64,000 nucleotides of DNA from Bosea sp. Tri-49 (GTDB taxonomy: Bacteria; Pseudomonadota; Alphaproteobacteria; Rhizobiales; Beijerinckiaceae): NCBI RefSeq assembly GCF_003952665.1, contig NZ_CP017946.1, positions 3,286,001 through 3,350,000 of the forward strand. The letters run 5' to 3'. How positions within the stretch are numbered: the stretch's first letter is position 1; each line of letters starts with the position of its first letter. Below are positions 1 through 64,000 of the stretch, piece by piece. The notes under the pieces are model-generated. The model was not told the origin of the DNA. It saw nothing but the letters and a program-made list of their open reading frames with translations, and searched no databases. The position numbers and the translations under genes are program-made.

Positions 1-168
1 GGCGAGCGGGTCGAGACCACCGAGGAGTTCGCGCCGGCCTTCGAGCGGGCGCTGAGCAGCGGCAAGCCGGCGATCATCCATTGCCTGCTCGATCCCGAGG
101 CGATCACGCCGGCCAAGTCGCTCTCGACCATCCGCGCCGAGGCGCTGGAGGCTCAGGGCAAGGGCTGA
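1..168 (+). CDS. TPP-dependent enzyme, C-terminal fragment
   Basis: Only the last 55 codons lie in the window; the gene begins before position 1 and ends at a TGA at 166-168. The visible tail, with the stretch KPAIIHCLLDPEAITP followed by an alanine-rich helix, resembles the C-terminus of acetolactate-synthase-like thiamine-diphosphate enzymes, whose third domain ends with a beta strand and a DPEAITP-type motif. The substrate cannot be told from this piece. Its 3' end overlaps the convergent cytochrome b561 gene by 16 bases. A second TPP-enzyme gene enters at the other end of the window (62600). The two are related in family only; nothing here shows that they work together. Confidence 0.7.
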   Translation, partial: GERVETTEEFAPAFERALSSGKPAIIHCLLDPEAITPAKSLSTIRAEALEAQGKG

Positions 169-707
169 TCGCGGCCGAACCAGATCCGACGCATCAGCCC
201 GTCCTTCAGCACGAACTGATGGAGGAGGGCGGCGCCGGCATGGATCGCTGCGAGCGTGGCCAGCGTGGCGAAGAGCGCCTCGTGCAGGCGTAGCATCGCC
301 GCGTAGATCGCTTTGTCCGGACCGATCGGATGCGGCACGGCGATCCAGCCATAGAACAGCGTCGGGATCTGGATCGGCGCAGCCGAGACCATCAGCAGGC
401 CGGTCAGCGGCAGCGCAAGCAGGCAAAGATAGAGCCCGGCCCGAACGCTTGCCGCGGCGTGCGCTTGCCAAGCCGGCATGGCGAGCGACTGCGGCTCCGG
501 CAAGGCCAGCCGCAACAGGAGGCGTAGGAAGACGAGCGCAGCGACAGTGAGCCCGATCGATTTGTGCCATTGGTAGAGCGTGAAGCGGCTGATCAGATCG
601 CGCGTCTCGTCGCGCATCACTTGCGCAAGCCCGAACTGCACAAGAACCAGCGCCAGCGTCAGCCAGTGCAGGGTGATGATCAGGGGATGCCAACGTCTCG
701 GGCGCAT
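153..707 (-). CDS. Cytochrome b561 family protein
   Basis: A 184-residue integral membrane protein of the bacterial cytochrome b561 (CybB) type: four predicted transmembrane helices carrying histidines suited to two b hemes (HW near residue 14, H48, and histidines near 141, 155 and 163). The family passes electrons between the quinol pool and periplasmic partners. It lies 38 bases downstream of a YceI-family gene on the same strand. This pairing is common in proteobacteria and suggests one transcript and possibly one isoprenoid/quinone-linked process. The start has RPRRWHP directly before the first helix, as in relatives. The exact electron acceptor is unknown. Confidence 0.85.
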   Translation of the reverse strand: MRPRRWHPLIITLHWLTLALVLVQFGLAQVMRDETRDLISRFTLYQWHKSIGLTVAALVFLRLLLRLALPEPQSLAMPAWQAHAAASVRAGLYLCLLALPLTGLLMVSAAPIQIPTLFYGWIAVPHPIGPDKAIYAAMLRLHEALFATLATLAAIHAGAALLHQFVLKDGLMRRIWFGRDQPLP

Positions 708-745
708 CGCAAATCCGAGCCCTCGCCTGTTATGACATCAGCTGT

Positions 746-1312
746 TCAGCGCAGGACCTCGCCGCGGATCGCCAGGTCGACCTGATCGTCCACGACATTG
801 ACGTCTCGCCCGATGTCGAAGGCGTTGCGGGAGAAAGCCGTGGTGGCGCGGAAGGGCAGCCGCTCGCCGGGCCGGATCGCCGCCGGGTCGCGCTCCGCGA
901 TCGCGCTGACACTCACCAGCTGCGTGATGGTGCGGATCGTCAACCGGCCACGGATCACGAGGCTGCGCCCATCGACCCGGTTGATCTGCTCGGAGACGAA
1001 GGTCGCCGTCGGATAGCGACCGACATCGAGCATGTTCTCGCCCTTGATGAAGCCATCGACCAGCGGCGTGCCGGTGCGGAGCGAGGCGGTCTCGATCGTC
1101 ATCCTGATGCGACTGCGCTCGGGACGATCGAAGTCGAGGGAAACGGCTCCGTCGACATGGTCGAAGATGCCCGAGGCCGTCGGCACGCCGAAGCGCTTGG
1201 CGACGAAGGAGACTTCGCTGGCGCCCTGCCGAAGCGAGCCCGACGATTGTGCGGAAGCCGCTATCGCAAGAGCGGTGGACAGGAACAGCGCAAGGAGAGA
1301 GCGGATCGCCAT
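746..1312 (-). CDS. YceI family periplasmic protein
   Basis: A 188-residue exported protein with a clear N-terminal signal peptide (hydrophobic LLALFLSTALAIAASA, cleavage near residue 21) followed by a YceI lipocalin-like beta barrel. Family features visible are the GxFxxVxGxVxxD-type region near residues 45-60, the FIKGENMLDVGRYPTATF segment typical of YceI, and the C-terminal RDVNVVDDQVDL strand. YceI proteins bind isoprenoid quinones or other long amphiphiles in the periplasm. It is the first gene of a two-gene unit with the cytochrome b561 downstream. The specific ligand is not shown by the sequence. Confidence 0.88.
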   Translation of the reverse strand: MAIRSLLALFLSTALAIAASAQSSGSLRQGASEVSFVAKRFGVPTASGIFDHVDGAVSLDFDRPERSRIRMTIETASLRTGTPLVDGFIKGENMLDVGRYPTATFVSEQINRVDGRSLVIRGRLTIRTITQLVSVSAIAERDPAAIRPGERLPFRATTAFSRNAFDIGRDVNVVDDQVDLAIRGEVLR

Positions 1313-1472
1313 GACAGCCGGCCCGGCCTGCTTGGACGATGAAGTCGCATGTTTAGGCCCGTGACGTGCCCCTCACCAGAGCACGCGCGCAATCGTGTTC
1401 GCACCGACCGCAGCAACCCGAACGCGGCCCGGCGCAATGATGATGCAACGAACCGATCGAACTTTCCCGCCC

Positions 1473-1492
1473 GTTCCTCGTTTGTGAGGAAC
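1473..1492. repeat. 7-bp perfect inverted repeat in intergenic region
   Basis: GTTCCTC and GAGGAAC arms separated by six bases, inside the 262-base spacer (1313-1574) between the divergent YceI and exported-protein genes. It could be an operator or a small hairpin. No run of T follows, so it is not a good terminator. The rest of the spacer shows no other structure I can support. Confidence 0.35.
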
Positions 1493-1574
1493 CGGCGCCC
1501 GATCTGGTCGATTGCGGCGCTGACACGAACAAGCGTGGCGGGACCGACTAAAGGCAGAACCAGGAGGTTCGACT

Positions 1575-2093
1575 ATGACGAGACGGATGATCCTGGCGAT
1601 CGGCGTGGCCGGAGGCATCAGCCTCGCCACGGCGCCGCAGGCGCAAGCTGCGGGCTTCCTCGACGATCTCACCCGAGCGATCTTTGGCAACCCGACGCCA
1701 CCGGCCATGATCGGCATTCCGGGCGCACCGGCGATCAAGCCGAAGCCCAGCAAACCGCGGCAGGCCAGCACGAAGCCGGCAGAGCCCGCGGCCAAGCTCG
1801 ACCCCGCCAGCGATGCCTATTGGTATCTGCGCGACCCGACCTTGCGGAAGGGCGACATTATCGTCACCCGTAGTGGTATCGTGGTCTTCGACGGGCAGAA
1901 ATCTTCGGAGCATGCGAGCAGCGCGTTCACCGCCCTCGAAGACACCAAGCGGCTACCAAAGGCCCAGCAGCAGACGCTCGAAGCCGCCGCCGCGCGCGGG
2001 CGGGCCTATTTCACGCCCGTCACTACTGCTCCCGTCGTGCCCGCTGTGCTTGCAACGAAGGCGGATAGCAACACAACCGCGCAGGCTCAGTAA
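1575..2093 (+). CDS. Hypothetical exported protein
   Basis: A 172-residue protein with a convincing signal peptide (MTRRMILAIGVAGG..., likely cleavage after AQAA near residue 26) and a strong ribosome binding site (AGGAGG, 6 bases before ATG). The mature part has a Pro/Lys/Ala-rich linker (about residues 50-75), then a compact segment around YWYLRDPTLRKGDIIVTRSGIVVF that reads like a short beta-rich domain. The tail is Ala/Thr-rich. I do not recognise a named family. Its last seven bases overlap the end of the convergent SDR gene. Periplasmic location is inferred from the signal peptide only. Confidence 0.75.
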   Translation: MTRRMILAIGVAGGISLATAPQAQAAGFLDDLTRAIFGNPTPPAMIGIPGAPAIKPKPSKPRQASTKPAEPAAKLDPASDAYWYLRDPTLRKGDIIVTRSGIVVFDGQKSSEHASSAFTALEDTKRLPKAQQQTLEAAAARGRAYFTPVTTAPVVPAVLATKADSNTTAQAQ

Positions 2094-2803
2094 GTCGCGC
2101 GGCCGCCCGAGAGATCGAAGACCGCGCCGGTCGAGAAGCTGCATTTCTCGCTGGCGAGCCAGGCGACCAATTCGGCCAGTTCTTCGACTGTTCCGAGGCG
2201 CTTCAACGGGCTCTTGCCGATCATGGTTGAGACCGTCTCGGCGCTCATCTGCTGCAGCAATTCGGTCTCGATCGCCGCCGGCGCCACGGCATTGACCAGC
2301 ACGCCCGAGCCGGCGAGTTCCTTGCCATGGGTCTTGGTCAGGGCGATCACACCCGCCTTGGCGGCGCTGTAGGCCGAGAGCGTCGGCGTGCCCTCCTTGC
2401 CGGCGAGCGAGGCGATGTTGACGATGCGGCCATGGCCGCGCGGCACCATCGTAGCCGCCACCGCGCGCGAGCAGAGGAAGGTGCCGGTCAGGTTGACGGC
2501 CTGCACCTTCTGCCATTGCGCCAGCGGGGTCTCGGCGACCGTGGTCGAGGGGCCGGTCAGGCCGGCGTTGTTGACGAGCACCGCGACCGGCCCGTGCTCG
2601 CGCTCGGTTTGTTCGAGCGCGGCAGCGACTTGCGCCTCGTCCGTGACATCGCAGGCAACGAAGGCGTGCCCGCACTCACCTTCCCTGAGATCCCAGACGA
2701 CAGGGACGAAGCCATCCTGCGCCAGTCGTTCGCAGACGGCGCGGCCAATGCCCTTGGCGCCGCCGGTGACGACGGCGGCCTTCACCGAGGTGGCCGGGCT
2801 CAC
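2087..2803 (-). CDS. SDR family NAD(P)-dependent oxidoreductase
   Basis: A 238-residue classical short-chain dehydrogenase/reductase. The nucleotide motif TGGAKGIG is near residues 13-20, NNAG near 78, and the catalytic Ser (IASLAG) and YSAAKAG (Tyr/Lys) are in the expected spacing. The GTG start lies in a GTGA overlap with the stop codon of transaldolase just upstream, so the two are translationally coupled. Its place at the end of a sugar-importer/transaldolase operon suggests a polyol or sugar dehydrogenase acting on the imported compound. The substrate is an inference. Fatty-acid reductase (FabG-like) activity cannot be excluded from sequence alone. Confidence 0.9.
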
Positions 2804-3795
2804 GCCGCCTTGGCCTCGTCGAGCTTGGCGGCGACGAGCTTGCGCAGGCTGCGCAGGTCCTTGACGAAGCCGCGAATGCCCTCGGCGAGCTTCTCGGTCG
2901 CCATCGCGTCCTCATTCATGGCGAAGCGGAAGGCTTTCTCGTCGAGCGTGATCTTCTTTGCGCCCTCGGGCGACGCGACCTGCGGCGAGGAGGCCGGCGA
3001 GAGCCTGCGCGGCAAATCGCCGGTGGCCGCCGCCAGCTCGTCGAGCAGGCCGGGGCCGATCGTCAACCGGTCGCAGCCGGCCAGCGCCTCGATCTCGCCG
3101 GTGTTGCGGAAGGAGGCCCCCATGACCACGGTCTTGATCCCGAGCGCTTTGTAATAGGCGTAGATGCTCTTCACCGAGACGACGCCGGGATCGGTTTCGG
3201 CCGTATAGGGGCCGCCGCCGGCCTTGACGTGCCAATCGAGAATACGGCCAACGAAGGGCGAGATCAGGAAGGCTCCGGCATCCGCCGCCGCGATGGCCTG
3301 CGGCATGGCGAAGAGCAGGGTCAGGTTGCAGTCGATGCCTTCGCCCTGCAGCACGCGAGCTGCCTCTAGGCCCTCCCAGGTCGAGGCGACCTTGATCAGG
3401 ATGCGCTCGCGCCCGACGCCGCGCTCCTTGTAGGCGGCGATGATGGCGCGGGCCTTATCGAGGGTCGCCTGCGTGTCGAAGGAGAGATCGGCATCGACCT
3501 CGGTCGAGACCCTTCCGGGCACGATCTTGGTCAGCTCGGTGCCGAAGGTGACGGCAAGCCGGTCGCAGACCGCCTCGACCGCACCCGCACCACCCTGGCG
3601 CTTGCCCCAGGCGATCGCCTCCTCGACGAGGGCGGCATAGGTGGGCGTCTCCACCGCCTTGAGCAGCAGCGTTGGGTTGGTGGTGCAGTCGACCGGCTTC
3701 AGCCGGCGCACGGCCTCGATGTCGCCGGTGTCGGCGACGACGGTGGTCATGGCGCGGAGCTGGTCGAGCTTGGAGGCGGTCATCACGTCATCCAT
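2800..3795 (-). CDS. tal: Transaldolase (TalB type)
   Basis: A protein of about 331 residues that matches the long TalB-type transaldolases, which move dihydroxyacetone units between sugar phosphates in the pentose phosphate pathway. Visible hallmarks are [15 protein letters not shown] at the N-terminus with the conserved Asp, the NPTLLLKA strand, and the Schiff-base lysine in [12 protein letters not shown] chose ATG 3795; ATG 3783 ([10 protein letters not shown]) also fits the family start. The frame stays open to 3876, but that stretch is repeat-derived. It follows the importer permease genes after a 115-base spacer holding a repeat hairpin, and overlaps the SDR gene by GTGA. Presence in the operon suggests a pentose, tetrose or polyol catabolic route. 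Confidence 0.93.
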
Positions 3796-3838
3796 AGGGT
3801 TGTTGCGGCGTCCACCGTCAATATGCGGCCTGCCGCCC

Positions 3839-3899
3839 GTCATTGCGAGCGAAAGCGAAGCAACCCGGCCCTGCATCAGCTCCGGCCGGGTCGCTTCGA
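3839..3899. repeat. Palindromic intergenic repeat (CATTGCGAGCGAAAGCGAAG type)
   Basis: Starts GTCATTGCGAGCGAAAGCGA, then an inverted repeat of about 15 bp: GCGAAGC-ACCCGGCC pairs with GGCCGGGT-GCTTCG around a short loop. This is the style of dispersed repeat common in Hyphomicrobiales genomes. It sits between the permease stop (3911) and the transaldolase start (3795), inside one transcript, where the RNA hairpin could lower read-through or protect the upstream mRNA. Confidence 0.7.
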
Positions 3900-3910
3900 C
3901 GATGCTTTCG

Positions 3911-4750
3911 TCAGCTCTTCACCGCGCCCGCAGTCAGACCGGTGACCATGTTCTTGCGGAAGCCGTAATAGATCACCGCCGGCGGGATCGCGTAGATCAG
4001 GCCGGCCGTCATCAGGAGGTTCCAGGGCGCATCGTCAGCTGAAAGGAAGAGACCGAGGCCGACGGCGAGCGGCACGGCCCTTTCGCTGGAGAGCAGCAGG
4101 AAGGCGTAGAGATACTCGTTCCAGGCGAGGAGCAGCGCGTAGATGCCGATCACCACCATGGAAGGCTTCATCAGCGGCAGGTAGACCAGCCGGAAGAGCT
4201 GCAGCGAGTTGGCGCCGTCCATGATCGCGGCTTCGTCGAGCTCCTTGGGCAGCTTGTCGGAGGCCTGCTTCAGCACCCAGATCGCATAGGGCGAGGCGAG
4301 CGCGACCATGGCGAGGATCAGCGCGACGCGGGTGTTGAGCAGCCCGAAGGTGCCCATCGCCTTGTACATGGGAATGGCGAGGAAGGCGGCCGGGATCAGA
4401 TAGGTCGCCAGCGCGAAATTCATGATCGAGCGGCCGCCCGGCGCCTTCAGCCGCGAGATGGCGAAGGCGGCGCAGGTCGCGATGAACAAGGTGAGCAGCC
4501 CGGTCGCAATTGCGATCAGGAAGCTGTTGAACAGCTGCAGCCAGAAGTTCGTCAGATAATAATGCTGCTGGTTGAAGACGATCTGGAAGTTCTGCAGCGT
4601 CGGCTTCTCCGGCCAGAGTTTGCCGGCGAGCATCGATTCCTGCGTCGAAATCGACAGCACGAAGAGGTGGTAGATCGGCAGCAGCGTCCAGATCAGGACC
4701 GGGATCGCGATCAGGATCAGCTTACCCTCGTCGAGAACCTTTTTCATCAT
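3911..4750 (-). CDS. Carbohydrate ABC transporter permease (MalG type)
   Basis: A 279-residue inner-membrane permease with about six transmembrane helices. The binding-protein-dependent transport loop (EAA-like motif [26 protein letters not shown]) contacts the ATPase. The N-terminal [23 protein letters not shown] and C-terminal [18 protein letters not shown] regions are typical of MalG/UgpE-like subunits (CUT1 family). Its ATG is overlapped by the stop of the upstream permease (ATGA), so the two subunits are coupled. No ATP-binding subunit is encoded in this operon. Confidence 0.92.
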
Positions 4751-5634
4751 TCGGCTCCCTTCGAGAGACGCTTCACCATGAACCAGACCATGGGAAGGAT
4801 CAGCGGCATCGCGCAGATGATCGAGGCGATGCCGAGGTCGAGATTGTTGTTGCGCATATAGCGGATGCCGAGTGTCGCCAGCACGTGGTTGAGGTCGCCC
4901 GGGCCACCGCCGGTGAGCAGGTAGACGCTGTTGAAGTCACCCAGCGTCCAGATCATCGAAAGCAGCGTCGAGGTGACATAGAGCGTCGCCAGCGAGGGCC
5001 AGGTGATGAAGCGGAACTGCTGCCATTTGTTGGCGCCGTCGACGCTGGCGGCCTCGTAGAGGTCCTGCGCTATGGCGAGCCGGCCGGTGACGAGGATCAG
5101 CGTCCAGAACGGCAGCGATTTCCAGATATGGACGAGGATCGAAGAGGCGAAAGCGAGCGTCGGATCGGTCAGCCAGCCCGGCCCCTCGACGATGCCGAAC
5201 CAGTGGAAGAGCTGCTGGTTGATCATGCCGTTCTCGGGGTTGAGCATGACCCGGAAGGACAGGATGGTCGGGATCGACGGCACCGCCCAAGGCAGGATGA
5301 ACAGCACCAGCATGAAGCGCACCCAGGCGCGCTGCTGGACGAAGAAACCCGAGAGGAACAGCGCCATCAGGAACTTCAGGTTCACCGCGATGAACAGGAA
5401 GACGACGGTGTTGACCAGCGTGCGGACGAAGATCGGATCGGCGAAGAGCGCCTTGTAGGACTGCCAGTTGAGGCCGAGCCAGAGGCCGTAGGCGACGGGG
5501 TAGACCACCATCACAGCGAAGACGAGGAGGTAGGGGGCGAGCATGAGCACGCCCCAGAACACGCGGTCGCGCGCCTGTCCGGAGGTTGCATCGCTCGAAG
5601 CAATTGCTGGGGGAGCCATCGCTGCCGTGGTCAT
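4747..5634 (-). CDS. Carbohydrate ABC transporter permease (MalF type)
   Basis: A 295-residue permease with six predicted transmembrane helices and the EAA loop YEAASVDGANKWQQFRFITWPSL. It is the MalF/UgpA-like partner of the adjacent permease and forms the channel heterodimer of a CUT1-type sugar importer. I chose ATG 5634 because GGGAG lies 8 bases upstream. The frame runs open further to 5682, but that extension is not family-like. The gene follows the binding-protein gene after about 105 bases and overlaps the next permease by ATGA. Confidence 0.92.
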   Translation of the reverse strand: MTTAAMAPPAIASSDATSGQARDRVFWGVLMLAPYLLVFAVMVVYPVAYGLWLGLNWQSYKALFADPIFVRTLVNTVVFLFIAVNLKFLMALFLSGFFVQQRAWVRFMLVLFILPWAVPSIPTILSFRVMLNPENGMINQQLFHWFGIVEGPGWLTDPTLAFASSILVHIWKSLPFWTLILVTGRLAIAQDLYEAASVDGANKWQQFRFITWPSLATLYVTSTLLSMIWTLGDFNSVYLLTGGGPGDLNHVLATLGIRYMRNNNLDLGIASIICAMPLILPMVWFMVKRLSKGAE

Positions 5635-5739
5635 TTGTTGTTCTCCCTCGATACGCGCCCGTCGCAGAAGACGGGTCGGCATCCCGCGGCGAGTTCGCGC
5701 CGCGGGATGCCGTGTTTGTCGGCTTGCCTTATGCCGGTG

Positions 5740-7119
5740 TCAGCCGGCGATCTGCTTGATGCGGGCGATCATCTCGTCGACAGCCTGCTCCGGCGTAACC
5801 TTGTCGACCAGCACGCGATTGACCGCCTTGGCCCAGACGTTCTCAGCGTTCACCGTGGTGAACTTGTAGTTATAGACGAACTGGAACGGCGTGGTGCCAT
5901 CCGTGTACTGCTTGTAGACGATCTTGCGGTGCGGATCCGCGCCCGTCCAGAACTCGGCCTTGGCGGCCTCGACCGTGGTCGGGAACCAGCGGCCGACGGA
6001 GCCCTCGACGAAGGGACGCAGGTTCTCGTCCTTCATCATGAAGGCCATGAACTCCTTGCCGCGCTTCTTGTTCTTGCCGTCCGCGAAGACGACGGCGGTC
6101 TTGACCGCGGCGAGGTTGGTCATCGGCGAGCCGTCCGGCTTGTTCGGGAACTCGGCCGTGCGGATGTTGTCGTAGTAGTTTTTCTTGGCCTGGTCGCGCT
6201 GCTCCTGCGTCAGAGCCTGGTTGTTCATGTCGTCGAGGTGCTTGGCCGCGATGGAGATCGTGGCGTTGTGGGTCAGCACCGTCGTGCGGTTATGGAAGGC
6301 GACGTTGTTGTCAGGATCGAGCCAGTTCACCGAGGACGGCGGAGTGCAGCCGCGCTGGGAGATGTTGGAATAGTCCTTCACCGCCTTGACCATCGCCGCC
6401 TTGTTGGCCGGCTGGTCGAGCACGATCTTGCCGTCCTCGTCGACGACCTTGGCGTTGTGGGCGTTGGCGAAGGTCAGGAAGGAGTAGAAGGTGTCCGAGG
6501 CGGCGACGCCCATCGGATGGCCGACGGCATAGATGCGCTTGCCCTTGGCGCGCAGCGCGCCCTGGACCTTGTCGCACCAGAAGTCCCAGTAGCCGTCCCA
6601 GCCCTTCGGGATGTCGCTTTCCTTGAAGCCGGCCTCTTCCAGCATGTCCTTCCAGTAGGTGATGTGCATCATCTGCTGCTGGACCGGGAAGGCGTAATAG
6701 GCCTTCTTCTTGGTCTTGTCGTTCATCAGAAGAGTGGTCGCCAGCGCCTGCGGCTGGATCTGCGCCTTGATCGGCTCCAGTACGTCGCTGACGTCCTCGA
6801 GCTTGCCCTCGAAGGCCCACTGACCGGTGGTGCGGAAGTCATAGGTGGTGCAGAAGCCGACATCCGGCGGCGTGCCCGCCTGGACGGCGCCGACCGACTT
6901 GGTGACGCAGTCCTCGGTCGCGTAGAGGGAGAGATCGACCTTGACGCCGGTCGCCTTCTGGAATTTGTCGACGACGGCAAGCAGCGCATCGTCCTCGCCC
7001 TTGTAGAAGCCCTTGGTGAACCAAACCGTCACCGTCTCCTGGGCAAGCGCCGCTCCGGACCAGCCGGCGGCGATGGCTGCCAAGGCTGCGCCGGCAGCCA
7101 GAGAGCGCACGAATTTCAT
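5740..7119 (-). CDS. Extracellular sugar-binding protein of ABC importer
   Basis: A 459-residue periplasmic binding protein. The start at ATG 7119 is set by GGGAGGAT just upstream and by a signal peptide (MKFVRSLAAGAALAAIAAGW..., cleavage near ALAQ, residue 27). The mature chain has the family-1 solute-binding layout: TVTVWFTKGFYKGEDDALLAVVDKF at the N-terminus, a GTPPDVGF-like core strand, aromatic-rich hinge segments, and FMKDENLRPFVEG-like C-terminal helices. The mature protein contains several cysteines, unusual for the family. It is the first gene of the operon with two permeases, transaldolase and SDR. The ligand is likely a sugar or polyol but is not identifiable here. Confidence 0.9.
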   Translation of the reverse strand: MKFVRSLAAGAALAAIAAGWSGAALAQETVTVWFTKGFYKGEDDALLAVVDKFQKATGVKVDLSLYATEDCVTKSVGAVQAGTPPDVGFCTTYDFRTTGQWAFEGKLEDVSDVLEPIKAQIQPQALATTLLMNDKTKKKAYYAFPVQQQMMHITYWKDMLEEAGFKESDIPKGWDGYWDFWCDKVQGALRAKGKRIYAVGHPMGVAASDTFYSFLTFANAHNAKVVDEDGKIVLDQPANKAAMVKAVKDYSNISQRGCTPPSSVNWLDPDNNVAFHNRTTVLTHNATISIAAKHLDDMNNQALTQEQRDQAKKNYYDNIRTAEFPNKPDGSPMTNLAAVKTAVVFADGKNKKRGKEFMAFMMKDENLRPFVEGSVGRWFPTTVEAAKAEFWTGADPHRKIVYKQYTDGTTPFQFVYNYKFTTVNAENVWAKAVNRVLVDKVTPEQAVDEMIARIKQIAG

Positions 7120-7135
7120 GGTATCCTCCCATTTA

Positions 7136-7143
7136 AAACGTTT
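7136..7143. promoter_or_regulatory. Candidate LacI-family operator core
   Basis: AAACGTTT, a perfect 8-bp palindrome with the central CG typical of LacI/GalR operators, lies 17 bases upstream of the binding-protein start, in a locally A+T-rich leader (about 7120-7195). A sugar importer with a LacI-type site is a common arrangement. No LacI-type gene is in the window. The rest of the 305-base divergent spacer (7120-7424) shows no further structure I can support. Confidence 0.4.
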
Positions 7144-7424
7144 AGATTGAGCTTTTTTATACATCTCCTCATAAACACTAGTCGAAGAGCCCTGCAAGAA
7201 ACAAGCGGCTGGATTGCGCGATTTTCATGCGAAGCTCGACAGAAGGCTTCCTCATCCTCCCCCGCCAGAGCCTTGCGAATCGGCTTTGACGGCGCAGCCC
7301 GGTCGCGTCAAAGAGGACGGTGTCACGGATGTGTCATCGATACGGCTTACCCCCCGCCGCACGATCCATATCCAGACCTTCGCGCGGCCTCATCGGCATC
7401 GCGGCAAATTGACCGGAGTTTCCC

Positions 7425-8411
7425 ATGCGCGCCCTCGCAGCCACCGCCGTCCTCGCGCTCGGCCTGGCCCTGCCGGCGATCGACACCGCCGGCGCGGTCG
7501 AAGGCAAGCTCGTGCTCTACACCAGCCAGCCCAACACCGACGCCCAGCAGACGATCGACGCCTTCAAGGCGAAGTATCCCAAGGTCGAGGTCAGCTTCGT
7601 CCGCGACGGCACGCCGCGCGTGATGGCCAAGCTGCGGGCGGAGATCGAGGCCGGCGCGCCGCAAGCCGACGTTCTGCTGATCGCCGACGCCGTGACCGTG
7701 GAAGGCCTCAAGAAGGAAGACCGCCTGCTCGCCCATGACAAGGCCGATGTATCGGCCTTCCCGGCCGGCGTGCACGACCCGGCGAAGATGTGGTTCGCGA
7801 CCAAGCTGATCACCACCGGCATCGTCTACAACACCAAGGCGACGCTGAAGCCGGAGAGCTGGCTCGATCTCGCCAAGCCCGAGGTCAAGAACCAGCTCGC
7901 CATGCCGAGCCCGCTGAACTCCGGCGCTGCGATGATCCACACAATCACGCTGACCGGCAATCTGCCGGGCGGCTGGAGCTTCTACGAGGATCTGAAGAAG
8001 AACGGCACGCTCGCTGCCGGCGCCAATGGCGACATCCTGCGCCAGGTCGCCACCGGCGAGAAGCTCTACGGCATGATCGTCGACTTCATGCCGATCCGCG
8101 AGAAGGCCAAGGGCGCGCCGGTCGAGTTCGTCTTCCCGAAGGAAGGCGTCTCGGCGGTGAGCGAGCCCGTCGCCATCCTGAAGAGCAGCAAGAATCCGGA
8201 GGCAGCCAAGGCCCTGGTCGACTTCCTGATCTCGAAGGAAGGCCAGGAACTCGCGCTGAAGCAGGGCTATGTTTCGGCCCATCCCGACGTTGCCCTGCCG
8301 GCCGGCTATCCGGCGCGCGGCGCGATCAAGCTGATGCCGTTCGACGCCGCCAAGGCGCTGGCCGACGAGCCGGCCGCCCGCAAGCGCTTCAGCGCCATCT
8401 TCGAAGGCTGA
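7425..8411 (+). CDS. Extracellular binding protein, Fe3+/phosphonate ABC type
   Basis: A 328-residue periplasmic binding protein with a signal peptide ending near TAGAVEG (residue 25). The KLVLYTSQPNTDAQQTIDAF start, VEVSFVRDGT strand and the GAPQADVLLIADAVT and IVYNTKATLKPESWLDL segments mark the FbpA/AfuA and 2-aminoethylphosphonate (PhnS) family. A GGAG lies about 8 bases before ATG. The next gene is a fused permease of the matching type, 30 bases away. No ATPase gene follows. Ferric iron, a phosphonate or another small anion are all possible ligands. It is transcribed divergently from the sugar importer. Confidence 0.88.
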   Translation: MRALAATAVLALGLALPAIDTAGAVEGKLVLYTSQPNTDAQQTIDAFKAKYPKVEVSFVRDGTPRVMAKLRAEIEAGAPQADVLLIADAVTVEGLKKEDRLLAHDKADVSAFPAGVHDPAKMWFATKLITTGIVYNTKATLKPESWLDLAKPEVKNQLAMPSPLNSGAAMIHTITLTGNLPGGWSFYEDLKKNGTLAAGANGDILRQVATGEKLYGMIVDFMPIREKAKGAPVEFVFPKEGVSAVSEPVAILKSSKNPEAAKALVDFLISKEGQELALKQGYVSAHPDVALPAGYPARGAIKLMPFDAAKALADEPAARKRFSAIFEG

Positions 8412-8441
8412 TCGAAGCAAACCGGTTCCGGCATCGACGCG

Positions 8442-10187
8442 ATGACGCTCGCAGCCCCCGCGGAATTTCGGCAGACCGGCATCCGCCCGGCGCTGCTGAA
8501 GCTCGCCTTGCCGTCGGGCCTTGGTCTGCCGGCGCTGGTGCTGCTCTGCGCGGCGCTGTTCGGCGCCCTGCCCTTCCTGCGGCTGCTCGCGGCCGCCTTC
8601 GCGCCTGGCTGGCAGTTCGCCCCAGAGGGCGCGCTGGCGGAGATCAGCAGCCGCGCCGCAGTCAACGCGACCCTGCACACCTTTGAGACGGCCGGGCTCT
8701 CGGCGCTCGGCGCGCTCGTGATCGGCGGGGCTGCGGCGATCCTGCTCGCCGTTACCGATGTCCGCGGCAAACGGCCCCTCGCCTTCGCGCTGGTCTTCTC
8801 GATGATGATCGCGCCGCAGGTGGCAGCGCTCGCCTTCCTCAGCCTGTTCGCACCGAATTCTTTCCTGCTCGGCCTTCTCGGGCTTTCGCCAGCGCCCGGC
8901 ACGCCCAACCCGCTGCTCGGGCGCGGCGGCATCATCCTGGTGATGGCACTGCATCATGCTCCGCTGGTGGCGATCACGCTCTGGACCGGCCTGCGCAGCG
9001 TGCCGCATGCGCTGGTCGAGGCGGCGCAGATGGAAGGCGCGGCACCTGCGACCATCGTCGGCCGCATCCTGCTGCCAGTGCTGCGGCCGCAGATCATTGC
9101 CGCGGCGCTGCTCGCCTTCGTCGCCGGCATCGGCAATTTCGGCATACCGGCGCTGCTCGGCCTGCCGGTGAACTATCTCACCCTGCCGACGCTGATCTAT
9201 CGCCGGCTGTCGAGCTTCGGCCCGGCGGGCCTGCCCGACGCTGCCGCGCTCTCGCTGCTGGTCGCGCTCGTCGCCGGCCTCGGCATCACCGCCGGCCTGC
9301 TCGCGACGCGGCGTGCCGGCGGCAAGGTCGAGATCGAGCGGCCGCTGCAGCCGTTCTGGCATCTCGGCGGCGCCCGCCCTGTCGTCGCCGCCGGGCTCTG
9401 GCTCCTGATCGCGCTCAAGCTCGGTCTGCCGCTGCTAGCACTAATCGGCGAGGCGCTGACGCCCGCGCTCGGCGTCGCGCTCACCTGGCAGAATCTGACC
9501 TTCGACAAGTTCGCCGAGGTCTTGCTGCGGCAGGACGTGACGGTGCGTGCCTTCCGCAACTCCCTCCTCTTCGCCGGCTCGGCCGCGATCATCCTGGCGC
9601 TGCTGTCGATCGCCTTCGCCTATGGGCTGGAGCGGCGGATGGGCAAGCTCCGGCGCGTGGTCGAGGTGGTGATCGAGCTGCCCTATGCCCTGCCTGGCGT
9701 CGTCCTCGCGATCGCCTGCATCCTGATGTTCCTGAAGCCATTGCCACTCATCGGGGTCAGCATCTACGCAACGCCATTCATCATCCTGTTCGCCTATATC
9801 GCCCGCTTCCTGCCATTGGCCTTGAAGGCGCCGGTAGCGGCGATGGCGCAGATCGAGGCGCATCACGAGGAAGCCGCCAAGCTCGACGGCGTCACGCTCT
9901 GGCAGATGCTGCGCTTCATCGTCGCGCCGATCCTGGCGCCGGCAGCTGCCGTCAGCGGGCTGATGGTCTTCCTCGTCGCCTTCAACGAACTCACGGTCTC
10001 GGCCCTGCTCTGGTCCTCGGGCACCGAGACGCTTGGCGTCGTGCTGTTCAGCCTGAAGGAAGCCGGCCTCGCCGGCGAGGCAGCGGCGGTGGCGATCAGC
10101 GCCTGCGTGGTGATCCTCGCCGTCATGCTCGGGCTCGACGCACTCGGCCGCAAGCTGCCGGCTAACATCCTGCCCTGGCGGATCTGA
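8442..10187 (+). CDS. ABC transporter permease, fused double-domain (FbpB type)
   Basis: A 581-residue permease made of two homologous halves of about 280 residues, each with roughly six transmembrane helices and its own EAA loop (EAAQMEGAAPATIVGRILLPVLRP around 190-210; EEAAKLDGVTLWQMLRFIVAP around 475-495). This tandem layout is typical of FbpB/iron and phosphonate permeases. It pairs with the binding protein 30 bases upstream. The cognate ATPase is not encoded next to it: the following gene is a GGDEF protein on the same strand after 184 bases. No clear ribosome binding site precedes ATG 8442. Confidence 0.9.
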   Translation: MTLAAPAEFRQTGIRPALLKLALPSGLGLPALVLLCAALFGALPFLRLLAAAFAPGWQFAPEGALAEISSRAAVNATLHTFETAGLSALGALVIGGAAAILLAVTDVRGKRPLAFALVFSMMIAPQVAALAFLSLFAPNSFLLGLLGLSPAPGTPNPLLGRGGIILVMALHHAPLVAITLWTGLRSVPHALVEAAQMEGAAPATIVGRILLPVLRPQIIAAALLAFVAGIGNFGIPALLGLPVNYLTLPTLIYRRLSSFGPAGLPDAAALSLLVALVAGLGITAGLLATRRAGGKVEIERPLQPFWHLGGARPVVAAGLWLLIALKLGLPLLALIGEALTPALGVALTWQNLTFDKFAEVLLRQDVTVRAFRNSLLFAGSAAIILALLSIAFAYGLERRMGKLRRVVEVVIELPYALPGVVLAIACILMFLKPLPLIGVSIYATPFIILFAYIARFLPLALKAPVAAMAQIEAHHEEAAKLDGVTLWQMLRFIVAPILAPAAAVSGLMVFLVAFNELTVSALLWSSGTETLGVVLFSLKEAGLAGEAAAVAISACVVILAVMLGLDALGRKLPANILPWRI

Positions 10188-10371
10188 GCGGCCCCCCTCC
10201 CGCCGTGCCAATAAGCCCTCCTTATCGGCCGTGGACGGCAGGGGCTTAGTTAAACCCAAATTAACGTTGCGGCAGGATGGTCTGCCGCATGGAGTTCGCC
10301 TTTCCATCGCGAAGCAGAGCTCGAAACCTGCCGCATACCCTGCCGGCACCGACCAGGGACTCGTGAGCTCA

Positions 10372-11676
10372 ATGGCCTATCGCGCCACCGGACGCCGTCA
10401 GAGCGAACCCATCGCCGAAGAGCTCAAGGTCCTTCTCGTCGAGGATTCGCGGACCTATGCGCTGGCGCTGTCGCGCCGCCTCGAGGCCGAGCTTCAGCTG
10501 CCCATCGTCGTCTGCCAGTCGCTCAACGAGCTGCACGAGGTCGTCACCGAAGACCGCGCGGCCTTCACTCTGGCCGTGGTCGATCTCAATCTGCCCGACG
10601 CCCCACGCGGAGAGGCGATCGACTTCACCGTCCAGCGCCGCATCCCGACGATCGTCCACACTGCCAGCTTCGACCTCGAGACGCGCAACCGGATCATGGA
10701 GCGCGACGTCATCGACTATGTCCCGAAGGACAGCGCTTTCACACTCGAGACCGTGGTCGCGACTGCCAGGCGCGCGCTCAGCAACCGGCAGACCCGCATT
10801 CTCGTCGTCGACGACACCGCAGCGACCCGCAAGTTGCTCACCCATATGCTGAAGGTGCAGCAGTACCAGGTGATCGAGGCGGAGTCCGGGGATGAGGCGC
10901 TGGCGCTGATCCAGGACAATCCCGACATCCGGCTGGTCGTGAGCGACTACTACATGCCGGAGATGGACGGCTACGAACTGACGCGCCGCATCCGCCGCCA
11001 GTTCGCCTCGGACCGGCTGCGGCTAATCGGCGTCTCGTCCTCCAGCGACCGCATGGTGTCCGTTGGTTTCCTCAAGGCGGGCGCCAATGACTTCATCTCG
11101 ATGCCCTTCATTCCCGAAGAGCTGCAATGCCGGATTGCGAGCAATGTCGAGACGCTGGAGCAGATCGAACAGCTGCATAACCTCGCCTCGCGCGATGCCC
11201 TGACCGGCCTGTTCAATCGCCGTTATTTCTTCGAGAGTGCCGAGAAGCTGATTGCCGAAGCGCGCGCGAAAAATCTGCCAAGCGCCATCGCCATCCTCGA
11301 TATCGACGACTTCAAGCATCTGAACGACAGCCACGGCCATGATTTCGGCGATCAGGCGCTGGCCAAGGTGGCGCGCTACCTCGCCCAATCGGTCGAGGGC
11401 GCCGGCCATCTGCTCGCCCGGATCGGCGGCGAGGAGTTCGCCATCCTATTCCCGGGCCTGAACACCAAGGCGGCGCTGCGTCTCAGCGATCACATCCGCC
11501 TCGACCTCTCGCACGAGACATTGCTGGTCGACGATCAGCAGATCACGCTGACGGTCTCGATCGGCGTCGCCGAGATCAGTGGGCAGGGTAGCCTGGACCA
11601 ATACCTCATCGCGGCCGACCGCGCGCTCTATGCGGCCAAGCACGAGGGGCGCAACTGCGTCCGCGTCGCGGCCTAA
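10372..11676 (+). CDS. REC-REC-GGDEF response regulator, diguanylate cyclase (PleD-like)
   Basis: A protein of about 434 residues: receiver domain 1 (residues about 18-133, with LLVEDS and VVDLNLPD), receiver domain 2 (about 143-260, ILVVDD, phospho-acceptor in SDYYMPEMDG), then a GGDEF domain ending in RIGGEEFAILFP. The GGEEF signature is catalytic, so c-di-GMP synthesis is expected. The RxxD product-inhibition site five residues before GGEEF is absent (GAGH there). ATG 10372 is preferred over earlier in-frame starts because the first receiver strand follows at normal spacing; the ribosome site is weak. No partner kinase is adjacent. It converges with the LysR gene. Confidence 0.92.
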   Translation: MAYRATGRRQSEPIAEELKVLLVEDSRTYALALSRRLEAELQLPIVVCQSLNELHEVVTEDRAAFTLAVVDLNLPDAPRGEAIDFTVQRRIPTIVHTASFDLETRNRIMERDVIDYVPKDSAFTLETVVATARRALSNRQTRILVVDDTAATRKLLTHMLKVQQYQVIEAESGDEALALIQDNPDIRLVVSDYYMPEMDGYELTRRIRRQFASDRLRLIGVSSSSDRMVSVGFLKAGANDFISMPFIPEELQCRIASNVETLEQIEQLHNLASRDALTGLFNRRYFFESAEKLIAEARAKNLPSAIAILDIDDFKHLNDSHGHDFGDQALAKVARYLAQSVEGAGHLLARIGGEEFAILFPGLNTKAALRLSDHIRLDLSHETLLVDDQQITLTVSIGVAEISGQGSLDQYLIAADRALYAAKHEGRNCVRVAA

Positions 11677-11686
11677 GCGCGGAGCT

Positions 11687-12625
11687 TCAACCGGCGGCAG
11701 CCAGGCGCGGACCTCCTGCAGCCGCCAACTCACCCATCAGCAGCGCGCGATTGGCCTTCGACTCGCGCACGATGAAATCGACGACCGCCCGGACCCGGGC
11801 GACGTCCTTGAGATCGGCGTGGACGAGCAGCCAGAAGGAGCGCGTGATCGAGACGCTATCCGGCAGAACGGGGACGAGCCGGGGCTCGTCGACCGCCATG
11901 AAGTGATGGATCACGCCGATGCCGGCGCCGGCGGCCACGGCATTCATCTGCGCCAGCACGCTGGAGCTCTGGATCTGCGCGCGCAGACCCTTGGCGACCT
12001 CGTCGAGATAGTCGAGCTCGGGCGTGAAGATCAGGTCGTCGATATAGCCGACGATGCGGTGGCTGAAGAGATCTTCCGCCGCCGCGACCTTCGGCATCGC
12101 ATCGAGGTAATCCTGCGAGGCGTAGAGGCCGAGGCGGTAATCGCAGAGCTTGCGGGCGACAACCTTGCCCTCTTTGGGCGGAGCGAGCGTGATCGCGACA
12201 TCCGCCTCGCGCTTCGACAGCGAGAGCAGGCGCGGCATGGCGATGAGCTGGAGCTCGAGCCCCGGATAAGCCTTGCCGAGGCCGGCGAAGCGCGGCGCCA
12301 GGAAGGTCGAGCCAAAACCATCGGGCGCGCCGATCCGGACCGTGCCGGAGAGCGCCATGTCGGCGCCGCCGATCTCGCTCTGGATCGCCAGTGCCTCGGT
12401 TTCCATGCTCTCGGCCTTGGCCAACAGCTGCTCGCCATGGCCGGTCAGCGCGTAACCTTGCGGGCGCCGCTCGAACAGCTTGGCCTTGAGCGATTCCTCC
12501 AGCGAGGTGATGCGGCGCGAGACGGTGGCATGGTCGGCGCCAAGCCGGCGCGCCGCCGCAGTGAGCCGGCCGGAGCGGGCGACGGCGAGAAAGAAACGCA
12601 GGTCGTCCCAGTCGAACCGTTCCAT
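11687..12625 (-). CDS. LysR family transcriptional regulator
   Basis: A 312-residue LysR-type regulator: N-terminal winged helix (FDWDDLRFFLAVARSGRLTAAARRLGADHATVSRRITSLE, residues 4-43) and a C-terminal co-inducer domain. ATG 12625 is chosen because GGGAGGAG lies 7 bases upstream and the DNA-binding domain begins right after it. It is divergent from mmsA across 121 bases, the classic LysR layout, so it probably controls the valine-catabolism genes mmsA-acd-mmsB and itself. The effector, perhaps a branched-chain intermediate, is inferred from context only. Confidence 0.92.
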   Translation of the reverse strand: MERFDWDDLRFFLAVARSGRLTAAARRLGADHATVSRRITSLEESLKAKLFERRPQGYALTGHGEQLLAKAESMETEALAIQSEIGGADMALSGTVRIGAPDGFGSTFLAPRFAGLGKAYPGLELQLIAMPRLLSLSKREADVAITLAPPKEGKVVARKLCDYRLGLYASQDYLDAMPKVAAAEDLFSHRIVGYIDDLIFTPELDYLDEVAKGLRAQIQSSSVLAQMNAVAAGAGIGVIHHFMAVDEPRLVPVLPDSVSITRSFWLLVHADLKDVARVRAVVDFIVRESKANRALLMGELAAAGGPRLAAAG

Positions 12626-12645
12626 GGCGCTCCTCCCGTATCTGT

Positions 12646-12692
12646 GTTTTTGCACGACTTTGGCCGATATCTGCCTATAGCCGTGCGCAAAC
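12646..12692. promoter_or_regulatory. Candidate LysR-regulator binding region
   Basis: Imperfect inverted repeat GTTTTTGCACG (12646-12656) and CGTGCGCAAAC (12682-12692), matching at 9 of 11 positions around a 25-base spacer, between the divergent LysR and mmsA genes. The wide spacing could represent two half-operators for a LysR tetramer. The mmsA ribosome site (GGGGAGG) follows at about 12735. Confidence 0.4.
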
Positions 12693-12746
12693 GATAATGA
12701 TAGGGGTAGCTCCAATCAGCGTCACACGACTTTAGGGGAGGATGCC

Positions 12747-14243
12747 ATGCGTCAGATCGGTCACTTCATCGGCGGCAAGCACGTCGCAGGCACCTCGGGC
12801 CGCACGGCCGATGTCTACCAGCCGATGGACGGCTCGGTGATCGGCAAGGTCGCGCTCGCCTCGCAGCAGGAACTGCGCGCCGCGGTCGAGAACGCGCTCG
12901 AAGCCCAGCCGAAATGGGCGGCGGTCAATCCGCAGCGCCGCGCCCGCGTGCTGATGAAGTTCCTCGACCTGATCGCGCAGAACAATGACGAGCTCGCCGA
13001 GCTGCTCGCCCGCGAGCACGGCAAGACCATTCCCGACGCCAAGGGCGACATCCAGCGCGGCGTCGAGGTCGTCGAATTCTCGCTCGGTGTGCCCAACCTG
13101 ATGAAGGGCGAGTTCACCGACGGCGCCGGCCCTGGCATCGACATCTATTCGCTGCGCCAGCCGCTCGGCGTCGTCGCTGGCATCACCCCGTTCAACTTCC
13201 CCGCGATGATCCCGCTCTGGAAGCTCGGCCCCGCCATCGCCTGCGGCAACGCCTTCATCCTGAAGCCGTCCGAGCGCGATCCCGGCGTGCCGATGCGCCT
13301 CGCCGAGCTCTTCATCGAAGCGGGCGGCCCTCCCGGCATCCTCAACGTCGTCAACGGCGACAAGGAGGCGGTCGACGCCATCCTCGACGACCATGACATC
13401 AAGGCGGTCGGCTTCGTCGGCTCGACCCCGATCGCCGAGTATATCTACGCCCGCGGCTGCGCCAATGGTAAGCGCGTGCAGTGCTTCGGCGGCGCCAAGA
13501 ACCACATGATCATCATGCCCGACGCCGACATGGACCAGGCGGTCGACGCGCTGATCGGCGCCGGCTACGGCTCGGCCGGCGAGCGCTGCATGGCGATCTC
13601 GGTCGCGGTTCCGGTCGGCAAGGCCACCGCCGACGAGCTGGTCAAGCGGCTGATCCCCCGCGTCGAGAGCCTGAAGATCGGCCCCTCGACCGACACCGCC
13701 GCGGATTACGGTCCGGTCGTGACCAAGGCGGCGATGGAGAAGATCAAGTCCTATGTCGATATCGGCATTGGCGAAGGCGCCAAGCTCGTCGTCGACGGCC
13801 GCGACTTCAAGATGCAGGGCTACGAGAACGGCTTCTATGTCGGCGGCTGCCTGTTCGACAACGTCACCAAGGACATGCGCATCTACAAGGAGGAGATCTT
13901 CGGGCCCGTGCTCTCCGTGCTGCGGACCGAGAGCTATGACGAGGCGCTGAAGCTGACCAACGACCACGAATACGGTAATGGGACCGCGATCTACACCCGC
14001 GACGGCGATGCGGCGCGCGACTTCGCTTCGAAGGTCCAGGTCGGCATGGTCGGCATCAACGTGCCGATCCCGGTTCCGCTGGCCTACTACACCTTCGGCG
14101 GCTGGAAGCGCTCGGTCTTCGGCGATCTCAACCAGCACGGCCCGGACTCGATCCGGTTCTACACCAAGACCAAGACGGTCACGGCGCGCTGGCCCTCCGG
14201 CATCAAGGACGGCGCCAGCTTCGTCATCCCGACGATGGGTTGA
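12747..14243 (+). CDS. mmsA: CoA-acylating methylmalonate-semialdehyde dehydrogenase
   Basis: A 498-residue aldehyde-dehydrogenase superfamily enzyme of the MmsA type, which converts methylmalonate semialdehyde to propionyl-CoA in valine (and thymine) breakdown. Seen: the N-terminal [13 protein letters not shown]-binding [14 protein letters not shown] and [13 protein letters not shown], catalytic Cys in [10 protein letters not shown] (about residue 284), and the C-terminal [14 protein letters not shown] that marks MmsA. The glutamate found as general base in non-acylating ALDHs is replaced in the GGAKNH segment, as expected for CoA-acylating members. It is followed by acyl-CoA dehydrogenase and mmsB and is divergent from a LysR regulator. 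Confidence 0.96.
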
Positions 14244-14268
14244 GGCCGACGGCGAAGGAGATCAGGGC

Positions 14269-15417
14269 ATGTTCTCCCTCACCGAAGACCAGATCGCCAT
14301 CCGCGACATGGCCCAGGGTTTCGCAACCGAAACCCTGGCGCCCCATGCCGTGCGCTGGGACGAGGAAAAGCATTTCCCGGTCGAGGAAATGCGCCAGGCC
14401 GCCGCGCTCGGCATGGGCGGCATCTATATCCGCGACGATGTCGGCGGCTCCGGTCTGACGCGCCTCGACGCGGCAGTGATCTTCGAGGCGCTCTCGACCG
14501 CCTGCCCGACGGTCGCCGCCTATATCTCGATCCACAACATGTGCGCCTGGATGATCGACCGCTACGGCGCGGACGAGCAGCGACAGAAGTTTCTGCCGAA
14601 GCTCTGCAGCATGGAGCATCTCGCGAGCTATTGCCTGACCGAGCCGGGCGCCGGCTCCGACGCCGCCGCGCTGAAGACCAAGGCAGTGCTCGACGGCGAT
14701 CATTACGTGCTCGACGGCCAGAAGCAGTTCATTTCGGGCGCCGGCGTCGCCGACGTCTACGTGGTGATGGTCCGCACCGGCGAGGCCGGCCCGTCGGGCA
14801 TTTCGACCATCGTCGTCGAGAAGGGCACGCCCGGCCTCTCCTTCGGCGCCAACGAGAAGAAGATGGGCTGGAACGCCCAGCCGACGCGCGCCGTGATCTT
14901 CGAGAACTGCCGCGTGCCGGCCGCCAACCGAATCGGCCCGGAAGGTATCGGCTTCAAGATCGCCATGGCCGGGCTCGACGGCGGGCGACTCAATATCGGC
15001 GCCTGCTCGATCGGCGGGGCACAGGGCGCGCTCGACAAGGCGCTCGGCTATGCCCAGGAGCGCAAGGCCTTCGGCAATCGCATCGCCGATTTCCAGGCAC
15101 TGCAGTTCAAGCTCGCCGACATGGCGACAGAGTTGGAAGCGGCGCGGACCTTCCTCTGGCGCGCGGCGGCGGCACTCGACGAGAAGACGCCGGATGCGAC
15201 CAAGCTCTGCGCCATGGCCAAAAGGGTCGCGACCGACACCGGCTTCGAGGTCGCCAACCAGGCGCTGCAGATCCATGGCGGCTATGGCTATCTTGCCGAC
15301 TACGGCATCGAGAAGATCGTCCGCGACCTCCGGGTCCACCAGATCCTCGAGGGGACCAACGAGGTGATGCGGATGATCGTGGCGCGCTCGCTGGTTGGTC
15401 GCGCCAAGGGGAATTGA
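14269..15417 (+). CDS. Acyl-CoA dehydrogenase, probable isobutyryl-CoA dehydrogenase
   Basis: A 382-residue flavoprotein of the acyl-CoA dehydrogenase family. Seen: [19 protein letters not shown] and [14 protein letters not shown] (FAD/acyl pocket), [13 protein letters not shown], and the C-terminal [23 protein letters not shown] followed by [10 protein letters not shown], whose Glu is at the catalytic-base position. ATG 14269 has AAGGAG upstream. Its place between mmsA and mmsB points to isobutyryl-CoA dehydrogenase of the valine pathway. The acyl chain preference is inferred from this context, not from residues. Confidence 0.92.
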
Positions 15418-15426
15418 AGACGCATC

Positions 15427-15502
15427 GTCATTCTCGGGCGAAGCGAAGCGCAGACCCGATAATCTCCTCAAAGAGATGCTCGGGTCAGGCCCGAGCATGA
15501 CG
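15427..15502 (+). repeat. Dispersed palindromic repeat, GTCATTCTCGGGCGAAGCGA family
   Basis: Begins GTCATTCTCGGGCGAAGCGA, continues through AGACCCGA and ends with the hairpin GATGCTCGGGTC-AGGC-CCGAGCATGACG. A related copy in the opposite orientation lies at 53241-53347. It occupies the spacer between the acyl-CoA dehydrogenase and mmsB genes of one operon. Such elements are common in Hyphomicrobiales spacers. Confidence 0.8.
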
Positions 15503-15528
15503 CCAATGACAGCGGGAAGGACACGACC

Positions 15529-16416
15529 ATGAGCACCATCGCCTTCATCGGGCTCGGCAATATGGGCGGGCCGATGGCCGGCAATCTGGTCAAGGCCGGG
15601 CACAAGGTCTCCGCCTTCGACCTGTCGCAGGCCTCGAAGGATGCAGCTGCGGCGCTCGGCGTCGGCATCTCCGGCTCGGCCAAGGAAGCCGTCGCCGAGG
15701 CCGAGATCGTCGTCACCATGCTGCCGGCGGGCAAGCATGTGCTGGGGGTCTGGGCCGACATCCTCCCTGCGGTGAAGCCGGGCACGCTGCTGATCGATTC
15801 CTCGACCATCGATGTCGAGAGCGCCCGCAAGGCGCATGCGCTTGCCGCCGAGCGCGGCTGCCTCTCGCTCGATGCGCCGGTCTCCGGCGGCGTCGGCGGC
15901 GCCCAGGGCGCGACCCTGACCTTTATGGTCGGCGGCAGCGCTGATGCTTTCAAGCGCGGCGAGCCGATCCTGTCGGGGATGGGCAAGAAGGTCGTGCATT
16001 GCGGCGACGCCGGCAACGGCCAGGCGGCCAAGATCTGCAACAACATGATCCTGGGCATCTCGATGATCGGCGTCTCGGAAGCCTTCGTGCTGGCCGAGAA
16101 GCTCGGCCTGTCGCATCAGGCGCTGTTCGACGTCGCCTCGACCTCCTCGGGCCAGTGCTGGTCGCTGACGACCTATTGCCCGGTGCCGGGGCCGGTGCCG
16201 ACCTCGCCGGCCAACAACGACTACAAGCCCGGCTTTGCCTCGGCGCTGATGCTGAAGGATCTGAAGCTCGCCCAGGAAGCGGCACAGGCGGCCGGAGCCT
16301 CGACCCCGCTCGGCGCCGCGGCGGCGCAGGTCTACGGAATGCACAATGCCTGGGGCGAAGGCGGCACCGACTTCTCCGGCATCATCCACCTGCTGCGCGG
16401 GCGCGGAAACACCTGA
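15529..16416 (+). CDS. mmsB: 3-hydroxyisobutyrate dehydrogenase
   Basis: A 295-residue beta-hydroxyacid dehydrogenase that oxidises 3-hydroxyisobutyrate to methylmalonate semialdehyde with NAD. Motifs: Rossmann FIGLGNMGGPMAGNLVKAGH at residues 6-25, substrate-binding DAPVSGGVGGA near 121, catalytic Lys in GNGQAAKICNN near 172, and GFASALMLKDLKLA near 245. It completes the valine-degradation trio with mmsA and the acyl-CoA dehydrogenase upstream. The 111-base gap before it carries a repeat element. Ends about 80 bases before nudC. Confidence 0.95.
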   Translation: MSTIAFIGLGNMGGPMAGNLVKAGHKVSAFDLSQASKDAAAALGVGISGSAKEAVAEAEIVVTMLPAGKHVLGVWADILPAVKPGTLLIDSSTIDVESARKAHALAAERGCLSLDAPVSGGVGGAQGATLTFMVGGSADAFKRGEPILSGMGKKVVHCGDAGNGQAAKICNNMILGISMIGVSEAFVLAEKLGLSHQALFDVASTSSGQCWSLTTYCPVPGPVPTSPANNDYKPGFASALMLKDLKLAQEAAQAAGASTPLGAAAAQVYGMHNAWGEGGTDFSGIIHLLRGRGNT

Positions 16417-16439
16417 GCGCCGGCGAACGTTCGCATACG

Positions 16440-16445
16440 TATAAT
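16440..16445 (+). promoter_or_regulatory. Candidate -10 box for nudC
   Basis: A perfect TATAAT 53 bases upstream of the nudC start in an otherwise G+C-rich spacer. No good -35 is present at 17 bases. An imperfect hairpin (CTTTCG...CGAAAG) lies between this box and the gene. Confidence 0.35.
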
Positions 16446-16497
16446 TCTGCTTTCGACCCCGTTCCGATCGGGACGAAAGCGGAGTAGGACGGGAGGC

Positions 16498-17454
16498 ATG
16501 AACGACGCCTCCCGCCGCAAAGAACGCTCAGCCCAGACCGGCTTCGCCACCAGCCCGCTCGACCGACGCGCCGATCTGCGCGACCGGGCGGACGAGGTCG
16601 CGGAATTGCGAGCTCGCAGCGACACACGCTTCACCATCGTCGCGGGCGAGACGCCGATCCTGCTGCGCAACGGCGCCGAGACCCAGACCGTCTGGTTCGA
16701 CGAGAGCGGCGCCGATGGGCTCGGCCCGGCGCTGGACGAGGTCTTCCTCGGGCTCGATCCGGATGGAGCGCCACGCTTTGGCCGGCTGATCGACCGCGAG
16801 CTGCTGGAAGGGTTGCGCGAGCAGGCGGTGCTCGTCGTCACCGACCTACGCAGCGTCGCGCTGAAGCGGCTGGTGCCGAAGGAGGAGCTCGGCCCGCTCG
16901 GCGAGGCCAAGGCCCTGCTCGACTGGCATGCGCGCCATCGTTGCTGCGCCCAGTGCGGTGCACCGACGAAGCTCGGCTCGGCCGGCTGGAAGCGGCAATG
17001 CGAGGCCTGCGGCGCGCAGCATTTCCCGCGTACCGATCCGGTCGTGATCATGCTGGCGGTGCGGGGCGACAACTGCCTGCTGGCGCGCCAGTCGCGCTTT
17101 GCGCCCGGCATGTATTCCTGCATCGCCGGCTTCGTCGAGCCGGGCGAGACCTTCGAGGATGCGGTCCGCCGCGAGACCTGGGAGGAAGCAGGCCTGCGCA
17201 CCGGTACCGTCCGCTACATCGCCTCGCAGCCCTGGCCCTTCCCGGGATCGCTGATGATCGGCTGCATCGCCGAAGCGCTGAACGACGACATCGTGCTCGA
17301 CGGCACCGAGCTCGAAGCCGGCCGCTGGTTCAGCCGCGCAGAGGCACTGCAGATGCTGGAGGGCAAGCATCCCGACGAGCTGTTCTGCCCGCCGCATATG
17401 GCGATCGCCAACACGATCCTGAAAGCGTGGGCGGTGGATGGCGAAGAGCCCTGA
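16498..17454 (+). CDS. nudC: NAD(+)/NADH diphosphatase, Nudix family
   Basis: A 318-residue NudC-type enzyme that splits NADH or NAD (and decaps NAD-RNA) to NMN(H) plus AMP. Seen: a zinc ribbon with two CxxC pairs (CAQCGAP and CEACGAQ, around residues 144-170), HFPRTDPVVIM, the Nudix box GFVEPGETFEDAVRRETWEEAG (about 211-232), and the NudC-specific SQPWPFPGSLMIG. GGGAGG lies just before the ATG. It is followed by an amidase gene after 47 bases. All catalytic glutamates are present. Confidence 0.96.
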   Translation: MNDASRRKERSAQTGFATSPLDRRADLRDRADEVAELRARSDTRFTIVAGETPILLRNGAETQTVWFDESGADGLGPALDEVFLGLDPDGAPRFGRLIDRELLEGLREQAVLVVTDLRSVALKRLVPKEELGPLGEAKALLDWHARHRCCAQCGAPTKLGSAGWKRQCEACGAQHFPRTDPVVIMLAVRGDNCLLARQSRFAPGMYSCIAGFVEPGETFEDAVRRETWEEAGLRTGTVRYIASQPWPFPGSLMIGCIAEALNDDIVLDGTELEAGRWFSRAEALQMLEGKHPDELFCPPHMAIANTILKAWAVDGEEP

Positions 17455-17501
17455 CGCACCCCGCGCTACCCGACGAACGAACAGCCTTTGCGGAGCCCTG
17501 G

Positions 17502-18674
17502 ATGACGGACCCGGTCAACGCCTTCGTGCCCGGGCCGCGCGCCCATCTCGCCGGCCGGCAGGGCGGGCCGCTCTCCGGACTGACTTTTGCGGTTAAGGAC
17601 CTGTTCGATGTCGCCGGCCTGCCGACCGGCGGCGGCAATCACGACTGGGCCAAGGCAAACCCCACCCCGACGCGCCATGCCTGGGCGGTGCAGACCCTGC
17701 TGGATGCCGGAGCGAATTGCGTCGGCAAGACCATCACCGACGAGGTTTCGCTCGGCATTCTCGGCGAGAACGCCTTCGACGGCACGCCGATCAACAGCGC
17801 CGCGCCCGAGCGCGTGCCCGGCGGCTCCTCCTCCGGCTCGGCGGCTGCCGTCGCCGCCGGCCTCTGCGACATCGCGCTGGGCACCGATACGGGCGGCTCG
17901 ATGCGCGTGCCAGCGAGCTTCTGCGGGCTCTACGGCATCCGGCCGACACACGGCCGGCTCGACCTGACCGGGCTGCTGCCGCAGGCGCCGAGCTCGGACA
18001 CGGCGGGCTGGTTCGCGCGCGATGCCGGGATCTTCGCGAAGGTCGGCGCCGTGCTGCTCGGCGAGGCGCCCGGCCCGCTGCCGACCAAGCTGCTGATCGC
18101 GGTCGATGCCTTCGGCTTCGCCGACCCCGAGGTCGCAGATGCCTTGCAACCGATGGTCCGGAAGCTGGAGCGGATCGTCGGCCCGGCGCGCGAGGAGATC
18201 ATGGCGCCACAGGGGCTTTCGGTCTGGGCACGCGCGCAACGCAGCCTGCAGCCGGTCGAGGCCTGGCAGACCTTCCGGCCCTGGATCGAGCAGCACAATC
18301 CGCGCATGGCCTTCAGCGTCGCCGCCGGGCTGATCGCCGGCTCGCAGGTTTCCGCGAGCGAGCGCAACTGGGCGGCGCTGATGCGCGAGGAGGCGCGGGC
18401 GCGGCTGCGTCACCTCTTGCCGGCGGGCACGATCCTCTGCCTGCCGACAACGCCCTTCCAGGCGCCGCTGCGCGGCCTGCCGACTCCGGAGCTGCAGCCA
18501 CTGCGCGATCGCATCACCTGTCTTTGTGCGCAGGGCGGCCTCACCGGCTCGCCCCAGCTCAACCTGCCCGGCGCCATGGTGAACGGCGCGCCGGTCGGTC
18601 TCTCGATCATCGGCGGGCGCGGCACCGACGCCAGCCTGATTGCCGTCGCCCAAGCCGTGGAGGCCCTCTCGTGA
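17502..18674 (+). CDS. Amidase signature family hydrolase
   Basis: A 390-residue amidase-signature enzyme with the Ser-cisSer-Lys triad: Lys in LTFAVKDLFDVAG (about residue 32), Ser in VPGGSSSGSAAAVAAG (about 109), Ser in GTDTGGSMRVPASFCGLYG (about 133). At 390 residues it is shorter than most family members, as in AtzE-like or related small amidases. Its stop overlaps the GTG start of an AtzH-like (DUF3225) gene. That pairing, known from the cyanuric-acid/biuret-type ring degradation genes atzE/atzH, suggests action on a ureido or carboxamide compound, but the substrate is not shown. Confidence 0.9.
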   Translation: MTDPVNAFVPGPRAHLAGRQGGPLSGLTFAVKDLFDVAGLPTGGGNHDWAKANPTPTRHAWAVQTLLDAGANCVGKTITDEVSLGILGENAFDGTPINSAAPERVPGGSSSGSAAAVAAGLCDIALGTDTGGSMRVPASFCGLYGIRPTHGRLDLTGLLPQAPSSDTAGWFARDAGIFAKVGAVLLGEAPGPLPTKLLIAVDAFGFADPEVADALQPMVRKLERIVGPAREEIMAPQGLSVWARAQRSLQPVEAWQTFRPWIEQHNPRMAFSVAAGLIAGSQVSASERNWAALMREEARARLRHLLPAGTILCLPTTPFQAPLRGLPTPELQPLRDRITCLCAQGGLTGSPQLNLPGAMVNGAPVGLSIIGGRGTDASLIAVAQAVEALS

Positions 18675-19075
18675 CCGACCTGACCCCAAACCTGCCCGAT
18701 GTCGTCGCCGAGATCAGCGCCCTGTTCGAGCGCTATGAGCAGGCGCTAATCGACAAGCAAGTCGACGTGCTCGACGCCTCCTTCTGGAACAGCCCCCACA
18801 CCATCCGCTACGCGCTGGGCGAGAACGGCTATGGCTTCGACGAGATCCATGCCCACCGCGTCGCCCGGCCGCCGGGCCCGGGCATCAAGGAGAAGCGGAT
18901 CCGCCTGGAAATCCTGACGCTCGGCCGCGACTTCGCCACCGTGAACCTCGAATTCAAGGTGCGCGGGCGCGAGATCATCGGCCGCCAGAGCCAGAGCTGG
19001 GTGCGCTTCCCCGATCTCGGCTGGAAGGTCGTCTCGGCTCATGTCTCGACGATGGAAGGGCCGCGTCCTTGGTGA
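18671..19075 (+). CDS. AtzH-like protein (DUF3225 family)
   Basis: A 134-residue NTF2-fold protein of the AtzH-like/DUF3225 type. Recognisable segments are LFERYEQALIDKQVDVLDASFWNSPHTIRYALGENGYGFDEI, GRDFATVNLEFKVRGREIIGRQSQSWVRFP and VVSAHVS. GTG 18671 starts within a GTGA overlap with the amidase stop, so the two are translated together. AtzH-type proteins accompany amidases in cyanuric-acid-type pathways. Here no other ring-opening gene is adjacent, so a broader role with the amidase is likely. Cytoplasmic; no signal peptide. Confidence 0.88.
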   Translation: MTDLTPNLPDVVAEISALFERYEQALIDKQVDVLDASFWNSPHTIRYALGENGYGFDEIHAHRVARPPGPGIKEKRIRLEILTLGRDFATVNLEFKVRGREIIGRQSQSWVRFPDLGWKVVSAHVSTMEGPRPW

Positions 19076-19100
19076 GGGGGCGACCGCCCGCGGGGCCGGC

Positions 19101-19955
19101 TTACTCCCCCGGCTCGGGGAAGCTGTCGCGGAATTCGTGGGCCGGATAGACGCCGAGGATCTTCATCTCCTTCGAGAAGAAGGCGAGTTCGTCGAGCGCG
19201 CGACGCAGCGCCGGATCGTCAGGATGCCCCTCGACGTCGCTGTAGAACATCGTCGCCGAGAAATGGCCGTCGACCATATAGCTTTCCAGCTTGGTCATGT
19301 TGACGCCGTTGGTGGCGAAGCCGCCGAGCGCCTTGTAGAGCGCCGCCGGCAGGTTTCGGACCTGGAAGATCAGGGTCGTCACCGTCTTGCCGGCGCCCTG
19401 GCGGGCGAATTCGGGATATTTCGAAAGCACGACGAAGCGCGTGGTGTTGTGCTTCTCGTCTTCGATGTCCTCCATCAGGATCTTGAGGCCGTAGACCTCG
19501 GCGGCGATGTGCGGCGCGATCGCGGCGCGCGTCGGGTCGCCGGCCTCGGCGACCTGACGGGCAGAGCCGGCGGTATCGGCAGCGACCTCGGCCTTCAGGC
19601 CGAGCTTGCGGATGATCTTGCGGCACTGGCCGAGCGCATGGATGTGGCTCTGCACTGTCTGCAGCGTCGCCAGCGTCGCGCCCTCGACCGCCATCAGATG
19701 GAAGCGGATCGGCAGGAAATGCTCGCCGATGATGTGCAGGCCAGAGCGCGGCAGGAGGTGATGGATGTCGGCGACGCGGCCGGCGATCGAGTTGTCGATC
19801 GGGATCATGCCGTAGCGGGCGGCGCCGTCCGAGACCGCCGCGAGCGCGTCCTCGAAGGTCCGGCAAGGCAGCAGCTCGCAATCCGGGAAGACCTGGAGGG
19901 CGGCCTGCGAAGAGAAGGCTCCGGGCTCACCCTGATAGGAAACGACGACTGACAT
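19101..19955 (-). CDS. pheA: Prephenate dehydratase
   Basis: A 284-residue monofunctional prephenate dehydratase, the step from prephenate to phenylpyruvate in phenylalanine synthesis. The catalytic domain starts VVSYQGEPGAFSSQAA, with the conserved IPIDNSIAGRV and NTTRFVVLSK (the TTRF motif near residue 170). A C-terminal ACT domain (LPAALYKALGGFATNGVNMTKLESYM) provides feedback control by phenylalanine. The chorismate mutase domain found in the E. coli protein is absent. It lies 15 bases downstream of kdsB on the same strand and converges with the AtzH-like gene. Confidence 0.96.
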   Translation of the reverse strand: MSVVVSYQGEPGAFSSQAALQVFPDCELLPCRTFEDALAAVSDGAARYGMIPIDNSIAGRVADIHHLLPRSGLHIIGEHFLPIRFHLMAVEGATLATLQTVQSHIHALGQCRKIIRKLGLKAEVAADTAGSARQVAEAGDPTRAAIAPHIAAEVYGLKILMEDIEDEKHNTTRFVVLSKYPEFARQGAGKTVTTLIFQVRNLPAALYKALGGFATNGVNMTKLESYMVDGHFSATMFYSDVEGHPDDPALRRALDELAFFSKEMKILGVYPAHEFRDSFPEPGE

Positions 19956-19970
19956 TGGAGACTTTCAGGC

Positions 19971-20708
19971 TCAGGCGCGGGATGTCAGGAACGCGCGGGC
20001 GCGGTCCAGATCGGGGGGCGTGTCGACGCCGCGCGGGACGTGATCGATGATCATGGCGTCGATGCGCATGCCGTCCTCGAGCGCCCGCAGCTGCTCGAGC
20101 TTCTCGCGCAGTTCGAGCGGCGATTGCGGCAGCGAGACGAAGCGGTCGAGCGCGCGGCGGCGATAAGCGTAGAGGCCGACATGGTGGTAGAGCGGGCCGT
20201 CGCCATAAGGCGCCGTCGCCCTGGTGAAATAGAGCGCGCGCATCCGGCCGGGGGAAATCTCGCTGCCGATCAGCTTGACCACGCTCGGCGCGGTCTTCTC
20301 CTCGTCGTCGGTGATCTCGCCGGCAAGCGTCGCGATATCGACGGCCGGATCGGCGAGCGGCTCCACCGCGGCCGCGATCGCGGCCGGCGCCAACGTCGGG
20401 AAGTCGCCCTGGACGTTGACGATGATGTCGTGCTCGCCCTTGGGATCGATGATGTCGGCGGCCTCCTTGATCCGGTCGGAGCCGGTCTGGTGCGCGGGGC
20501 TGGTCATCACGGCCCGGCCGCCGGCCTGCTCGATCGCCGCGAGGATGCGGTCGTCATCGGTCGCGACCACGACGTCGCCGACGCGCGCTTCGATGGCACG
20601 GCGCCAGACACGAACGATCATCGGTTCGCCCAGAATATCGGCCAGCGGCTTGCCCGGCAGGCGCGTCGCCTGCATGCGGGCGGGGATCAGGATCAGCGGA
20701 TTGGGCAT
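19971..20708 (-). CDS. kdsB: 3-deoxy-manno-octulosonate cytidylyltransferase
   Basis: A 245-residue CMP-KDO synthetase that activates KDO for lipid A core assembly. The start at ATG 20708 gives the typical [25 protein letters not shown]. Other motifs: VVVATDD near residue 60, VNVQGDFP (usually VQGDEP), [34 protein letters not shown] and [11 protein letters not shown]. The frame is open upstream to a TTG at 20747, but the family start is the ATG. Followed by pheA, divergent from the membrane cytochrome c across 173 bases; this neighbourhood is familiar from Rhizobiales genomes. Confidence 0.96.
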
Positions 20709-20881
20709 TGGCTTAAGGAAAGCTCGCGGGGCGGCAAAAGGTCTCAAAGCGGAGCGTGCTTATACGAGTTGCAATGCAGCGCGCAAAGCGGTTAAGCAGC
20801 GCTGACGTGCCGGCTCCGCAAGGGCCCGGCCGCAGCGCTGTCTTGCTTCGCCGACGGGCGGGCCGAGGGTTGTGAGAGACG

Positions 20882-21427
20882 ATGAATATCGAACTGAACA
20901 AGATCGCTGGCGCGGGGCTTTCGACCCTGCTCGTCGTGATGGCCCTGAACATGGGCGCCGGCATCGTCTTCGCCCCCAAGAAGCCGGCCGTTCCCGGCTA
21001 CGACTTGCCGAGCCTGGAGCCGGCCGCCGCTGGCGGCGCCGGCGCTGCCGCGGCAGTTGCCGAGGAGCCGATTGCGGTCCGCCTTGCCAAGGCCGATCCG
21101 GCCAAGGGTGAAAAGGCTGTCGGCGCCTGCAAGGCCTGCCACACCTTCGAAAAGGGCGGCGCCAACAAGGTCGGCCCGCATCTCTACGACGTCTATGGCC
21201 GCAATGAAGGCTCAGTCGCAGGGTTCGGCTACTCGGCCGCAATGAAGGGCCGTGGCGACAAGAGCTGGGACGCCGATGCGCTCGACCACTTCCTGAAGAA
21301 CCCGAAGGCTTACGTTCCCGGTACCATCATGGCCTTTGCCGGCCTGAGCAAGCCCGAGCAGCGCGCCGACGTTATCGCCTATCTGAATACGCTGGCCGAC
21401 GCGCCCAAGCCGCTGCCTAAGCCCTGA
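20882..21427 (+). CDS. Membrane-anchored class I cytochrome c (CycM-like)
   Basis: A 181-residue c-type cytochrome with an N-terminal membrane anchor (about residues 9-30), an Ala/Pro linker, and a class I heme domain: heme-binding CKACH near residue 83 and the axial Met in VPGTIMAF near residue 148. It resembles CycM/cytochrome c552, which passes electrons from the bc1 complex to terminal oxidase. The ribosome site GAGAG is close to ATG 20882. A strong terminator follows at 21463, so it is a single-gene unit. Confidence 0.93.
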   Translation: MNIELNKIAGAGLSTLLVVMALNMGAGIVFAPKKPAVPGYDLPSLEPAAAGGAGAAAAVAEEPIAVRLAKADPAKGEKAVGACKACHTFEKGGANKVGPHLYDVYGRNEGSVAGFGYSAAMKGRGDKSWDADALDHFLKNPKAYVPGTIMAFAGLSKPEQRADVIAYLNTLADAPKPLPKP

Positions 21428-21462
21428 TTTGGCCGCGCCTTTCGCGCCAATGTGACCATATG

Positions 21463-21486
21463 AGCCGGGCCCAAAGCCCGGCTTTT
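21463..21486 (+). terminator. Rho-independent terminator after cytochrome c
   Basis: AGCCGGGC and GCCCGGCT form an 8-bp G+C-rich stem around a 5-base loop, followed by TTTT, 36 bases after the cytochrome c stop. It separates this gene from the yej operon. Confidence 0.88.
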
Positions 21487-21594
21487 GCTTGTCCGCGCCA
21501 TGCAATTGCCGTCACCATGACAGGGAATGCGCGCAAGGCTGGCGTTAGCTCGGCGTGACGACATAATCGGACAACGAATCGCAAGGGGTTTTGC

Positions 21595-23463
21595 ATGGCG
21601 ATCCGCATCACCCGCCGCAGGCTGCTCGAAGCCAGTGGCGCGCTCGCAGGCGCGGCCGCGCTGCCAGCCTCGCTCACGGCGGCGCTCGCGCAGGAGAACG
21701 AGGTCCACGGCCTCTCGACCTTCGGCGAGCTGGCGCTGCCGCCGGACTTCCCGCATTTTGCCTATGTCAACCCGAAGGCGCCGAAGGGCGGCTCGATCAC
21801 CATCCAGATCAAGCGCGCCGGCGGCAACCAGAGCTTCGACACCTTCAACACGCTCAACACTTTTGTGCTGCAGGGCGACGGCGCCGCCGGCATGGATGCC
21901 TGCTTCGACAGCCTGATGGCTGGCTCGGGCGACGAGCCAGGCTCGCTCTACGGCCTGCTCGCGAAGAGTGTCGCTGTGTCCGCCGACAAGCTGGCCTATC
22001 GCTTCCGCATGCGGCCGGAGGCGAAGTTCCATGACGGCTCGCGCGTCACCGCCGGCGATGCCGCCTTCTCCTTCAACCTGCTCAAGAGCAAGGGCCATCC
22101 GACCTACCGGCTGATCCTCGCCGAAATGGAATCAGCCGTCGCCGAGAGCGACGACCTCATCGTCGTCAAGCTCTCGCAAAAGCGCAGCCGCGACATGCAT
22201 CTCGTCGTCGCCGGGCTGCCGGTGTTCTCCGAGAAATACTGGTCGACCCGCAATTTCGAGGCCTCGACACTGGAGCCACCGCTCGGCTCGGGCGCCTACA
22301 AGGTCGGCCGCTTCGAGCAGGGCCGCTTCATCGAATTCGACCGGGTGCCGGATTACTGGGCCAGGGATCTGCCAGTGAATGTCGGCCAGAACAATTTCGA
22401 CCGCGTGCGCTGGGAGTATTTCCGCGACCGGCAGGTCGCCTTCGAGGCCTTCAAGAGCGGCGTGATCACCTTCCAGGAGGAGTTCACCTCACGGATCTGG
22501 GCGACGGGCTACGACTTCCCGGCCATCCACGAAGGCAAGGTCAAAAAGGAGGCCCTGCCGAAGACCGAACCGATCGGCTCGCAGGGCTGGATCTACAATC
22601 TGCGCCGCGAGAAGTTCACTGATCCGCGCATTCGCGAGGCACTCGGCTTCGCCTTCGACTTCGAGTGGACCAACAAGAACATCATGTTCTCGTCCTTCTC
22701 GCGGGCGACCTCCTATTTCGAGAACTCGGATTCGAAGGCGGTGGGCAAGCCCTCGCCGGAGGAACTCGCACTACTGGAGCCGTTCCGCGGCAAGGTGCCC
22801 GACGAGGTCTTCGGCGAGCCCTATTTGCCGCCGGTCAGCGACGGCTCCGGCAGCGACCGTGCCTTGCTGCGCCGCGCCGACGAGATGCTGCGTGCCGCCG
22901 GCTGCAAGCGCGATGGCAATGTGATGAAGCTGCCGAACGGCCAGCCCTTCGAGATCGAATTCCTGGATTCGACGCCCTCGCTGCAGCCGCACACCCAGCC
23001 CTTCCAGGCCAATCTCAAGCGGCTCGGCATCAATGCGACCTCGCGCATCGTCGACGGAGCGCAATACCAGCGCCGGCTCGACGAGTTCGACTTCGACGTC
23101 ATCAGCCGCGCGATGAGCGGCAGCTCGATCCCGAGCGACACGATGCGCGTCGTCTACGGCTCGGAAGCGGCCAAGACGCGTGGTTCGCGCAATGTCGGCG
23201 GCATTGCCCATCCAGCGATCGACGCGATGATCGACAAGATCGGACAAGCCGACAGCTATGCCGAGGTGGTGGAGGCGGCCAAATGCCTCGACCGATTGCT
23301 ACGGGCCGGGCGCTACTGGATCCCGATGTGGTGGAACGCCAGCGAATGGCTGGCCTATTGGGATATGTATGAGCGTCCTCAGACCAAGCCGAAATTCAGT
23401 TCCGGCGCGCCGGGTACATGGTGGTACGATCCCGAAAAAGCCAAGCGGATCGGGAAGGCATAA
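21595..23463 (+). CDS. yejA: Oligopeptide/microcin C-type ABC binding protein
   Basis: A 622-residue periplasmic binding protein of family 5 (DppA/OppA fold), closest to YejA. The N-terminus RITRRRLLEASGALAGAAALPASLTAALAQ is a twin-arginine-type signal. The mature chain carries HGLSTFGELALPPDFPHFAYVNPKAPKGG, which is characteristic of YejA, and REALGFAFDFEWTNKNIMF. YejABEF imports microcin C and other short peptides. AAGGGG precedes the ATG. First gene of the yej operon; yejB starts 6 bases after its stop. Confidence 0.93.
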   Translation: MAIRITRRRLLEASGALAGAAALPASLTAALAQENEVHGLSTFGELALPPDFPHFAYVNPKAPKGGSITIQIKRAGGNQSFDTFNTLNTFVLQGDGAAGMDACFDSLMAGSGDEPGSLYGLLAKSVAVSADKLAYRFRMRPEAKFHDGSRVTAGDAAFSFNLLKSKGHPTYRLILAEMESAVAESDDLIVVKLSQKRSRDMHLVVAGLPVFSEKYWSTRNFEASTLEPPLGSGAYKVGRFEQGRFIEFDRVPDYWARDLPVNVGQNNFDRVRWEYFRDRQVAFEAFKSGVITFQEEFTSRIWATGYDFPAIHEGKVKKEALPKTEPIGSQGWIYNLRREKFTDPRIREALGFAFDFEWTNKNIMFSSFSRATSYFENSDSKAVGKPSPEELALLEPFRGKVPDEVFGEPYLPPVSDGSGSDRALLRRADEMLRAAGCKRDGNVMKLPNGQPFEIEFLDSTPSLQPHTQPFQANLKRLGINATSRIVDGAQYQRRLDEFDFDVISRAMSGSSIPSDTMRVVYGSEAAKTRGSRNVGGIAHPAIDAMIDKIGQADSYAEVVEAAKCLDRLLRAGRYWIPMWWNASEWLAYWDMYERPQTKPKFSSGAPGTWWYDPEKAKRIGKA

Positions 23464-23469
23464 GCGGGC

Positions 23470-24561
23470 ATGCTGAACTACATCGCCCGGCGTCTGGCGC
23501 TGATGGTGCCGACCCTGTTCGGCATCCTGCTGATCTCCTTCGTCATCGTGCAGTTCGCGCCCGGCGGCCCGGTCGAGCGGATCATCTCACAGCTCAATAA
23601 TCCCAATAGCGGCGCGGCCGAGCGCGTCGGCGGCGGCTCCGGCGGCGATGCCGGTACGCAGGCGCTGGATTCCGGCTCGGCCTATCGCGGCGCGCAGGGG
23701 CTCGATCCGGCCTTCATCAAGGAACTGGAGAAGCAGTTCGGCTTCGACAAGCCGGCGCATGAGCGCTTCCTCAAGATGCTGAAGGACTATGCCACCTTCG
23801 ATTTCGGCCGCAGCTATTTTCGCGATGCGCCGGTGCTGCAATTGATCAAGGAGAAGCTGCCGGTCTCGATCACGCTCGGCCTGTGGATGACGCTGCTCTC
23901 CTATGCGATCTCGATCCCGCTCGGCATCCGCAAGGCGGTCAAGGACGGCTCGCGCTTCGACACCTGGACCAGCGCGGTGGTCATCGTCGGCTACGCCATC
24001 CCCGGGTTCCTGTTCGCGATCCTGCTGATCGTACTCTTCGCCGGCGGCTCGTTCTGGCAGATATTCCCGCTCAGGGGCCTGACCTCGGAGAACTGGGCGC
24101 AACTCAGCCTCATCGGCAAGATCGGCGACTATTTCTGGCACATCGCTCTGCCGGTGCTGGCGATGGCGCTCGGCGCCTTCGCGACCTCGACGCTGCTGAC
24201 CAAGAACTCCTTCCTCGACGAGATCCGCAAGCAATACGTGCTCACGGCGCGGATGAAGGGCCTGTCGGAACGCGGCGTGCTCTATGGCCACGTCTTCCGC
24301 AACGCCATGCTGATCGTCATCGCCGGCTTTCCCGGCGCCTTCGTGCATGCGCTCTTTGCCGGCTCGCTCCTGATCGAGACGATCTTCTCGCTCGACGGGC
24401 TCGGGCTCCTCTCCTTCGAGGCGATCGTCAACCGCGACTATCCGGTGGTCTTCGCCAACCTCTTCATCTTCTCGCTGATCGGCCTCGTCGTGCACCTGAT
24501 CACCGACCTGACCTATGCCTGGGTCGACCCGCGCATCGATTTCGAATCGCGGGAAGCCTGA
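23470..24561 (+). CDS. yejB: Microcin C/peptide ABC transporter permease YejB
   Basis: A 363-residue permease with six transmembrane helices. The N-terminus [36 protein letters not shown] is typical of DppB/YejB, and the long Gly/Ser-rich segment about residues 40-75 is the YejB-specific insertion. The EAA-type loop is near [23 protein letters not shown]. It forms the channel with YejE. Its stop is separated from yejE by a single base. Confidence 0.94.
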
Positions 24562-24562
24562 A

Positions 24563-25741
24563 ATGTCCGACACGCTCCTGGACGCTCCGCCACCGGCCCT
24601 GCGCTCTGCCGAGCCTGCTCGTGCTCCAGCCACGGCCAAGCAAGGCTGGCTCAAGCTCTCGCCGATCAACCGGCGCCGTCTCGACAGCTTCAAGGCCAAC
24701 AAGCGCGGCTGGTGGTCGTTCTGGGTCTTCCTGACGCTCTTCGTGCTCTCGCTCTTCGCCGAGTTCATCGCCAACGACCGGCCGCTGATCGTCCGCTACA
24801 AGGGCGAGACGCTGTTTCCGGTGGCGGTCAACTATCCCGAGGAGAAATTCGGCGGCTTCCTTGCCACCACCGACTATCGCGACCCGACCATCGCCAGGGA
24901 GATCGCGGCGAATGGCTGGGCCTTATGGCCGCTAATCCGCTATTCTTATCGCACCCATAATCTCGACCTGCCGGTGCCGGCCCCTGCCCCACCGACCTGG
25001 CTGCTCAAGGACGAGCAGTGTCGCGGAATCGCCGAGCGAACCGGCGGCATGACTTGCCGCGAGCTCGAATGGAACTGGCTCGGCACCGACGACCAGGGCC
25101 GCGACGTCGTAGCCCGGCTGATCTACGGTTTCCGCATCTCGATCCTGTTCGGGCTGATCCTGGCCTCGATCTCCTCGGTGATCGGCATCGCCGCCGGCGC
25201 GATCCAGGGCTATTTCGGCGGCTGGACCGACCTGATCTTCCAGCGCGTCATCGAAATCTGGACCTCGATCCCGGCGCTCTATCTCCTGATCATCGTCGCG
25301 GCGATCATCACGCCGAGCTTCTTCGTCCTGCTCGGCATCCTCCTGCTGTTCTCCTGGGTCGCGCTCGTCGGCGTGGTCCGCGCCGAATTCCTGCGGGCGC
25401 GGAATTTCGAGTATGTTCGGGCGGCGCGGGCGCTCGGCCTCTCCAACCGGGCGATCATGGTCAAGCACCTGCTGCCCAACGCCATGGTCGCGACGTTGAC
25501 CTTCCTGCCCTTCATCCTCAACGGCTCGATCACGACGCTGACCTCGCTCGACTTCCTCGGCTTTGGCCTGCCGCCCGGTTCGCCCTCGCTCGGCGAACTC
25601 CTGGCGCAGGGCAAGGCGAACCTGCAGGCGCCCTGGCTCGGCCTCTCCGGCTTCATGGTGATCGCGCTGATGCTGTCGCTGCTGATCTTCATCGGCGAAG
25701 GGGTCCGTGACGCCTTCGACCCGCGGAAGACCTTCGCATGA
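24563..25741 (+). CDS. yejE: Microcin C/peptide ABC transporter permease YejE
   Basis: A 392-residue permease. A cytoplasmic N-terminus of about 50 residues includes the family's SPINRRRLDSFKANKRGWWSFWVF, followed by a large periplasmic loop with YPEEKFGGFLATTDYRDP and WNWLGTDDQGRDVVARLIYGF, then the DppC-type transmembrane core with the EAA-like loop VRAARALGLSNRAIMVKHLLPNAM. ATG 24563 is one base after yejB. Normally yejF would follow directly. Here a toxin-antitoxin pair comes between, beginning 34 bases after the stop. Confidence 0.94.
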   Translation: MSDTLLDAPPPALRSAEPARAPATAKQGWLKLSPINRRRLDSFKANKRGWWSFWVFLTLFVLSLFAEFIANDRPLIVRYKGETLFPVAVNYPEEKFGGFLATTDYRDPTIAREIAANGWALWPLIRYSYRTHNLDLPVPAPAPPTWLLKDEQCRGIAERTGGMTCRELEWNWLGTDDQGRDVVARLIYGFRISILFGLILASISSVIGIAAGAIQGYFGGWTDLIFQRVIEIWTSIPALYLLIIVAAIITPSFFVLLGILLLFSWVALVGVVRAEFLRARNFEYVRAARALGLSNRAIMVKHLLPNAMVATLTFLPFILNGSITTLTSLDFLGFGLPPGSPSLGELLAQGKANLQAPWLGLSGFMVIALMLSLLIFIGEGVRDAFDPRKTFA

Positions 25742-25775
25742 GGGCCGTGCTATGATCGCCGCGAGGAGAGAGGCG

Positions 25776-26012
25776 ATGAACAAGATCGTGCGTGAGCACT
25801 ATCCGGTCGAGAACCTGCCTGAGGATTTGCGGGCGGAGCTCGGGCTTGCGAAGACGGTGAAGGTCGTCATCGAGGCGGATGAGGCTGATGTGAAAAGCGC
25901 AGCGCGCGCAGCTGCGATCACCGAGCTGTTAGAACATCGGCGAAAGCTGAAGCCCAGCGCCAACGACTCGGTCGCGCGCGTCCGAAAGCTCCGCGACGAG
26001 TGGAGCCGATAG
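25776..26012 (+). CDS. Putative VapB-like antitoxin
   Basis: A small protein of about 78 residues (NKIVREHYPVENLPEDLRAE at the N-terminus, an acidic middle around EADEADVKSAARAAAITELL, and a basic C-terminus VRKLRDEWSR). The size, position directly before a PIN-domain gene and charge pattern fit a type II antitoxin. I cannot assign the DNA-binding fold (AbrB- or ribbon-helix-helix-like). ATG 25776 is preferred because GAGGAGAG lies just upstream; ATG 25752 is in frame. It sits between yejE and yejF on the same strand, so it must be expressed with the transporter unless it has its own promoter. Confidence 0.7.
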   Translation: MNKIVREHYPVENLPEDLRAELGLAKTVKVVIEADEADVKSAARAAAITELLEHRRKLKPSANDSVARVRKLRDEWSR

Positions 26013-26539
26013 CGATCGTGGCTGGGCTGGTTTATCTCGACGCCTGCGCGATCATCGACGCCATCGAAAAACCGACGGCAGAAGGCCAGGCCCTGATCAA
26101 TCTGATCGCTGAGGGAGCTGGTACCGAGACACCTTTCATCACCAGTGACCTTTCACTCACAGAAGTTCTTGTCGACCCAATTCGAGGCCTCATCGACCGC
26201 GCTGGGACGGATGAGAATCCGGAGAGCCGATTTCATCACGATTGGTACATTGGCAACCTCGTAGCCGATGGTCTGCTTATTCAAACAAAGGCAATCGATC
26301 GCGATATTCTTGTGCAAGCAGCGCTCATGCGGGCGCGCGTCCGGTCTCTGAAGGTTCCGGACGCCATCCACGCAGCTACCGCTTTCCGGTTCAACTGCAC
26401 CCATTTTGTAACCGGCGACGCGAAGTTGATACGCGGTATCCAGCGCGATCCCGCTTGGTCCATTTCTCCGCGGAAGTTCAATTTCGTCCCGTTGAATGCC
26501 GATGCGTTGGACGCCTTGAGAAACGAGCTGACTTCGTGA
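26000..26539 (+). CDS. PIN-domain toxin, VapC-like ribonuclease
   Basis: About 179 residues with a PIN fold. Numbering from GTG 26000, the acidic metal-binding residues are all present: D14 in VYLDACAIID, E55 in LSLTEVLVD, D121 in KVPDAIHAATAF, D140 in FVTGDAKLI. VapC toxins are Mg-dependent RNases that cleave tRNA or rRNA. The start is uncertain: GTG 26000 overlaps the antitoxin by 13 bases, GTG 26018 by none. Its stop is overlapped by the yejF GTG (GTGA). The middle of the gene is visibly richer in A+T at third positions than its yej neighbours, which suggests horizontal entry into the operon. Confidence 0.82.
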   Translation: MEPIAIVAGLVYLDACAIIDAIEKPTAEGQALINLIAEGAGTETPFITSDLSLTEVLVDPIRGLIDRAGTDENPESRFHHDWYIGNLVADGLLIQTKAIDRDILVQAALMRARVRSLKVPDAIHAATAFRFNCTHFVTGDAKLIRGIQRDPAWSISPRKFNFVPLNADALDALRNELTS

Positions 26540-28167
26540 GTTCCTCCCCCCTCCTCTCCGTCCAGGAGCTCTCCGTCGCCTTCCGCCAGGGCGGGCAGGA
26601 GACACTCGCCGTCGACAAGGTCTCGTTCGAGATCGCCAAGGGCGAGACACTCGCCATCGTCGGCGAATCCGGCTCTGGCAAATCGGTCTCGGCGCTGTCG
26701 ATCCTGAAGCTGCTGAACTACCCGGCGGCGTATCACCCGTCGGGCAAAGTGCTGTTCAACGGCCAGGACCTGATCGCCGCCGACGAGGACGCGATGCGCA
26801 AGGTCCGCGGCAACGACATCACCATGGTGTTCCAGGAGCCGATGACCTCGCTCAACCCGCTGCACCCGATTGCGCGGCAGATCGGCGAGATTCTTGAACT
26901 GCACAAGGGCCTGCGCGGCGAGAAGGCGCGAGCCAGAACGCTCGAACTGCTCAGCCTGGTCGGCATTCGCGATGCGGAAAGCCGGCTCGATGCCTATCCG
27001 CACCAGCTCTCGGGCGGCCAGCGCCAGCGCGTGATGATCGCGATGGCGCTCGCCAACGAACCCGACCTGCTGATCGCCGACGAGCCGACCACCGCGCTCG
27101 ACGTCACCGTGCAGGCGCAGATCCTGACGCTGCTGAAGGAACTGCAGGCGCGGCTCGGCATGGCGATCCTGTTCATCACCCATGATCTCGGCATCGTCCG
27201 GCGCATCGCCGACCGGGTTTGCGTGATGCTGAAGGGCAGAATCGTCGAGCAGGGCCCCGTCGCCGAGATTTTCGGCAATCCCCAGCACGCCTATACGCAG
27301 CGCCTGCTGGCCGCCGAGCCGAAGGGTCGGCCGGAGCCTGTGCCGGAAGGCGCCCCGATCCTGCTGGAAGCCGGTCCGGTCAAGGTCTGGTTCCCGATCA
27401 AGACCGGGTTGCTGCGCCGCACCACCAGCCATGTGAAGGCGGTGGACGGCATCTCGGTGAAAGTGCGCGAGGGCGAGACGCTCGGCATCGTCGGCGAATC
27501 CGGCTCGGGCAAGACGACACTCGGCCTCGCCATATTGCGGCTGATCTCGTCGGAGGGGCCGATCGTCTTCCTCGGCGACCGCATCGACGGGCTGAAGAGC
27601 AAGGCGGTCCGGCCGAAGCGCAAGGACCTCCAGGTCGTCTTCCAGGACCCCTACGGCTCGCTCTCGCCGCGCATGTCGGTCACCGACATCGTCGCGGAGG
27701 GGCTGACCGTCCAGCAGAAGGGGCTGAGCTATCAGCGCCAGCGCGAGATCGTGGCGCAGGCGCTCGCCGATGTCGGGCTCGATCCTTCGACGATGGACCG
27801 CTATCCGCACGAATTCTCTGGCGGCCAGCGCCAGCGCATCGCGATCGCCCGCGCCATGGCGCTCGATCCGAAATTCGTCGTGCTCGACGAGCCGACCTCG
27901 GCGCTCGACATGTCGGTCCAGGCGCAGATCGTCGAATTGCTGCGCGGACTGCAGGCCAGGCGCAAGCTCGGCTATCTCTTCATCAGCCACGACCTCAAGG
28001 TGGTCAGGGCGCTGTCGCACCGGGTGGTGGTGATGCAGAACGGCAAGGTGGTCGAGGAAGGACCGGCCGAGGAGATCTTCCAGCGCCCGCGCGAGGCCTA
28101 TACGCAGGCACTGCTCGCCGCCGCGCTCAACCTCGAGCCGGCGAACAGCGCCGCGGTGCGGGACTGA
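26536..28167 (+). CDS. yejF: Microcin C/peptide ABC transporter, double ATPase YejF
   Basis: A 543-residue protein with two ATP-binding domains in tandem. Each has Walker A (GESGSGKS near residue 45; GESGSGKT near 325), a signature (LSGGQRQR and FSGGQRQR), Walker B ([13 protein letters not shown] and [13 protein letters not shown]) and H-loop (FITHDL, FISHDL). GTG 26536 begins inside the toxin stop (GTGA), so yejF translation is coupled to the PIN-toxin gene. It energises YejBE. deoB starts two bases after its stop. Confidence 0.95.
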
Positions 28168-28169
28168 CG

Positions 28170-29387
28170 ATGGCGCGCGCCATCCTGATCGTGCTCGACT
28201 CTGTCGGCTGCGGCGGCGCTGAGGATGCCGCCACCTATGGCGATACCGGCTCCGACACGCTCGGCCATATCGCTGAGGCCTGCGCCGAGGGGCGCGGCGA
28301 CCGCGACGGCCTCCGCAGCGGGCCGCTCGATATCCCGAACCTCGCCCGACTAGGCTTGAGCCATGCCTGCGAAGCCTCGACGGGACAGCCTCTCGCCGGC
28401 GTGACGCGGCCAGAGGCGCCGCAGGGGCAATACGGCTACGGCGTCGAGATCAGCCAGGGCAAGGACACGCCATCCGGCCATTGGGAGATCGCCGGCTGCC
28501 CGGTGCCGTTCAAATGGGGCTATTTCACCGCGCTGGAGAACACGTTCCCGCCTGACCTCGTCGCCGCCATCATCCGTGAGGGCGCCCTGCCCGGCATCCT
28601 CGGCAACAAGCACGCCTCGGGCACGGCGGTAATCGACGAGCTTGCTGAGGAGCACATCCGGACCGGCAAGCCGATCTGCTACACCTCGGTCGACTCGGTG
28701 CTGCAGATCGCGGCGCATGAGGAGCATTTTGGCCTGGAACGGCTCTATGCGCTCTGCAAGAAGGTTCGGGTGCTGGTCGACCCGCTGAGGATCGGCCGTG
28801 TCATCGCCCGCCCCTTCGTCGGCACGACGGAGACCGGTTTCACCCGCACCGGGAACCGCAAGGACTTCGCGATCCCGCCGCCGGATGAGACCATCCTCGA
28901 CCGGCTCGCGGCAAAAAGCCGGCCGATCGTGACCGTCGGCAAGATCGGCGACATCTTCGCTCATCGGAACACGGGTGAGGAGATCAAGCCGTTCGGCAAC
29001 GCCGCCATGTGGGCCGCGGCGCTGGAGGCGTTCGCGCGGCTGCCCGATGGCGGCTTCTGCTTCGTCAATCTCGTCGACTTCGACACCGAATACGGCCATC
29101 GCCGCGACATTCCAGGCTATGCGGCAGCGCTGGAAGCCTTCGATCGCGACCTGCCGAAGCTCGAGGCACTGCTTCGCCCCGGCGATCTTGCCATCATCAC
29201 AGCCGACCATGGCAACGATCCGAGCTGGCCCGGAACCGACCATACGCGCGAGCATGTGCCGATCCTGGGCTTCGGGCCGAATGTGCCGGCGCGAGAGATC
29301 GGCTGCAGGGCAAGCTTCGCCGACATCGCGGCGACACTCGGCGAATGGCTGGGTGTCGGGACGGTCGGTCCCGGACGTGCCTGGTAG
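28170..29387 (+). CDS. deoB: Phosphopentomutase
   Basis: A 405-residue alkaline-phosphatase-superfamily mutase that interconverts (deoxy)ribose 1- and 5-phosphate in nucleoside salvage. Metal-site motifs: [14 protein letters not shown] at residue 8, the phosphorylated Thr region [22 protein letters not shown], and the C-terminal [22 protein letters not shown]. It begins two bases after yejF and so probably shares the yej transcript. The pairing of peptide import with deoB is of no obvious metabolic logic. A repeat element follows the stop. Confidence 0.95.
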
Positions 29388-29407
29388 CTAAAGCTTTTGG
29401 TTTTATC

Positions 29408-29451
29408 GCATTTTCTTCACGCGAACCGGTACCTACTTCGCTCGAAAATGC
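29408..29451. repeat. Dispersed palindromic repeat, GCATTTTC...GAAAATGC family
   Basis: A 44-base element with terminal inverted repeats GCATTTTC and GAAAATGC and the core TTCACGCGAACCGG. It differs from the copy at 49506-49549 at only two positions. It lies between the convergent deoB and chemoreceptor genes and touches the chemoreceptor stop codon, so it may serve as a two-way transcription end. Confidence 0.85.
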
Positions 29452-29452
29452 T

Positions 29453-30910
29453 CTAGGCCGCGGCGACGCGCTCACAGAACTCCGCCACCTCGCGGCGGAT
29501 GCGCTGCGCCTGCGTCGCAAGGTCCGACGACGAGCTCTGCAAGCTGCCGGCAGCGGCGTAGGTGCGCTCGGTCACCGCCTCGAAGCTCTGCAAGGTCTGG
29601 GCGCTGCGGTTGGCACCATCAGAGGAAACCTGGACCTCGCGCGCGATCTCGGCGGTGGCGCGATCCTGCTCGCCGACCGCATAGGCGATCGCGACCGAGA
29701 CGGTCTCGACCTCGCCGATCGCCATGACCATCTCGCGGATCGACTTGAGCGAGCGCTGCGAGGCGGTCTGGATCGCCTCGATCGAGCGCGCCACCTCCTC
29801 GGTCGCTGTCGCCGTCTGCGCCGAGAGCGTCTTGACCTCGCTGGCGACGACGGCGAAGCCCTTCCCCATCGCCCCGGCACGCGCCGCCTCGATGGTCGCG
29901 TTCAACGCCAGCATGCTGGTCTGCGCCGCGATACCGCGAATGATCTCAGCCACGGCGCCGACGCTTTCGCCGGTGCGTGCCAACGCCTCGATCTCGGTGC
30001 TGGCAGCCCGTGCAAGCCTGGCGGCCGATTGCGAGCTGCCGGCCGACTGCGTGACGTTGCGGCCGATCTCTGCGATCGAGCTCGCAAGCTCCTGGCTGGC
30101 CGCCGCGGTCTGCTCGATGCTGGTCCTCACCTCGGTCGAGCTGCGCGAGACGAGCGAGATCTGCTGACGCGCCCGGTCGGAGGCGCCGGTGAGGCCGCGG
30201 GCATCGACCTGCATCGCCTCGGACGCCTTGTCGAGGACGGCCATGGCGCCGTCCATCTCGTCGCGGAAGTGTTCGACCATGGCCCGCAAGCGCTCGGCAC
30301 GTGCCTCGGCCTCGTCAGCGAGCGCTCGCTCGCGATCACTCGCCAGGCGTTCGCGCTCGGCGACCTCTTCGGCTCGGCGCAGATTGGCCTCGGTCTGCGC
30401 GAAGATGCGCGCGGTCATCACGGCGATCGCTGCGAGGAAGGCCGTCTCGACAACCACGATGACGGCATGCAGCAGGACCCGGAGCAGATTGCCGCCCTGG
30501 TAGAAGACGGCGGCGGGCAGGACGAACTGCAGCACCAGATGGTGCACCGCCGTAAGCGCGGCGCCCAGGATGATCGGCCGCCAGTCGCAGAAACCGGCGA
30601 GCAATGCGAGCACGGCGAAGTAGTACATGTGCATGTCGGGCTGCCAGGGATGCCCGGAGAAGACCGCGACCAAAATGGAGACCTGGCCGATCAAGGCGAC
30701 AGCGATCGCGCATTGCGCCAGCAACGTCGCACCGACCCCGCGATAGGCGAGCAGCGCCGCGAGCGCGAGCAACAAGGCGCTTAGCCCCGGCACCAGCCCG
30801 TCGCTGGATTGCAGCAGCGACGCCATCGCAAGCAGTGGGATATGAAGGAAGGCGAGGCCGATGAGGCAGCGCGCGACGAGGTCGCGAAGACCAGACAAAG
30901 TCAAAATCAT
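29453..30910 (-). CDS. Methyl-accepting chemotaxis protein
   Basis: A 485-residue chemoreceptor. The first 170 or so residues form several transmembrane helices with no large periplasmic ligand domain. A coiled coil follows (about 175-235), then the cytoplasmic signalling domain with the hairpin tip [42 protein letters not shown]. No HAMP domain is evident. ATG 30910 overlaps the stop of the upstream small gene (ATGA). A membrane-embedded sensor suggests response to membrane or energy state. No che genes are nearby. Confidence 0.92.
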
Positions 30911-31281
30911 AGGCGGGTCGCTTCGGCCTCCGATGAGATGACGCATCCAGCAAGCCCGTCGAGACGCAGCATCAGCATGGCGCCGGCCGGCCTCGCCGTC
31001 GGCGCTGTCCCAGCCTCTGGCGCAAGGACGACGACGAAAGGCATCGCGCCTTGCCGCAGGAGCCTGGCGCCGGTCGCGAGGCTGCGTGCCACGGCCTCCT
31101 CACCGGAGACCCAGGGCGGAAAGATCACTGCCAGCGGCGCGGCCGGGCCGGCGATAGGACCGGGCAAGCTGGCGAGGGTCACGAGGCCGGAGCAGAGCGC
31201 CAAGCCTGCGATCAGACCCACATCGCGCCACCGTCGGAGCTGCCGAGAGCGGGCATCGATCGGTATCGCGACGGTGCTCAT
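30907..31281 (-). CDS. Hypothetical single-pass membrane protein coupled to chemoreceptor
   Basis: A 124-residue protein with one predicted transmembrane helix (about residues 22-40, [21 protein letters not shown]) and a C-terminal domain of mixed strands with a possible small sensor role. The stop TGA overlaps the chemoreceptor ATG, so the two are made together. I do not recognise the family. It may modulate the chemoreceptor; that is inferred from coupling only. Confidence 0.65.
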
Positions 31282-31476
31282 TCCTCAGGTCGATTCTCGG
31301 CTTGGCTAACGTAACGTTGCCCTCAGTGAAGCTCCTGGGCCCTGCCCCTTAAATTTCGATTAATCAGCCAATTCCGTTTCAATGATTACCCCCCGGTCCT
31401 GAATATACGTTTTACGGTTTGTAAAGGCGCCGGCTATACACTCTATGGTTGTAAATCCCAGTGGAGTGAACATGCC

Positions 31477-31905
31477 ATGCGCTCGTTCATCCGCCGCCTA
31501 CGGACTGATTGCGCCGCTGCCACTGCCGTAGAATTCGCCTTCATCGCGCCGATCCTGCTGCTTCTGCTGTTCGGGATCATTGGCTACGGCCACGCCTTTG
31601 GCGTGTATCACGGCGTGCAACAACTAGCGGCCGAAGCGGCCCGAGCTTCCGTCGCCGGGCTCGACGATGCTGAGCGCGAGCGGCTGGCACGTAGCTTCAT
31701 CACCCGCAGTGTCGGCTCTTACGCCTTCCTCGACCCAAGCAAGCTGACGGTACGGACGACCGCGACCGGCGCGCCCTCGCCGAGCTTCGAGGTAGCAGTC
31801 GCCTACGACTACTCGGACAGCATCTTCAACCGCCTCAACTCGATCGTCGCACTGCCCACCCCGGTGGTCGAGCGCCGGGCCGTCGTGCAGCGCGGCGGCT
31901 ACTGA
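31477..31905 (+). CDS. TadE-like pilus assembly protein
   Basis: A 142-residue TadE-type protein: basic N-terminus, prepilin-like FAFIAPILLLLLFGIIGYGHAF helix after the VEF motif (TAVEFAFIAP, a Flp-pseudopilin-type cleavage region), then a small periplasmic domain. TadE is a minor pseudopilin of the Flp/Tad pilus. GTGGAG lies upstream of ATG. The 195-base spacer before it (31282-31476) is A+T-richer, with a TATACACT segment that could be a promoter. It pairs with a TadG-like gene 35 bases later; no tadABC genes are present in the window. Confidence 0.85.
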   Translation: MRSFIRRLRTDCAAATAVEFAFIAPILLLLLFGIIGYGHAFGVYHGVQQLAAEAARASVAGLDDAERERLARSFITRSVGSYAFLDPSKLTVRTTATGAPSPSFEVAVAYDYSDSIFNRLNSIVALPTPVVERRAVVQRGGY

Positions 31906-31940
31906 ACCCGTTTGCAGATGGAGCAGCGAAGGAGGCCGTC

Positions 31941-33611
31941 ATGATCAATCTCTTGCGGAGACTGTTTGCGGACCGACGTGGCCTCTCATCGATCGTGTTC
32001 GCCGGCAGCTCCATGGTTCTGTTCGGCTTCGGCACGATGGCGGTCGACGTCGGCAGCTTCTACTACCAGCAGCGCCGGCAACAGACCGCGACAGATCTCG
32101 CCGCGCTCGCCGCCGCGGCGGACCTCGGAAAGGCCGACGCCGCCGCGCGGGCAAGCGCCGGACGCAACGGTTACACCGCTGCCGCAGTCGAAAGGGTGCA
32201 GCTGGGCACCTATACGGCGGACGCGACGCTCGCGCCTGAGATGCGCTTCCAGCCGAGTTCAGCGACTGTCGCGAATGCTGCCCGGATCGAGATGCGCGCG
32301 ACCACCCCGATGATCCTTGGCCGTGTGATTGGCGCGAGCGGCCTCGGAAACGAAGCCGGCGACGTCCCAATCCTGACGCGGGCGACCGCCGCACAGGACA
32401 TGCAGGCCGCCTTCGCCATCGGCTCACGCCTGGTCCGGCTGGAGGGCGGCGCTCTCAACGGCCTGCTAGGTGGCCTGCTTGGGACGAACCTATCCCTGTC
32501 GGTCATGGACTATGAGGGGCTGGCGCGGGCCCGGATCGACCTTTTCGGCTTCGCGCGGCAATTGGCGACGCGCGCCTCGATCTCCGCATTGACCTTCGAC
32601 GAGGTCATCCGCGCCCAGGTTCGCATCGGGGACGTCATTTTGGCGGCCCAGGATGCAGCGCGCGCGCAAGGCGCGGGCAGTGACGCCGTCGCGGCACTGG
32701 GACGTCTGGCGACAGTACTCGCCGGCTCGAGCCAGCGCCTCAACCTGCAGAGCCTGGTCTCGTTCGGCACCTATGGCAGCCGCCAACTGAGCGAGGAGGT
32801 GCCAATCAAGGCCTCGCTATCGGCACTCGACCTCGTCTCGGCCACGGCGCAGATCGCCAATGGCGCACGCCAGCTCGATCTCGGCCTGGCGGTCAACGTG
32901 CCCGGCCTCGCCTCGGTCTCGCTGAAGCTCGGCATCGGCGAGCGGCCTGTCGGCACCAGCCTGGTGCGCGTCGGCCGCACCGGCGCAACCGTCCACACAG
33001 CCCAGACGCGCCTGCTGCTGACGCTCTCCCTCGTCGGCAGCGGCCAGGCTTCGCTGGTCAAGCTGCCGCTCTATCTGGAACTCGCCTCGGCTACGGCCCG
33101 CCTGACCTCGATCTCCTGCGGCGCCGGCGACATTGCCAGCGCGCGGGTGACGCTCGGCGTGACACCGGCCGTGGCCGATGCCTGGATCGGACAGGTCTCC
33201 AATGCCGAGTTCAGCAATTTCAGCACGCGACCGAACCCTCCGGCCGCAACGCTGCTCGACCTCGGCCTCGTTAGAGTAACGGGCCGGGCGCATGTCACGA
33301 TCAGCAACACCAGCGAGACCCCGGTCAGTTTCAGCTATGCCGAGATCCAGCGGGCCGAGAAGAAGACAACCTCGACGCAGAACTTCGTTGCGAGCCTGCT
33401 GTCGCGACTGGTTTCCGATCTCGAGGTACGTGTCGAGCCGCTCGGACTCGGACTCGGCATCGACGGGGCCGTCTCCAATGTCCTCGCCGGTGCGGTGGCG
33501 CCGCTGGACCAGGTGCTGACGAGCCTGCTCAATACGCTCGGGATCGGACTCGGTCAGGCTGACAGCTGGGTCAGCGGCGTGCGCTGCGGCGGGGCGGTCT
33601 TGATCCTGTAG
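31941..33611 (+). CDS. TadG-like pilus assembly protein
   Basis: A 556-residue protein with the N-terminal Tad/TadG helix (RRGLSSIVFAGSSMVLFGFGTMAVDVGSFYYQQRRQQTATDLAALAAA, about residues 13-60), characteristic of Tad-secretion proteins. A long periplasmic region of about 490 residues follows, with few recognisable motifs and repeated Leu/Ala/Val beta-strand segments. Its ribosome site AAGGAGG is strong. The partner TadE-like gene is directly upstream. It converges with the phosphatase gene with only four bases between stops. Confidence 0.85.
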   Translation: MINLLRRLFADRRGLSSIVFAGSSMVLFGFGTMAVDVGSFYYQQRRQQTATDLAALAAAADLGKADAAARASAGRNGYTAAAVERVQLGTYTADATLAPEMRFQPSSATVANAARIEMRATTPMILGRVIGASGLGNEAGDVPILTRATAAQDMQAAFAIGSRLVRLEGGALNGLLGGLLGTNLSLSVMDYEGLARARIDLFGFARQLATRASISALTFDEVIRAQVRIGDVILAAQDAARAQGAGSDAVAALGRLATVLAGSSQRLNLQSLVSFGTYGSRQLSEEVPIKASLSALDLVSATAQIANGARQLDLGLAVNVPGLASVSLKLGIGERPVGTSLVRVGRTGATVHTAQTRLLLTLSLVGSGQASLVKLPLYLELASATARLTSISCGAGDIASARVTLGVTPAVADAWIGQVSNAEFSNFSTRPNPPAATLLDLGLVRVTGRAHVTISNTSETPVSFSYAEIQRAEKKTTSTQNFVASLLSRLVSDLEVRVEPLGLGLGIDGAVSNVLAGAVAPLDQVLTSLLNTLGIGLGQADSWVSGVRCGGAVLIL

Positions 33612-33615
33612 AGCG

Positions 33616-34062
33616 TCAGGGCCGCAGCCTGTTCTTGATCCGCTGCATCAGCCCGTCGCGGACGGCGCGATAGGCTTCGAGGACCTGCTCGCGCGAGCCT
33701 TGCACGATGGTCGGATCCGGCGTCGGCCAGTATTCGACGTCGGACGCGACGGTGCGGGTCAGGTCGAGCGCCTTGTGATGCGCCTCGGGCGAAAGCGTGA
33801 CGATCAGATCGAAGTTGAGCCCCTCCCATTCCTCCAGCTCTTCGAGCGATTTCGGCTTGTGCTTGCGGGCGTCGATGCCGATCTCGTCGAGGACCTCCAA
33901 GGCGAAGGGGTCGACATCGCCTTTGCGTGCCCCTGCCGACTGAACGTAGACCGACTTGCCGAAGAAGTGCTTGGCCATCGCCTCGGCCATGGGCGAGCGC
34001 ACCGCGTTGTAGGCGCACATGAACAGCACGCTCTGGAGCTTGCGCGGGGCGGACGGCTCCAA
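33616..34062 (-). CDS. Low molecular weight phosphatase / ArsC-like protein
   Basis: A 148-residue protein with the LMW phosphatase fold: VLFMCAYNAVRSPMAEA (the CX5R active site, Cys near residue 16) and the general-acid Asp in YWPTPDPT. The family covers LMW protein tyrosine phosphatases and thioredoxin-linked arsenate reductases. The additional cysteines of arsenate reductase are missing, so a phosphatase role is more likely. The apparent start is TTG 34062, four bases after the UPF0262 stop. It is the last gene of the conserved murA-hisD-UPF0262 operon. Confidence 0.85.
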   Translation of the reverse strand: MEPSAPRKLQSVLFMCAYNAVRSPMAEAMAKHFFGKSVYVQSAGARKGDVDPFALEVLDEIGIDARKHKPKSLEELEEWEGLNFDLIVTLSPEAHHKALDLTRTVASDVEYWPTPDPTIVQGSREQVLEAYRAVRDGLMQRIKNRLRP

Positions 34063-34066
34063 GCGC

Positions 34067-34540
34067 TCAGCCCTTCCAGTGCAGCGCGTAGATCAGGGTG
34101 AAGAGGCGGCGGGCGGTCTCGTTGTCGATTTCGACCTTGTTGGTCAGCCGTTCGACCAGCAGGTGAGCCGCCTCGTCGTGCAGGCCGCGGCGCCCCATGT
34201 CGATCGCCTCGATCTGCGACGGCGTCGCCGTGCGGATGGCGGCATAGTAGCTGTCGCAGACCAGCTCGTAGTCCTTGATGATGCGCCTGAACGGCGTCAG
34301 CGAGAGAAGATGGGTGACGACCGGGGCGCCATCGGCGCTCTTGATCTCAAAGGCAAGGCGCCGCTCGACCAAGGCAAGATGGACGGCATAGGGGCCGCCG
34401 TCGAAATCCGGCACGGCGAAGTGGTTGCGTTCGATCAGGTCATAGATCGCGACGGCACGCTCATGCTCCTGGTCGGCGCCGCCCCGGCCGAGCGAAGCCT
34501 CGTCGAGCGTAACGGCGACCAGATGGTTGCGTTCCGACAT
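34067..34540 (-). CDS. UPF0262 family protein
   Basis: A 157-residue cytoplasmic protein of the conserved alphaproteobacterial UPF0262 family, found downstream of hisD. Visible segments are [32 protein letters not shown] and [48 protein letters not shown]. The ribosome site GGAGGATAC precedes ATG 34540. The molecular role is unknown. The LMW phosphatase gene follows after four bases. Confidence 0.93.
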
Positions 34541-34588
34541 GTATCCTCCGCGCAGCCGGTCGCGAGCGCAGAATCGCCGCGCCCGACG

Positions 34589-35881
34589 TCAGCCGTTGAG
34601 TCGGATCGTCACGGAACGCGCATGAGCCTGCAAGCCCTCGGCCTCGGCGAGCGCGGTTGCGGCGCCGGCGAGCGCCTGCAGCGCTGTCGAATCGCACTTC
34701 AGCAGCGAGGTGCGCTTCATGAAATCGGGCACGCCGAGCCCCGAGGAGAAACGGGCGGAGCGCGCCGTCGGCAAGACATGGTTCGAGCCGCCGACATAGT
34801 CGCCGATCGCCTCGGGCGTATGCCCGCCAAGGAAGATCGCACCGGCATTGCGGATGCCTCCCGCCAGGCGCTCCGGCTCGGCGGAGATGATTTCGAGATG
34901 CTCCGGTGCCAGCCGGTTGACCAGTGGGATCGCCGTATCGAGCGCCCCGACCAGGACAATTGCGCCGAACTCACGCCAGCTCGCACCGGCGATCTCGGCA
35001 CGCGGCAAGGTCCTGAGCTGGCCTTCGACCGCGCGCTCGACCGCATCGGCGAGTGCGGCATCGTCGGTGATCAGGATCGACTGGGCGGCAGTGTCGTGCT
35101 CGGCCTGCGCGAGAAGGTCGGCGGCGATCCAGTCGGGATTGGCGCTCGCGTCGGCCAGGACCAGCACCTCGGAGGGGCCGGCGATCATGTCGATGCCGAC
35201 CGTGCCGAAGACCCGGCGCTTGGCGGCGGCGACATAGGCATTGCCGGGGCCGACGATCTTGGCGACGGGCGCGATCGTCCCGGTCCCGTAGGCAAGCGCA
35301 GCGATCGCCTGGGCCCCGCCGATGCGATAGATCTCATCGATGCCGGCGAGCCTGGCGGCGGCGAGAACCAGCGGATTGCCGTCGCCACGCGGCGTCGGCG
35401 CGACCATGACGAGCCGCTCGACCCCGGCGACCTTGGCCGGAATCGCGTTCATCAGAACGGACGATGGATAGCTCGCCGTGCCGCCCGGAACGTAGAGGCC
35501 GACGGCCTCGATCGCGCTCCAGCGCCAGCCGCTCTCGACGCCGAGCGTATCGCGCAACCAGGAATCGGCCGGCTTCTGGCGCAGGTGAAAGGTCTCGATC
35601 CGGGAGCGGGCCGTTTCCAGCGCATCGAGTTGCTCGCGCGTGCAGGCCGCCACCGCCGCCTCGACCTCGCTGTCGGTGACGCGCAGGGTCTGCGGCGTCA
35701 GCGACAGCTTGTCGAAGCGCTCGGTGTACTCGATCAGCGCCGCGTCGCCGCGGGTGCGGACATCGGCGATGATCGCGGCTGCGACCTGGTCGACATCCTC
35801 GGAAACCTCGCGCTTCATCGCAAGCAGAGCGGTGAACTCCCGCTCGAAGCCAACGTCGCGTGCGTCAAGCCTGATCGGCAT
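34589..35881 (-). CDS. hisD: Histidinol dehydrogenase
   Basis: A 430-residue zinc enzyme for the last two steps of histidine synthesis. Seen: AAVAACTREQLDALETA near the N-terminus, the NAD site GPGNAYVAAAKRRVFGTVGIDMIAGPSEVLVLAD (about residues 195-230), AQAEHDTAAQ (Zn ligand His), LAPEHLEIIS (catalytic Glu-His) and GGHTPEAIGDYVGGSNHVLPT. ATG 35881 has AGGA upstream; the frame runs on to 35983, which is not family-like. The gene is in the murA operon rather than a his operon, as is usual in alphaproteobacteria. Confidence 0.96.
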   Translation of the reverse strand: MPIRLDARDVGFEREFTALLAMKREVSEDVDQVAAAIIADVRTRGDAALIEYTERFDKLSLTPQTLRVTDSEVEAAVAACTREQLDALETARSRIETFHLRQKPADSWLRDTLGVESGWRWSAIEAVGLYVPGGTASYPSSVLMNAIPAKVAGVERLVMVAPTPRGDGNPLVLAAARLAGIDEIYRIGGAQAIAALAYGTGTIAPVAKIVGPGNAYVAAAKRRVFGTVGIDMIAGPSEVLVLADASANPDWIAADLLAQAEHDTAAQSILITDDAALADAVERAVEGQLRTLPRAEIAGASWREFGAIVLVGALDTAIPLVNRLAPEHLEIISAEPERLAGGIRNAGAIFLGGHTPEAIGDYVGGSNHVLPTARSARFSSGLGVPDFMKRTSLLKCDSTALQALAGAATALAEAEGLQAHARSVTIRLNG

Positions 35882-35904
35882 AGGAAATCCTGTCCGAAGG
35901 AGGG

Positions 35905-36348
35905 TCAGCCGGCGTCCGGATGAGCAGGCGTCGCGACGGCTTCCCAGATCGGGCCGAGATCCTTCATCTGCGCCTCGATGCACTCGACATCGAGCTGGAT
36001 GGCGGCACCGTCGGAGAAATGCAGGGTGACCTGGCCGGCCGGCCCATCGCTCTCGGCGAAGGTGACGGCGAGCAGGCTGAGCACGGCGCCATCGCCCGCT
36101 GCGATCTTCGTGCTGCGCGCCGCCGTTACGCGCTCGAAATGCAGGGCAGCAAGCCGGCGGCGCTTCTGGCCCTGGGTCGCGCCTTCCCAGTCGAAGCGGC
36201 GCAACGCCAGGGCGAAACGCTTCTCGGCCGGCAGATAGGCGATATCTCCGCGCTTCAGCACCGCATCCTGCAGATGCGCCGAGATCACCGACAGATCGTC
36301 GGTATCCAGGGCGATCAGTTTCAGCGGCTCGGCGACTGGATCGGACAT
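35905..36348 (-). CDS. DUF2948 family protein
   Basis: A 147-residue cytoplasmic protein of the DUF2948 family, regularly placed between murA and hisD in alphaproteobacteria. Family traits: LKLIALDTDDLSVISAHLQDAVLK at the N-terminus, FALALRRFDWE, and TLHFSDGAAIQLDVECIEAQMKDLGP near the end. ATG 36348 (MSDPVAEPLKL) is chosen; the in-frame extension to 36465 is not family-like. The function is unknown. Confidence 0.92.
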   Translation of the reverse strand: MSDPVAEPLKLIALDTDDLSVISAHLQDAVLKRGDIAYLPAEKRFALALRRFDWEGATQGQKRRRLAALHFERVTAARSTKIAAGDGAVLSLLAVTFAESDGPAGQVTLHFSDGAAIQLDVECIEAQMKDLGPIWEAVATPAHPDAG

Positions 36349-36379
36349 GCGCCTTATCTGGCGGGGGTGTGGCCCTGCG

Positions 36380-37669
36380 TCAACCGCTGATGCGCTCGAT
36401 CTGGGCGCCGCAGCGGCCGAGCTTGGTCTCCAGCGCCTCGAAACCGCGGTCGAGATGATAGACACGGTTGATCATCGTCTCGCCCTCGGCGACGAGGCCG
36501 CCGATGACGAGCGAGACCGAGGCGCGCAGATCGGTCGCCATCACCGGCGCGCCGGTGAGCTTCTCAACGCCGTCGACATAGGCGGCATCGCCGTCGAGCC
36601 GGATCTTCGCGCCAAGCCGGGCGAGCTCCTGCACATGCATAAAGCGGTTCTCGAAGATCGTCTCGCGGATGCGCGAGGTCCCCTTGGCCTTAGTCATCAA
36701 GGCCATCAATTGAGCCTGGAGATCGGTCGGGAAGCCCGGGAACGGATCCGTGGTGACATCGACCGGCTCGAGCGCCGCGCCATTGCGGCGAACGCGAATG
36801 CCTTCATTGGTCTCGGAGATATCGACGCCGGCCTCGCTGAGGACATCGAGCCCCGCCTGCAGCAGGTCGGCGCGCGCGCCCTCGAGCAGGACGTCGCCGC
36901 CTGTCATCGCTACCGCCATCGCATAGGTGCCGGTCTCGATCCGGTCCGGCAGGACGGCATGGTGCGCCCCACCGAGGCGCGAGACGCCCTGGATAGTGAT
37001 CCGCGACGTCCCCGCTCCCTCGATCTTGGCGCCCATCTTCTCGAGGCAGGCGGCAAGGTCGACCACTTCGGGCTCACGTGCCGCGTTCTCGATGACGGTG
37101 GTGCCGTCAGCCAGCACCGCGGCCATCAGCGCGGTATGGGTGCCGCCGACGGTGACTTTCGGGAAGACGATCTCGGCACCCTTGAGCCCCTTGGGAGCGC
37201 GAGCCAGCGCATAGCCACCCTCGATGGTGATCGTCGCGCCGAGGCGCTCCAGCGCCATCAGCAGGAGGTCGACCGGGCGAGTGCCGATGGCGCAGCCACC
37301 AGGCAGCGACACCTTGGCCTCACCCATGCGGGCCAGGATCGGCGCGATCACCCAGAAGCTCGCCCGCATGGTCGAGACGAGGTCATAGGGCGCACAGGTG
37401 TCGACGATCTGGCGCGCCGTCAGAGCGACGGTCTGGCCGGTCTCGGCGCTTTGGCCGATGCGCTTGCCGGCGACCGAACGATCGACGCCGTGATTGGAGA
37501 GGATGCGCGACAGCGCGCTGACGTCGGAGAGCCGCGGCACATTGGTCAGCGTCAGCGTCTCGTCGGTGAGGAGGCTCGCGATCATCAGCGGCAGCGCCGC
37601 GTTCTTCGCACCGGAAATCGGGATCACGCCATTGAGGCGCTGGCCGCCGGTGATGCGGATACGGTCCAT
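36380..37669 (-). CDS. murA: UDP-N-acetylglucosamine 1-carboxyvinyltransferase
   Basis: A 429-residue MurA, the first committed enzyme of peptidoglycan synthesis (PEP transfer to UDP-GlcNAc). Seen: [17 protein letters not shown] (Lys near residue 22), the catalytic Cys in [14 protein letters not shown] (the fosfomycin-sensitive Cys is retained), [33 protein letters not shown], and the C-terminal [14 protein letters not shown]. It is followed after 31 bases by the DUF2948 gene and preceded by a short conserved hypothetical gene. Confidence 0.97.
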
Positions 37670-37721
37670 CGGGCTCGTCCTGCGGGGCGGCCGGCAGAAG
37701 AGCCGGCCGTAAAAGGAGGGA

Positions 37722-37967
37722 TCAGGACCGGGGGATTTCGGCCTGGGCGGGCGGTATCTGGTCCTCAGCCGTCGTTTCCGAGGTGCGCCGAGCCCGGGCC
37801 TGCGCCTTGCGGCGCTTCAGATTCTCGCGAAGGGCGGCGGAGAGGCGCGCCCTTCTTTCATCATCGGCTTCGGTCTGGCGGCTCAAGGCGTCAGCTCGTC
37901 GGAATGCCCGCAGCCACGCGGCGTTGGGCGTTGTTTCATGGTTAGCGGCTCGGCCGGGTCCGGACAA
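37722..37967 (-). CDS. Short hypothetical protein upstream of murA
   Basis: An 81-residue frame whose central part ([28 protein letters not shown]) is a basic amphipathic helix of a kind seen in small conserved Hyphomicrobiales proteins. There is no ATG in frame. TTG 37967 is the only usual start upstream of the helix, and its ribosome site is poor, so the true N-terminus is doubtful. It lies 52 bases upstream of murA on the same strand. No function can be given. Confidence 0.5.
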
Positions 37968-38404
37968 GACCGGCCACCGGGACGTCTCTTCTTAGCACGG
38001 TCGATTGCGGCACAACTGCGGCGCCATGGGTCTCGGGATGGGACAGCCCTGTTCCGCGCCGCTGTCGGCCGATCTCCCGCGGCTGTGCGCGCGCTGTTCC
38101 AGATGCCAGTGCCCAAAGCACTGGTAAGCGACGCAAGGCTCTGTCCCGTTTGGTAAAATTTTCCTTATCTCGGCAACCCTGACCGAATGGTGGTAGGGTG
38201 GCACGCCCATTGCGTGCATCGCCAGCACGATAGCGGCGCCTAGGAAACAACCGAAGGGGACGCTTTTCACTGGTGAGCCGACTTGAGGCGTAACCAATAA
38301 AACTTAAGTAAATTAACCATTTCCGGTGGTTTGCGTTTACAGATCATTAACTTTGTCTACCCTCGGCGGCGTCGAGGGGTGCGATGCGAGGCGGAGACAA
38401 GACG
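37968..38404. other. 437-base spacer upstream of rpfF-like gene
   Basis: No gene I can support lies here. The right part (about 38285-38350) is A+T-rich for this genome, with TTAAGTAAATTAACCAT and a possible promoter (TTTACA about 16 bases before TACCCT) 40-70 bases ahead of the RpfF-like gene. An inverted repeat CCAGTGC/GCACTGG with a 5-base centre lies at 38106-38124. The size of the spacer suggests regulated expression of the downstream gene. Confidence 0.5.
38106..38124. repeat. 19-base palindrome CCAGTGC-N5-GCACTGG
   Basis: Perfect 7-bp arms around CCAAA, about 280 bases upstream of the RpfF-like gene. It could be an operator for a dimeric regulator or a hairpin; there is no T-run. No adjacent regulator gene suggests which. 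Confidence 0.3.
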
Positions 38405-39367
38405 ATGTTTCAGAGCTATGCACCCACGGCTGGCGGGCAGACCGCTGCCGAGCTCACCAACGGCGATGTGATCGAGGCGATCCGCCACCACGCTGGCTTC
38501 CTGCCGGAGGTTCAGCTCGCCTATGAGCCGGAGCTGCGCCTGCTCTGGGTCACCATCAAGCCGGAGCTGAAGCCGGTCTTCACGCTGCAGTTGCTCGAGA
38601 GCCTCGGCAAAGTGCAGCAGGCCATCATCGATCTGTGGGGCGCAGCAGAGCAGTATCACAACGCCCCGGTGCGCTTCCTTGCCTTCCGCGGCACGGGGCC
38701 GTTTTTCACCCTCGGCGGCGATCTCGACTTCTATCTCGACTGCCTCGCCAAGAACGACCGCCCCGCGCTGGCGGAATACGCCCGGCTCTCGGTCGAGGAT
38801 GCGCTGCGCAACGCCAGTGGTCTCAACGGCATGGTCGTCACCCTGTCGACGATCCACGCCAAAGCGATCGGCGGCGGCATCGATGCGCCGCGCTCATGCA
38901 ATGTCATGATCGCCGAGGAGCAGGCCTCGTTCGTCTACCCGGAGATCAAGTTCAACCATTTCCCGATCACGGCTGTCGGGCTCCTGTCGCGCCGGATGGG
39001 GCAGCGTGCAGCCGAGCACATGCTGCAGTCGGGCGAAGAGATGAGCGCCACAGAGTTCATGGCCGCGGGCGGGCTGGAAGCAGTGGTGCCGGCCGGCACG
39101 GGCGAGGACTGGCTCCGCAAATACGCCGCGGATTCGCTGCCGATCCACGCCGCCAGGACGGCGTTGTTCTCGGCCTTCAACCGCCGTTCCGGCAATCTGC
39201 GCGAGGAGCTCGAATATCTCGGCCAGCTCTGGACCGACTGCATGCTGCGCCTGCACCCGAGCGCGATCTCGAAGCTGCAGCGCATCGCCCAGACGCAGGA
39301 CCGCATGCTCTCGCGCGTCTATCAGCGAGCCCCGGAAGAACAGTTCGCGGGCGCCGGCGCAGCCTGA
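38405..39367 (+). CDS. RpfF-like crotonase, candidate DSF-family signal synthase
   Basis: A 320-residue crotonase-fold protein that fits the RpfF subgroup better than ordinary enoyl-CoA hydratases. It has GPFFTLGGDLDFYLDCL, an AKAIGGGIDAPRS/IAEEQASFVYPEIKFNHFP core and a C-terminal LGQLWTDCMLRLHPSAISKLQRIAQTQDRM helix bundle, matching the RpfF order. The two RpfF catalytic glutamates, 20 residues apart, correspond to D160 and E180, so the first is an Asp here. RpfF makes cis-2-unsaturated fatty acid signals. ATG 38405 follows GCGGAG; ATG 38384 is also in frame. A PAS-GGDEF-EAL gene follows, recalling rpfF-rpfR. Alternative: a non-signalling enoyl-CoA hydratase. Confidence 0.72.
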   Translation: MFQSYAPTAGGQTAAELTNGDVIEAIRHHAGFLPEVQLAYEPELRLLWVTIKPELKPVFTLQLLESLGKVQQAIIDLWGAAEQYHNAPVRFLAFRGTGPFFTLGGDLDFYLDCLAKNDRPALAEYARLSVEDALRNASGLNGMVVTLSTIHAKAIGGGIDAPRSCNVMIAEEQASFVYPEIKFNHFPITAVGLLSRRMGQRAAEHMLQSGEEMSATEFMAAGGLEAVVPAGTGEDWLRKYAADSLPIHAARTALFSAFNRRSGNLREELEYLGQLWTDCMLRLHPSAISKLQRIAQTQDRMLSRVYQRAPEEQFAGAGAA

Positions 39368-39380
39368 GCCGCCCGTGAAA

Positions 39381-39397
39381 AGCCGGCGTTGCCGGCT
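39381..39397. repeat. Hairpin AGCCGGC-GTT-GCCGGCT after rpfF-like gene
   Basis: Perfect 7-bp stem with a 3-base loop, 13 bases after the stop. There is no T-run on the plus strand (TTTT follows on the minus strand), so it may partly attenuate or protect the mRNA rather than terminate it. It lies in a 164-base spacer before the GGDEF-EAL gene. Confidence 0.45.
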
Positions 39398-39531
39398 GTC
39401 GCGGCGATTATGCGACTCTACCGTGTAACTCTCATGAAACTTTTACCTTTCCCTCTTAAAGCCGTTAGGTGACGCGGCATAGGACAGGTCGTTAAGCCGC
39501 CTCGCCGGAGACCGTCAAAAGGCAGGAGCGG

Positions 39532-41892
39532 ATGGCGGGAGTGCCGAACCGGTTGCGCAGCGCCAGCGCAGACAGGGCGATCGCGGAACAGCCGGCCGAG
39601 CACGACGGCCGGAACGCGGTCGACCTTGTCGATTATCGCCTGCTCGTCTCTTCACTGTTCTCTTCGCCGGGCTCGATCATTCCCGGCGGCATCGCCGGCA
39701 TCCTCACGCCACTCCTGTGCTGGATCTCGACCAGAGCCGAGCTGTTCATGGCGTTGACGCTTGGCGTCGCGCTGGTCGTCGTCATGCGGATCATCACGGT
39801 GGTCCGCTATCGTCGGCTCGACCATTCCGAGGATACGCTCGAGCTGACCCGGCGCTGGGACCGGGAGTATTTCCTCGGCGCGACCGTGTTCAGTGCGGTC
39901 CTCGGCTTCAGCTGTTATGCGGCGCTGGCCTGGACCGACGATCCCGCCGCCCACATCACCTCGGTATCCTCGACGATCGCGCTCGCCTCCGGCTACGTGG
40001 CGCGCAATGCCGGGCGGCCGAAATTCGTCGCCGTCCAGCTCCTGACCTTCTGCGTCCCGATGGCGATCGGCCTGATCCAGGCACAAAACCCGTACTACCA
40101 GTATATCGGCTATTTCGCCTTCCTCTATGTCGGCGCCAATATCGCGATCACCAACTCGCTGCATCGCAACCTGCTGGCGCTGAGTGACGCGACCAAGCAA
40201 TCCAAGGCGCTGGCAACCGCCCTGCGCTCGCAGAACCTGACGCTCGACGCCGCGCTCAACACGATGATCCATGGCCTGGCGATGTTCGACCGCAAGCTCG
40301 ATCTTGCGGTCTCGAACGCGCCGCATGCCGCTCTCTACGGGGTTCCAGAGACGCTGGCGCTGCCAGGCACGCCGATCAGCGCGATCGCCCGTTTCCTGGT
40401 CGAGCGGCAGGTGATGACGCCGGAGCAGGTGCGCGACATCAAGGCGGCACTCGACGGCGTCCGGACGACACAGCAGGCGGCCATCTACGAGCTGCAGTCG
40501 CGCAATGGCCGGATGCTCGTCGTCACCATCGCGCCTGCGGCCGAGGGCGGCGTTTTGATGCTGACCGAGGATGCGACGGAGCGGAAGGCGACCGAGGCGC
40601 GGATCGAGCAGATGGCGCGCTTCGACGAATTGACCGGGCTCGCCAACCGCTTCGAGTTCAACACACACTTGGCCGACGCTTTCCGTCGGCACGAGCGGAC
40701 CGGCGAGACCTTCGCCCTGCTCTATATCGATCTCGACGGCTTCAAGCAGGTCAACGACAATCTCGGCCATGACATCGGCGACCGGGTCCTGATCCAGACT
40801 GCCGAGCGCCTGAAGAGCACGATCCGTCACAACGACCTGCTGGCGCGCTTCGGCGGCGACGAATTCGTGCTGATCCTGCCGGCGACCGATGTCGCGACGG
40901 TCCGGATGATCGCGCAACGCATGATCGAGGCGATGGATCGGGCCTTCGAGCTCGAAACCAAGACCGTCTACGTCACTGCCAGCATCGGCATTGCGCTCGC
41001 CCCTGCCGACGGCACGACGCCCGCCGACCTGCTGCGCCATGCCGATACCGCGCTCTACAAGGCCAAGGCAGCCGGCCGCAACACCGCGACCTTCTTCGAT
41101 CCGGCCATGGCGGAAGAGATGCTCGAGCGCCACGAGATCGAGGTCGATCTACGCCTGGCCAGCGCCGAGGGCGCGCTCGAACTGTACTACCAGCCGATCA
41201 TCGACCTGCGCACGCAGGAGATCGTGACGCGCGAGGCGCTGATGCGCTGGCGGCACCCGACGCGCGGCATGGTGCCGCCCGGCGTGTTCATCCCAATCGC
41301 CGAGCAGTCCGGCCTGATCGCCGGCATGGGCGACTGGGCGATCCGCCAGGCCTGCCGCGATGCAGCAAAATGGCCCGATGGCATCGGCGTTTCCGTCAAT
41401 ATCTCGCCGCTGCAGTTCCGTGAGCCGCGTCGCATCGTTGAAACCGTCAAGACTGCGCTGCTGCTCGCCCATCTCGCGCCCGGCCGCCTGACGCTCGAAG
41501 TGACGGAATCGCTGCTGATCGAGGACAACAAGACGACGCTCGAGGTCATCAACGAGCTACGTGCGATCGGGGTGAAGTTCGCGCTCGACGATTTCGGGAC
41601 GGGCTATTCCTCCCTCGCCTATCTGTCGACCTACCCGTTCTCGCAGGTGAAGATCGACCAGAGCTTCAGCCGCGACGTCAACAGCGACGAGGCCTCAAAG
41701 GCGGTCATCGAGGCGGTGTGTCAGCTGGCCCGGCGCCTGTCGATGAATGTGGTTGTCGAAGGCATCGAAACGGAAGCGCAGCGCATGGCGGTGCAGTTGC
41801 TCGGCGCCCAGCGGGCGCAAGGCTATCTGTTCGGCCGGCCGCAGCCGGTATCGGAGTTCGGCAAGGGCGACGAACCGCGCAAGATCGCCTGA
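39532..41892 (+). CDS. Membrane PAS-GGDEF-EAL c-di-GMP signalling protein
   Basis: A 786-residue protein: an N-terminal membrane region of about five helices (residues 40-200), a PAS-like segment (about 225-345), a GGDEF domain with RFGGDEFVLILP, and an EAL domain with TREALMRWRHPTRGMVPP, the IEDNKTT helix, DDFGTGYSSLAYL and the IDQSF end. The GGDEF signature and its RxxD inhibition site (RHND five residues before) are intact, and the EAL metal motifs are present, so both synthesis and breakdown of c-di-GMP are possible. AGGAG precedes ATG. It follows the RpfF-like gene on the same strand and could be its receptor/output partner, by analogy to RpfR. Confidence 0.9.
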   Translation: MAGVPNRLRSASADRAIAEQPAEHDGRNAVDLVDYRLLVSSLFSSPGSIIPGGIAGILTPLLCWISTRAELFMALTLGVALVVVMRIITVVRYRRLDHSEDTLELTRRWDREYFLGATVFSAVLGFSCYAALAWTDDPAAHITSVSSTIALASGYVARNAGRPKFVAVQLLTFCVPMAIGLIQAQNPYYQYIGYFAFLYVGANIAITNSLHRNLLALSDATKQSKALATALRSQNLTLDAALNTMIHGLAMFDRKLDLAVSNAPHAALYGVPETLALPGTPISAIARFLVERQVMTPEQVRDIKAALDGVRTTQQAAIYELQSRNGRMLVVTIAPAAEGGVLMLTEDATERKATEARIEQMARFDELTGLANRFEFNTHLADAFRRHERTGETFALLYIDLDGFKQVNDNLGHDIGDRVLIQTAERLKSTIRHNDLLARFGGDEFVLILPATDVATVRMIAQRMIEAMDRAFELETKTVYVTASIGIALAPADGTTPADLLRHADTALYKAKAAGRNTATFFDPAMAEEMLERHEIEVDLRLASAEGALELYYQPIIDLRTQEIVTREALMRWRHPTRGMVPPGVFIPIAEQSGLIAGMGDWAIRQACRDAAKWPDGIGVSVNISPLQFREPRRIVETVKTALLLAHLAPGRLTLEVTESLLIEDNKTTLEVINELRAIGVKFALDDFGTGYSSLAYLSTYPFSQVKIDQSFSRDVNSDEASKAVIEAVCQLARRLSMNVVVEGIETEAQRMAVQLLGAQRAQGYLFGRPQPVSEFGKGDEPRKIA

Positions 41893-42016
41893 GGGCGGAC
41901 TCGACCATCGTCCTGCCCGAATCGACTGCTTCCAACCGGTTATCGCAGCAGCGCGCTTGATTCCGCCGCAACGGCAACGCATCTGCACGAGCAAGATAGC
42001 GACCGGGAGACGCGGC

Positions 42017-43462
42017 GTGAGCGAAATCGCCAGCCCAGCAGCCAGCACGGTGCCGCTGACGCCGGATATCTGCGTCATCGGCCATGGCCCTGGAGGGCTT
42101 GCGGTCGCGACAGCCGCAGCGCTGTTTGGCGTCCGGATCGTCCTGGTTCGGCATGGCGGGAGCGAGCTTCCCCCGAACGAGGGCGCACGCGGCCAGGCCC
42201 TGCGCGCCGCCGCAGGCCAAGCGCGAACCGTAGCAGGCGCCGCGTCCTTCGGCATTGCGGTGAATGCGGGCCAAATCGACTATGCCCGCGTCCGGGCTCA
42301 TCTCGACCAGGTTGCAGCCAGATCTGCGACGAACGACTCGGATGAGCGCCTCACAGCCTTGGGTGTCCTCGTGCTCAAGGGCGAGGCGCGCTTCCAGAAT
42401 CGTCACCAACTCGCCGTCGGCGGGTCGGTAGTCAGAGCACGGCGCTTTGTCATTGCCACCGGCTCGCTGCCGGCACAGCTTTCGATCCCGGGGCTCGCCG
42501 ACCTGCCCTGTCTGACCGAGGACAGCGTCTTCGATCTGGCGAAGCGGCCGGACCGGCTGCTCGTGCTCGGCGGAACGGCAGCGGCCATCGAGCTGGCGCA
42601 GGCGATGCGTGCACTCGGCAGCGAGGTCGCGCTGATCGCGCGGGAAGGCCTGCTGCCCGACGAGGATCAAGAAGCGGTCGGCGTGCTCCGGCGCGCTTTG
42701 CTCGGCGACGGGATCGCCTTGCATGAAAGCCGGCCGATCCTGCGTGCCGAGAGCCACCGGCAGCGGCCACGCCTCGTCCTCGGCGGCAATAGCACCATCG
42801 ACGGCACGCACCTCCTGGTCGCGAGCGGACGCACGCCGAACATTGCCGGGCTAGAACTCGACCTCGCGGGCGCTCGCAGCGACGATGCGGGCGTCATCGT
42901 CGACGCCTCGCTGCGTACCGCCAATCGCCGCATCTATGCTATCGGTGCTTGCGCCGGCGGCGCTGCTGCCGGGATGGCGCCCGGCCATGCAGCCCAGCAT
43001 CAGGCCGGGCTCGTGCTCCGCAATGCCCTGTTTCGTCTGCCGGTCCGTTTCAGACCGGAACAGGTACCGCGCACCGTTCACGGCCGGCCTGAACTGGCGA
43101 GCGTCGGCCTGAGCGAGACGCAGGCGCGCGCACAGGGCGCGCTCCGGGTGCTGCGCTGGCCTTATGCCGAGAGCGGGCTCGCCCAGGCCGAACGGCAGGC
43201 GGAAGGGCTGATCAAGCTGATGACCGACCGCAAGGGTACCATCCTCGGCGTCGTCATCGCCGGGGCGCAGGCGGCCGAGTTGATCGCGCCCTGGGTCCTG
43301 GCCGTGCAGAAGCGGATGAATGTCCGCGACATGGCCGGGCTCGTCGCTCCATCCCAGAGCCTGTCCGAGATTTCGCAGCGCGCGGCGCTCTCCTTCCAGG
43401 CGCCGCTCGCTGCGAAACCTGGCATTCGCCGATTGATCGGCTTTCTGCGCCGTTTCGGGTAG
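42017..43462 (+). CDS. FAD/NAD(P) oxidoreductase lacking the redox disulfide
   Basis: A 481-residue flavoprotein of the dihydrolipoamide dehydrogenase/mercuric reductase group: FAD motif CVIGHGPGGLAVATAAALFG (residues 18-38), NAD motif LLVLGGTAAAIELAQAMRALG, the ATGSLP and IYAIGACA segments, and a C-terminal dimerisation domain (TVHGRPELASVGLSETQARAQG). The region that normally has the CX4C redox pair (after the first helix) has no cysteine. The catalytic HPT-type His motif near the C-terminus is replaced by VAPSQSLSE. It therefore cannot be a classic disulfide reductase. GTG 42017 has GGGAG upstream. It is followed after 11 bases by a histidine kinase. Confidence 0.85.
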   Translation: MSEIASPAASTVPLTPDICVIGHGPGGLAVATAAALFGVRIVLVRHGGSELPPNEGARGQALRAAAGQARTVAGAASFGIAVNAGQIDYARVRAHLDQVAARSATNDSDERLTALGVLVLKGEARFQNRHQLAVGGSVVRARRFVIATGSLPAQLSIPGLADLPCLTEDSVFDLAKRPDRLLVLGGTAAAIELAQAMRALGSEVALIAREGLLPDEDQEAVGVLRRALLGDGIALHESRPILRAESHRQRPRLVLGGNSTIDGTHLLVASGRTPNIAGLELDLAGARSDDAGVIVDASLRTANRRIYAIGACAGGAAAGMAPGHAAQHQAGLVLRNALFRLPVRFRPEQVPRTVHGRPELASVGLSETQARAQGALRVLRWPYAESGLAQAERQAEGLIKLMTDRKGTILGVVIAGAQAAELIAPWVLAVQKRMNVRDMAGLVAPSQSLSEISQRAALSFQAPLAAKPGIRRLIGFLRRFG

Positions 43463-43473
43463 ATTGGCTTTTG

Positions 43474-44928
43474 ATGTCGCCGAGACGGTTCGATCCCAAT
43501 GCTCTGTCGATCAGCGTGCCGCGCGGGCCGACGCAGCTCGGCCTGTCGGCCAAGCTGCTCGTCCTGACCATCCTGTTCGTGATGTTGGCCGAGGTGCTGA
43601 TCTATCTGCCCTCGGTCGCGAACTTCAGGCGCAACTGGCTGAACGATCGGCTGGCGGCAGCACAGATCGCCGTGCTCGTACTCGAGGGTGCTCCGGCCGA
43701 AGGCATGCCCGAAGGCAGCGAGGAGCGGCTCTTGGCTGGTGTCGGTGCTTCCGCCATCGCCGCGCGTGTCGGCGGCGCGCGGCGCCTGCTCAGCCTCGAC
43801 TCAATGCCGCACGAGGTCGCCAAGACCGTCGATCTGCGCGACCAGAGCTGGATGCAGTCGATCGTGCAATCGGTGGCGACACTGGTCAGCCCGTCGCATG
43901 AGATGCCGATCCGGGTGGTCGGACAGGCGGTCGGCGCCGCCGACTTCGTCGAGATGGTGATCGACGAGCGGCCGCTGCGCCACGCGATGCTGAAATTCTC
44001 GGTCAACCTGACGCTGATCACGCTGGTCATCTCGATCCTCACGGCAGGACTGGTCTATCTCTCGCTGAACTGGCTGATCGTGCAGCCGATCCGGCATCTC
44101 GCCGCCAATGTGATGGAGTTCGAGCACGACCCGGAGAATCCGCGCCGGATCATTGAGCCGACGCTGCGCGCCGACGAGATCGGCGAAGCGCAGCGGGCGC
44201 TGGCGCGCATGCAGGCGACGCTTGCAGACGATCTTCGCGCCAAGAAGCATCTCGCCGAGCTCGGGCTCGCGGTCAGCAAGATCAACCACGACCTGCGCAA
44301 CATGCTGGCCGCGGCGCAATTAATGTCCGACCGGCTGACCGAGACACGCGATCCGAAGATAAGGCGTTTCGCGCCGCGATTGATCGCGACGCTCGGGCGC
44401 GCCATCGACTTCTGCCAGGCAACGCTCGCTTATGGCCGGGCGACCGAGGCGAACCCGACGCTGCGTGACGTGGCGCTGCGCCAGCTCGTCGCCGAACAGG
44501 CCGAGCTGCTCGGCCTCGGCGAGAACGGCACGATCATCTTCGCCAACGAGGTGCCAGCCGAGGTGATCGCCCCCTGCGATCCCGACCAGATGGCGCGGGT
44601 CCTGTCCAATCTGATGCGCAATGCGATCCAGGCGCTCGACAGCGTCGCCGAAGCAGGCGAGCGGACGCCAGCGCTCAGGATCAGCGCCGGCCGGCGTCAT
44701 GAGGAGATCATCCTGCGCATCGCCGACAATGGGCCGGGTGTGCCTGCGCGGGCCCGCGACAACCTGTTTCAGGCCTTCCGTGGCTCGGTCAATCCCGGTG
44801 GCACCGGCCTCGGCCTCGCCATCGCCGCCGAACTGGTGCGGTTGCATGGCGGCATGATCGCGCTCGAACCATCCGAGACCGGCGCGGTCTTCACGGTGTC
44901 GCTGCCGGCACAGCGCGTATTGGCCTGA
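43474..44928 (+). CDS. Membrane sensor histidine kinase
   Basis: A 484-residue sensor kinase: transmembrane helix 1 (about residues 26-46), a periplasmic domain of about 130 residues, transmembrane helix 2 (about 175-200), a HAMP-like linker (WLIVQPIRHLAANVMEFEHDP...), H-box KINHDLRNMLAAAQ, N-box NLMRNAIQALD, G boxes DNGPGVP and GGTGLGLAIAAELVRLHGG. No response regulator gene is adjacent, so it is an orphan kinase. Eleven bases after the flavoprotein, it is probably co-transcribed with it, which hints at redox or metabolite sensing. This is an inference. Confidence 0.92.
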   Translation: MSPRRFDPNALSISVPRGPTQLGLSAKLLVLTILFVMLAEVLIYLPSVANFRRNWLNDRLAAAQIAVLVLEGAPAEGMPEGSEERLLAGVGASAIAARVGGARRLLSLDSMPHEVAKTVDLRDQSWMQSIVQSVATLVSPSHEMPIRVVGQAVGAADFVEMVIDERPLRHAMLKFSVNLTLITLVISILTAGLVYLSLNWLIVQPIRHLAANVMEFEHDPENPRRIIEPTLRADEIGEAQRALARMQATLADDLRAKKHLAELGLAVSKINHDLRNMLAAAQLMSDRLTETRDPKIRRFAPRLIATLGRAIDFCQATLAYGRATEANPTLRDVALRQLVAEQAELLGLGENGTIIFANEVPAEVIAPCDPDQMARVLSNLMRNAIQALDSVAEAGERTPALRISAGRRHEEIILRIADNGPGVPARARDNLFQAFRGSVNPGGTGLGLAIAAELVRLHGGMIALEPSETGAVFTVSLPAQRVLA

Positions 44929-44938
44929 GACCTTCTGA

Positions 44939-44984
44939 GCATCGGCTTTACCCCAAAACCGGTTCCCACTTTTCGGGCCGATGC
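44939..44984. repeat. Dispersed palindromic repeat, GCATCGGC...GCCGATGC family
   Basis: A 46-base element with terminal arms GCATCGGC and GCCGATGC and the core CCAAAACCGGTTCCCACTTT, the form often seen in Hyphomicrobiales spacers. It lies between the convergent histidine kinase and S24 repressor genes, two bases from the repressor stop. Confidence 0.8.
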
Positions 44985-44985
44985 G

Positions 44986-45612
44986 TTACTGGCTCGCCCA
45001 GATCACCCGCGCCATGAAGGCGATCTCGGCGAGCGCCAGCACGCGGTCGGAATGCTCTGGATTGAGCGAGGCGAGCTCGACCGTCTTCGCCGTCTGACGC
45101 CTGAGCTGCTTGGCCAGCACCTCGCCCTCGACGGTCTTGACCACAACCCGGTCGCCGCGGCGGATCGCGGCACCGGGCGAGACGATGATGGTGTCGCCGT
45201 CGCGATAGAGTGGCAGCATGGAATCGCCGGCGATCTCGAGCGCATAAGCTTTCTCGTCCTGCAGGCCCGGAAAGGCGACCTCGTCCCAGCCGGAACCGAG
45301 CGGGAAGCCGCCATCGTCGAAGAAGCCGCCGGAACCCGCCTGGGCGAAACCGATCAGCGGAATCGTATGCGCCGGCGGCGCGCCCCGCCGGATCACATTC
45401 ATGAACTCGTCGAAGGAGGCGCCGGTGGCGGCGAGGATCTTGGCGATCGATTCGGTCGAGGGCCAGCGCTCGCGTCCGTCGGTGCCGACGCGCTTCGAGC
45501 GGTTGAAGGTGGTCGCGTCGAGCCCGGCCTTGCGGGCGAGGCCCGAGGGCGTGAGGCCATAACGCTGGGCGAGCGTATCGATCGCGCTCCAGATCTGGTC
45601 GTGGGACAGCAT
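44986..45612 (-). CDS. HTH-S24 family transcriptional repressor (LexA/CI-like)
   Basis: A 208-residue protein with an N-terminal helix-turn-helix (AQRYGLTPSGLARKAGLDATTFNRSKR, residues 14-40) and a C-terminal S24 peptidase-like domain: catalytic Ser in LEIAGDSMLPLYRDGD and Lys in VVVKTVEGEVLAKQL. The layout is that of phage-CI/LexA-type regulators that can self-cleave. No phage genes are nearby, and such stand-alone copies occur in many alphaproteobacteria. ATG 45612 (MLSHDQIW) is chosen. A palindromic site just upstream suggests self-control. Confidence 0.9.
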   Translation of the reverse strand: MLSHDQIWSAIDTLAQRYGLTPSGLARKAGLDATTFNRSKRVGTDGRERWPSTESIAKILAATGASFDEFMNVIRRGAPPAHTIPLIGFAQAGSGGFFDDGGFPLGSGWDEVAFPGLQDEKAYALEIAGDSMLPLYRDGDTIIVSPGAAIRRGDRVVVKTVEGEVLAKQLRRQTAKTVELASLNPEHSDRVLALAEIAFMARVIWASQ

Positions 45613-45657
45613 CGCGGAGAGGCCTCTTTCCTGATGGTGCCTACGGGACTCTAAGCG

Positions 45658-45682
45658 GGGATAGATATAGGAAATATCCCCT
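45658..45682. promoter_or_regulatory. Candidate operator upstream of S24 repressor
   Basis: Inverted repeat GGGGATA (45658-45664) and TATCCCC (45676-45682) with an 11-base centre that holds a second, nested repeat GATAT/ATATC. It lies 46 bases upstream of the S24 repressor start, in a 237-base divergent spacer (45613-45849) that is locally A+T-rich, and fits an autoregulatory operator. Confidence 0.5.
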
Positions 45683-45849
45683 ATCTGATAAGAATTCAAT
45701 CTGATTTCTTGTACCGAGTGGCTACAGACAGCGGTTTTTTCGACCGCCAGCGGCGCTCCGGCAAGGGCGCGCCAACATCCGGGCGAAGAAATCCGAGAGC
45801 GGTCTCTGTGCGACGCGGTTTCCGCTTTTGTCGGCGGCCCGCAGGCGAT

Positions 45850-46203
45850 ATGCCCAGCGCCATGCCGCTCATCTACAAGATCTGTCCCGAAGCACTCTGG
45901 CGCGAGGCCGAGACCGCAGGCCTTTTCCAGGGAGCGCCGGTCGACCTCGCCGACGGCTTCATCCATTTCTCGACCGGCGCGCAGGTGCGCGAGACCGCAG
46001 CCAGGCATTTCGCTGGGCAGGACGGTTTGCTGCTGATCGCCATCGACGACACCATGCTTGGCGCGGCCCTGCGCTACGAGCCATCGCGCGGTGGCGCGCT
46101 GTTCCCGCATCTTTACGCCCCACTCGATCCGAAGCAGGCGCGCTGGATCGCGCCGCTGCGGCTCGGCGACGGTGGCCATGTCTTCCCGGAGGATATCGCG
46201 TGA
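45850..46203 (+). CDS. DUF952 family protein
   Basis: A 117-residue protein of the DUF952 family: [48 protein letters not shown] is diagnostic. Later [35 protein letters not shown] 45850 or ATG 45862 could be the start; both lack a strong ribosome site. It stands before pyrD, a conserved pair in alphaproteobacteria, with a GTGA overlap. Its biochemical role is not established. Confidence 0.9.
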
Positions 46204-47288
46204 TCGGAGCCCTGTTCGGCCTGGCGCGGCCGCTGATCCACAAGCTCGACGCCGAACAAGCGCACCGGCTGACGATCGCGGCACTGGCCGCGGCTCCGCC
46301 GCTGCGACCAGCGGCCGATCAGCCATCGCTCGCCGTGGAAGCCTTCGGCCTGCGCTTCGCCAATCCGGTCGGCCTTGCCGCCGGCTTCGACAAGAATGCC
46401 GAGGCGATCGACGGCGCGCTCGGGCTCGGCTTCGGCTTCGTCGAGATCGGCGGGGTGACGCCGCTGCCGCAGCCGGGCAATCCGCGCCCGCGCGTCTTCC
46501 GTCTGCCGGAGGACGAGGCGGTGATCAACCGCTATGGCCTCAACAGCGAGGGCATGGAGGCGGTCGCGGCGAGGCTGGCGGCGCGCCGCAAGAAGGGCGG
46601 CATCGTCGGCGTCAACCTCGGCGCCAACAAGGAGTCAGCCGATCGCAGCGCCGATTATGCGGTGCTGGCGAGGAGGCTCGCCCCGCTCGCCGATTTCCTG
46701 ACCGTCAACGTCTCCTCGCCGAACACGCCTGGCCTGCGCGATCTGCAGGCCGAGGACGCGCTCGACGACCTGATCGCACGCACGCTCGCCGCCCGCGACG
46801 AGGCTGCTGTCGGGGGCAAGCCGACGCCGGTGCTGATCAAGATCGCGCCCGACCTCTCCCTGTCCGAGCTCGACGGCATGGTTGCGGTCGCGCGCCGCCG
46901 CAAGGTCGACGGGATGATCGTCTCGAACACGACGATCGCCCGGCCCGAGAGCCTGCGCAGCGCGAACAAGGCCGAGACCGGCGGCCTCTCGGGCAAACCT
47001 CTGTTTGCCGCCTCGACGCGCATTCTCGCCGAGGCCTTCCTGCGGGTCGAACGCCAGTTCCCGCTGATCGGCGTGGGCGGCATCGATTCCGCCGAGACCG
47101 CCTTCGCCAAGATCCGGGCCGGAGCGAGCCTGCTGCAGTTCTACTCGGCGATGGTGTTCAAGGGTCCGGGGCTGGTCGGCGAGGTCAAGCGCGGGCTCGA
47201 CATGCAGATGCGCAAGGCCGGGCTGCCGCGCCTCGACGTGCTGGTCGGGCGCGATGCCGAAGCGATCGCACGGGGGGAGACGATCTGA
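46200..47288 (+). CDS. pyrD: Dihydroorotate dehydrogenase (quinone), class 2
   Basis: A 362-residue class 2 enzyme that oxidises dihydroorotate with membrane quinone in pyrimidine synthesis. The N-terminal amphipathic helix [22 protein letters not shown] is the membrane/quinone region. FMN/active-site motifs include [55 protein letters not shown] (catalytic Ser) and [30 protein letters not shown] 46200 overlaps the DUF952 stop (GTGA). It converges with the arginase-family gene across 40 bases that include a hairpin without a T-run. Confidence 0.97.
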
Positions 47289-47328
47289 GTCGCGCGCACT
47301 GCCACTCGGCGGTGCGTCGAACAGGTCT

Positions 47329-48225
47329 TCACCTGGGCGCGGACCTGCCGAGAGCTTTGGCCAGAACATCTGCCAGGCCGCTTCCGGCGCCACCATCCTG
47401 GTCGAGCTCCGGGTTATAGATGGTGACCTCGAGGCCGATCGCTTTTCCGCTCGCCAAGGCTATGTCGAGCACCGCCCCAAGTTCAGCCCAAGATATCCCG
47501 CCCGGAATCCGGAAGTCGACCGCCGGCATGATCGCGTCATCGAGAACGTCGGCGTCGACATGGATGAAGAAGCCATCCAGTTCTTCCCGCGTGAGGTGGT
47601 CGATTGCCGCGCGGGCAGCGCTCTTGCGGCCCAAGCGGCGTATTGCGGCAAGATCATAAGCCTTGAGCTTCGGGGGCAAGGGCTGACTGCCATATTCAGC
47701 CTGATCTTCGTGATCGCGATAGCCGAATGCAACGGCATCCTCGGGCCGCACCAGCGGACCACGGCCTTCCAGATCGGTGAGTAGCGCCGGGCCATAGCCG
47801 GTGACGAAGGCCAGGTCCATGGACGCGCCTTCACCATTGGATTCGGCTTCCGGCTGGAAGAAGTCGGCATGGCCGTCGACGAAGAAGAGGCCATAGCGGC
47901 CACGCCGCCTGAGCGCCAGTGTCGTCCCCAGGAGGATCGTACAATCGCCGCCGAGCACCACCGGGAACTCGCCCGTGTCCAGCACCGCCTCAACCGCGTC
48001 TGCCAGCTTCGGCGACCACCCCGCTAAAGCCTTGGCGTTCAGCGTCAAAGTTTCGGGATCAGGCTCAGGGTCCTTCAACGGGACAGCTAGCCGTCCGGCG
48101 CGACGCGCGCCGATCCGTTCCGCCAAGCCCAGTTCCAAGAGGCGGCCAGCCAGCCCCGCCACGCCGCCCGATCTCAGGCCCAGCGTCGAGGGTGCCTCGA
48201 TAATCGCATAGGAACGGCTCGGCAT
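47329..48225 (-). CDS. Arginase/agmatinase-family protein
   Basis: A 298-residue ureohydrolase-fold protein. Mn motifs: GGDCTILLG (usually GGDH; the metal His is a Cys here), [10 protein letters not shown] (DxHxD), and HVDADVLDD (DxDxxDP-like with D in place of P). Related to arginase, formiminoglutamase and to arginase-like proteins with altered metal sets. The Cys change and divergent third motif mean the substrate is doubtful. No arginine or histidine genes are adjacent. Confidence 0.85.
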
Positions 48226-48312
48226 CGGAAACCCTCCTCTCGCGGCTCAACAGCGGAGGGGCAGCTTGGGTTCCGGCGGAAATGTCCTACGACAGAGCTC
48301 GTGCGAATGGCT

Positions 48313-48585
48313 CTATCGCTTCGAGGCGAAGAGCCGGCTGATCAGCCAGAGCGGCACGACGACCAGCGCGCCGGCGAGCGCCCAGCCACCGACCTCGCGA
48401 ACCGCGTCGAAGCCCATATCGGTGAGCGAGCGGACGAAGCGCAGCGCCGAATCGAAGAGACCGCGCGGCGACAGACCGAGAAAGGCCATGGCCGCGCCGA
48501 CCAGCAGCGAGATGAAGAACAGGCGCACGAGGACGCTGAGGACTGAACCGCCCAGAAAACGCTCGGTGCCACCGCCATTGGCCAT
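48313..48585 (-). CDS. DUF6460 domain small membrane protein
   Basis: A 90-residue protein with two hydrophobic helices (about residues 15-38 and 65-83), fitting the DUF6460 family of Hyphomicrobiales. MANGGGTERFLGGSVLSVLVRLFFISLLVGAAMAF and the LGLSPRGLFDSALRFVRSLTDMGF linker are the recognisable parts. Function unknown. It has its own spacer on both sides (87 and 85 bases) and is probably a single-gene unit. Confidence 0.85.
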   Translation of the reverse strand: MANGGGTERFLGGSVLSVLVRLFFISLLVGAAMAFLGLSPRGLFDSALRFVRSLTDMGFDAVREVGGWALAGALVVVPLWLISRLFASKR

Positions 48586-48670
48586 GGAAATCCCCTTATG
48601 GATCGACAGCGGGACAAAGCCCGCTCGCGGTTGAACCTGCGCTGAACGCCGCCGTCAACCGCCACGCGTC

Positions 48671-49336
48671 TCAGTTCGTCGCCGAAGCACCCTGCACGGC
48701 CCAGCCGGCGCCGGCGATCTTGGCCGCAGCGATCACGGCCTGCGTGCGGCTGTCGACATTGAGCTTGGTCAGGATCGCCGAGACATGCGCCTTGACCGTC
48801 GCCTCGGAGACGCCGAGCTCATAGGCGATCTGCTTGTTGAGCAGCCCCTCCGACAGCATCATCAGCACGCGCACCTGCTGTGGCGTCAGCGTGGCGAGGC
48901 GGCGGACCATGTCGGCAGTCTCGTGGTCGACCGGGGCCGAGAGATCGACGCCCGGCGGGGTCCAGACGCCGCCGTCGAGCACGGCCTGGATCGCCTCGCC
49001 CATCTGCCCGACCTCGGCGGTCTTGGGCAGGAAGCCAAGCGCGCCGAATTCGATGCAGCGGCGGATCACGGCGGGATCGTCATTGGCCGAGACGACGATC
49101 ACCGGGATCTCGGGATGGGCAGCGCGCAGGAAGAGCAGGCCGGAAAAGCCCTGCACACCCGGCATGCTGAGATCGAGCAGGATGAGGTCGGTATCGGCGG
49201 CCTCCGCCAGCGCTTGGCCGAGCGCCTCGAGCGAGCCGACCTCGCTCACCTCCGAGCCGGCCAGCGCATGCGAGACCGCCTGGCGCAGCGCGCCGCGAAA
49301 GAGCGGATGATCGTCCGCGATCACGATCCGTGTCAT
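48671..49336 (-). CDS. LuxR/NarL-type response regulator
   Basis: A 221-residue two-domain regulator: an N-terminal receiver (VIADDHPLFRGAL with the acidic pair, phospho-Asp in LILLDLSMPG, and Lys in FLPKTA) and a C-terminal LuxR helix-turn-helix (LTPQQVRVLMMLSEGLLNKQIAYELGVSEATVKAHVSAILTKLNV). ATG 49336 or the adjoining ATG 49339 is the start; GGAGGG lies just upstream. No histidine kinase gene is next to it; the nearest in the window is at 43474. Confidence 0.94.
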   Translation of the reverse strand: MTRIVIADDHPLFRGALRQAVSHALAGSEVSEVGSLEALGQALAEAADTDLILLDLSMPGVQGFSGLLFLRAAHPEIPVIVVSANDDPAVIRRCIEFGALGFLPKTAEVGQMGEAIQAVLDGGVWTPPGVDLSAPVDHETADMVRRLATLTPQQVRVLMMLSEGLLNKQIAYELGVSEATVKAHVSAILTKLNVDSRTQAVIAAAKIAGAGWAVQGASATN

Positions 49337-49449
49337 CATGCCCTCCGCGCGCCAAAGCCCGGCAAGATGCCGCGCGATTCCCCCATAAAGTTCAAGCGCC
49401 GGGCGTCCTGCGCTGTCAATCTCCAATCGCCGGCAGACACAGGCGATCG

Positions 49450-49492
49450 CTGGAGTATCTCCGCGCATCTTCGAAGCGCGGAGATACTCCAG
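49450..49492. repeat. Perfect 17-bp inverted repeat
   Basis: CTGGAGTATCTCCGCGC (49450-49466) and its exact complement (49476-49492) around ATCTTCGAA. It stands between the response regulator and the DNA ligase gene and directly precedes the GCATTTTC repeat at 49506. A long, perfect stem of this kind is a strong RNA structure. TTTT follows on the plus strand, but no plus-strand gene ends here, so a terminator role for a known gene is not supported. Confidence 0.8.
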
Positions 49493-49505
49493 GCTTTTGT
49501 TCGAC

Positions 49506-49549
49506 GCATTTTCTTCACGCGAACCGGCACCCACTTCGCTCGAAAATGC
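49506..49549. repeat. Dispersed palindromic repeat, GCATTTTC...GAAAATGC family
   Basis: Second copy of the 44-base element at 29408-29451, differing at two positions. It ends one base before the DNA ligase stop codon, so the ligase reading frame stops at the repeat boundary. Confidence 0.85.
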
Positions 49550-49550
49550 T

Positions 49551-51185
49551 TCAGTTCGCCGGCAGCAGCGCCTCCAGCGCCTCGATCCGATCGGCCTCGC
49601 CCGGCGGCTTGTCCCAGCGGATGCGGCTGATGCGGGGAAAGCGCATGGCGATGCCGGATTTATGCCTTGTCGAACGCTGCAGGCCCTCGAAGGCCACTTC
49701 AAAGACCAGGCCGCTCGCGGACGTATGCGTCACCTCGCGGACCGGGCCGAAGCGGTTCAGCGTGTTCTTGCGGACATAGCGGTCGATCTCGATCAGCTCC
49801 TCGTCGGTGAAGCCGAAATAGGCTTTTCCCACCGGGACTAGCTCGTCCGCGCCTGTCTCGCCGACCCGCCAGACGCCAAAAGTGTAGTCGGAATAGAAGG
49901 AGGAGCGTTTGCCGTGGCCGCGCTGGGCATACATCAGCACACAATCGACCAGCCGGGCATCGCGCTTCCACTTGTACCAATAGCCTTTGGGGCGGCCGGG
50001 CAGATAGGGCGAGTCGAGGCGCTTCAGCATGCAACCCTCGACCGCCTCGGCATCCGCCCCGGCCCCGGCACTAGCCGGATCGGCGCGCGCCTCGGTCAAC
50101 TCCACCCAGCTTGAAAAGGCGATGCGCGGCGAGAGATCGAAGCGGGCGCTGTCGAGCTTGCCGAGGAAGGCTTCGAGCCGGCCGCGCCGCTCCGTGTACG
50201 GGTGGGCGCGCAGGTCATTGTCGGCCTCGGCCAGGAGGTCGTAGGCGCGGATATGGGCCGGGAACTCGGCCAGCATCTTCGCCGTGACCTGCTTGCGGTT
50301 GAGCCGCTGCTGCAGCGTGTTGAAGCTCTGGACGACGCCATCGCGCATCACCAGCAATTCGCCGTCGATCGCACCATCCTCGGTCAGCGCCTCCGTCAGA
50401 TCGGGAAAAGCTCCGCCGATCTCCTCGCCGGTGCGGGAATAGAGCCGGACTGTGCGGCTGCCGTCGGCGCGGGTGCCGGCGACGGCCTGGACGCGGATGC
50501 CGTCCCATTTCCACTCGGCTGCGAACTCGCCGGCATTGAGCTTGTCGAAATCGCCATCCTCTATCGCATGCGAGAGCATGACCGGGCGGAACGGCGCCGG
50601 ATCGGTCGCCTCCGGCCGCGGCGCCCTGCCCTCCAGCCAGGCGAAGAGCGCGGTATAGGGCGGCTCCAGCCCATGCCAGACCTGCTCGACCTCATCAGCC
50701 GGAATGCCACCGAGGCTCGCTGCGGCGGTCTTGGCGAGGCGGGCGGAGACGCCGATGCGCAGGGCCCCGGTGATCAGCTTGAGTAGCGCCCAGCGCCCGG
50801 TCTCGTCGAGCGCGTCGAGCCAGGAGGCGATCAGGCGCGGCATCTCGGTTTTGCCGGAGTTGCGCAGGCCCGCGACCACATCCGGCAGATGCGGCACGTC
50901 ATTGGCGCCATGCCGCGCCGGCCACATCAGCGCGACCGTCTCAGAGAGATCGCCGACATAGTCATAGGAGAGCGCGAACAGCACCGGATCGGTGCGCTCG
51001 GCGATCAGGGCGCGGATCAGGCCGGGCTTGGCGTTCTGGAACACCAGCCCGCCGGTCATCGCCGCGAGCGCATAGCCGCGATCGGGATCGGGCGTGGTGC
51101 GCAGGTAGTCGGCGATCAGCGCGAGCTTGCCGTTACGCCGCGGCTCATAGGCAAGACGGTCGAGCAGCCAGGCGAAGCGGTTCAT
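49551..51185 (-). CDS. ATP-dependent DNA ligase, ligase-associated repair cluster
   Basis: A 544-residue ATP-dependent ligase of the bacterial type that occurs with an exonuclease, an Lhr-like helicase and PdeM. The N-terminal alpha-helical DNA-binding region (about 1-195) precedes the nucleotidyltransferase core: AMP-accepting K226 in EWKWDGIR, RTGEEI motif, IDGELL motif (AIDGELLV), then CMLKRLDSPYLPGRPKGYWYKWKR (motifs V/VI region) and an OB-fold C-terminus. ATG 51185 overlaps the exonuclease stop (ATGA). It probably seals nicks during DNA damage repair. It is distinct from the NAD-dependent LigA, which is not in the window. Confidence 0.93.
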   Translation of the reverse strand: MNRFAWLLDRLAYEPRRNGKLALIADYLRTTPDPDRGYALAAMTGGLVFQNAKPGLIRALIAERTDPVLFALSYDYVGDLSETVALMWPARHGANDVPHLPDVVAGLRNSGKTEMPRLIASWLDALDETGRWALLKLITGALRIGVSARLAKTAAASLGGIPADEVEQVWHGLEPPYTALFAWLEGRAPRPEATDPAPFRPVMLSHAIEDGDFDKLNAGEFAAEWKWDGIRVQAVAGTRADGSRTVRLYSRTGEEIGGAFPDLTEALTEDGAIDGELLVMRDGVVQSFNTLQQRLNRKQVTAKMLAEFPAHIRAYDLLAEADNDLRAHPYTERRGRLEAFLGKLDSARFDLSPRIAFSSWVELTEARADPASAGAGADAEAVEGCMLKRLDSPYLPGRPKGYWYKWKRDARLVDCVLMYAQRGHGKRSSFYSDYTFGVWRVGETGADELVPVGKAYFGFTDEELIEIDRYVRKNTLNRFGPVREVTHTSASGLVFEVAFEGLQRSTRHKSGIAMRFPRISRIRWDKPPGEADRIEALEALLPAN

Positions 51186-52237
51186 GGGACTGCCTCGGCC
51201 GGTTTGGCCTCGGGCTCGGCCTCGCCCTCGTCGCCATAGCCGACGAGATGCAGCGGCATGCCCTTGAGGCCGACCGTGCCGCACCAATGCGCCAGCGCCT
51301 CGGCCTCGCCATGGGTGATCCAGATCTCGTTCGCCTGGACCTCGCGGATCGTCGCCTGGAGGTCGTCCCAATCGGCATGGTCTGAGATGATCAGCGGCAG
51401 CTCGACGCCCTTCTGGCGCGCTCGTGCCCTGACCCGCATCCAGCCCGAGGCGAAGGCAGTGACCGGATCGGGGAAACGCCGCGACCACAGGTCCTGTATC
51501 GCACTCGGCGGGCAGATGACGATCTCGCCGGCAAATGCCTTGCGTTCCTCGGCCCTGCGCTCGCCGGGTTCGACCTTGCGGATCTCGCCGAGCGGGATGC
51601 CTTCAGCCTGATAGAGCTCGGTGATCTTCTCGACCGCGCCGTGGATGAAGAGCGGCCGCTCGTAGCCGGCCTCGCGGATCAGCGCCATCAATCGCTGCGC
51701 CTTCCCCAGCGAATAGGCGCCGACGATATGGGTGCGATCGGGGAAGAGCCGGACGGAATCGAGCAGCTTGGCGGTCTCGGCATGGGCCGGCGGGTGACGG
51801 AAGACCGGCAGGCCGAAGGTCGCCTCGGTGATGAAGACGTCGCAGGAAACAGGCTCGAAGGGTGCGCAGGTCGGGTCGCGCTCGCGCTTGTAGTCTCCGG
51901 AGACGACGATGCGCAGGCCCTTGTGCTCGACCACGATCTGGGCGGAGCCGAGGACATGGCCGGCCGAGACGAAGCGGAAGGCCACCTCGCCGATGGTGGT
52001 CGTTTCACCGGGCACGGCCACCTGCTGCAAGCCAGTGAAAGCCTCGCCATAGCGCAGCGCCATGATCGCCAGCGTCTCTGATGTCGCCAGCACGGCGCCA
52101 TGGCCGGCGCGGGCATGGTCGGAATGGCCGTGGGTGATCAGCGCCCGCGCCACCGGGCGGACCGGATCGATGTAGATATCGGCCGGTGGGCAATAGAGCC
52201 CGGCCGGCGTCGGCGTCAGCAGATCGGAAGGCTTCAT
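51182..52237 (-). CDS. Ligase-associated metallo-beta-lactamase exonuclease
   Basis: A 351-residue metallo-beta-lactamase-fold nuclease of the ligase-associated type (related to CPSF/SNM1-like nucleases). Seen: LITHGHSDHARAGHG (the HxHxDH zinc motif, about residues 34-48), FRFVSAGHVLGSAQI, IVVSGDYKRERD (metal Asp) and a C-terminal LIISDHADWDDL with ITHGEAEAL. ATG 52237 starts MKPSDLLTPTPAGLYCPPADIYIDP. The stop overlaps the ligase ATG. It is expected to trim DNA ends before ligation. Confidence 0.93.
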   Translation of the reverse strand: MKPSDLLTPTPAGLYCPPADIYIDPVRPVARALITHGHSDHARAGHGAVLATSETLAIMALRYGEAFTGLQQVAVPGETTTIGEVAFRFVSAGHVLGSAQIVVEHKGLRIVVSGDYKRERDPTCAPFEPVSCDVFITEATFGLPVFRHPPAHAETAKLLDSVRLFPDRTHIVGAYSLGKAQRLMALIREAGYERPLFIHGAVEKITELYQAEGIPLGEIRKVEPGERRAEERKAFAGEIVICPPSAIQDLWSRRFPDPVTAFASGWMRVRARARQKGVELPLIISDHADWDDLQATIREVQANEIWITHGEAEALAHWCGTVGLKGMPLHLVGYGDEGEAEPEAKPAEAVP

Positions 52238-52276
52238 CGTCTGGCCAGTGTCATTTGGCTCGGTTAAACCCGCAGC

Positions 52277-53233
52277 ATGATCGAAAAGGGCAGCAGCGTG
52301 TACTCCGCCAGTTCCGGGGATGAGCGTCTCGACCGTCGCTACGCCTGGGCCGAGGCGGCACTGAAGGATGGCGACCCGCAGGCGGCGATCGACATCCTCG
52401 ATCAAACGCTCGCCGAGAACTACGGTTTCACCGCCGCCTGGCATCTTTACGGGCTGGCCCAGGAGGCCCTCGGGCACAATGAGGAGGCCGCGACCGCCTG
52501 GCGGCAATGCCTCGACCTAGACCCGAACGATCATGTCGGCGCCAAGCTCGACCTCGCTCGCATCGGCGCGCTCGCGGCCGAGCAGGCGACCTCGGAGAAT
52601 TTTTCAGGCGCCCTGTTCGACGGCTATGCCGAGCGCTTCGACAGCCACCTCGTCGGCACCTTGCAATACCAGGCGCCGGCACTGCTGAAGGATGCGCTCG
52701 CGCGCCTTTGCGTACAGGCCGGCCGGCCCTTCCAGTTCGGGATGGTCCTCGATCTCGGCTGCGGCACCGGGCTGATGGGCGAGGCGATCCGCACCGAGGT
52801 GGAGTTCCTCGCCGGCTGCGATCTCTCCCCGCGCATGATCGCCAAGGCACAGGCCAAGACGCGCGAGGATGGCGGGCCGCTCTACGACAAGCTCGCGACC
52901 GCCGGCCTCACGGCCTTTCTGGCGAGCCGGCCAGACGCCTCGGCCGACCTCGTCATCGCCGCCGACGTCTTCGTCTATCTCGGCGACCTCGCCCCGTGCT
53001 TCCATCAGAGCGCGCGGGTGCTCAAAGTAGGCGGGCTCTTCGCCTTCACCGTGCAAAGCCATGACGGCGAGGGCATCGCCGTCGGCCAGGACCGGCGCTT
53101 CGCCCATGCCGAGAGCTGGATCAGGGAGGCGCTCGCCGAAGCCCGGCTGAGGCCCGTATTGGTCGAGGCGCAGAGCACGCGGATCGACCGTGGTCAGCCG
53201 GTGCCGGGGCTGCTGGTGATCGCGGAGCGCTGA
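52277..53233 (+). CDS. TPR-containing SAM-dependent methyltransferase
   Basis: A 318-residue protein: residues about 20-95 form two TPR-like helical repeats (AAIDILDQTLAENYGFTAAWHLYGLAQEALGHNEEAATAWRQCLDLDP), then a class I methyltransferase with MVLDLGCGTGLMGEAIR (SAM motif I, about 155) and DLVIAADVFVYLGDL (motif II). BioC/UbiE-like in the core. The target is unknown. It is divergent from the exonuclease gene (39 bases) and followed by a repeat element and the Lhr-like helicase, so it sits inside the ligase-associated repair locus. Confidence 0.88.
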   Translation: MIEKGSSVYSASSGDERLDRRYAWAEAALKDGDPQAAIDILDQTLAENYGFTAAWHLYGLAQEALGHNEEAATAWRQCLDLDPNDHVGAKLDLARIGALAAEQATSENFSGALFDGYAERFDSHLVGTLQYQAPALLKDALARLCVQAGRPFQFGMVLDLGCGTGLMGEAIRTEVEFLAGCDLSPRMIAKAQAKTREDGGPLYDKLATAGLTAFLASRPDASADLVIAADVFVYLGDLAPCFHQSARVLKVGGLFAFTVQSHDGEGIAVGQDRRFAHAESWIREALAEARLRPVLVEAQSTRIDRGQPVPGLLVIAER

Positions 53234-53240
53234 GACCAGC

Positions 53241-53347
53241 GTCATGCTCGGGCTCGACCCGAGCATCTCAGGCCGAATGAGGCCATCACCAGCGCCCTTT
53301 TGTCCTGGGATTCTCGGGTCTGCGCTTCGCTTCGCCCGAGAATGACG
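53241..53347 (-). repeat. Dispersed palindromic repeat, GTCATTCTCGGG family (reverse)
   Basis: Related to 15427-15502 but inverted: GTCATGCTCGGG-CTCGA-CCCGAGCATC hairpin at the left, then a unique middle, then ATTCTCGGGTCTGCGCTTCG...CCCGAGAATGACG at the right. It lies between the methyltransferase and helicase genes. Its middle differs from the other copy. Confidence 0.8.
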
Positions 53348-53396
53348 CAAGCGCGCCGTTCCCTTTTCGTTCGACAGAGCCTATCTCTGTCGCTCG

Positions 53397-55883
53397 ATGG
53401 ATGCGCCCTCGCCTCTCCCGCCCGCCTTCTCCGCCTGGTTCGCCAGCCGCGGCTGGAGCGTCCGGGCACATCAGCTCGCTCTGCTGGAGGAGGCCCGCGC
53501 CGGCCGCTCGACCTTGCTGGTCGCGCCGACCGGGGCCGGCAAGACGCTCGCCGGCTTCCTGCCCTCGCTGGTCGAACTGACCCAGCGCGGCGGCGAGCGC
53601 GACGGCTTGCACACGCTCTATGTCTCGCCGCTGAAGGCGCTCGCCGTCGACATCGCCCGCAATCTCGAGACGCCGATCAGGGAAATGGGGCTCTCGGTGA
53701 AGGTCGAGACCCGCACCGGCGACACCTCGCCGGCCAAGCGCGCGCGCCAGATCGAGCGGCCGCCGGATATCCTGCTGACGACACCCGAGCAGCTCGCGCT
53801 GCTGGTCTCGCACCGCGATGCCAAGCCGTTCTTCGCTGGATTGCGCCGCGTCGTACTCGACGAATTGCACGCGCTCGTCACCTCCAAGCGCGGCGACCTG
53901 CTCTCGCTCGACCTTGCCCGCCTGCGTGAACTCGCTCCGCAGATGAGCGCGGTCGGCCTCTCGGCAACGGTGCGCGAGCCGGCCGACCTGCAGGCCTATC
54001 TCGGCGGTGCCGGCACGCCGTCCGGCCTCGTCACCGTCAAGGGCGGCGCGCAGGCGCAGATCGGCATCATGCACACTAAGCGGCGGCTGCCGCTGGCGGG
54101 CCATATCACCGCCCATGCCGTCGACGACATCTACGCCGCGATCCAAGCGCACAAATTGACCCTCGTCTTCGTCAACACCCGCATGCAGGCCGAATTCATG
54201 TTCCAGGCGCTGTGGAGCGTGAACGAGGAGACCCTGCCGATCGCGCTGCATCACGGCTCGCTCGATGTCGGCCAGCGCCGCAAGGTCGAAGCGGCGATGG
54301 CGGCGGGCAAACTCAAGGCCGTCGTCTGCACCGCGACGCTCGATCTCGGCATCGACTGGGGCGATGTCGACCTCGTCATCAATGTCGGCGCCCCCAAGGG
54401 CGCGAGCCGCCTGATGCAGCGCATCGGCCGCTCCAATCACCGCATGGACGAGCCTTCGCAGGCGCTGCTGGTGCCGTCGAACCGGTTCGAGCTGCTGGAA
54501 TGCCGCGCCGCGCTCGATGCGGTGGCGGAAGCGGCGCAGGACACTCCGCCGCCTCGGCTAGGGGCGCTCGACGTGCTCGCCCAGCATGTGCTGGGGGTCG
54601 CCTGCTCCGACGGTTTCGAGCCCGATGCGCTCTATGAGGAGGTCCTGACAGCCTCGCCCTATGCCGATCTCGCCCGTGCCGACTTCGACGCTGTCGTCGA
54701 TTTCGTCGCGACCGGCGGCTATGCGCTGAAGAGCTATGAGCGCTTCGCCAAGCTCCGGCAGAGCAAGGACGGCCTCTATCGCGCCAGCAATGCCCGCGTG
54801 ATCCAGCAATACCGGATGAATGTCGGCACCATCGTCGAATCGACCATGCTCAAGGTCAGGCTCGGCCGTTCGCGGCCGGCCCGTCCCGGCGGTCAGCAGA
54901 TGCTCAGCCGCGGCGGGCGCATGCTCGGCGAACTGGAGGAGTATTTCGCCGAGACGATGACGCCCGGCGACACCTTCATCTTCGCCGGCGAGGTCTTGCG
55001 CTTCGAGGGTATCGTCGAGAATGAGGTGGTCTGCTCGCGCACCGCAGCCGGAACCGATCCCAAGATCCCATCCTATAATGGCGGCAAGTTCCCGCTCTCG
55101 ACCTTCCTCGCCGCGCGTGTGCGCGCCATCCTCGCCTCGCCGAAGGAATGGGCGAAGCTGCCGGACGAGGTCTCGTCCTGGCTGCATGCGCAACGCCTGA
55201 AATCGCGCCTGCCCAAGCCGGGCGAGCTCCTGGTCGAGACCTTTCCGCGGGCCGGCCGCTTCTTCCTCGTCGCCTACCCGTTCGAAGGCCGCCTCGCCCA
55301 CCAGACGCTCGGCATGCTGCTGACACGCCGGCTGGAGCGGGCGCGCCTGAAACCACTCGGCTTCGTCTGCAATGATTATGGCCTTGGCGTCTGGACGCTC
55401 GGCGACATGGCGGCGGCGATCGCGCGCGAAGCGCTCTCGCTCGACGAGCTCTTCGCGCAGGACATGCTCGGCGATGATCTCGAGGAGTGGCTGGCCGAAT
55501 CGGCGCTGATGAAGCGGACCTTCCGCTCCTGCGCCGTGATCGGCGGGCTGATCGAGCGCCGTTTTCCCGGCCAGGAGAAGAGCGGCCGGCAGGTGACGAT
55601 CTCGACCGACCTCGTCTACGATGTGCTGCGCCGGCACCAGCCCGACCATGTGCTCTTGCGTGCCGCACGTGCCGACGCAGCAACCGGCTTGCTCGATATC
55701 GGTCGCCTGGGTCAGATGCTGACACGGATCAGCGGACGAATCGTGCATCAGCCGCTCGATCACGTCTCGCCGCTCTCGGTCTCGGTCATGCTCGAGATCG
55801 GGCGCGAGGCGGTTCATGGCGAAGCGGCCGACGAGATCCTGGCCGAGGCGGAAGCCCAGATGCTCGAAGAGGCGATGGCGTGA
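53397..55883 (+). CDS. Ligase-associated Lhr-like DEXH-box helicase
   Basis: An 828-residue superfamily 2 helicase of the Lhr-core type. Walker A VAPTGAGKT at 42-50, YVSPLKAL (motif Ia), DELH at 155-158 (motif II), GLSATV (motif III), IALHHGSLDVGQRRKVEAAMA and QRIGRSNHRMD (motifs IV-VI), then the Lhr-specific WH and beta-barrel domains. Such helicases translocate 3'-5' on DNA and unwind RNA:DNA. The PdeM gene overlaps its stop by GTGA. With the ligase and exonuclease on the opposite strand, it forms the ligase-associated DNA-damage cluster. Confidence 0.95.
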   Translation: MDAPSPLPPAFSAWFASRGWSVRAHQLALLEEARAGRSTLLVAPTGAGKTLAGFLPSLVELTQRGGERDGLHTLYVSPLKALAVDIARNLETPIREMGLSVKVETRTGDTSPAKRARQIERPPDILLTTPEQLALLVSHRDAKPFFAGLRRVVLDELHALVTSKRGDLLSLDLARLRELAPQMSAVGLSATVREPADLQAYLGGAGTPSGLVTVKGGAQAQIGIMHTKRRLPLAGHITAHAVDDIYAAIQAHKLTLVFVNTRMQAEFMFQALWSVNEETLPIALHHGSLDVGQRRKVEAAMAAGKLKAVVCTATLDLGIDWGDVDLVINVGAPKGASRLMQRIGRSNHRMDEPSQALLVPSNRFELLECRAALDAVAEAAQDTPPPRLGALDVLAQHVLGVACSDGFEPDALYEEVLTASPYADLARADFDAVVDFVATGGYALKSYERFAKLRQSKDGLYRASNARVIQQYRMNVGTIVESTMLKVRLGRSRPARPGGQQMLSRGGRMLGELEEYFAETMTPGDTFIFAGEVLRFEGIVENEVVCSRTAAGTDPKIPSYNGGKFPLSTFLAARVRAILASPKEWAKLPDEVSSWLHAQRLKSRLPKPGELLVETFPRAGRFFLVAYPFEGRLAHQTLGMLLTRRLERARLKPLGFVCNDYGLGVWTLGDMAAAIAREALSLDELFAQDMLGDDLEEWLAESALMKRTFRSCAVIGGLIERRFPGQEKSGRQVTISTDLVYDVLRRHQPDHVLLRAARADAATGLLDIGRLGQMLTRISGRIVHQPLDHVSPLSVSVMLEIGREAVHGEAADEILAEAEAQMLEEAMA

Positions 55884-56590
55884 ATCTGGCGGCGAAGGAA
55901 ACGGGAGAGGTGGCGGTCGAGGCGTTCATGCTCGGCCGGCTGGCGGTTGTGCCCGATCTTTCCGGCGCGCTCTATCTGCCGGATGAGCGCACGCTCGTCG
56001 TCGCCGACCTGCATCTGGAGAAGGGCTCGGCCTATGCGGCGCGCGGCGTGCTGCTACCGCCCTATGATTCCACTGCTACGCTGCAGCTGCTCGGCGCCGC
56101 GATCCTGCGCTACCAGCCGGCGCGCGTGATCGCGCTCGGCGATTCCTTCCATGATCGCGGCGCCGAGGCGCGGATCGACGAGAGCTGCCTTGTGACCTTA
56201 CGCGCCTACCAGGCCGGCCGCGACTGGCTCTGGATCAACGGCAACCACGACCCCGCGATCTCGGCTGCGATGGGCGGCACGGTAGCCGATGAGCTCGACA
56301 TCCGTGGCGCCAGGCTGCGGCATGAGCCGAGCCCTGCCGGTGCGCTGCCCGAGATAGCCGGCCATCTGCACCCCGCCGCCAAGGTCCGCATGCGCGGCCG
56401 GGCGCTGCGCCGGCGCTGCTTTGCGCTCTCGGCGAGCCGCTGCGTCATGCCGGCGATGGGCGCCTATGCCGGCGGGCTCAATGTCCGCGATGCCGCCTTC
56501 CGGCCGCTCTTCGGCCTGGGCTTTTCCGCCCATCTCCTCGGCGACGGCCGGCTCTTCCGCATCGACCAGCGCCTGCTGCTTCCGGACTGA
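55880..56590 (+). CDS. pdeM: Ligase-associated phosphoesterase (PdeM family)
   Basis: A 236-residue calcineurin-like metallophosphoesterase. Metal motifs: VVADLHLEKGSA (DxH), IALGDSFHDRG (GDxxHD), INGNHDPAI (GNHD) and IAGHLHP (GHxH). PdeM proteins pair with Lhr-like helicases and are proposed 3'-phosphodiesterases/end-processing nucleases. GTG 55880 overlaps the helicase stop (GTGA), so the helicase and PdeM are translated together. The TGA at 56588 is followed within a few bases by a tRNA-Val remnant. Confidence 0.92.
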   Translation: MNLAAKETGEVAVEAFMLGRLAVVPDLSGALYLPDERTLVVADLHLEKGSAYAARGVLLPPYDSTATLQLLGAAILRYQPARVIALGDSFHDRGAEARIDESCLVTLRAYQAGRDWLWINGNHDPAISAAMGGTVADELDIRGARLRHEPSPAGALPEIAGHLHPAAKVRMRGRALRRRCFALSASRCVMPAMGAYAGGLNVRDAAFRPLFGLGFSAHLLGDGRLFRIDQRLLLPD

Positions 56591-56592
56591 CG

Positions 56593-56648
56593 GCGCACGG
56601 GGATCGAACCTGCGACCCCTCCCGTGTGAAGGGAGTGCTCCAGCGCCC
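56593..56648 (-). pseudogene. tRNA-Val(CAC) remnant lacking the D arm
   Basis: Read on the minus strand it contains GAGCACTCCCTTCACACGGG (anticodon loop TTCACAC, anticodon CAC) followed by the variable loop, a T-arm with GGTTCGATCC, and an acceptor 3' strand GTGCGCC. The 5' side has GGCGC, which can pair with the acceptor end, but the whole D stem and loop are missing, and there is no CCA. The T stem also has a mismatch. It is probably a decayed or partly deleted tRNA-Val gene. It could also be an old integration-site copy. Confidence 0.7.
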
Positions 56649-56785
56649 TTCATTTTCAGATGCGGGGATATGTGCGTAACAGGTTGCGTCGGCGCAGGGC
56701 TTGTGGCATCAGGACGCCGCTTCGGAACGGCGCGGCGTCCTCCGGGTCTTCGATCGACCCGAAACGCCAGCATAAGCACGGTCCT

Positions 56786-56860
56786 GCTGCGGTAGCTCAG
56801 TGGTAGAGCACTCCATTGGTAATGGAGAGGTCGAGAGTTCAATCCTCTCTCGCAGCACCA
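56786..56860 (+). tRNA. tRNA-Thr(GGT)
   Basis: A full cloverleaf of 75 bases including encoded CCA: acceptor GCTGCGG pairs with TCGCAGC (last pair G-T), D arm GCTC/GAGC, anticodon stem CTCCA/TGGAG with loop TTGGTAA (anticodon GGT, reads ACC), and T arm GAGAG/CTCTC with TTCAATC. It stands alone between the tRNA-Val remnant and a small hypothetical gene. Confidence 0.97.
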
Positions 56861-57075
56861 GCCCATCCCCTTGAAATCGCTGAAGCCCTCGGCACAACGA
56901 GGCCCCTGCCCTTTCTGGCATTGCAAATGTCGTGAGAATTCGCCTGGAGCCCCCATGCTCGCATGGTGTCGGCATGAAAATGCTTGGCAGGAGAAGTCTT
57001 TTTGTCTTGGACCGGATAGGCGCCGCGCGGTCTAGTTCGACAAGAGACATGTCCGCCAGTGCCGCCGGAGAATTC

Positions 57076-57285
57076 GCCATGCCGCTCATTCGCATCGAGC
57101 CTGTCGAGGATCAGGTTACGGGCCGCTTCGCGATCGCGATCTATTACCCGGCCGATGCCGAGCGCCCGCTCGTCACCACCGCGCCCCGCTACAAGAGCGC
57201 AGCGGCCGCCGAGCAGGACACGATCGCGATCCTGGCCTCGAACGCCAACAATCCCGCTCCGGAGGAGCCGGCCAACCGGCGATAG
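57076..57285 (+). CDS. Small hypothetical protein
   Basis: A protein of about 69 residues (PLIRIEPVEDQVTGRFAIAI..., Ala-rich centre, AEEPANRR-like end). ATG 57076 has GGAGA 8 bases upstream; ATG 57049 is also in frame and would add nine residues. The N-terminal half looks like two short beta strands; the C-terminal half like a helix with QDTIAILASNA. I do not recognise a family. It lies 18 bases before the convergent Gfo/Idh/MocA stop. The 189 bases between it and tRNA-Thr hold nothing else I can support. Confidence 0.55.
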   Translation, partial: AMPLIRIEPVEDQVTGRFAIAIYYPADAERPLVTTAPRYKSAAAAEQDTIAILASNANNPAPEEPANRR

Positions 57286-57303
57286 CGGGCTTATCGCGCC
57301 GGC

Positions 57304-58503
57304 TCAGCCTGGCGCGACCTGATGCTGGAGCGCGATCTCGCGGCCGGCTCGCGCCGATTCCAGGATCGCGAGACAGATTTCGAGAGTCGCCATGCCCCAT
57401 GCGCCGGTGTGCAAGGGCGCAATGCCGGACCGGACGGCGGCATAAAGCTCGTCGACGACCTCGGCACGCGGCACGGTCGGCGCCGGCAGCGCCTCCAGCC
57501 AGCGGCGGTCGTCGACGTAGATCATCACGCCCTCGGCCAGTGGACGAAGGTCGGCCTGCTCGCAGCAGACCGTGATCGGCCCGAAATGATTGTGCCCGAG
57601 GGCAGCCGACAGTGGCGCGACCGAGCTCTTGGCCACGCCATAGGTGCGGGTGTTCTTGAGCGCGGCCTCCTCCTCCGGCGTCGAAACCTCCGCCAACCCG
57701 CGACGCGCCGTGCCATAGCTCTCGGGATCGCGCCGCTGGCCCATCTCGCCGATCCAGCCGAGCTGCTCATCGCTGTCATAACGACCATAGCCGCTATAGG
57801 TCAGCGTCGCGCTGGCTCCGTCCGCGAAAACGAGGAGGGCCTGATAAGCGCCTTCCGTCGGGCGCGCCGGGTCGAACCGACCGGTCGTGGCCCGCACGGT
57901 CGAGACCAGCCCGCCACCGAGCAGCCGGGCGATGTCGACCTGATGAGCGCCCTGGCTGAAGACGACACCGCCGCCCTGCGCGGTGTCGAGCTCTTCCGGC
58001 CGGCGCGGCCGGTAGAGGAAATCGGTGTGGTTCGAGGCCGTGATCATCCGGGCCCGGCCGAAGCGGCCCGAGCGGATCAGCTCTGCCGCCTTGAGATACG
58101 GCGCATCGTAGGAATGGCTGTGCCCGACGAGGAGATGTACTCCGGCGGCATCGGCCGCTTCGATCATCGCCTGGCAGTCGGCGATGGTCAGCGCCATCGG
58201 CTTCTCGACGAGGACATGCTTGCCATGGGCGGCCGCGAGACGGACATGGGCGACGTGGAACTGATGCGGCGAAGCGATGTAGAGCGCCTCGACCGCGTCG
58301 TCGGCGCACAGCCTCTCGACACTGTCATAGCTGCGGGCCGGCGCACCCGGCCGGGAAAAGTCGCTCTCGAATTGCCGCCGCGCTTCCTCACGCGGATCGG
58401 CGGCGGCGACAAGCCGCACGAGCGGGTGATGCGCCAGGGTCGGCAGCATCAGCATGAAGGCGCGTCCCAACCCGACGACGCCCAGACGTAGCGGCTCAGT
58501 CAT
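57304..58503 (-). CDS. Gfo/Idh/MocA oxidoreductase, phthalate-dihydrodiol dehydrogenase-like
   Basis: A 399-residue NAD(P)-dependent oxidoreductase: Rossmann GVVGLGRAFMLMLP, catalytic Lys in HVLVEKPMALT (about residue 95), then a C-terminal domain with SNHTDFLYRPRRPEELDTAQGGGVVFSQGAHQVDI, a stretch much like Pht4, the cis-4,5-dihydrodiol dehydrogenase of phthalate breakdown. It lies 10 bases downstream of a PDR-type reductase and near a phthalate-dioxygenase-like Rieske enzyme. So it probably oxidises the diol made by that oxygenase. ATG 58503 is the start; the frame is open to a TTG at 58524. The substrate is inferred. Confidence 0.85.
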   Translation of the reverse strand: MTEPLRLGVVGLGRAFMLMLPTLAHHPLVRLVAAADPREEARRQFESDFSRPGAPARSYDSVERLCADDAVEALYIASPHQFHVAHVRLAAAHGKHVLVEKPMALTIADCQAMIEAADAAGVHLLVGHSHSYDAPYLKAAELIRSGRFGRARMITASNHTDFLYRPRRPEELDTAQGGGVVFSQGAHQVDIARLLGGGLVSTVRATTGRFDPARPTEGAYQALLVFADGASATLTYSGYGRYDSDEQLGWIGEMGQRRDPESYGTARRGLAEVSTPEEEAALKNTRTYGVAKSSVAPLSAALGHNHFGPITVCCEQADLRPLAEGVMIYVDDRRWLEALPAPTVPRAEVVDELYAAVRSGIAPLHTGAWGMATLEICLAILESARAGREIALQHQVAPG

Positions 58504-58513
58504 CGCAGGCACC

Positions 58514-59473
58514 TTAAAGGTCAAGCACGAGTTCGGCGGATTTTGCCCGCGACACGCAAATCATGATGTTGCGGGCGCGCTCGTGCTCGGCCAGCGCCAG
58601 ATCGCGATGGTCAGGCTCACCTGATACGAGCCGCGTCCTGCAGGTGCCGCAGGTGCCGCTTTCGCAGGAGGAGGGCAGCACCTTGCCGGCCTCCCGCAGC
58701 CGCTCCAGGATCGACCTGTCGGCCGGCACTTCGAAGCGCTCTCCGCTTTTCGCCAGCACGACGGTGAATGGCGTATCGTCTTCCGGCCGGACCCGGGCCG
58801 CGCCGAAATCCTCGAAATGCACGGCGGCCGACGACCAGTGCCCGGTCATGTCGCGCACCGCCTCCATCAATCCGCGCGGCCCGCAGCAATAGAGATGAGC
58901 CCCTTTCGGCTCCTCCAGGATCGGCCAGAGATCATAGGCCTTGTCCGGGTCGCCGCCGTCATGGTGGATCACCACCTTGCCGCGGAACTCCGGCGTCAGG
59001 AACTCGTCCCGGAAGGCCATCATCTCCGGGCTGCGCGTGAAATAGTAGAGCTTGAACGGCTTCGCCCGTGTCGCCAACAGATGCTTGATCATGGCCCGGA
59101 TCGGCGTGATGCCGATGCCGCCGGCGATGAAGATGTAGCTGGATGGACCGGGCTTCAGCGCGAAATCGTTGCGGGGCGCCGTGATCGCGATCTCGTCGCC
59201 GACATGGGTCCTGTCGATCAGGCTGATCGAGCCGCCACGCCCGCCGAGCTCCTTCTTGACGGCAATGACGTAGTGACTGGCCTCGTCCGGATCGTTGCAA
59301 AGCGAGTACTTCCGCATTTCGCCGGTGGGGACCCTGACGCCGAGATGGGCGCCGGGCGTGAACGGCGCCAACGGCTCCCCGTCCGACGACCTCAACTCGA
59401 ACAGGCAGATGTCCTGGGCGACCATCTGCTTGTCCGCGATCGTGACCCGGATGGTCGCTGCTTCCTCGCTCAT
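58514..59473 (-). CDS. PDR/VanB-type FMN-[2Fe-2S] reductase
   Basis: A 319-residue single-chain reductase of the phthalate dioxygenase reductase family. FMN-binding RKYSLCNDP (about 52-60), NAD-binding IFIAGGIGITPIRAMI and YCCGPRGLMEAVRDMT, and a C-terminal plant-type [2Fe-2S] ferredoxin domain with CESGTCGTCRTRLVSGE and the fourth Cys in MICVSRA. It passes electrons from NAD(P)H to the Rieske oxygenase encoded on the other strand. Start ATG 59473. It precedes the Gfo/Idh dehydrogenase on the same strand. Confidence 0.94.
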   Translation of the reverse strand: MSEEAATIRVTIADKQMVAQDICLFELRSSDGEPLAPFTPGAHLGVRVPTGEMRKYSLCNDPDEASHYVIAVKKELGGRGGSISLIDRTHVGDEIAITAPRNDFALKPGPSSYIFIAGGIGITPIRAMIKHLLATRAKPFKLYYFTRSPEMMAFRDEFLTPEFRGKVVIHHDGGDPDKAYDLWPILEEPKGAHLYCCGPRGLMEAVRDMTGHWSSAAVHFEDFGAARVRPEDDTPFTVVLAKSGERFEVPADRSILERLREAGKVLPSSCESGTCGTCRTRLVSGEPDHRDLALAEHERARNIMICVSRAKSAELVLDL

Positions 59474-59526
59474 GTTCCCCTCCGCGAGCCGCTCTCGACA
59501 AGCGTTTCGAACCGGACTAATCTTAC

Positions 59527-59542
59527 ACTTAGATATCTAAGT
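59527..59542. promoter_or_regulatory. Perfect 16-bp palindrome, candidate operator
   Basis: ACTTAGATATCTAAGT is fully symmetrical and lies in the A+T-rich part of the 114-base divergent spacer between the reductase and Rieske oxygenase genes. Its symmetry and length fit a MarR- or GntR-type dimer site that could control both arms. No regulator gene for this cluster lies in the window. Confidence 0.65.
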
Positions 59543-59587
59543 AATTTGCCGTTGGCTAGTCCGTGCCGCACTTTGGGAGGGGTCCGC

Positions 59588-60922
59588 ATGCTCACCCGTG
59601 AAGAGAACGAACTGCTCTGTCGCGTCGAAGGCGACACTCCGATGGGTGGGCTGATGCGGCGGCACTGGGTGCCGGCGCTACTCTCCGAGCAACTCGTCGA
59701 GAGCGACGGCGCGCCGGTTCGCGTCCGGCTCTTCGGCGAGGACCTGGTCGCCTTCCGCGACACCGACGGGCGCATCGGCGTGCTCGGCGAGTTCTGCCCG
59801 CATCGCAAGGCCTCGCTGTTCTTCGGACGCAACGAGGAATGCGGTTTGCGCTGCCTCTATCATGGCTGGAAGTTCGACGTGGATGGCAAGGTGCTGGAGA
59901 TGGTCTCCGAGCCGGCCGAAAGCGGCTTCGCCGAGAAGGTCCAGCACAAGGCCTATCCGACTGAAGAAGCCGGCGGCTTCATCTGGGTCTATATGGGGCC
60001 GAAGGAGCTGATGCCGGAATTCGAGGCACCGCCCTGGGCCCCGACGCCGGAGGCCAAGGTCTCGATCGTCAAGATCGACCTGCCGTGCAACTGGGCGCAG
60101 ATCATGGAAGGGCAGATCGATTCCGCCCATTCCTCCAGCCTGCACTCATCGGACATGAAGCCCGCCCGCGTGACCACCGCGGGCACGACGGCGACGCACT
60201 GGACGCGGCCGTCGACAGACAAGAATCCGCGCATCCAGGTTCAACTGACGAATTACGGCTTCCGCTACGCCGCGATCCGGCGGCCGATCGTCAACGCGCA
60301 GACACATGACTACATCCGGCTGACGGTCTTCGTTGCGCCCTTCGCGGCATTGATCCCGCCCAATGCCTCCTACAACGTCGCCACGGTGATCGTGCCCAAG
60401 GACGACGTATCCAGCTATTTCCACTTCATCGCCTGGGGCAATGACGACTGCATCGACCAGGAGAGCTGGCGCAAGTTCTGCGTGGCGCAGGTCGGCATCG
60501 ATCTCGACAAGACCTACAAGCCGATGCTGCGCAACAAGGCGAACAACTATCTGCAGGACCGCAAAGCGATGAAGCTGGGGGATTTCACCGGCGTGCCGGG
60601 GATCCCGAACCAGGACATCATGATGTGGGAATCGATGGGACCGATCGCCGATCGCACCAGCGAGCGCCTCGGCGCCAGCGACATCGCCATCGTCCAGTTC
60701 CGCCGCGTGATGATCGATGCGGCGCGCAAGCACGCCGCCGGCAGCGAAGCCATCGGCCTGATCGAGCCGCATATCCCGCAGGCCAAGCTGCGCTCCTATC
60801 AGGGCATCGTCCCCAAGAGCGAGGACTGGCGCAAGCTCGGAGCGTCGAGCGAGGAGGTCGCGGTGCTCGACGGGATGGAGCAGGACGAGACCGAAGCCGA
60901 GATGGCGGCTGCACGGGGCTGA
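59588..60922 (+). CDS. Rieske aromatic-ring oxygenase, phthalate 4,5-dioxygenase-like
   Basis: A 444-residue oxygenase (class IA, alpha subunit only). The N-terminal ENELLCRVEGDTPMGGLMRRHWVPALLSEQL resembles Pht3-type phthalate oxygenases. Rieske ligands: EFCPHRKASL and GLRCLYHGWKFD. Mononuclear iron ligands: IMEGQIDSAHSSSLHSSD (two His and the bridging Asp). Strong ribosome site GGGAGGGG before ATG 59588. It partners with the divergent PDR reductase. No beta subunit or ferredoxin is present. The substrate may be phthalate-like, but other aromatic acids are possible. Aldehyde dehydrogenase and TPP enzyme genes follow. Confidence 0.9.
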   Translation: MLTREENELLCRVEGDTPMGGLMRRHWVPALLSEQLVESDGAPVRVRLFGEDLVAFRDTDGRIGVLGEFCPHRKASLFFGRNEECGLRCLYHGWKFDVDGKVLEMVSEPAESGFAEKVQHKAYPTEEAGGFIWVYMGPKELMPEFEAPPWAPTPEAKVSIVKIDLPCNWAQIMEGQIDSAHSSSLHSSDMKPARVTTAGTTATHWTRPSTDKNPRIQVQLTNYGFRYAAIRRPIVNAQTHDYIRLTVFVAPFAALIPPNASYNVATVIVPKDDVSSYFHFIAWGNDDCIDQESWRKFCVAQVGIDLDKTYKPMLRNKANNYLQDRKAMKLGDFTGVPGIPNQDIMMWESMGPIADRTSERLGASDIAIVQFRRVMIDAARKHAAGSEAIGLIEPHIPQAKLRSYQGIVPKSEDWRKLGASSEEVAVLDGMEQDETEAEMAAARG

Positions 60923-61058
60923 CCCGCCGGGGCACCGCACCTCTCGCAACTGCGAAGTAGTTTTTCGGCATCGCGGCCAAAGCGGGAAAGTCTTTGAACG
61001 CGGGCTGTGCGTGCGCGAGTGTTCGCGCCGACGTGCACACCCTGCCGTGAGACCAGCC

Positions 61059-62522
61059 ATGCTCGACAAGCCCGCGCCGACCGGCCGCAGCCTCTATATC
61101 GGCGGAAGCTGGCGTCATCCGCTGTCCGGACGCTATGCCGCGACGCTGAACCCCGGCACGAACGAGCCCATCTGCGATGTCGCCGAGGCGTCCGCAGCCG
61201 ATGTCGATGCTGCGGTCGCAGCGGCGCGAGCGGGTTTCAGGATCTGGCGCCAGGTGCCGCCGCTCGAGCGCGGGCGCATCCTGAAGGCGATCGCCGTGGT
61301 CGTACGCGAGAATGCTCGCGAACTCGCCGCACTCGACGCCGCCAATTGCGGCAATCCGGTGCGCGAGATGATCGGCGACGCCGGTATAGCGGCGGCACAG
61401 CTCGACTTCTTCGGCGGCCTCGTCACCGAGATGAAGGGCGATACCATTCCGATAGGGCCTGATGCGATCAACCTGACGGTGCGCCAGCCGCTCGGGGTGG
61501 TCGCCCGCATCCTCGCCTTCAACCACCCGTTCATGTTCTGCGCCGGCAAGATGGCGGCGCCGCTGGCGGCCGGCAACGCCGTCATCATCAAGCCGCCGGA
61601 GCAGGCGCCGCTGTCATCGCTCAGATTGGCCGAACTCATCGGCGGCCTGCTGCCGGAGGGCGTTCTCAGCGTCGTGCCCGGCGGGCGCGAGGCGGGAGCG
61701 GCGCTTGCCTCTCATCCCGGCATCGACAAGGTCGCGCTGATCGGCAGCGTCCAGGCCGGCCGCGCCGTGATGAAGGCGGCGAGCGACACGATCAAGCCCG
61801 TGCTGCTGGAGCTCGGCGGCAAGAACGCGCTGATCGCCTTCGCCGACGCCGATCCAGAGCGCGTCGCCGCCGCGGTCGTCGGCGGCATGAACTTCACCTG
61901 GTGCGGCCAGTCCTGCGGCTCGACCAGTCGGGCGTTCATCCACCGCGACATCTATGAAGCGGTTCTCGCCCGGCTGCCGGCGAAGCTGTCCGGCTTCGTG
62001 CCCGGCATTCCCACGGACGAGGCGACGACCATGGGCGCGATCGTCAGTGGGACGCAGCACGCCCGCATCCTCGATTTCATCGCCTCGGCCAAGGCCGAGG
62101 GCGCCAGGCTGGTCTGCGGAGGTCGCGTGCCGGACGATCCCAGACTCGCCGGGGGTTTCTACATCGAGCCGACGATCTTCGCCGATGTGACGCCGCAGAT
62201 GCGGATCGCGCGCGAGGAGATCTTCGGCCCGGTCCTCTCGGTCATGCCCTGGAGCGACGAGGCGCAGATGCTGGAGACGGTCAACAGCGTCGAATACGGG
62301 CTGACTTGCTCGATCTGGACCAATGATCTCGTCAAGGCGCACCGCACCGCGCTGGCGGCGGAGGCCGGCTTCGTCTGGATCAACGAAGTCGCGAAACATT
62401 TCCTGGGCACGCCCTTCGGAGGCTGGAAGCAGTCCGGCATCGGCCGCGAGGAGTGCCTCGGCGAGCTCATCGCCTTCACTCAGGAAAAGAACATCCATGT
62501 CAGCCTGAAACTACCGAGCTGA
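61059..62522 (+). CDS. Aldehyde dehydrogenase family protein
   Basis: A 487-residue NAD(P)-dependent aldehyde dehydrogenase: SLYIGGSWRHPLSGR start, NAD motif RILAFNHPFMFCAGKMAAPL, LIGSVQAGRAVMKAAS, general-base Glu in LLELGGKNALI, catalytic Cys in TWCGQSCGSTSRAF, and the C-terminal HFLGTPFGGWKQSGIGREECLGEL. Its place after a Rieske oxygenase and before a TPP enzyme of the benzoylformate-decarboxylase/acetolactate-synthase superfamily suggests oxidation of an aromatic or other aldehyde made by decarboxylation. This is inferred from neighbours. Confidence 0.92.
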   Translation: MLDKPAPTGRSLYIGGSWRHPLSGRYAATLNPGTNEPICDVAEASAADVDAAVAAARAGFRIWRQVPPLERGRILKAIAVVVRENARELAALDAANCGNPVREMIGDAGIAAAQLDFFGGLVTEMKGDTIPIGPDAINLTVRQPLGVVARILAFNHPFMFCAGKMAAPLAAGNAVIIKPPEQAPLSSLRLAELIGGLLPEGVLSVVPGGREAGAALASHPGIDKVALIGSVQAGRAVMKAASDTIKPVLLELGGKNALIAFADADPERVAAAVVGGMNFTWCGQSCGSTSRAFIHRDIYEAVLARLPAKLSGFVPGIPTDEATTMGAIVSGTQHARILDFIASAKAEGARLVCGGRVPDDPRLAGGFYIEPTIFADVTPQMRIAREEIFGPVLSVMPWSDEAQMLETVNSVEYGLTCSIWTNDLVKAHRTALAAEAGFVWINEVAKHFLGTPFGGWKQSGIGREECLGELIAFTQEKNIHVSLKLPS

Positions 62523-62599
62523 CGCTTCAGGGACGGCCGGGACCGCTGCTTCCAGGCAGTCGGTCGCATCGTCGCTCTTAAACCGACCGGGGAAACGCC

Positions 62600-64000
62600 A
62601 TGAACGACCTGACGCTGTCCGGTATCGATGTGCCCGTTGCGTCGAGCGACAATGGCATCTGGGGGAGCGACGTCGTCGCGCAGATGCTGCGCGCGCTCGA
62701 CATCCCCTATCTCGCGCTGAACCCCGGCTCCAGCTTCCGCGGCCTGCACGACAGCCTCGTCAATCATCTCGGCAACCAGCAGCCACAGATGCTGCTGTGC
62801 CTGCATGAGGAGCACGCCGTCGCGGTCGCCCATGGCTACGCCAAGGTGACGGGCAAGCCGATGGGCGTGATCCTGCACAGCAATGTCGGCCTGATGCACG
62901 GTGTGATGGCGATCTACAATGCCTGGTGCGATCGCGTTCCGATGCTGATCCTCGGCGCGACCGGCCCCGTCGACGCAGCCGAGCGCAGGCCGTGGATCGA
63001 CTGGCTGCACACCGCCAAGGACCAGGGCGCCCTGATCCGGCCTTATGTGAAATGGGACGACCAGCCCGTCTCGGTGGCGGCCACGGTCGACGCGCTGATC
63101 CGCGCGACAAACCTCACGCGCAGTGCGCCGCAGGCCCCGACCTATGTCTGCCTCGATGTCTCGATGCAGGAGAAGCGGCTCGAGGAGATGCCGCCTCTCC
63201 CTGACCCGAAACGCTTCGCCGTCGCTTCGCCGAGCGTTCCGGCAGCCGCCGAGATCAGCCGAGTGGCGGAGCTGCTGCGGGACGCGAAGGCACCGCTCAT
63301 CCTGTTCGGCCGGATGTCGCGCTCGGAGGGCGATTGGGCCCGCCGTGTTGCGCTGGCCGAGCATCTCGGCGCTTCCGTGCTCACCGACATCAAGACCGCG
63401 GCCGTCTTCCCGACGGACCATCCTCTGCACGCAGCCAAGCCGTCCTTCTTCCTCGATGCCCAGGCGGTCGATGCCATCCGCGGCGCCGACGTCATCCTCG
63501 CCTTCGACTGGGTCGATCTCGGCGGTACCTTGCGCCAGGCCGATAGCGCCTCATCGGCCCGCGTGATCAGCGTCTCGCTGGATCACCATCTGCACAATGG
63601 CTGGAGCATGGACCATCAGGCCCTCGCGCCGGCCGATCTGCATCTCGCCGCCGATCCCGATGCGGCCATGCACCTGATCGCCGACGCATTGGGGGCCGGC
63701 CCCGGCACGGCCCCGGCCGTCCGCCCGACCTTGCCGGCGCTGGCCTTCGATGGCGAGCGCCCGCTGGACGTTGTTTCGCTCGCCGCGGCTATGGGCGAGG
63801 CCTTGCAGGATGAGGTGATCAGCCTGGTTCGCCTGCCGCTCGGCTGGGCCACCGAGGCCTGGCATTTCCGGCATCCGCTCGACTATCTTGGCATCGACGG
63901 TGGCGCCGGCATCGGCTCGGGGCCGGGCATGCTGATCGGCGCGGCGCTGGCGCTCAAGGGCTCGAGCCGGCTCCCGGTGGCGGTTCTGGGAGATGGCGAC
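62600..64000 (+). CDS. TPP-dependent enzyme, N-terminal part (runs off window)
   Basis: At least 467 residues of a thiamine-diphosphate enzyme, cut by the end of the window. The N-terminal domain has LNPGSSFRGLHDSL, the cofactor-activating Glu in CLHEEHAVAVAHGYA (E70), and VILHSNVGLMHGVMAIYNAW. The middle domain has LILFGRMSRSEGDWARRVALAEHLGA, and the TPP-binding GDGD begins at the very end. It resembles acetolactate-synthase-like and benzoylformate-decarboxylase-like enzymes. Following an aldehyde dehydrogenase and a Rieske oxygenase, decarboxylation of a 2-keto acid is a reasonable guess. Confidence 0.85.
   Translation, partial: MNDLTLSGIDVPVASSDNGIWGSDVVAQMLRALDIPYLALNPGSSFRGLHDSLVNHLGNQQPQMLLCLHEEHAVAVAHGYAKVTGKPMGVILHSNVGLMHGVMAIYNAWCDRVPMLILGATGPVDAAERRPWIDWLHTAKDQGALIRPYVKWDDQPVSVAATVDALIRATNLTRSAPQAPTYVCLDVSMQEKRLEEMPPLPDPKRFAVASPSVPAAAEISRVAELLRDAKAPLILFGRMSRSEGDWARRVALAEHLGASVLTDIKTAAVFPTDHPLHAAKPSFFLDAQAVDAIRGADVILAFDWVDLGGTLRQADSASSARVISVSLDHHLHNGWSMDHQALAPADLHLAADPDAAMHLIADALGAGPGTAPAVRPTLPALAFDGERPLDVVSLAAAMGEALQDEVISLVRLPLGWATEAWHFRHPLDYLGIDGGAGIGSGPGMLIGAALALKGSSRLPVAVLGDGD

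Follow-up and report, generated by a model that had tools for sequence, protein, structure and literature searches.

In the genome of Bosea sp. Tri-49 a gene encoding a crotonase related to the DSF synthase RpfF is followed on the same strand by one encoding a membrane protein with PAS, GGDEF and EAL domains. The question raised by this locus is whether the two genes form a fatty-acid signalling system that acts through c-di-GMP. Most of what is known of DSF signalling comes from gamma- and betaproteobacteria. In the literature we found no DSF synthase from Bosea or other Hyphomicrobiales among the matches listed, with subscription journals mostly uncovered; the nearest literature concerns Bradyrhizobium FadD as an inactivator of DSF (PMC10226988). 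The features discussed here are numbered within the window, i.e. the whole stretch of 64,000 nt that was analysed:

38313 to 38320, + strand: TTAACCAT, ungapped CtrA-type motif, its end 85 nt 5′ of the crotonase start
38336 to 38351, + strand: TTTACAGATCATTAAC, a full CtrA-type site, one mismatch from TTAA-N7-TTAAC
38405 to 39367, + strand: RpfF-like crotonase of the Asp/Glu clade, 320 amino acids
38882 to 38884, + strand: codon of D160, aligned with the first catalytic Glu of RpfF
38942 to 38944, + strand: codon of E180, aligned with the second catalytic Glu of RpfF
38954 to 38968, + strand: NHFPI, codons 184-188 (NLFPGM, one residue more, in most RpfF-type relatives)
39532 to 41892, + strand: membrane PAS-GGDEF-EAL protein, 786 amino acids
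39676 to 40176, + strand: its N-terminal helical stretch, residues about 49-215, interpreted as six membrane helices and bearing a conserved ARNAGRP motif
40255 to 40596, + strand: PAS_7 domain, residues 242-355
40618 to 41082, + strand: GGDEF domain, residues 363-517, its GGDEF motif preceded by an RxxD (RHND) site
41146 to 41841, + strand: EAL domain, residues 539-770, with the usual catalytic motifs

The crotonase and its relatives

The closest solved folds to the window crotonase are those of the signal synthases RpfF and DfsA, in both sequence and structure searches. The structure search placed 5fus and 6dgn at the top, and five RpfF/DfsA entries outranked all other crotonases among the matches listed. 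In the phylogenetic tree the crotonase belongs to a clade of 16 rows (support 99/99) that lies beside the RpfF-type proteins and apart from the plain hydratases (100/99); six crotonases of the same genome form a separate clade (100/99) that does not include it. Structure search and a tree with a hydratase outgroup thus agree with the sequence-only reading that the protein is RpfF-like in fold and ancestry, and is not a plain hydratase.

The position of the clade next to RpfF depends on the rows included. With the hydratase outgroup it is sister to the RpfF clade (92/92, with a long-branch warning from the tree program), and on removal of the outgroup and five long rows it joins one Glu/Glu group (f29) against the rest (96/90). 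Constraining the clade to f29 in the tree with the outgroup is not rejected (p 0.23), nor is its union with the crotonases of loci L122, L123 and L134 (p 0.077 with the outgroup, 0.23 without). In a tree of the partner proteins made by a quick method the Asp/Glu partners form a single clade (SH-aLRT 99), adjoining those of the same three loci (89, not starred). A single origin for all pairs of crotonase and membrane GGDEF-EAL protein is rejected by the crotonase tree (p-AU 1.2e-9).

The active site is predicted by alignment, which would place D160 and E180 at the acyl site in the positions of the catalytic glutamates Glu141 and Glu161 of Xcc RpfF (PMC9864630). The aspartate that had been noted at the first position is found in 59/59 distinct clade members, by contrast with Glu in 69/69 RpfF-type relatives, and the window crotonase does not have the two catalytic glutamates of RpfF. 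The second position is Glu throughout (59/59 and 69/69). The FPGMG loop that is nearly fixed in RpfF-type relatives is converted to a shorter FPI or FPV across the clade; Met170 of RpfF, a possible contact to the precursor (PMC9864630), falls within this rebuilt loop. The oxyanion-hole glycines are kept in 21/21 clade representatives. Since both catalytic acids are invariant, we favour the crotonase being an enzyme.

The best NCBIfam match of the window crotonase is PRK08788 (NF006452), scoring 166.4 bits over residues 36-310 of a 327-residue form. This is its closest NCBIfam family, yet the score lies below the cut-off of 177 bits, while three Glu/Glu relatives reached 352-411 bits. With the RpfF model NF053515 it scored 96.2 bits against a cut-off of 550 bits, a strict threshold given that three Glu/Glu relatives, one of them the RpfF of Burkholderia arboris, reach just 187-235 bits. 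Judged by its sequence the crotonase differs from standard RpfF and is a member of a separate clade. The replacement of the first Glu and of the FPGMG loop throughout the clade, and the scores below both cut-offs, argue against a DSF-synthase-like role, and the DSF synthase candidate of the sequence-only reading is so far not supported as such. Moreover, the spacing of 20 between the acids and the C-terminal helices that it regarded as RpfF-specific are common to ordinary crotonases.

The membrane partner and its pairing with the crotonase

The partner is predicted from its motifs to both make and break c-di-GMP. Among 57 partners the GGDEF motif is present in 55 and EAL in 54, while DDFG and KID are found in 57/57. 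The likeness to ImcA lies in the helical N-terminal region, which aligns over 188 residues with this protein (named in PDB 8wcn), presumably a membrane diguanylate cyclase. The Bosea genome (6.45 Mb) has 11 EAL genes. The membrane-GGDEF-EAL layout also occurs in 19/20 hand-picked genomes that have no RpfF-like match above 130 bits; a reader module of this kind is thus not tied to the crotonase.

The association of the two genes is real. The partner adjoins the Asp/Glu crotonase in all 58 loci with readable flanks, in two gene orders, which confirms for the clade the neighbourhood first seen in the window; by contrast a GGDEF-EAL neighbour was found at 0/22 hydratase control loci. The 58 loci include Bosea, Methylocystis, Methylovirgula, Enterovirga, other Methylobacteriaceae and Jiella. 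Bosea loci share conserved flanks as well and so are not independent, but outside Bosea the flanks vary, and a comparison of 17 loci showed no third gene recurring near the pair in more than 3/8 groups. Mere regional synteny is therefore rejected. The divergence of crotonase and partner is correlated (r 0.78, 22 pairs).

The clade is narrow in distribution. By score it was present in 29/248 genomes of the family, while of 297 genomes from the order and 289 from the class the Bosea genome alone had it. Four genomes carry both Asp/Glu and Glu/Glu types, so the two need not share one job. Some Glu/Glu RpfF-type genes of the same order have the same type of partner; 14/38 are near a membrane GGDEF-EAL protein, and 18/38 are near an RpfC-like kinase.

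The resemblance to the RpfF-RpfR pair of Burkholderia and Cronobacter (a BDSF synthase with its PAS-GGDEF-EAL receptor), which had been drawn from the window, holds in part. The fold and the type of neighbour are the same, and the window partner, like RpfR, is a PAS-GGDEF-EAL protein adjoining an rpfF-like gene. However, the window crotonase has Asp for the first Glu and FPI for FPGMG, the partner has a membrane-type helical region before the PAS domain where RpfR has a soluble FI domain, and its PAS_7 domain differs from the weak generic PAS matches in the presumed RpfR of B. arboris. The window genes are in tandem whereas those of RpfF-RpfR are convergent (PMC6361424).

The crotonase of the RpfF-RpfC system of xanthomonads is also related to that of the window, and in the order and class Glu/Glu relatives are often convergent with an RpfC-like kinase, but no such kinase lies beside the window crotonase. 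The name RpfC-like is taken from architecture, position and a receiver match; the receiver of the one kinase tested (L096) matches the REC domain of RpfC (3m6m) with E 2e-26, and no RpfC model was among the best 25 NCBIfam matches for four such kinases. The sensor region of the L096 kinase, as a single query, gave no match in the Bosea genome. Between the membrane region of the partner and the sensor region of RpfC-like kinases hhalign found no homology (probability <1%).

CtrA-type sites upstream of the crotonase

Using the CtrA-type motif as defined in PMC11527210 and PMC6180460, both the ungapped motif and, with one mismatch, the full site are found by the promoter, where either TTAACCAT or TTAA-N7-TTAA is expected of the CtrA regulon. 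TTAACCAT is present as a single copy in the window, against 0.11 expected, and lies inside a block conserved across 21 aligned upstream regions of the Bosea group. In the same alignment the TTTACAGATCATTAAC site is conserved as TTTACA-N5-TTAA. TTAACC is present upstream of 54/58 clade loci, compared with 3/506 other ORFs and 0/22 hydratase controls. CtrA, a cell-cycle regulator, would bind at these sites and probably governs transcription of the crotonase. Neither a terminator nor a sigma-70 promoter was found on the + strand between the crotonase and partner genes.

Possible functions of the pair

We give roughly even chances that the pair is one functional unit under CtrA control. The crotonase, as a divergent relative of RpfF, would most likely act on acyl-ACP or acyl-CoA thioesters, making or releasing a free and probably modified fatty acid. 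The membrane protein would either sense this fatty acid or be bound by the crotonase. The RpfR receptor responds to binding of DSF by raising its own c-di-GMP phosphodiesterase activity, and by analogy with RpfR and BDSF the membrane protein would then change c-di-GMP. Transcription of the crotonase would probably be under CtrA. Weighing against this account are the altered active site and low NCBIfam scores of the clade, its narrow distribution, the reader module in genomes that have no RpfF-like match above 130 bits, and the four genomes with both types.

It is possible, if unlikely, that the crotonase is instead a regulatory partner and no signal synthase, binding acyl-ACP or acyl-CoA and governing the membrane c-di-GMP protein through direct contact, its Asp/Glu site serving for binding or slow turnover. 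The model for this is RpfF, which contacts the receiver of RpfC and the FI domain of RpfR, both solved as complexes (3m6m and 6dgn; PMC6361424), and which in Xylella sustains signalling even when inactive (PMC4504480). A complex would fit the strict pairing and the correlated divergence, although shared species history can also give the latter. The partner, however, has a membrane region in place of the FI domain, and the invariance of the acids and of the oxyanion glycines exceeds the needs of binding alone.

We are similarly doubtful that the crotonase is a metabolic acyl-thioester enzyme, such as a thioesterase or dehydratase of membrane lipids, present at a level coupled to c-di-GMP and the cell cycle, without any secreted signal. 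Crotonase chemistry is broad, the CtrA-type sites would suit growth-linked lipid work, and the reader module is found without the crotonase too; against this, what invariably adjoins it is a sensory c-di-GMP protein, no third gene is widely recurrent nearby, and the closest relative is RpfF. That it is a plain enoyl-CoA hydratase with a c-di-GMP gene adjacent by chance is highly improbable, for while Pfam names ECH domains alone and some crotonases carry Asp at the first catalytic position, this is ruled out by the tree, the sequence and structure searches, and the pairing in 58/58 loci despite altered gene order against none of the controls.

Returning to the pair as a functional unit, the rebuilt active site (Asp160, His185 and the shortened loop) may point to a signal other than the DSF family. 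The full form of this idea, in which the signal of the Asp/Glu clade would differ from the cis-2-unsaturated DSF family, have a membrane c-di-GMP protein as its receptor and be produced under CtrA, is speculative, and we rate it as rather unlikely.

Many alphaproteobacterial families have RpfF-type genes next to an RpfC-like kinase or a membrane c-di-GMP protein, and there is a separate Asp/Glu clade tied to a single kind of c-di-GMP protein. On sequence evidence the pair, found in Bosea and in certain of its relatives from soil and plants, is a good candidate for a branch of fatty-acid signalling that would be new. These loci make directly testable the use of fatty-acid signals by soil and plant alphaproteobacteria, the formation of a new product by an altered active site, and cell-cycle control of signalling. 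If the Asp/Glu clade does make a novel signal, with a membrane c-di-GMP receptor and under CtrA control, then Hyphomicrobiales would have lipid signalling wired to both c-di-GMP and the cell cycle.

The crotonase and its neighbouring gene

The genome carrying the window is Bosea-like (Hyphomicrobiales; 6.45 Mb in two contigs). The sequence-only reading placed an RpfF-like crotonase next to a gene for a membrane PAS-GGDEF-EAL protein, and this pair is confirmed at 38405–39367 and 39532–41892, both on the + strand.

38384–39367, + strand: crotonase open reading frame; likely start 38405, 320 amino acids
39532–41892, + strand: partner, directly following the crotonase in the same orientation; 786 amino acids, with a membrane region, PAS_7, GGDEF and EAL

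The genes are separated by 164 bases, and neither terminator nor promoter was found on the + strand of this gap. The membrane region of the partner has six helices as read from the model; a hydropathy scan gives separate strong peaks for about four. The window also encodes a histidine kinase-like protein (43471–44928) with HATPase_c and without a Pfam HisKA match, and a LexA-like S24 peptidase protein whose helix-turn-helix match is weak (44986–46326, – strand).

Active site, phylogeny and distribution of the crotonase

Relatives came from 50 loci of named genomes, from genome sets of the order (297), the family (248) and the class (289), and from plasmids. A subset of the matches was fetched, 40 of them from the order search (38 being RpfF-like). 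The family search contributed 20, seven duplicating loci already in the set, and then two more; 18 matches came from outside the order and 6 from 97 plasmid records. The crotonase alignment, duplicates counted, comprises 68 rows with Asp and 98 with Glu.

After removal of duplicates, position 160 is Asp in 59 sequences (the window among them) and Glu in 69, while position 180 is Glu in all 59 Asp-type and all 69 Glu/Glu sequences. The invariance of the acids is evidence against a dead enzyme. Scores of the two types do not overlap (at least 368 bits for the Asp type, at most 221 for the Glu type). Tyr110, Ile159, Tyr178 and His185 are also invariant in 21 Asp-type representatives. At the site of FPGMG, a motif present in nearly all Glu rows, every Asp-type row reads NHFP plus I or V; Trp276 and the glycines of GGD and GGG are retained in both types with few exceptions. 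Met170 and Trp258 of RpfF are described in a passage of PMC9864630 as possible contacts of the precursor; in our alignment the Asp type loses the former and retains the latter.

In a tree rooted on six hydratases from the same genome, the sister group of the RpfF-type rows (46 rows, 92/92) is the Asp clade (16 rows, 99/99), with the hydratases set apart (100/99). Long branches were flagged by the tree program. Once the outgroup is taken out along with five other long rows, the clade adjoins f29, a group of Glu/Glu crotonases (96/90). On these comparisons it would branch either as sister to the RpfF-type rows or beside f29, according to the rows included.

By score, Asp-type genes occur in 29 of the 248 family genomes, among them 14 of the 15 same-genus genomes, own genome not counted, for which a match is listed. 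The fifteenth (G371), without an Asp-type match, has a Glu/Glu gene (L173) with a GGDEF-EAL gene and an RpfC-like kinase, our own name for hybrid kinases assigned from architecture, position and receiver match. Among the 297 order and the 289 class genomes only the genome of the window scores as Asp-type; Jiella, in the named-genome sample, is an occurrence outside the family. Both types occur together in four genomes, all of one genus, g150 (Asp-type loci L165–L168, Glu/Glu L169–L172); our profiles detected no GGDEF-EAL or RpfC-like neighbour of L169–L172 in the fetched stretches. Glu/Glu crotonases are also found on the Bosea plasmids ANAM02 and RAC05 (L130, L134). That of RAC05 adjoins one membrane-PAS-GGDEF-EAL protein, with a second nearby whose EAL is low-scoring; in the fetched stretch of ANAM02 no such partner was seen.

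Conservation of the pairing

Every Asp-type locus whose flanks can be read, 58 in total (the window, L008–L057 and L161–L167; L168 is interrupted by a contig end), has a membrane-GGDEF-EAL gene adjoining the crotonase, at a distance of at most 482 bases. The partner is downstream in most, and upstream in L053–L055 and L164; six partners (L050, L161, L163, L165–L167) have no PAS. Bosea loci have a wider synteny in common, so independent support for the pairing comes from other genera. The genome has 11 EAL genes among what we take to be ~6000 genes, so that chance adjacency would be near 0.4%. GGDEF-EAL is absent from all 22 hydratase control loci, one of which has GGDEF alone. The earlier interpretation is upheld in part. 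The genes form an RpfF-like pair; the reading as a DSF synthase is unproven, and a defining residue is altered.

Of the Glu/Glu loci in the order sample (n = 38), 14 are flanked by a GGDEF-EAL gene of this kind (the sequence of L115 ends short of the membrane part), 18 have an RpfC-like hybrid kinase no more than 2 kb away, and 6 have neither, one of them cut. Outside the order (n = 18) the kinase is present in 13 and neither kind in 5, two of them cut; the RpfC-like calls were made with a profile built from these same loci. Four of the kinases were typed by Pfam as HisKA-HATPase-REC-Hpt; for the L096 kinase, the receiver is a match to that of RpfC in 3m6m (E 2e-26).

Across many alphaproteobacterial families, Glu/Glu RpfF-type genes and an RpfC-like hybrid kinase are arranged convergently (L093, L095–L099, L101, L103, L106–L111, L113, L117, L175–L183, L185, L186, L189 and L190). 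The accompanying regulator is REC-PAS-GGDEF-EAL in both Pfam-typed loci (L093, L096). In L118 and L126 the kinase is upstream and a REC-HisKA-HATPase protein replaces the GGDEF-EAL regulator.

Among 57 Asp-type partners, GGDEF is present in 55, EAL by our pattern in 54, DDFG and KID in 57, and the inhibitory-site RxxD in 46. The same EAL pattern fits 6 of 16 partners of Glu/Glu genes, and may be too strict. Judged by these motifs, it is possible that the window partner has both GGDEF and EAL activities. In the partner tree the Asp-type partners group together as a single clade (22 rows, SH-aLRT 99), and crotonase and partner distances are correlated (r 0.78, 22 pairs), which shared species history can explain. 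The membrane region is present in 84 of the 297 order genomes; 14 of its 15 best-scoring places adjoin a crotonase, a count biased by a profile partly built from such loci. In the fifteenth (G181) the crotonase and the membrane-PAS-GGDEF-EAL gene are on two contigs, each close to an end (L124, L209), and may be neighbours. Nineteen of 20 further places, selected and fetched (one being G181), are in genomes without an RpfF-like match above 130 bits, so the membrane-GGDEF-EAL module also serves elsewhere.

Upstream sites and proposed function

ATTAACCA and TTTACA-N5-TTAA are common to 21 aligned Bosea-group regions upstream of the crotonase, while their surroundings drift. The window has a single copy of TTAACCAT, upstream of the crotonase (0.11 expected); the TTAACC six-mer alone is not rare there (4 observed, 2.6 expected). 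Of 58 Asp-type loci, 54 carry TTAACC within 300 bases upstream of the crotonase profile match, as do 22 of 68 Glu/Glu loci; among the 17 Asp-type loci that are not of the Bosea group the count is 13. The six-mer is upstream of 0 of 22 hydratase controls and of 3 of 506 other ORFs in Asp-type loci (mechanical ORFs, many not genes). Passages of PMC11527210 and PMC6180460 describe these motifs as sites of the cell-cycle regulator CtrA. Another possible CtrA-type site, a TTAA-N7-TTAAC match on both strands, lies at 10249–10265 of the window.

RpfF is described in PMC6361424 and PMC4504480 as dehydrating 3-hydroxyacyl-ACP and then hydrolysing the thioester. By analogy the window crotonase would act on an acyl thioester, and the shorter Asp in place of Glu, together with the rebuilt loop containing His185, may shift its substrate or chemistry. 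We propose that the crotonase makes a product that is sensed by the membrane protein, which, to judge from the pairing, would be the natural reader.
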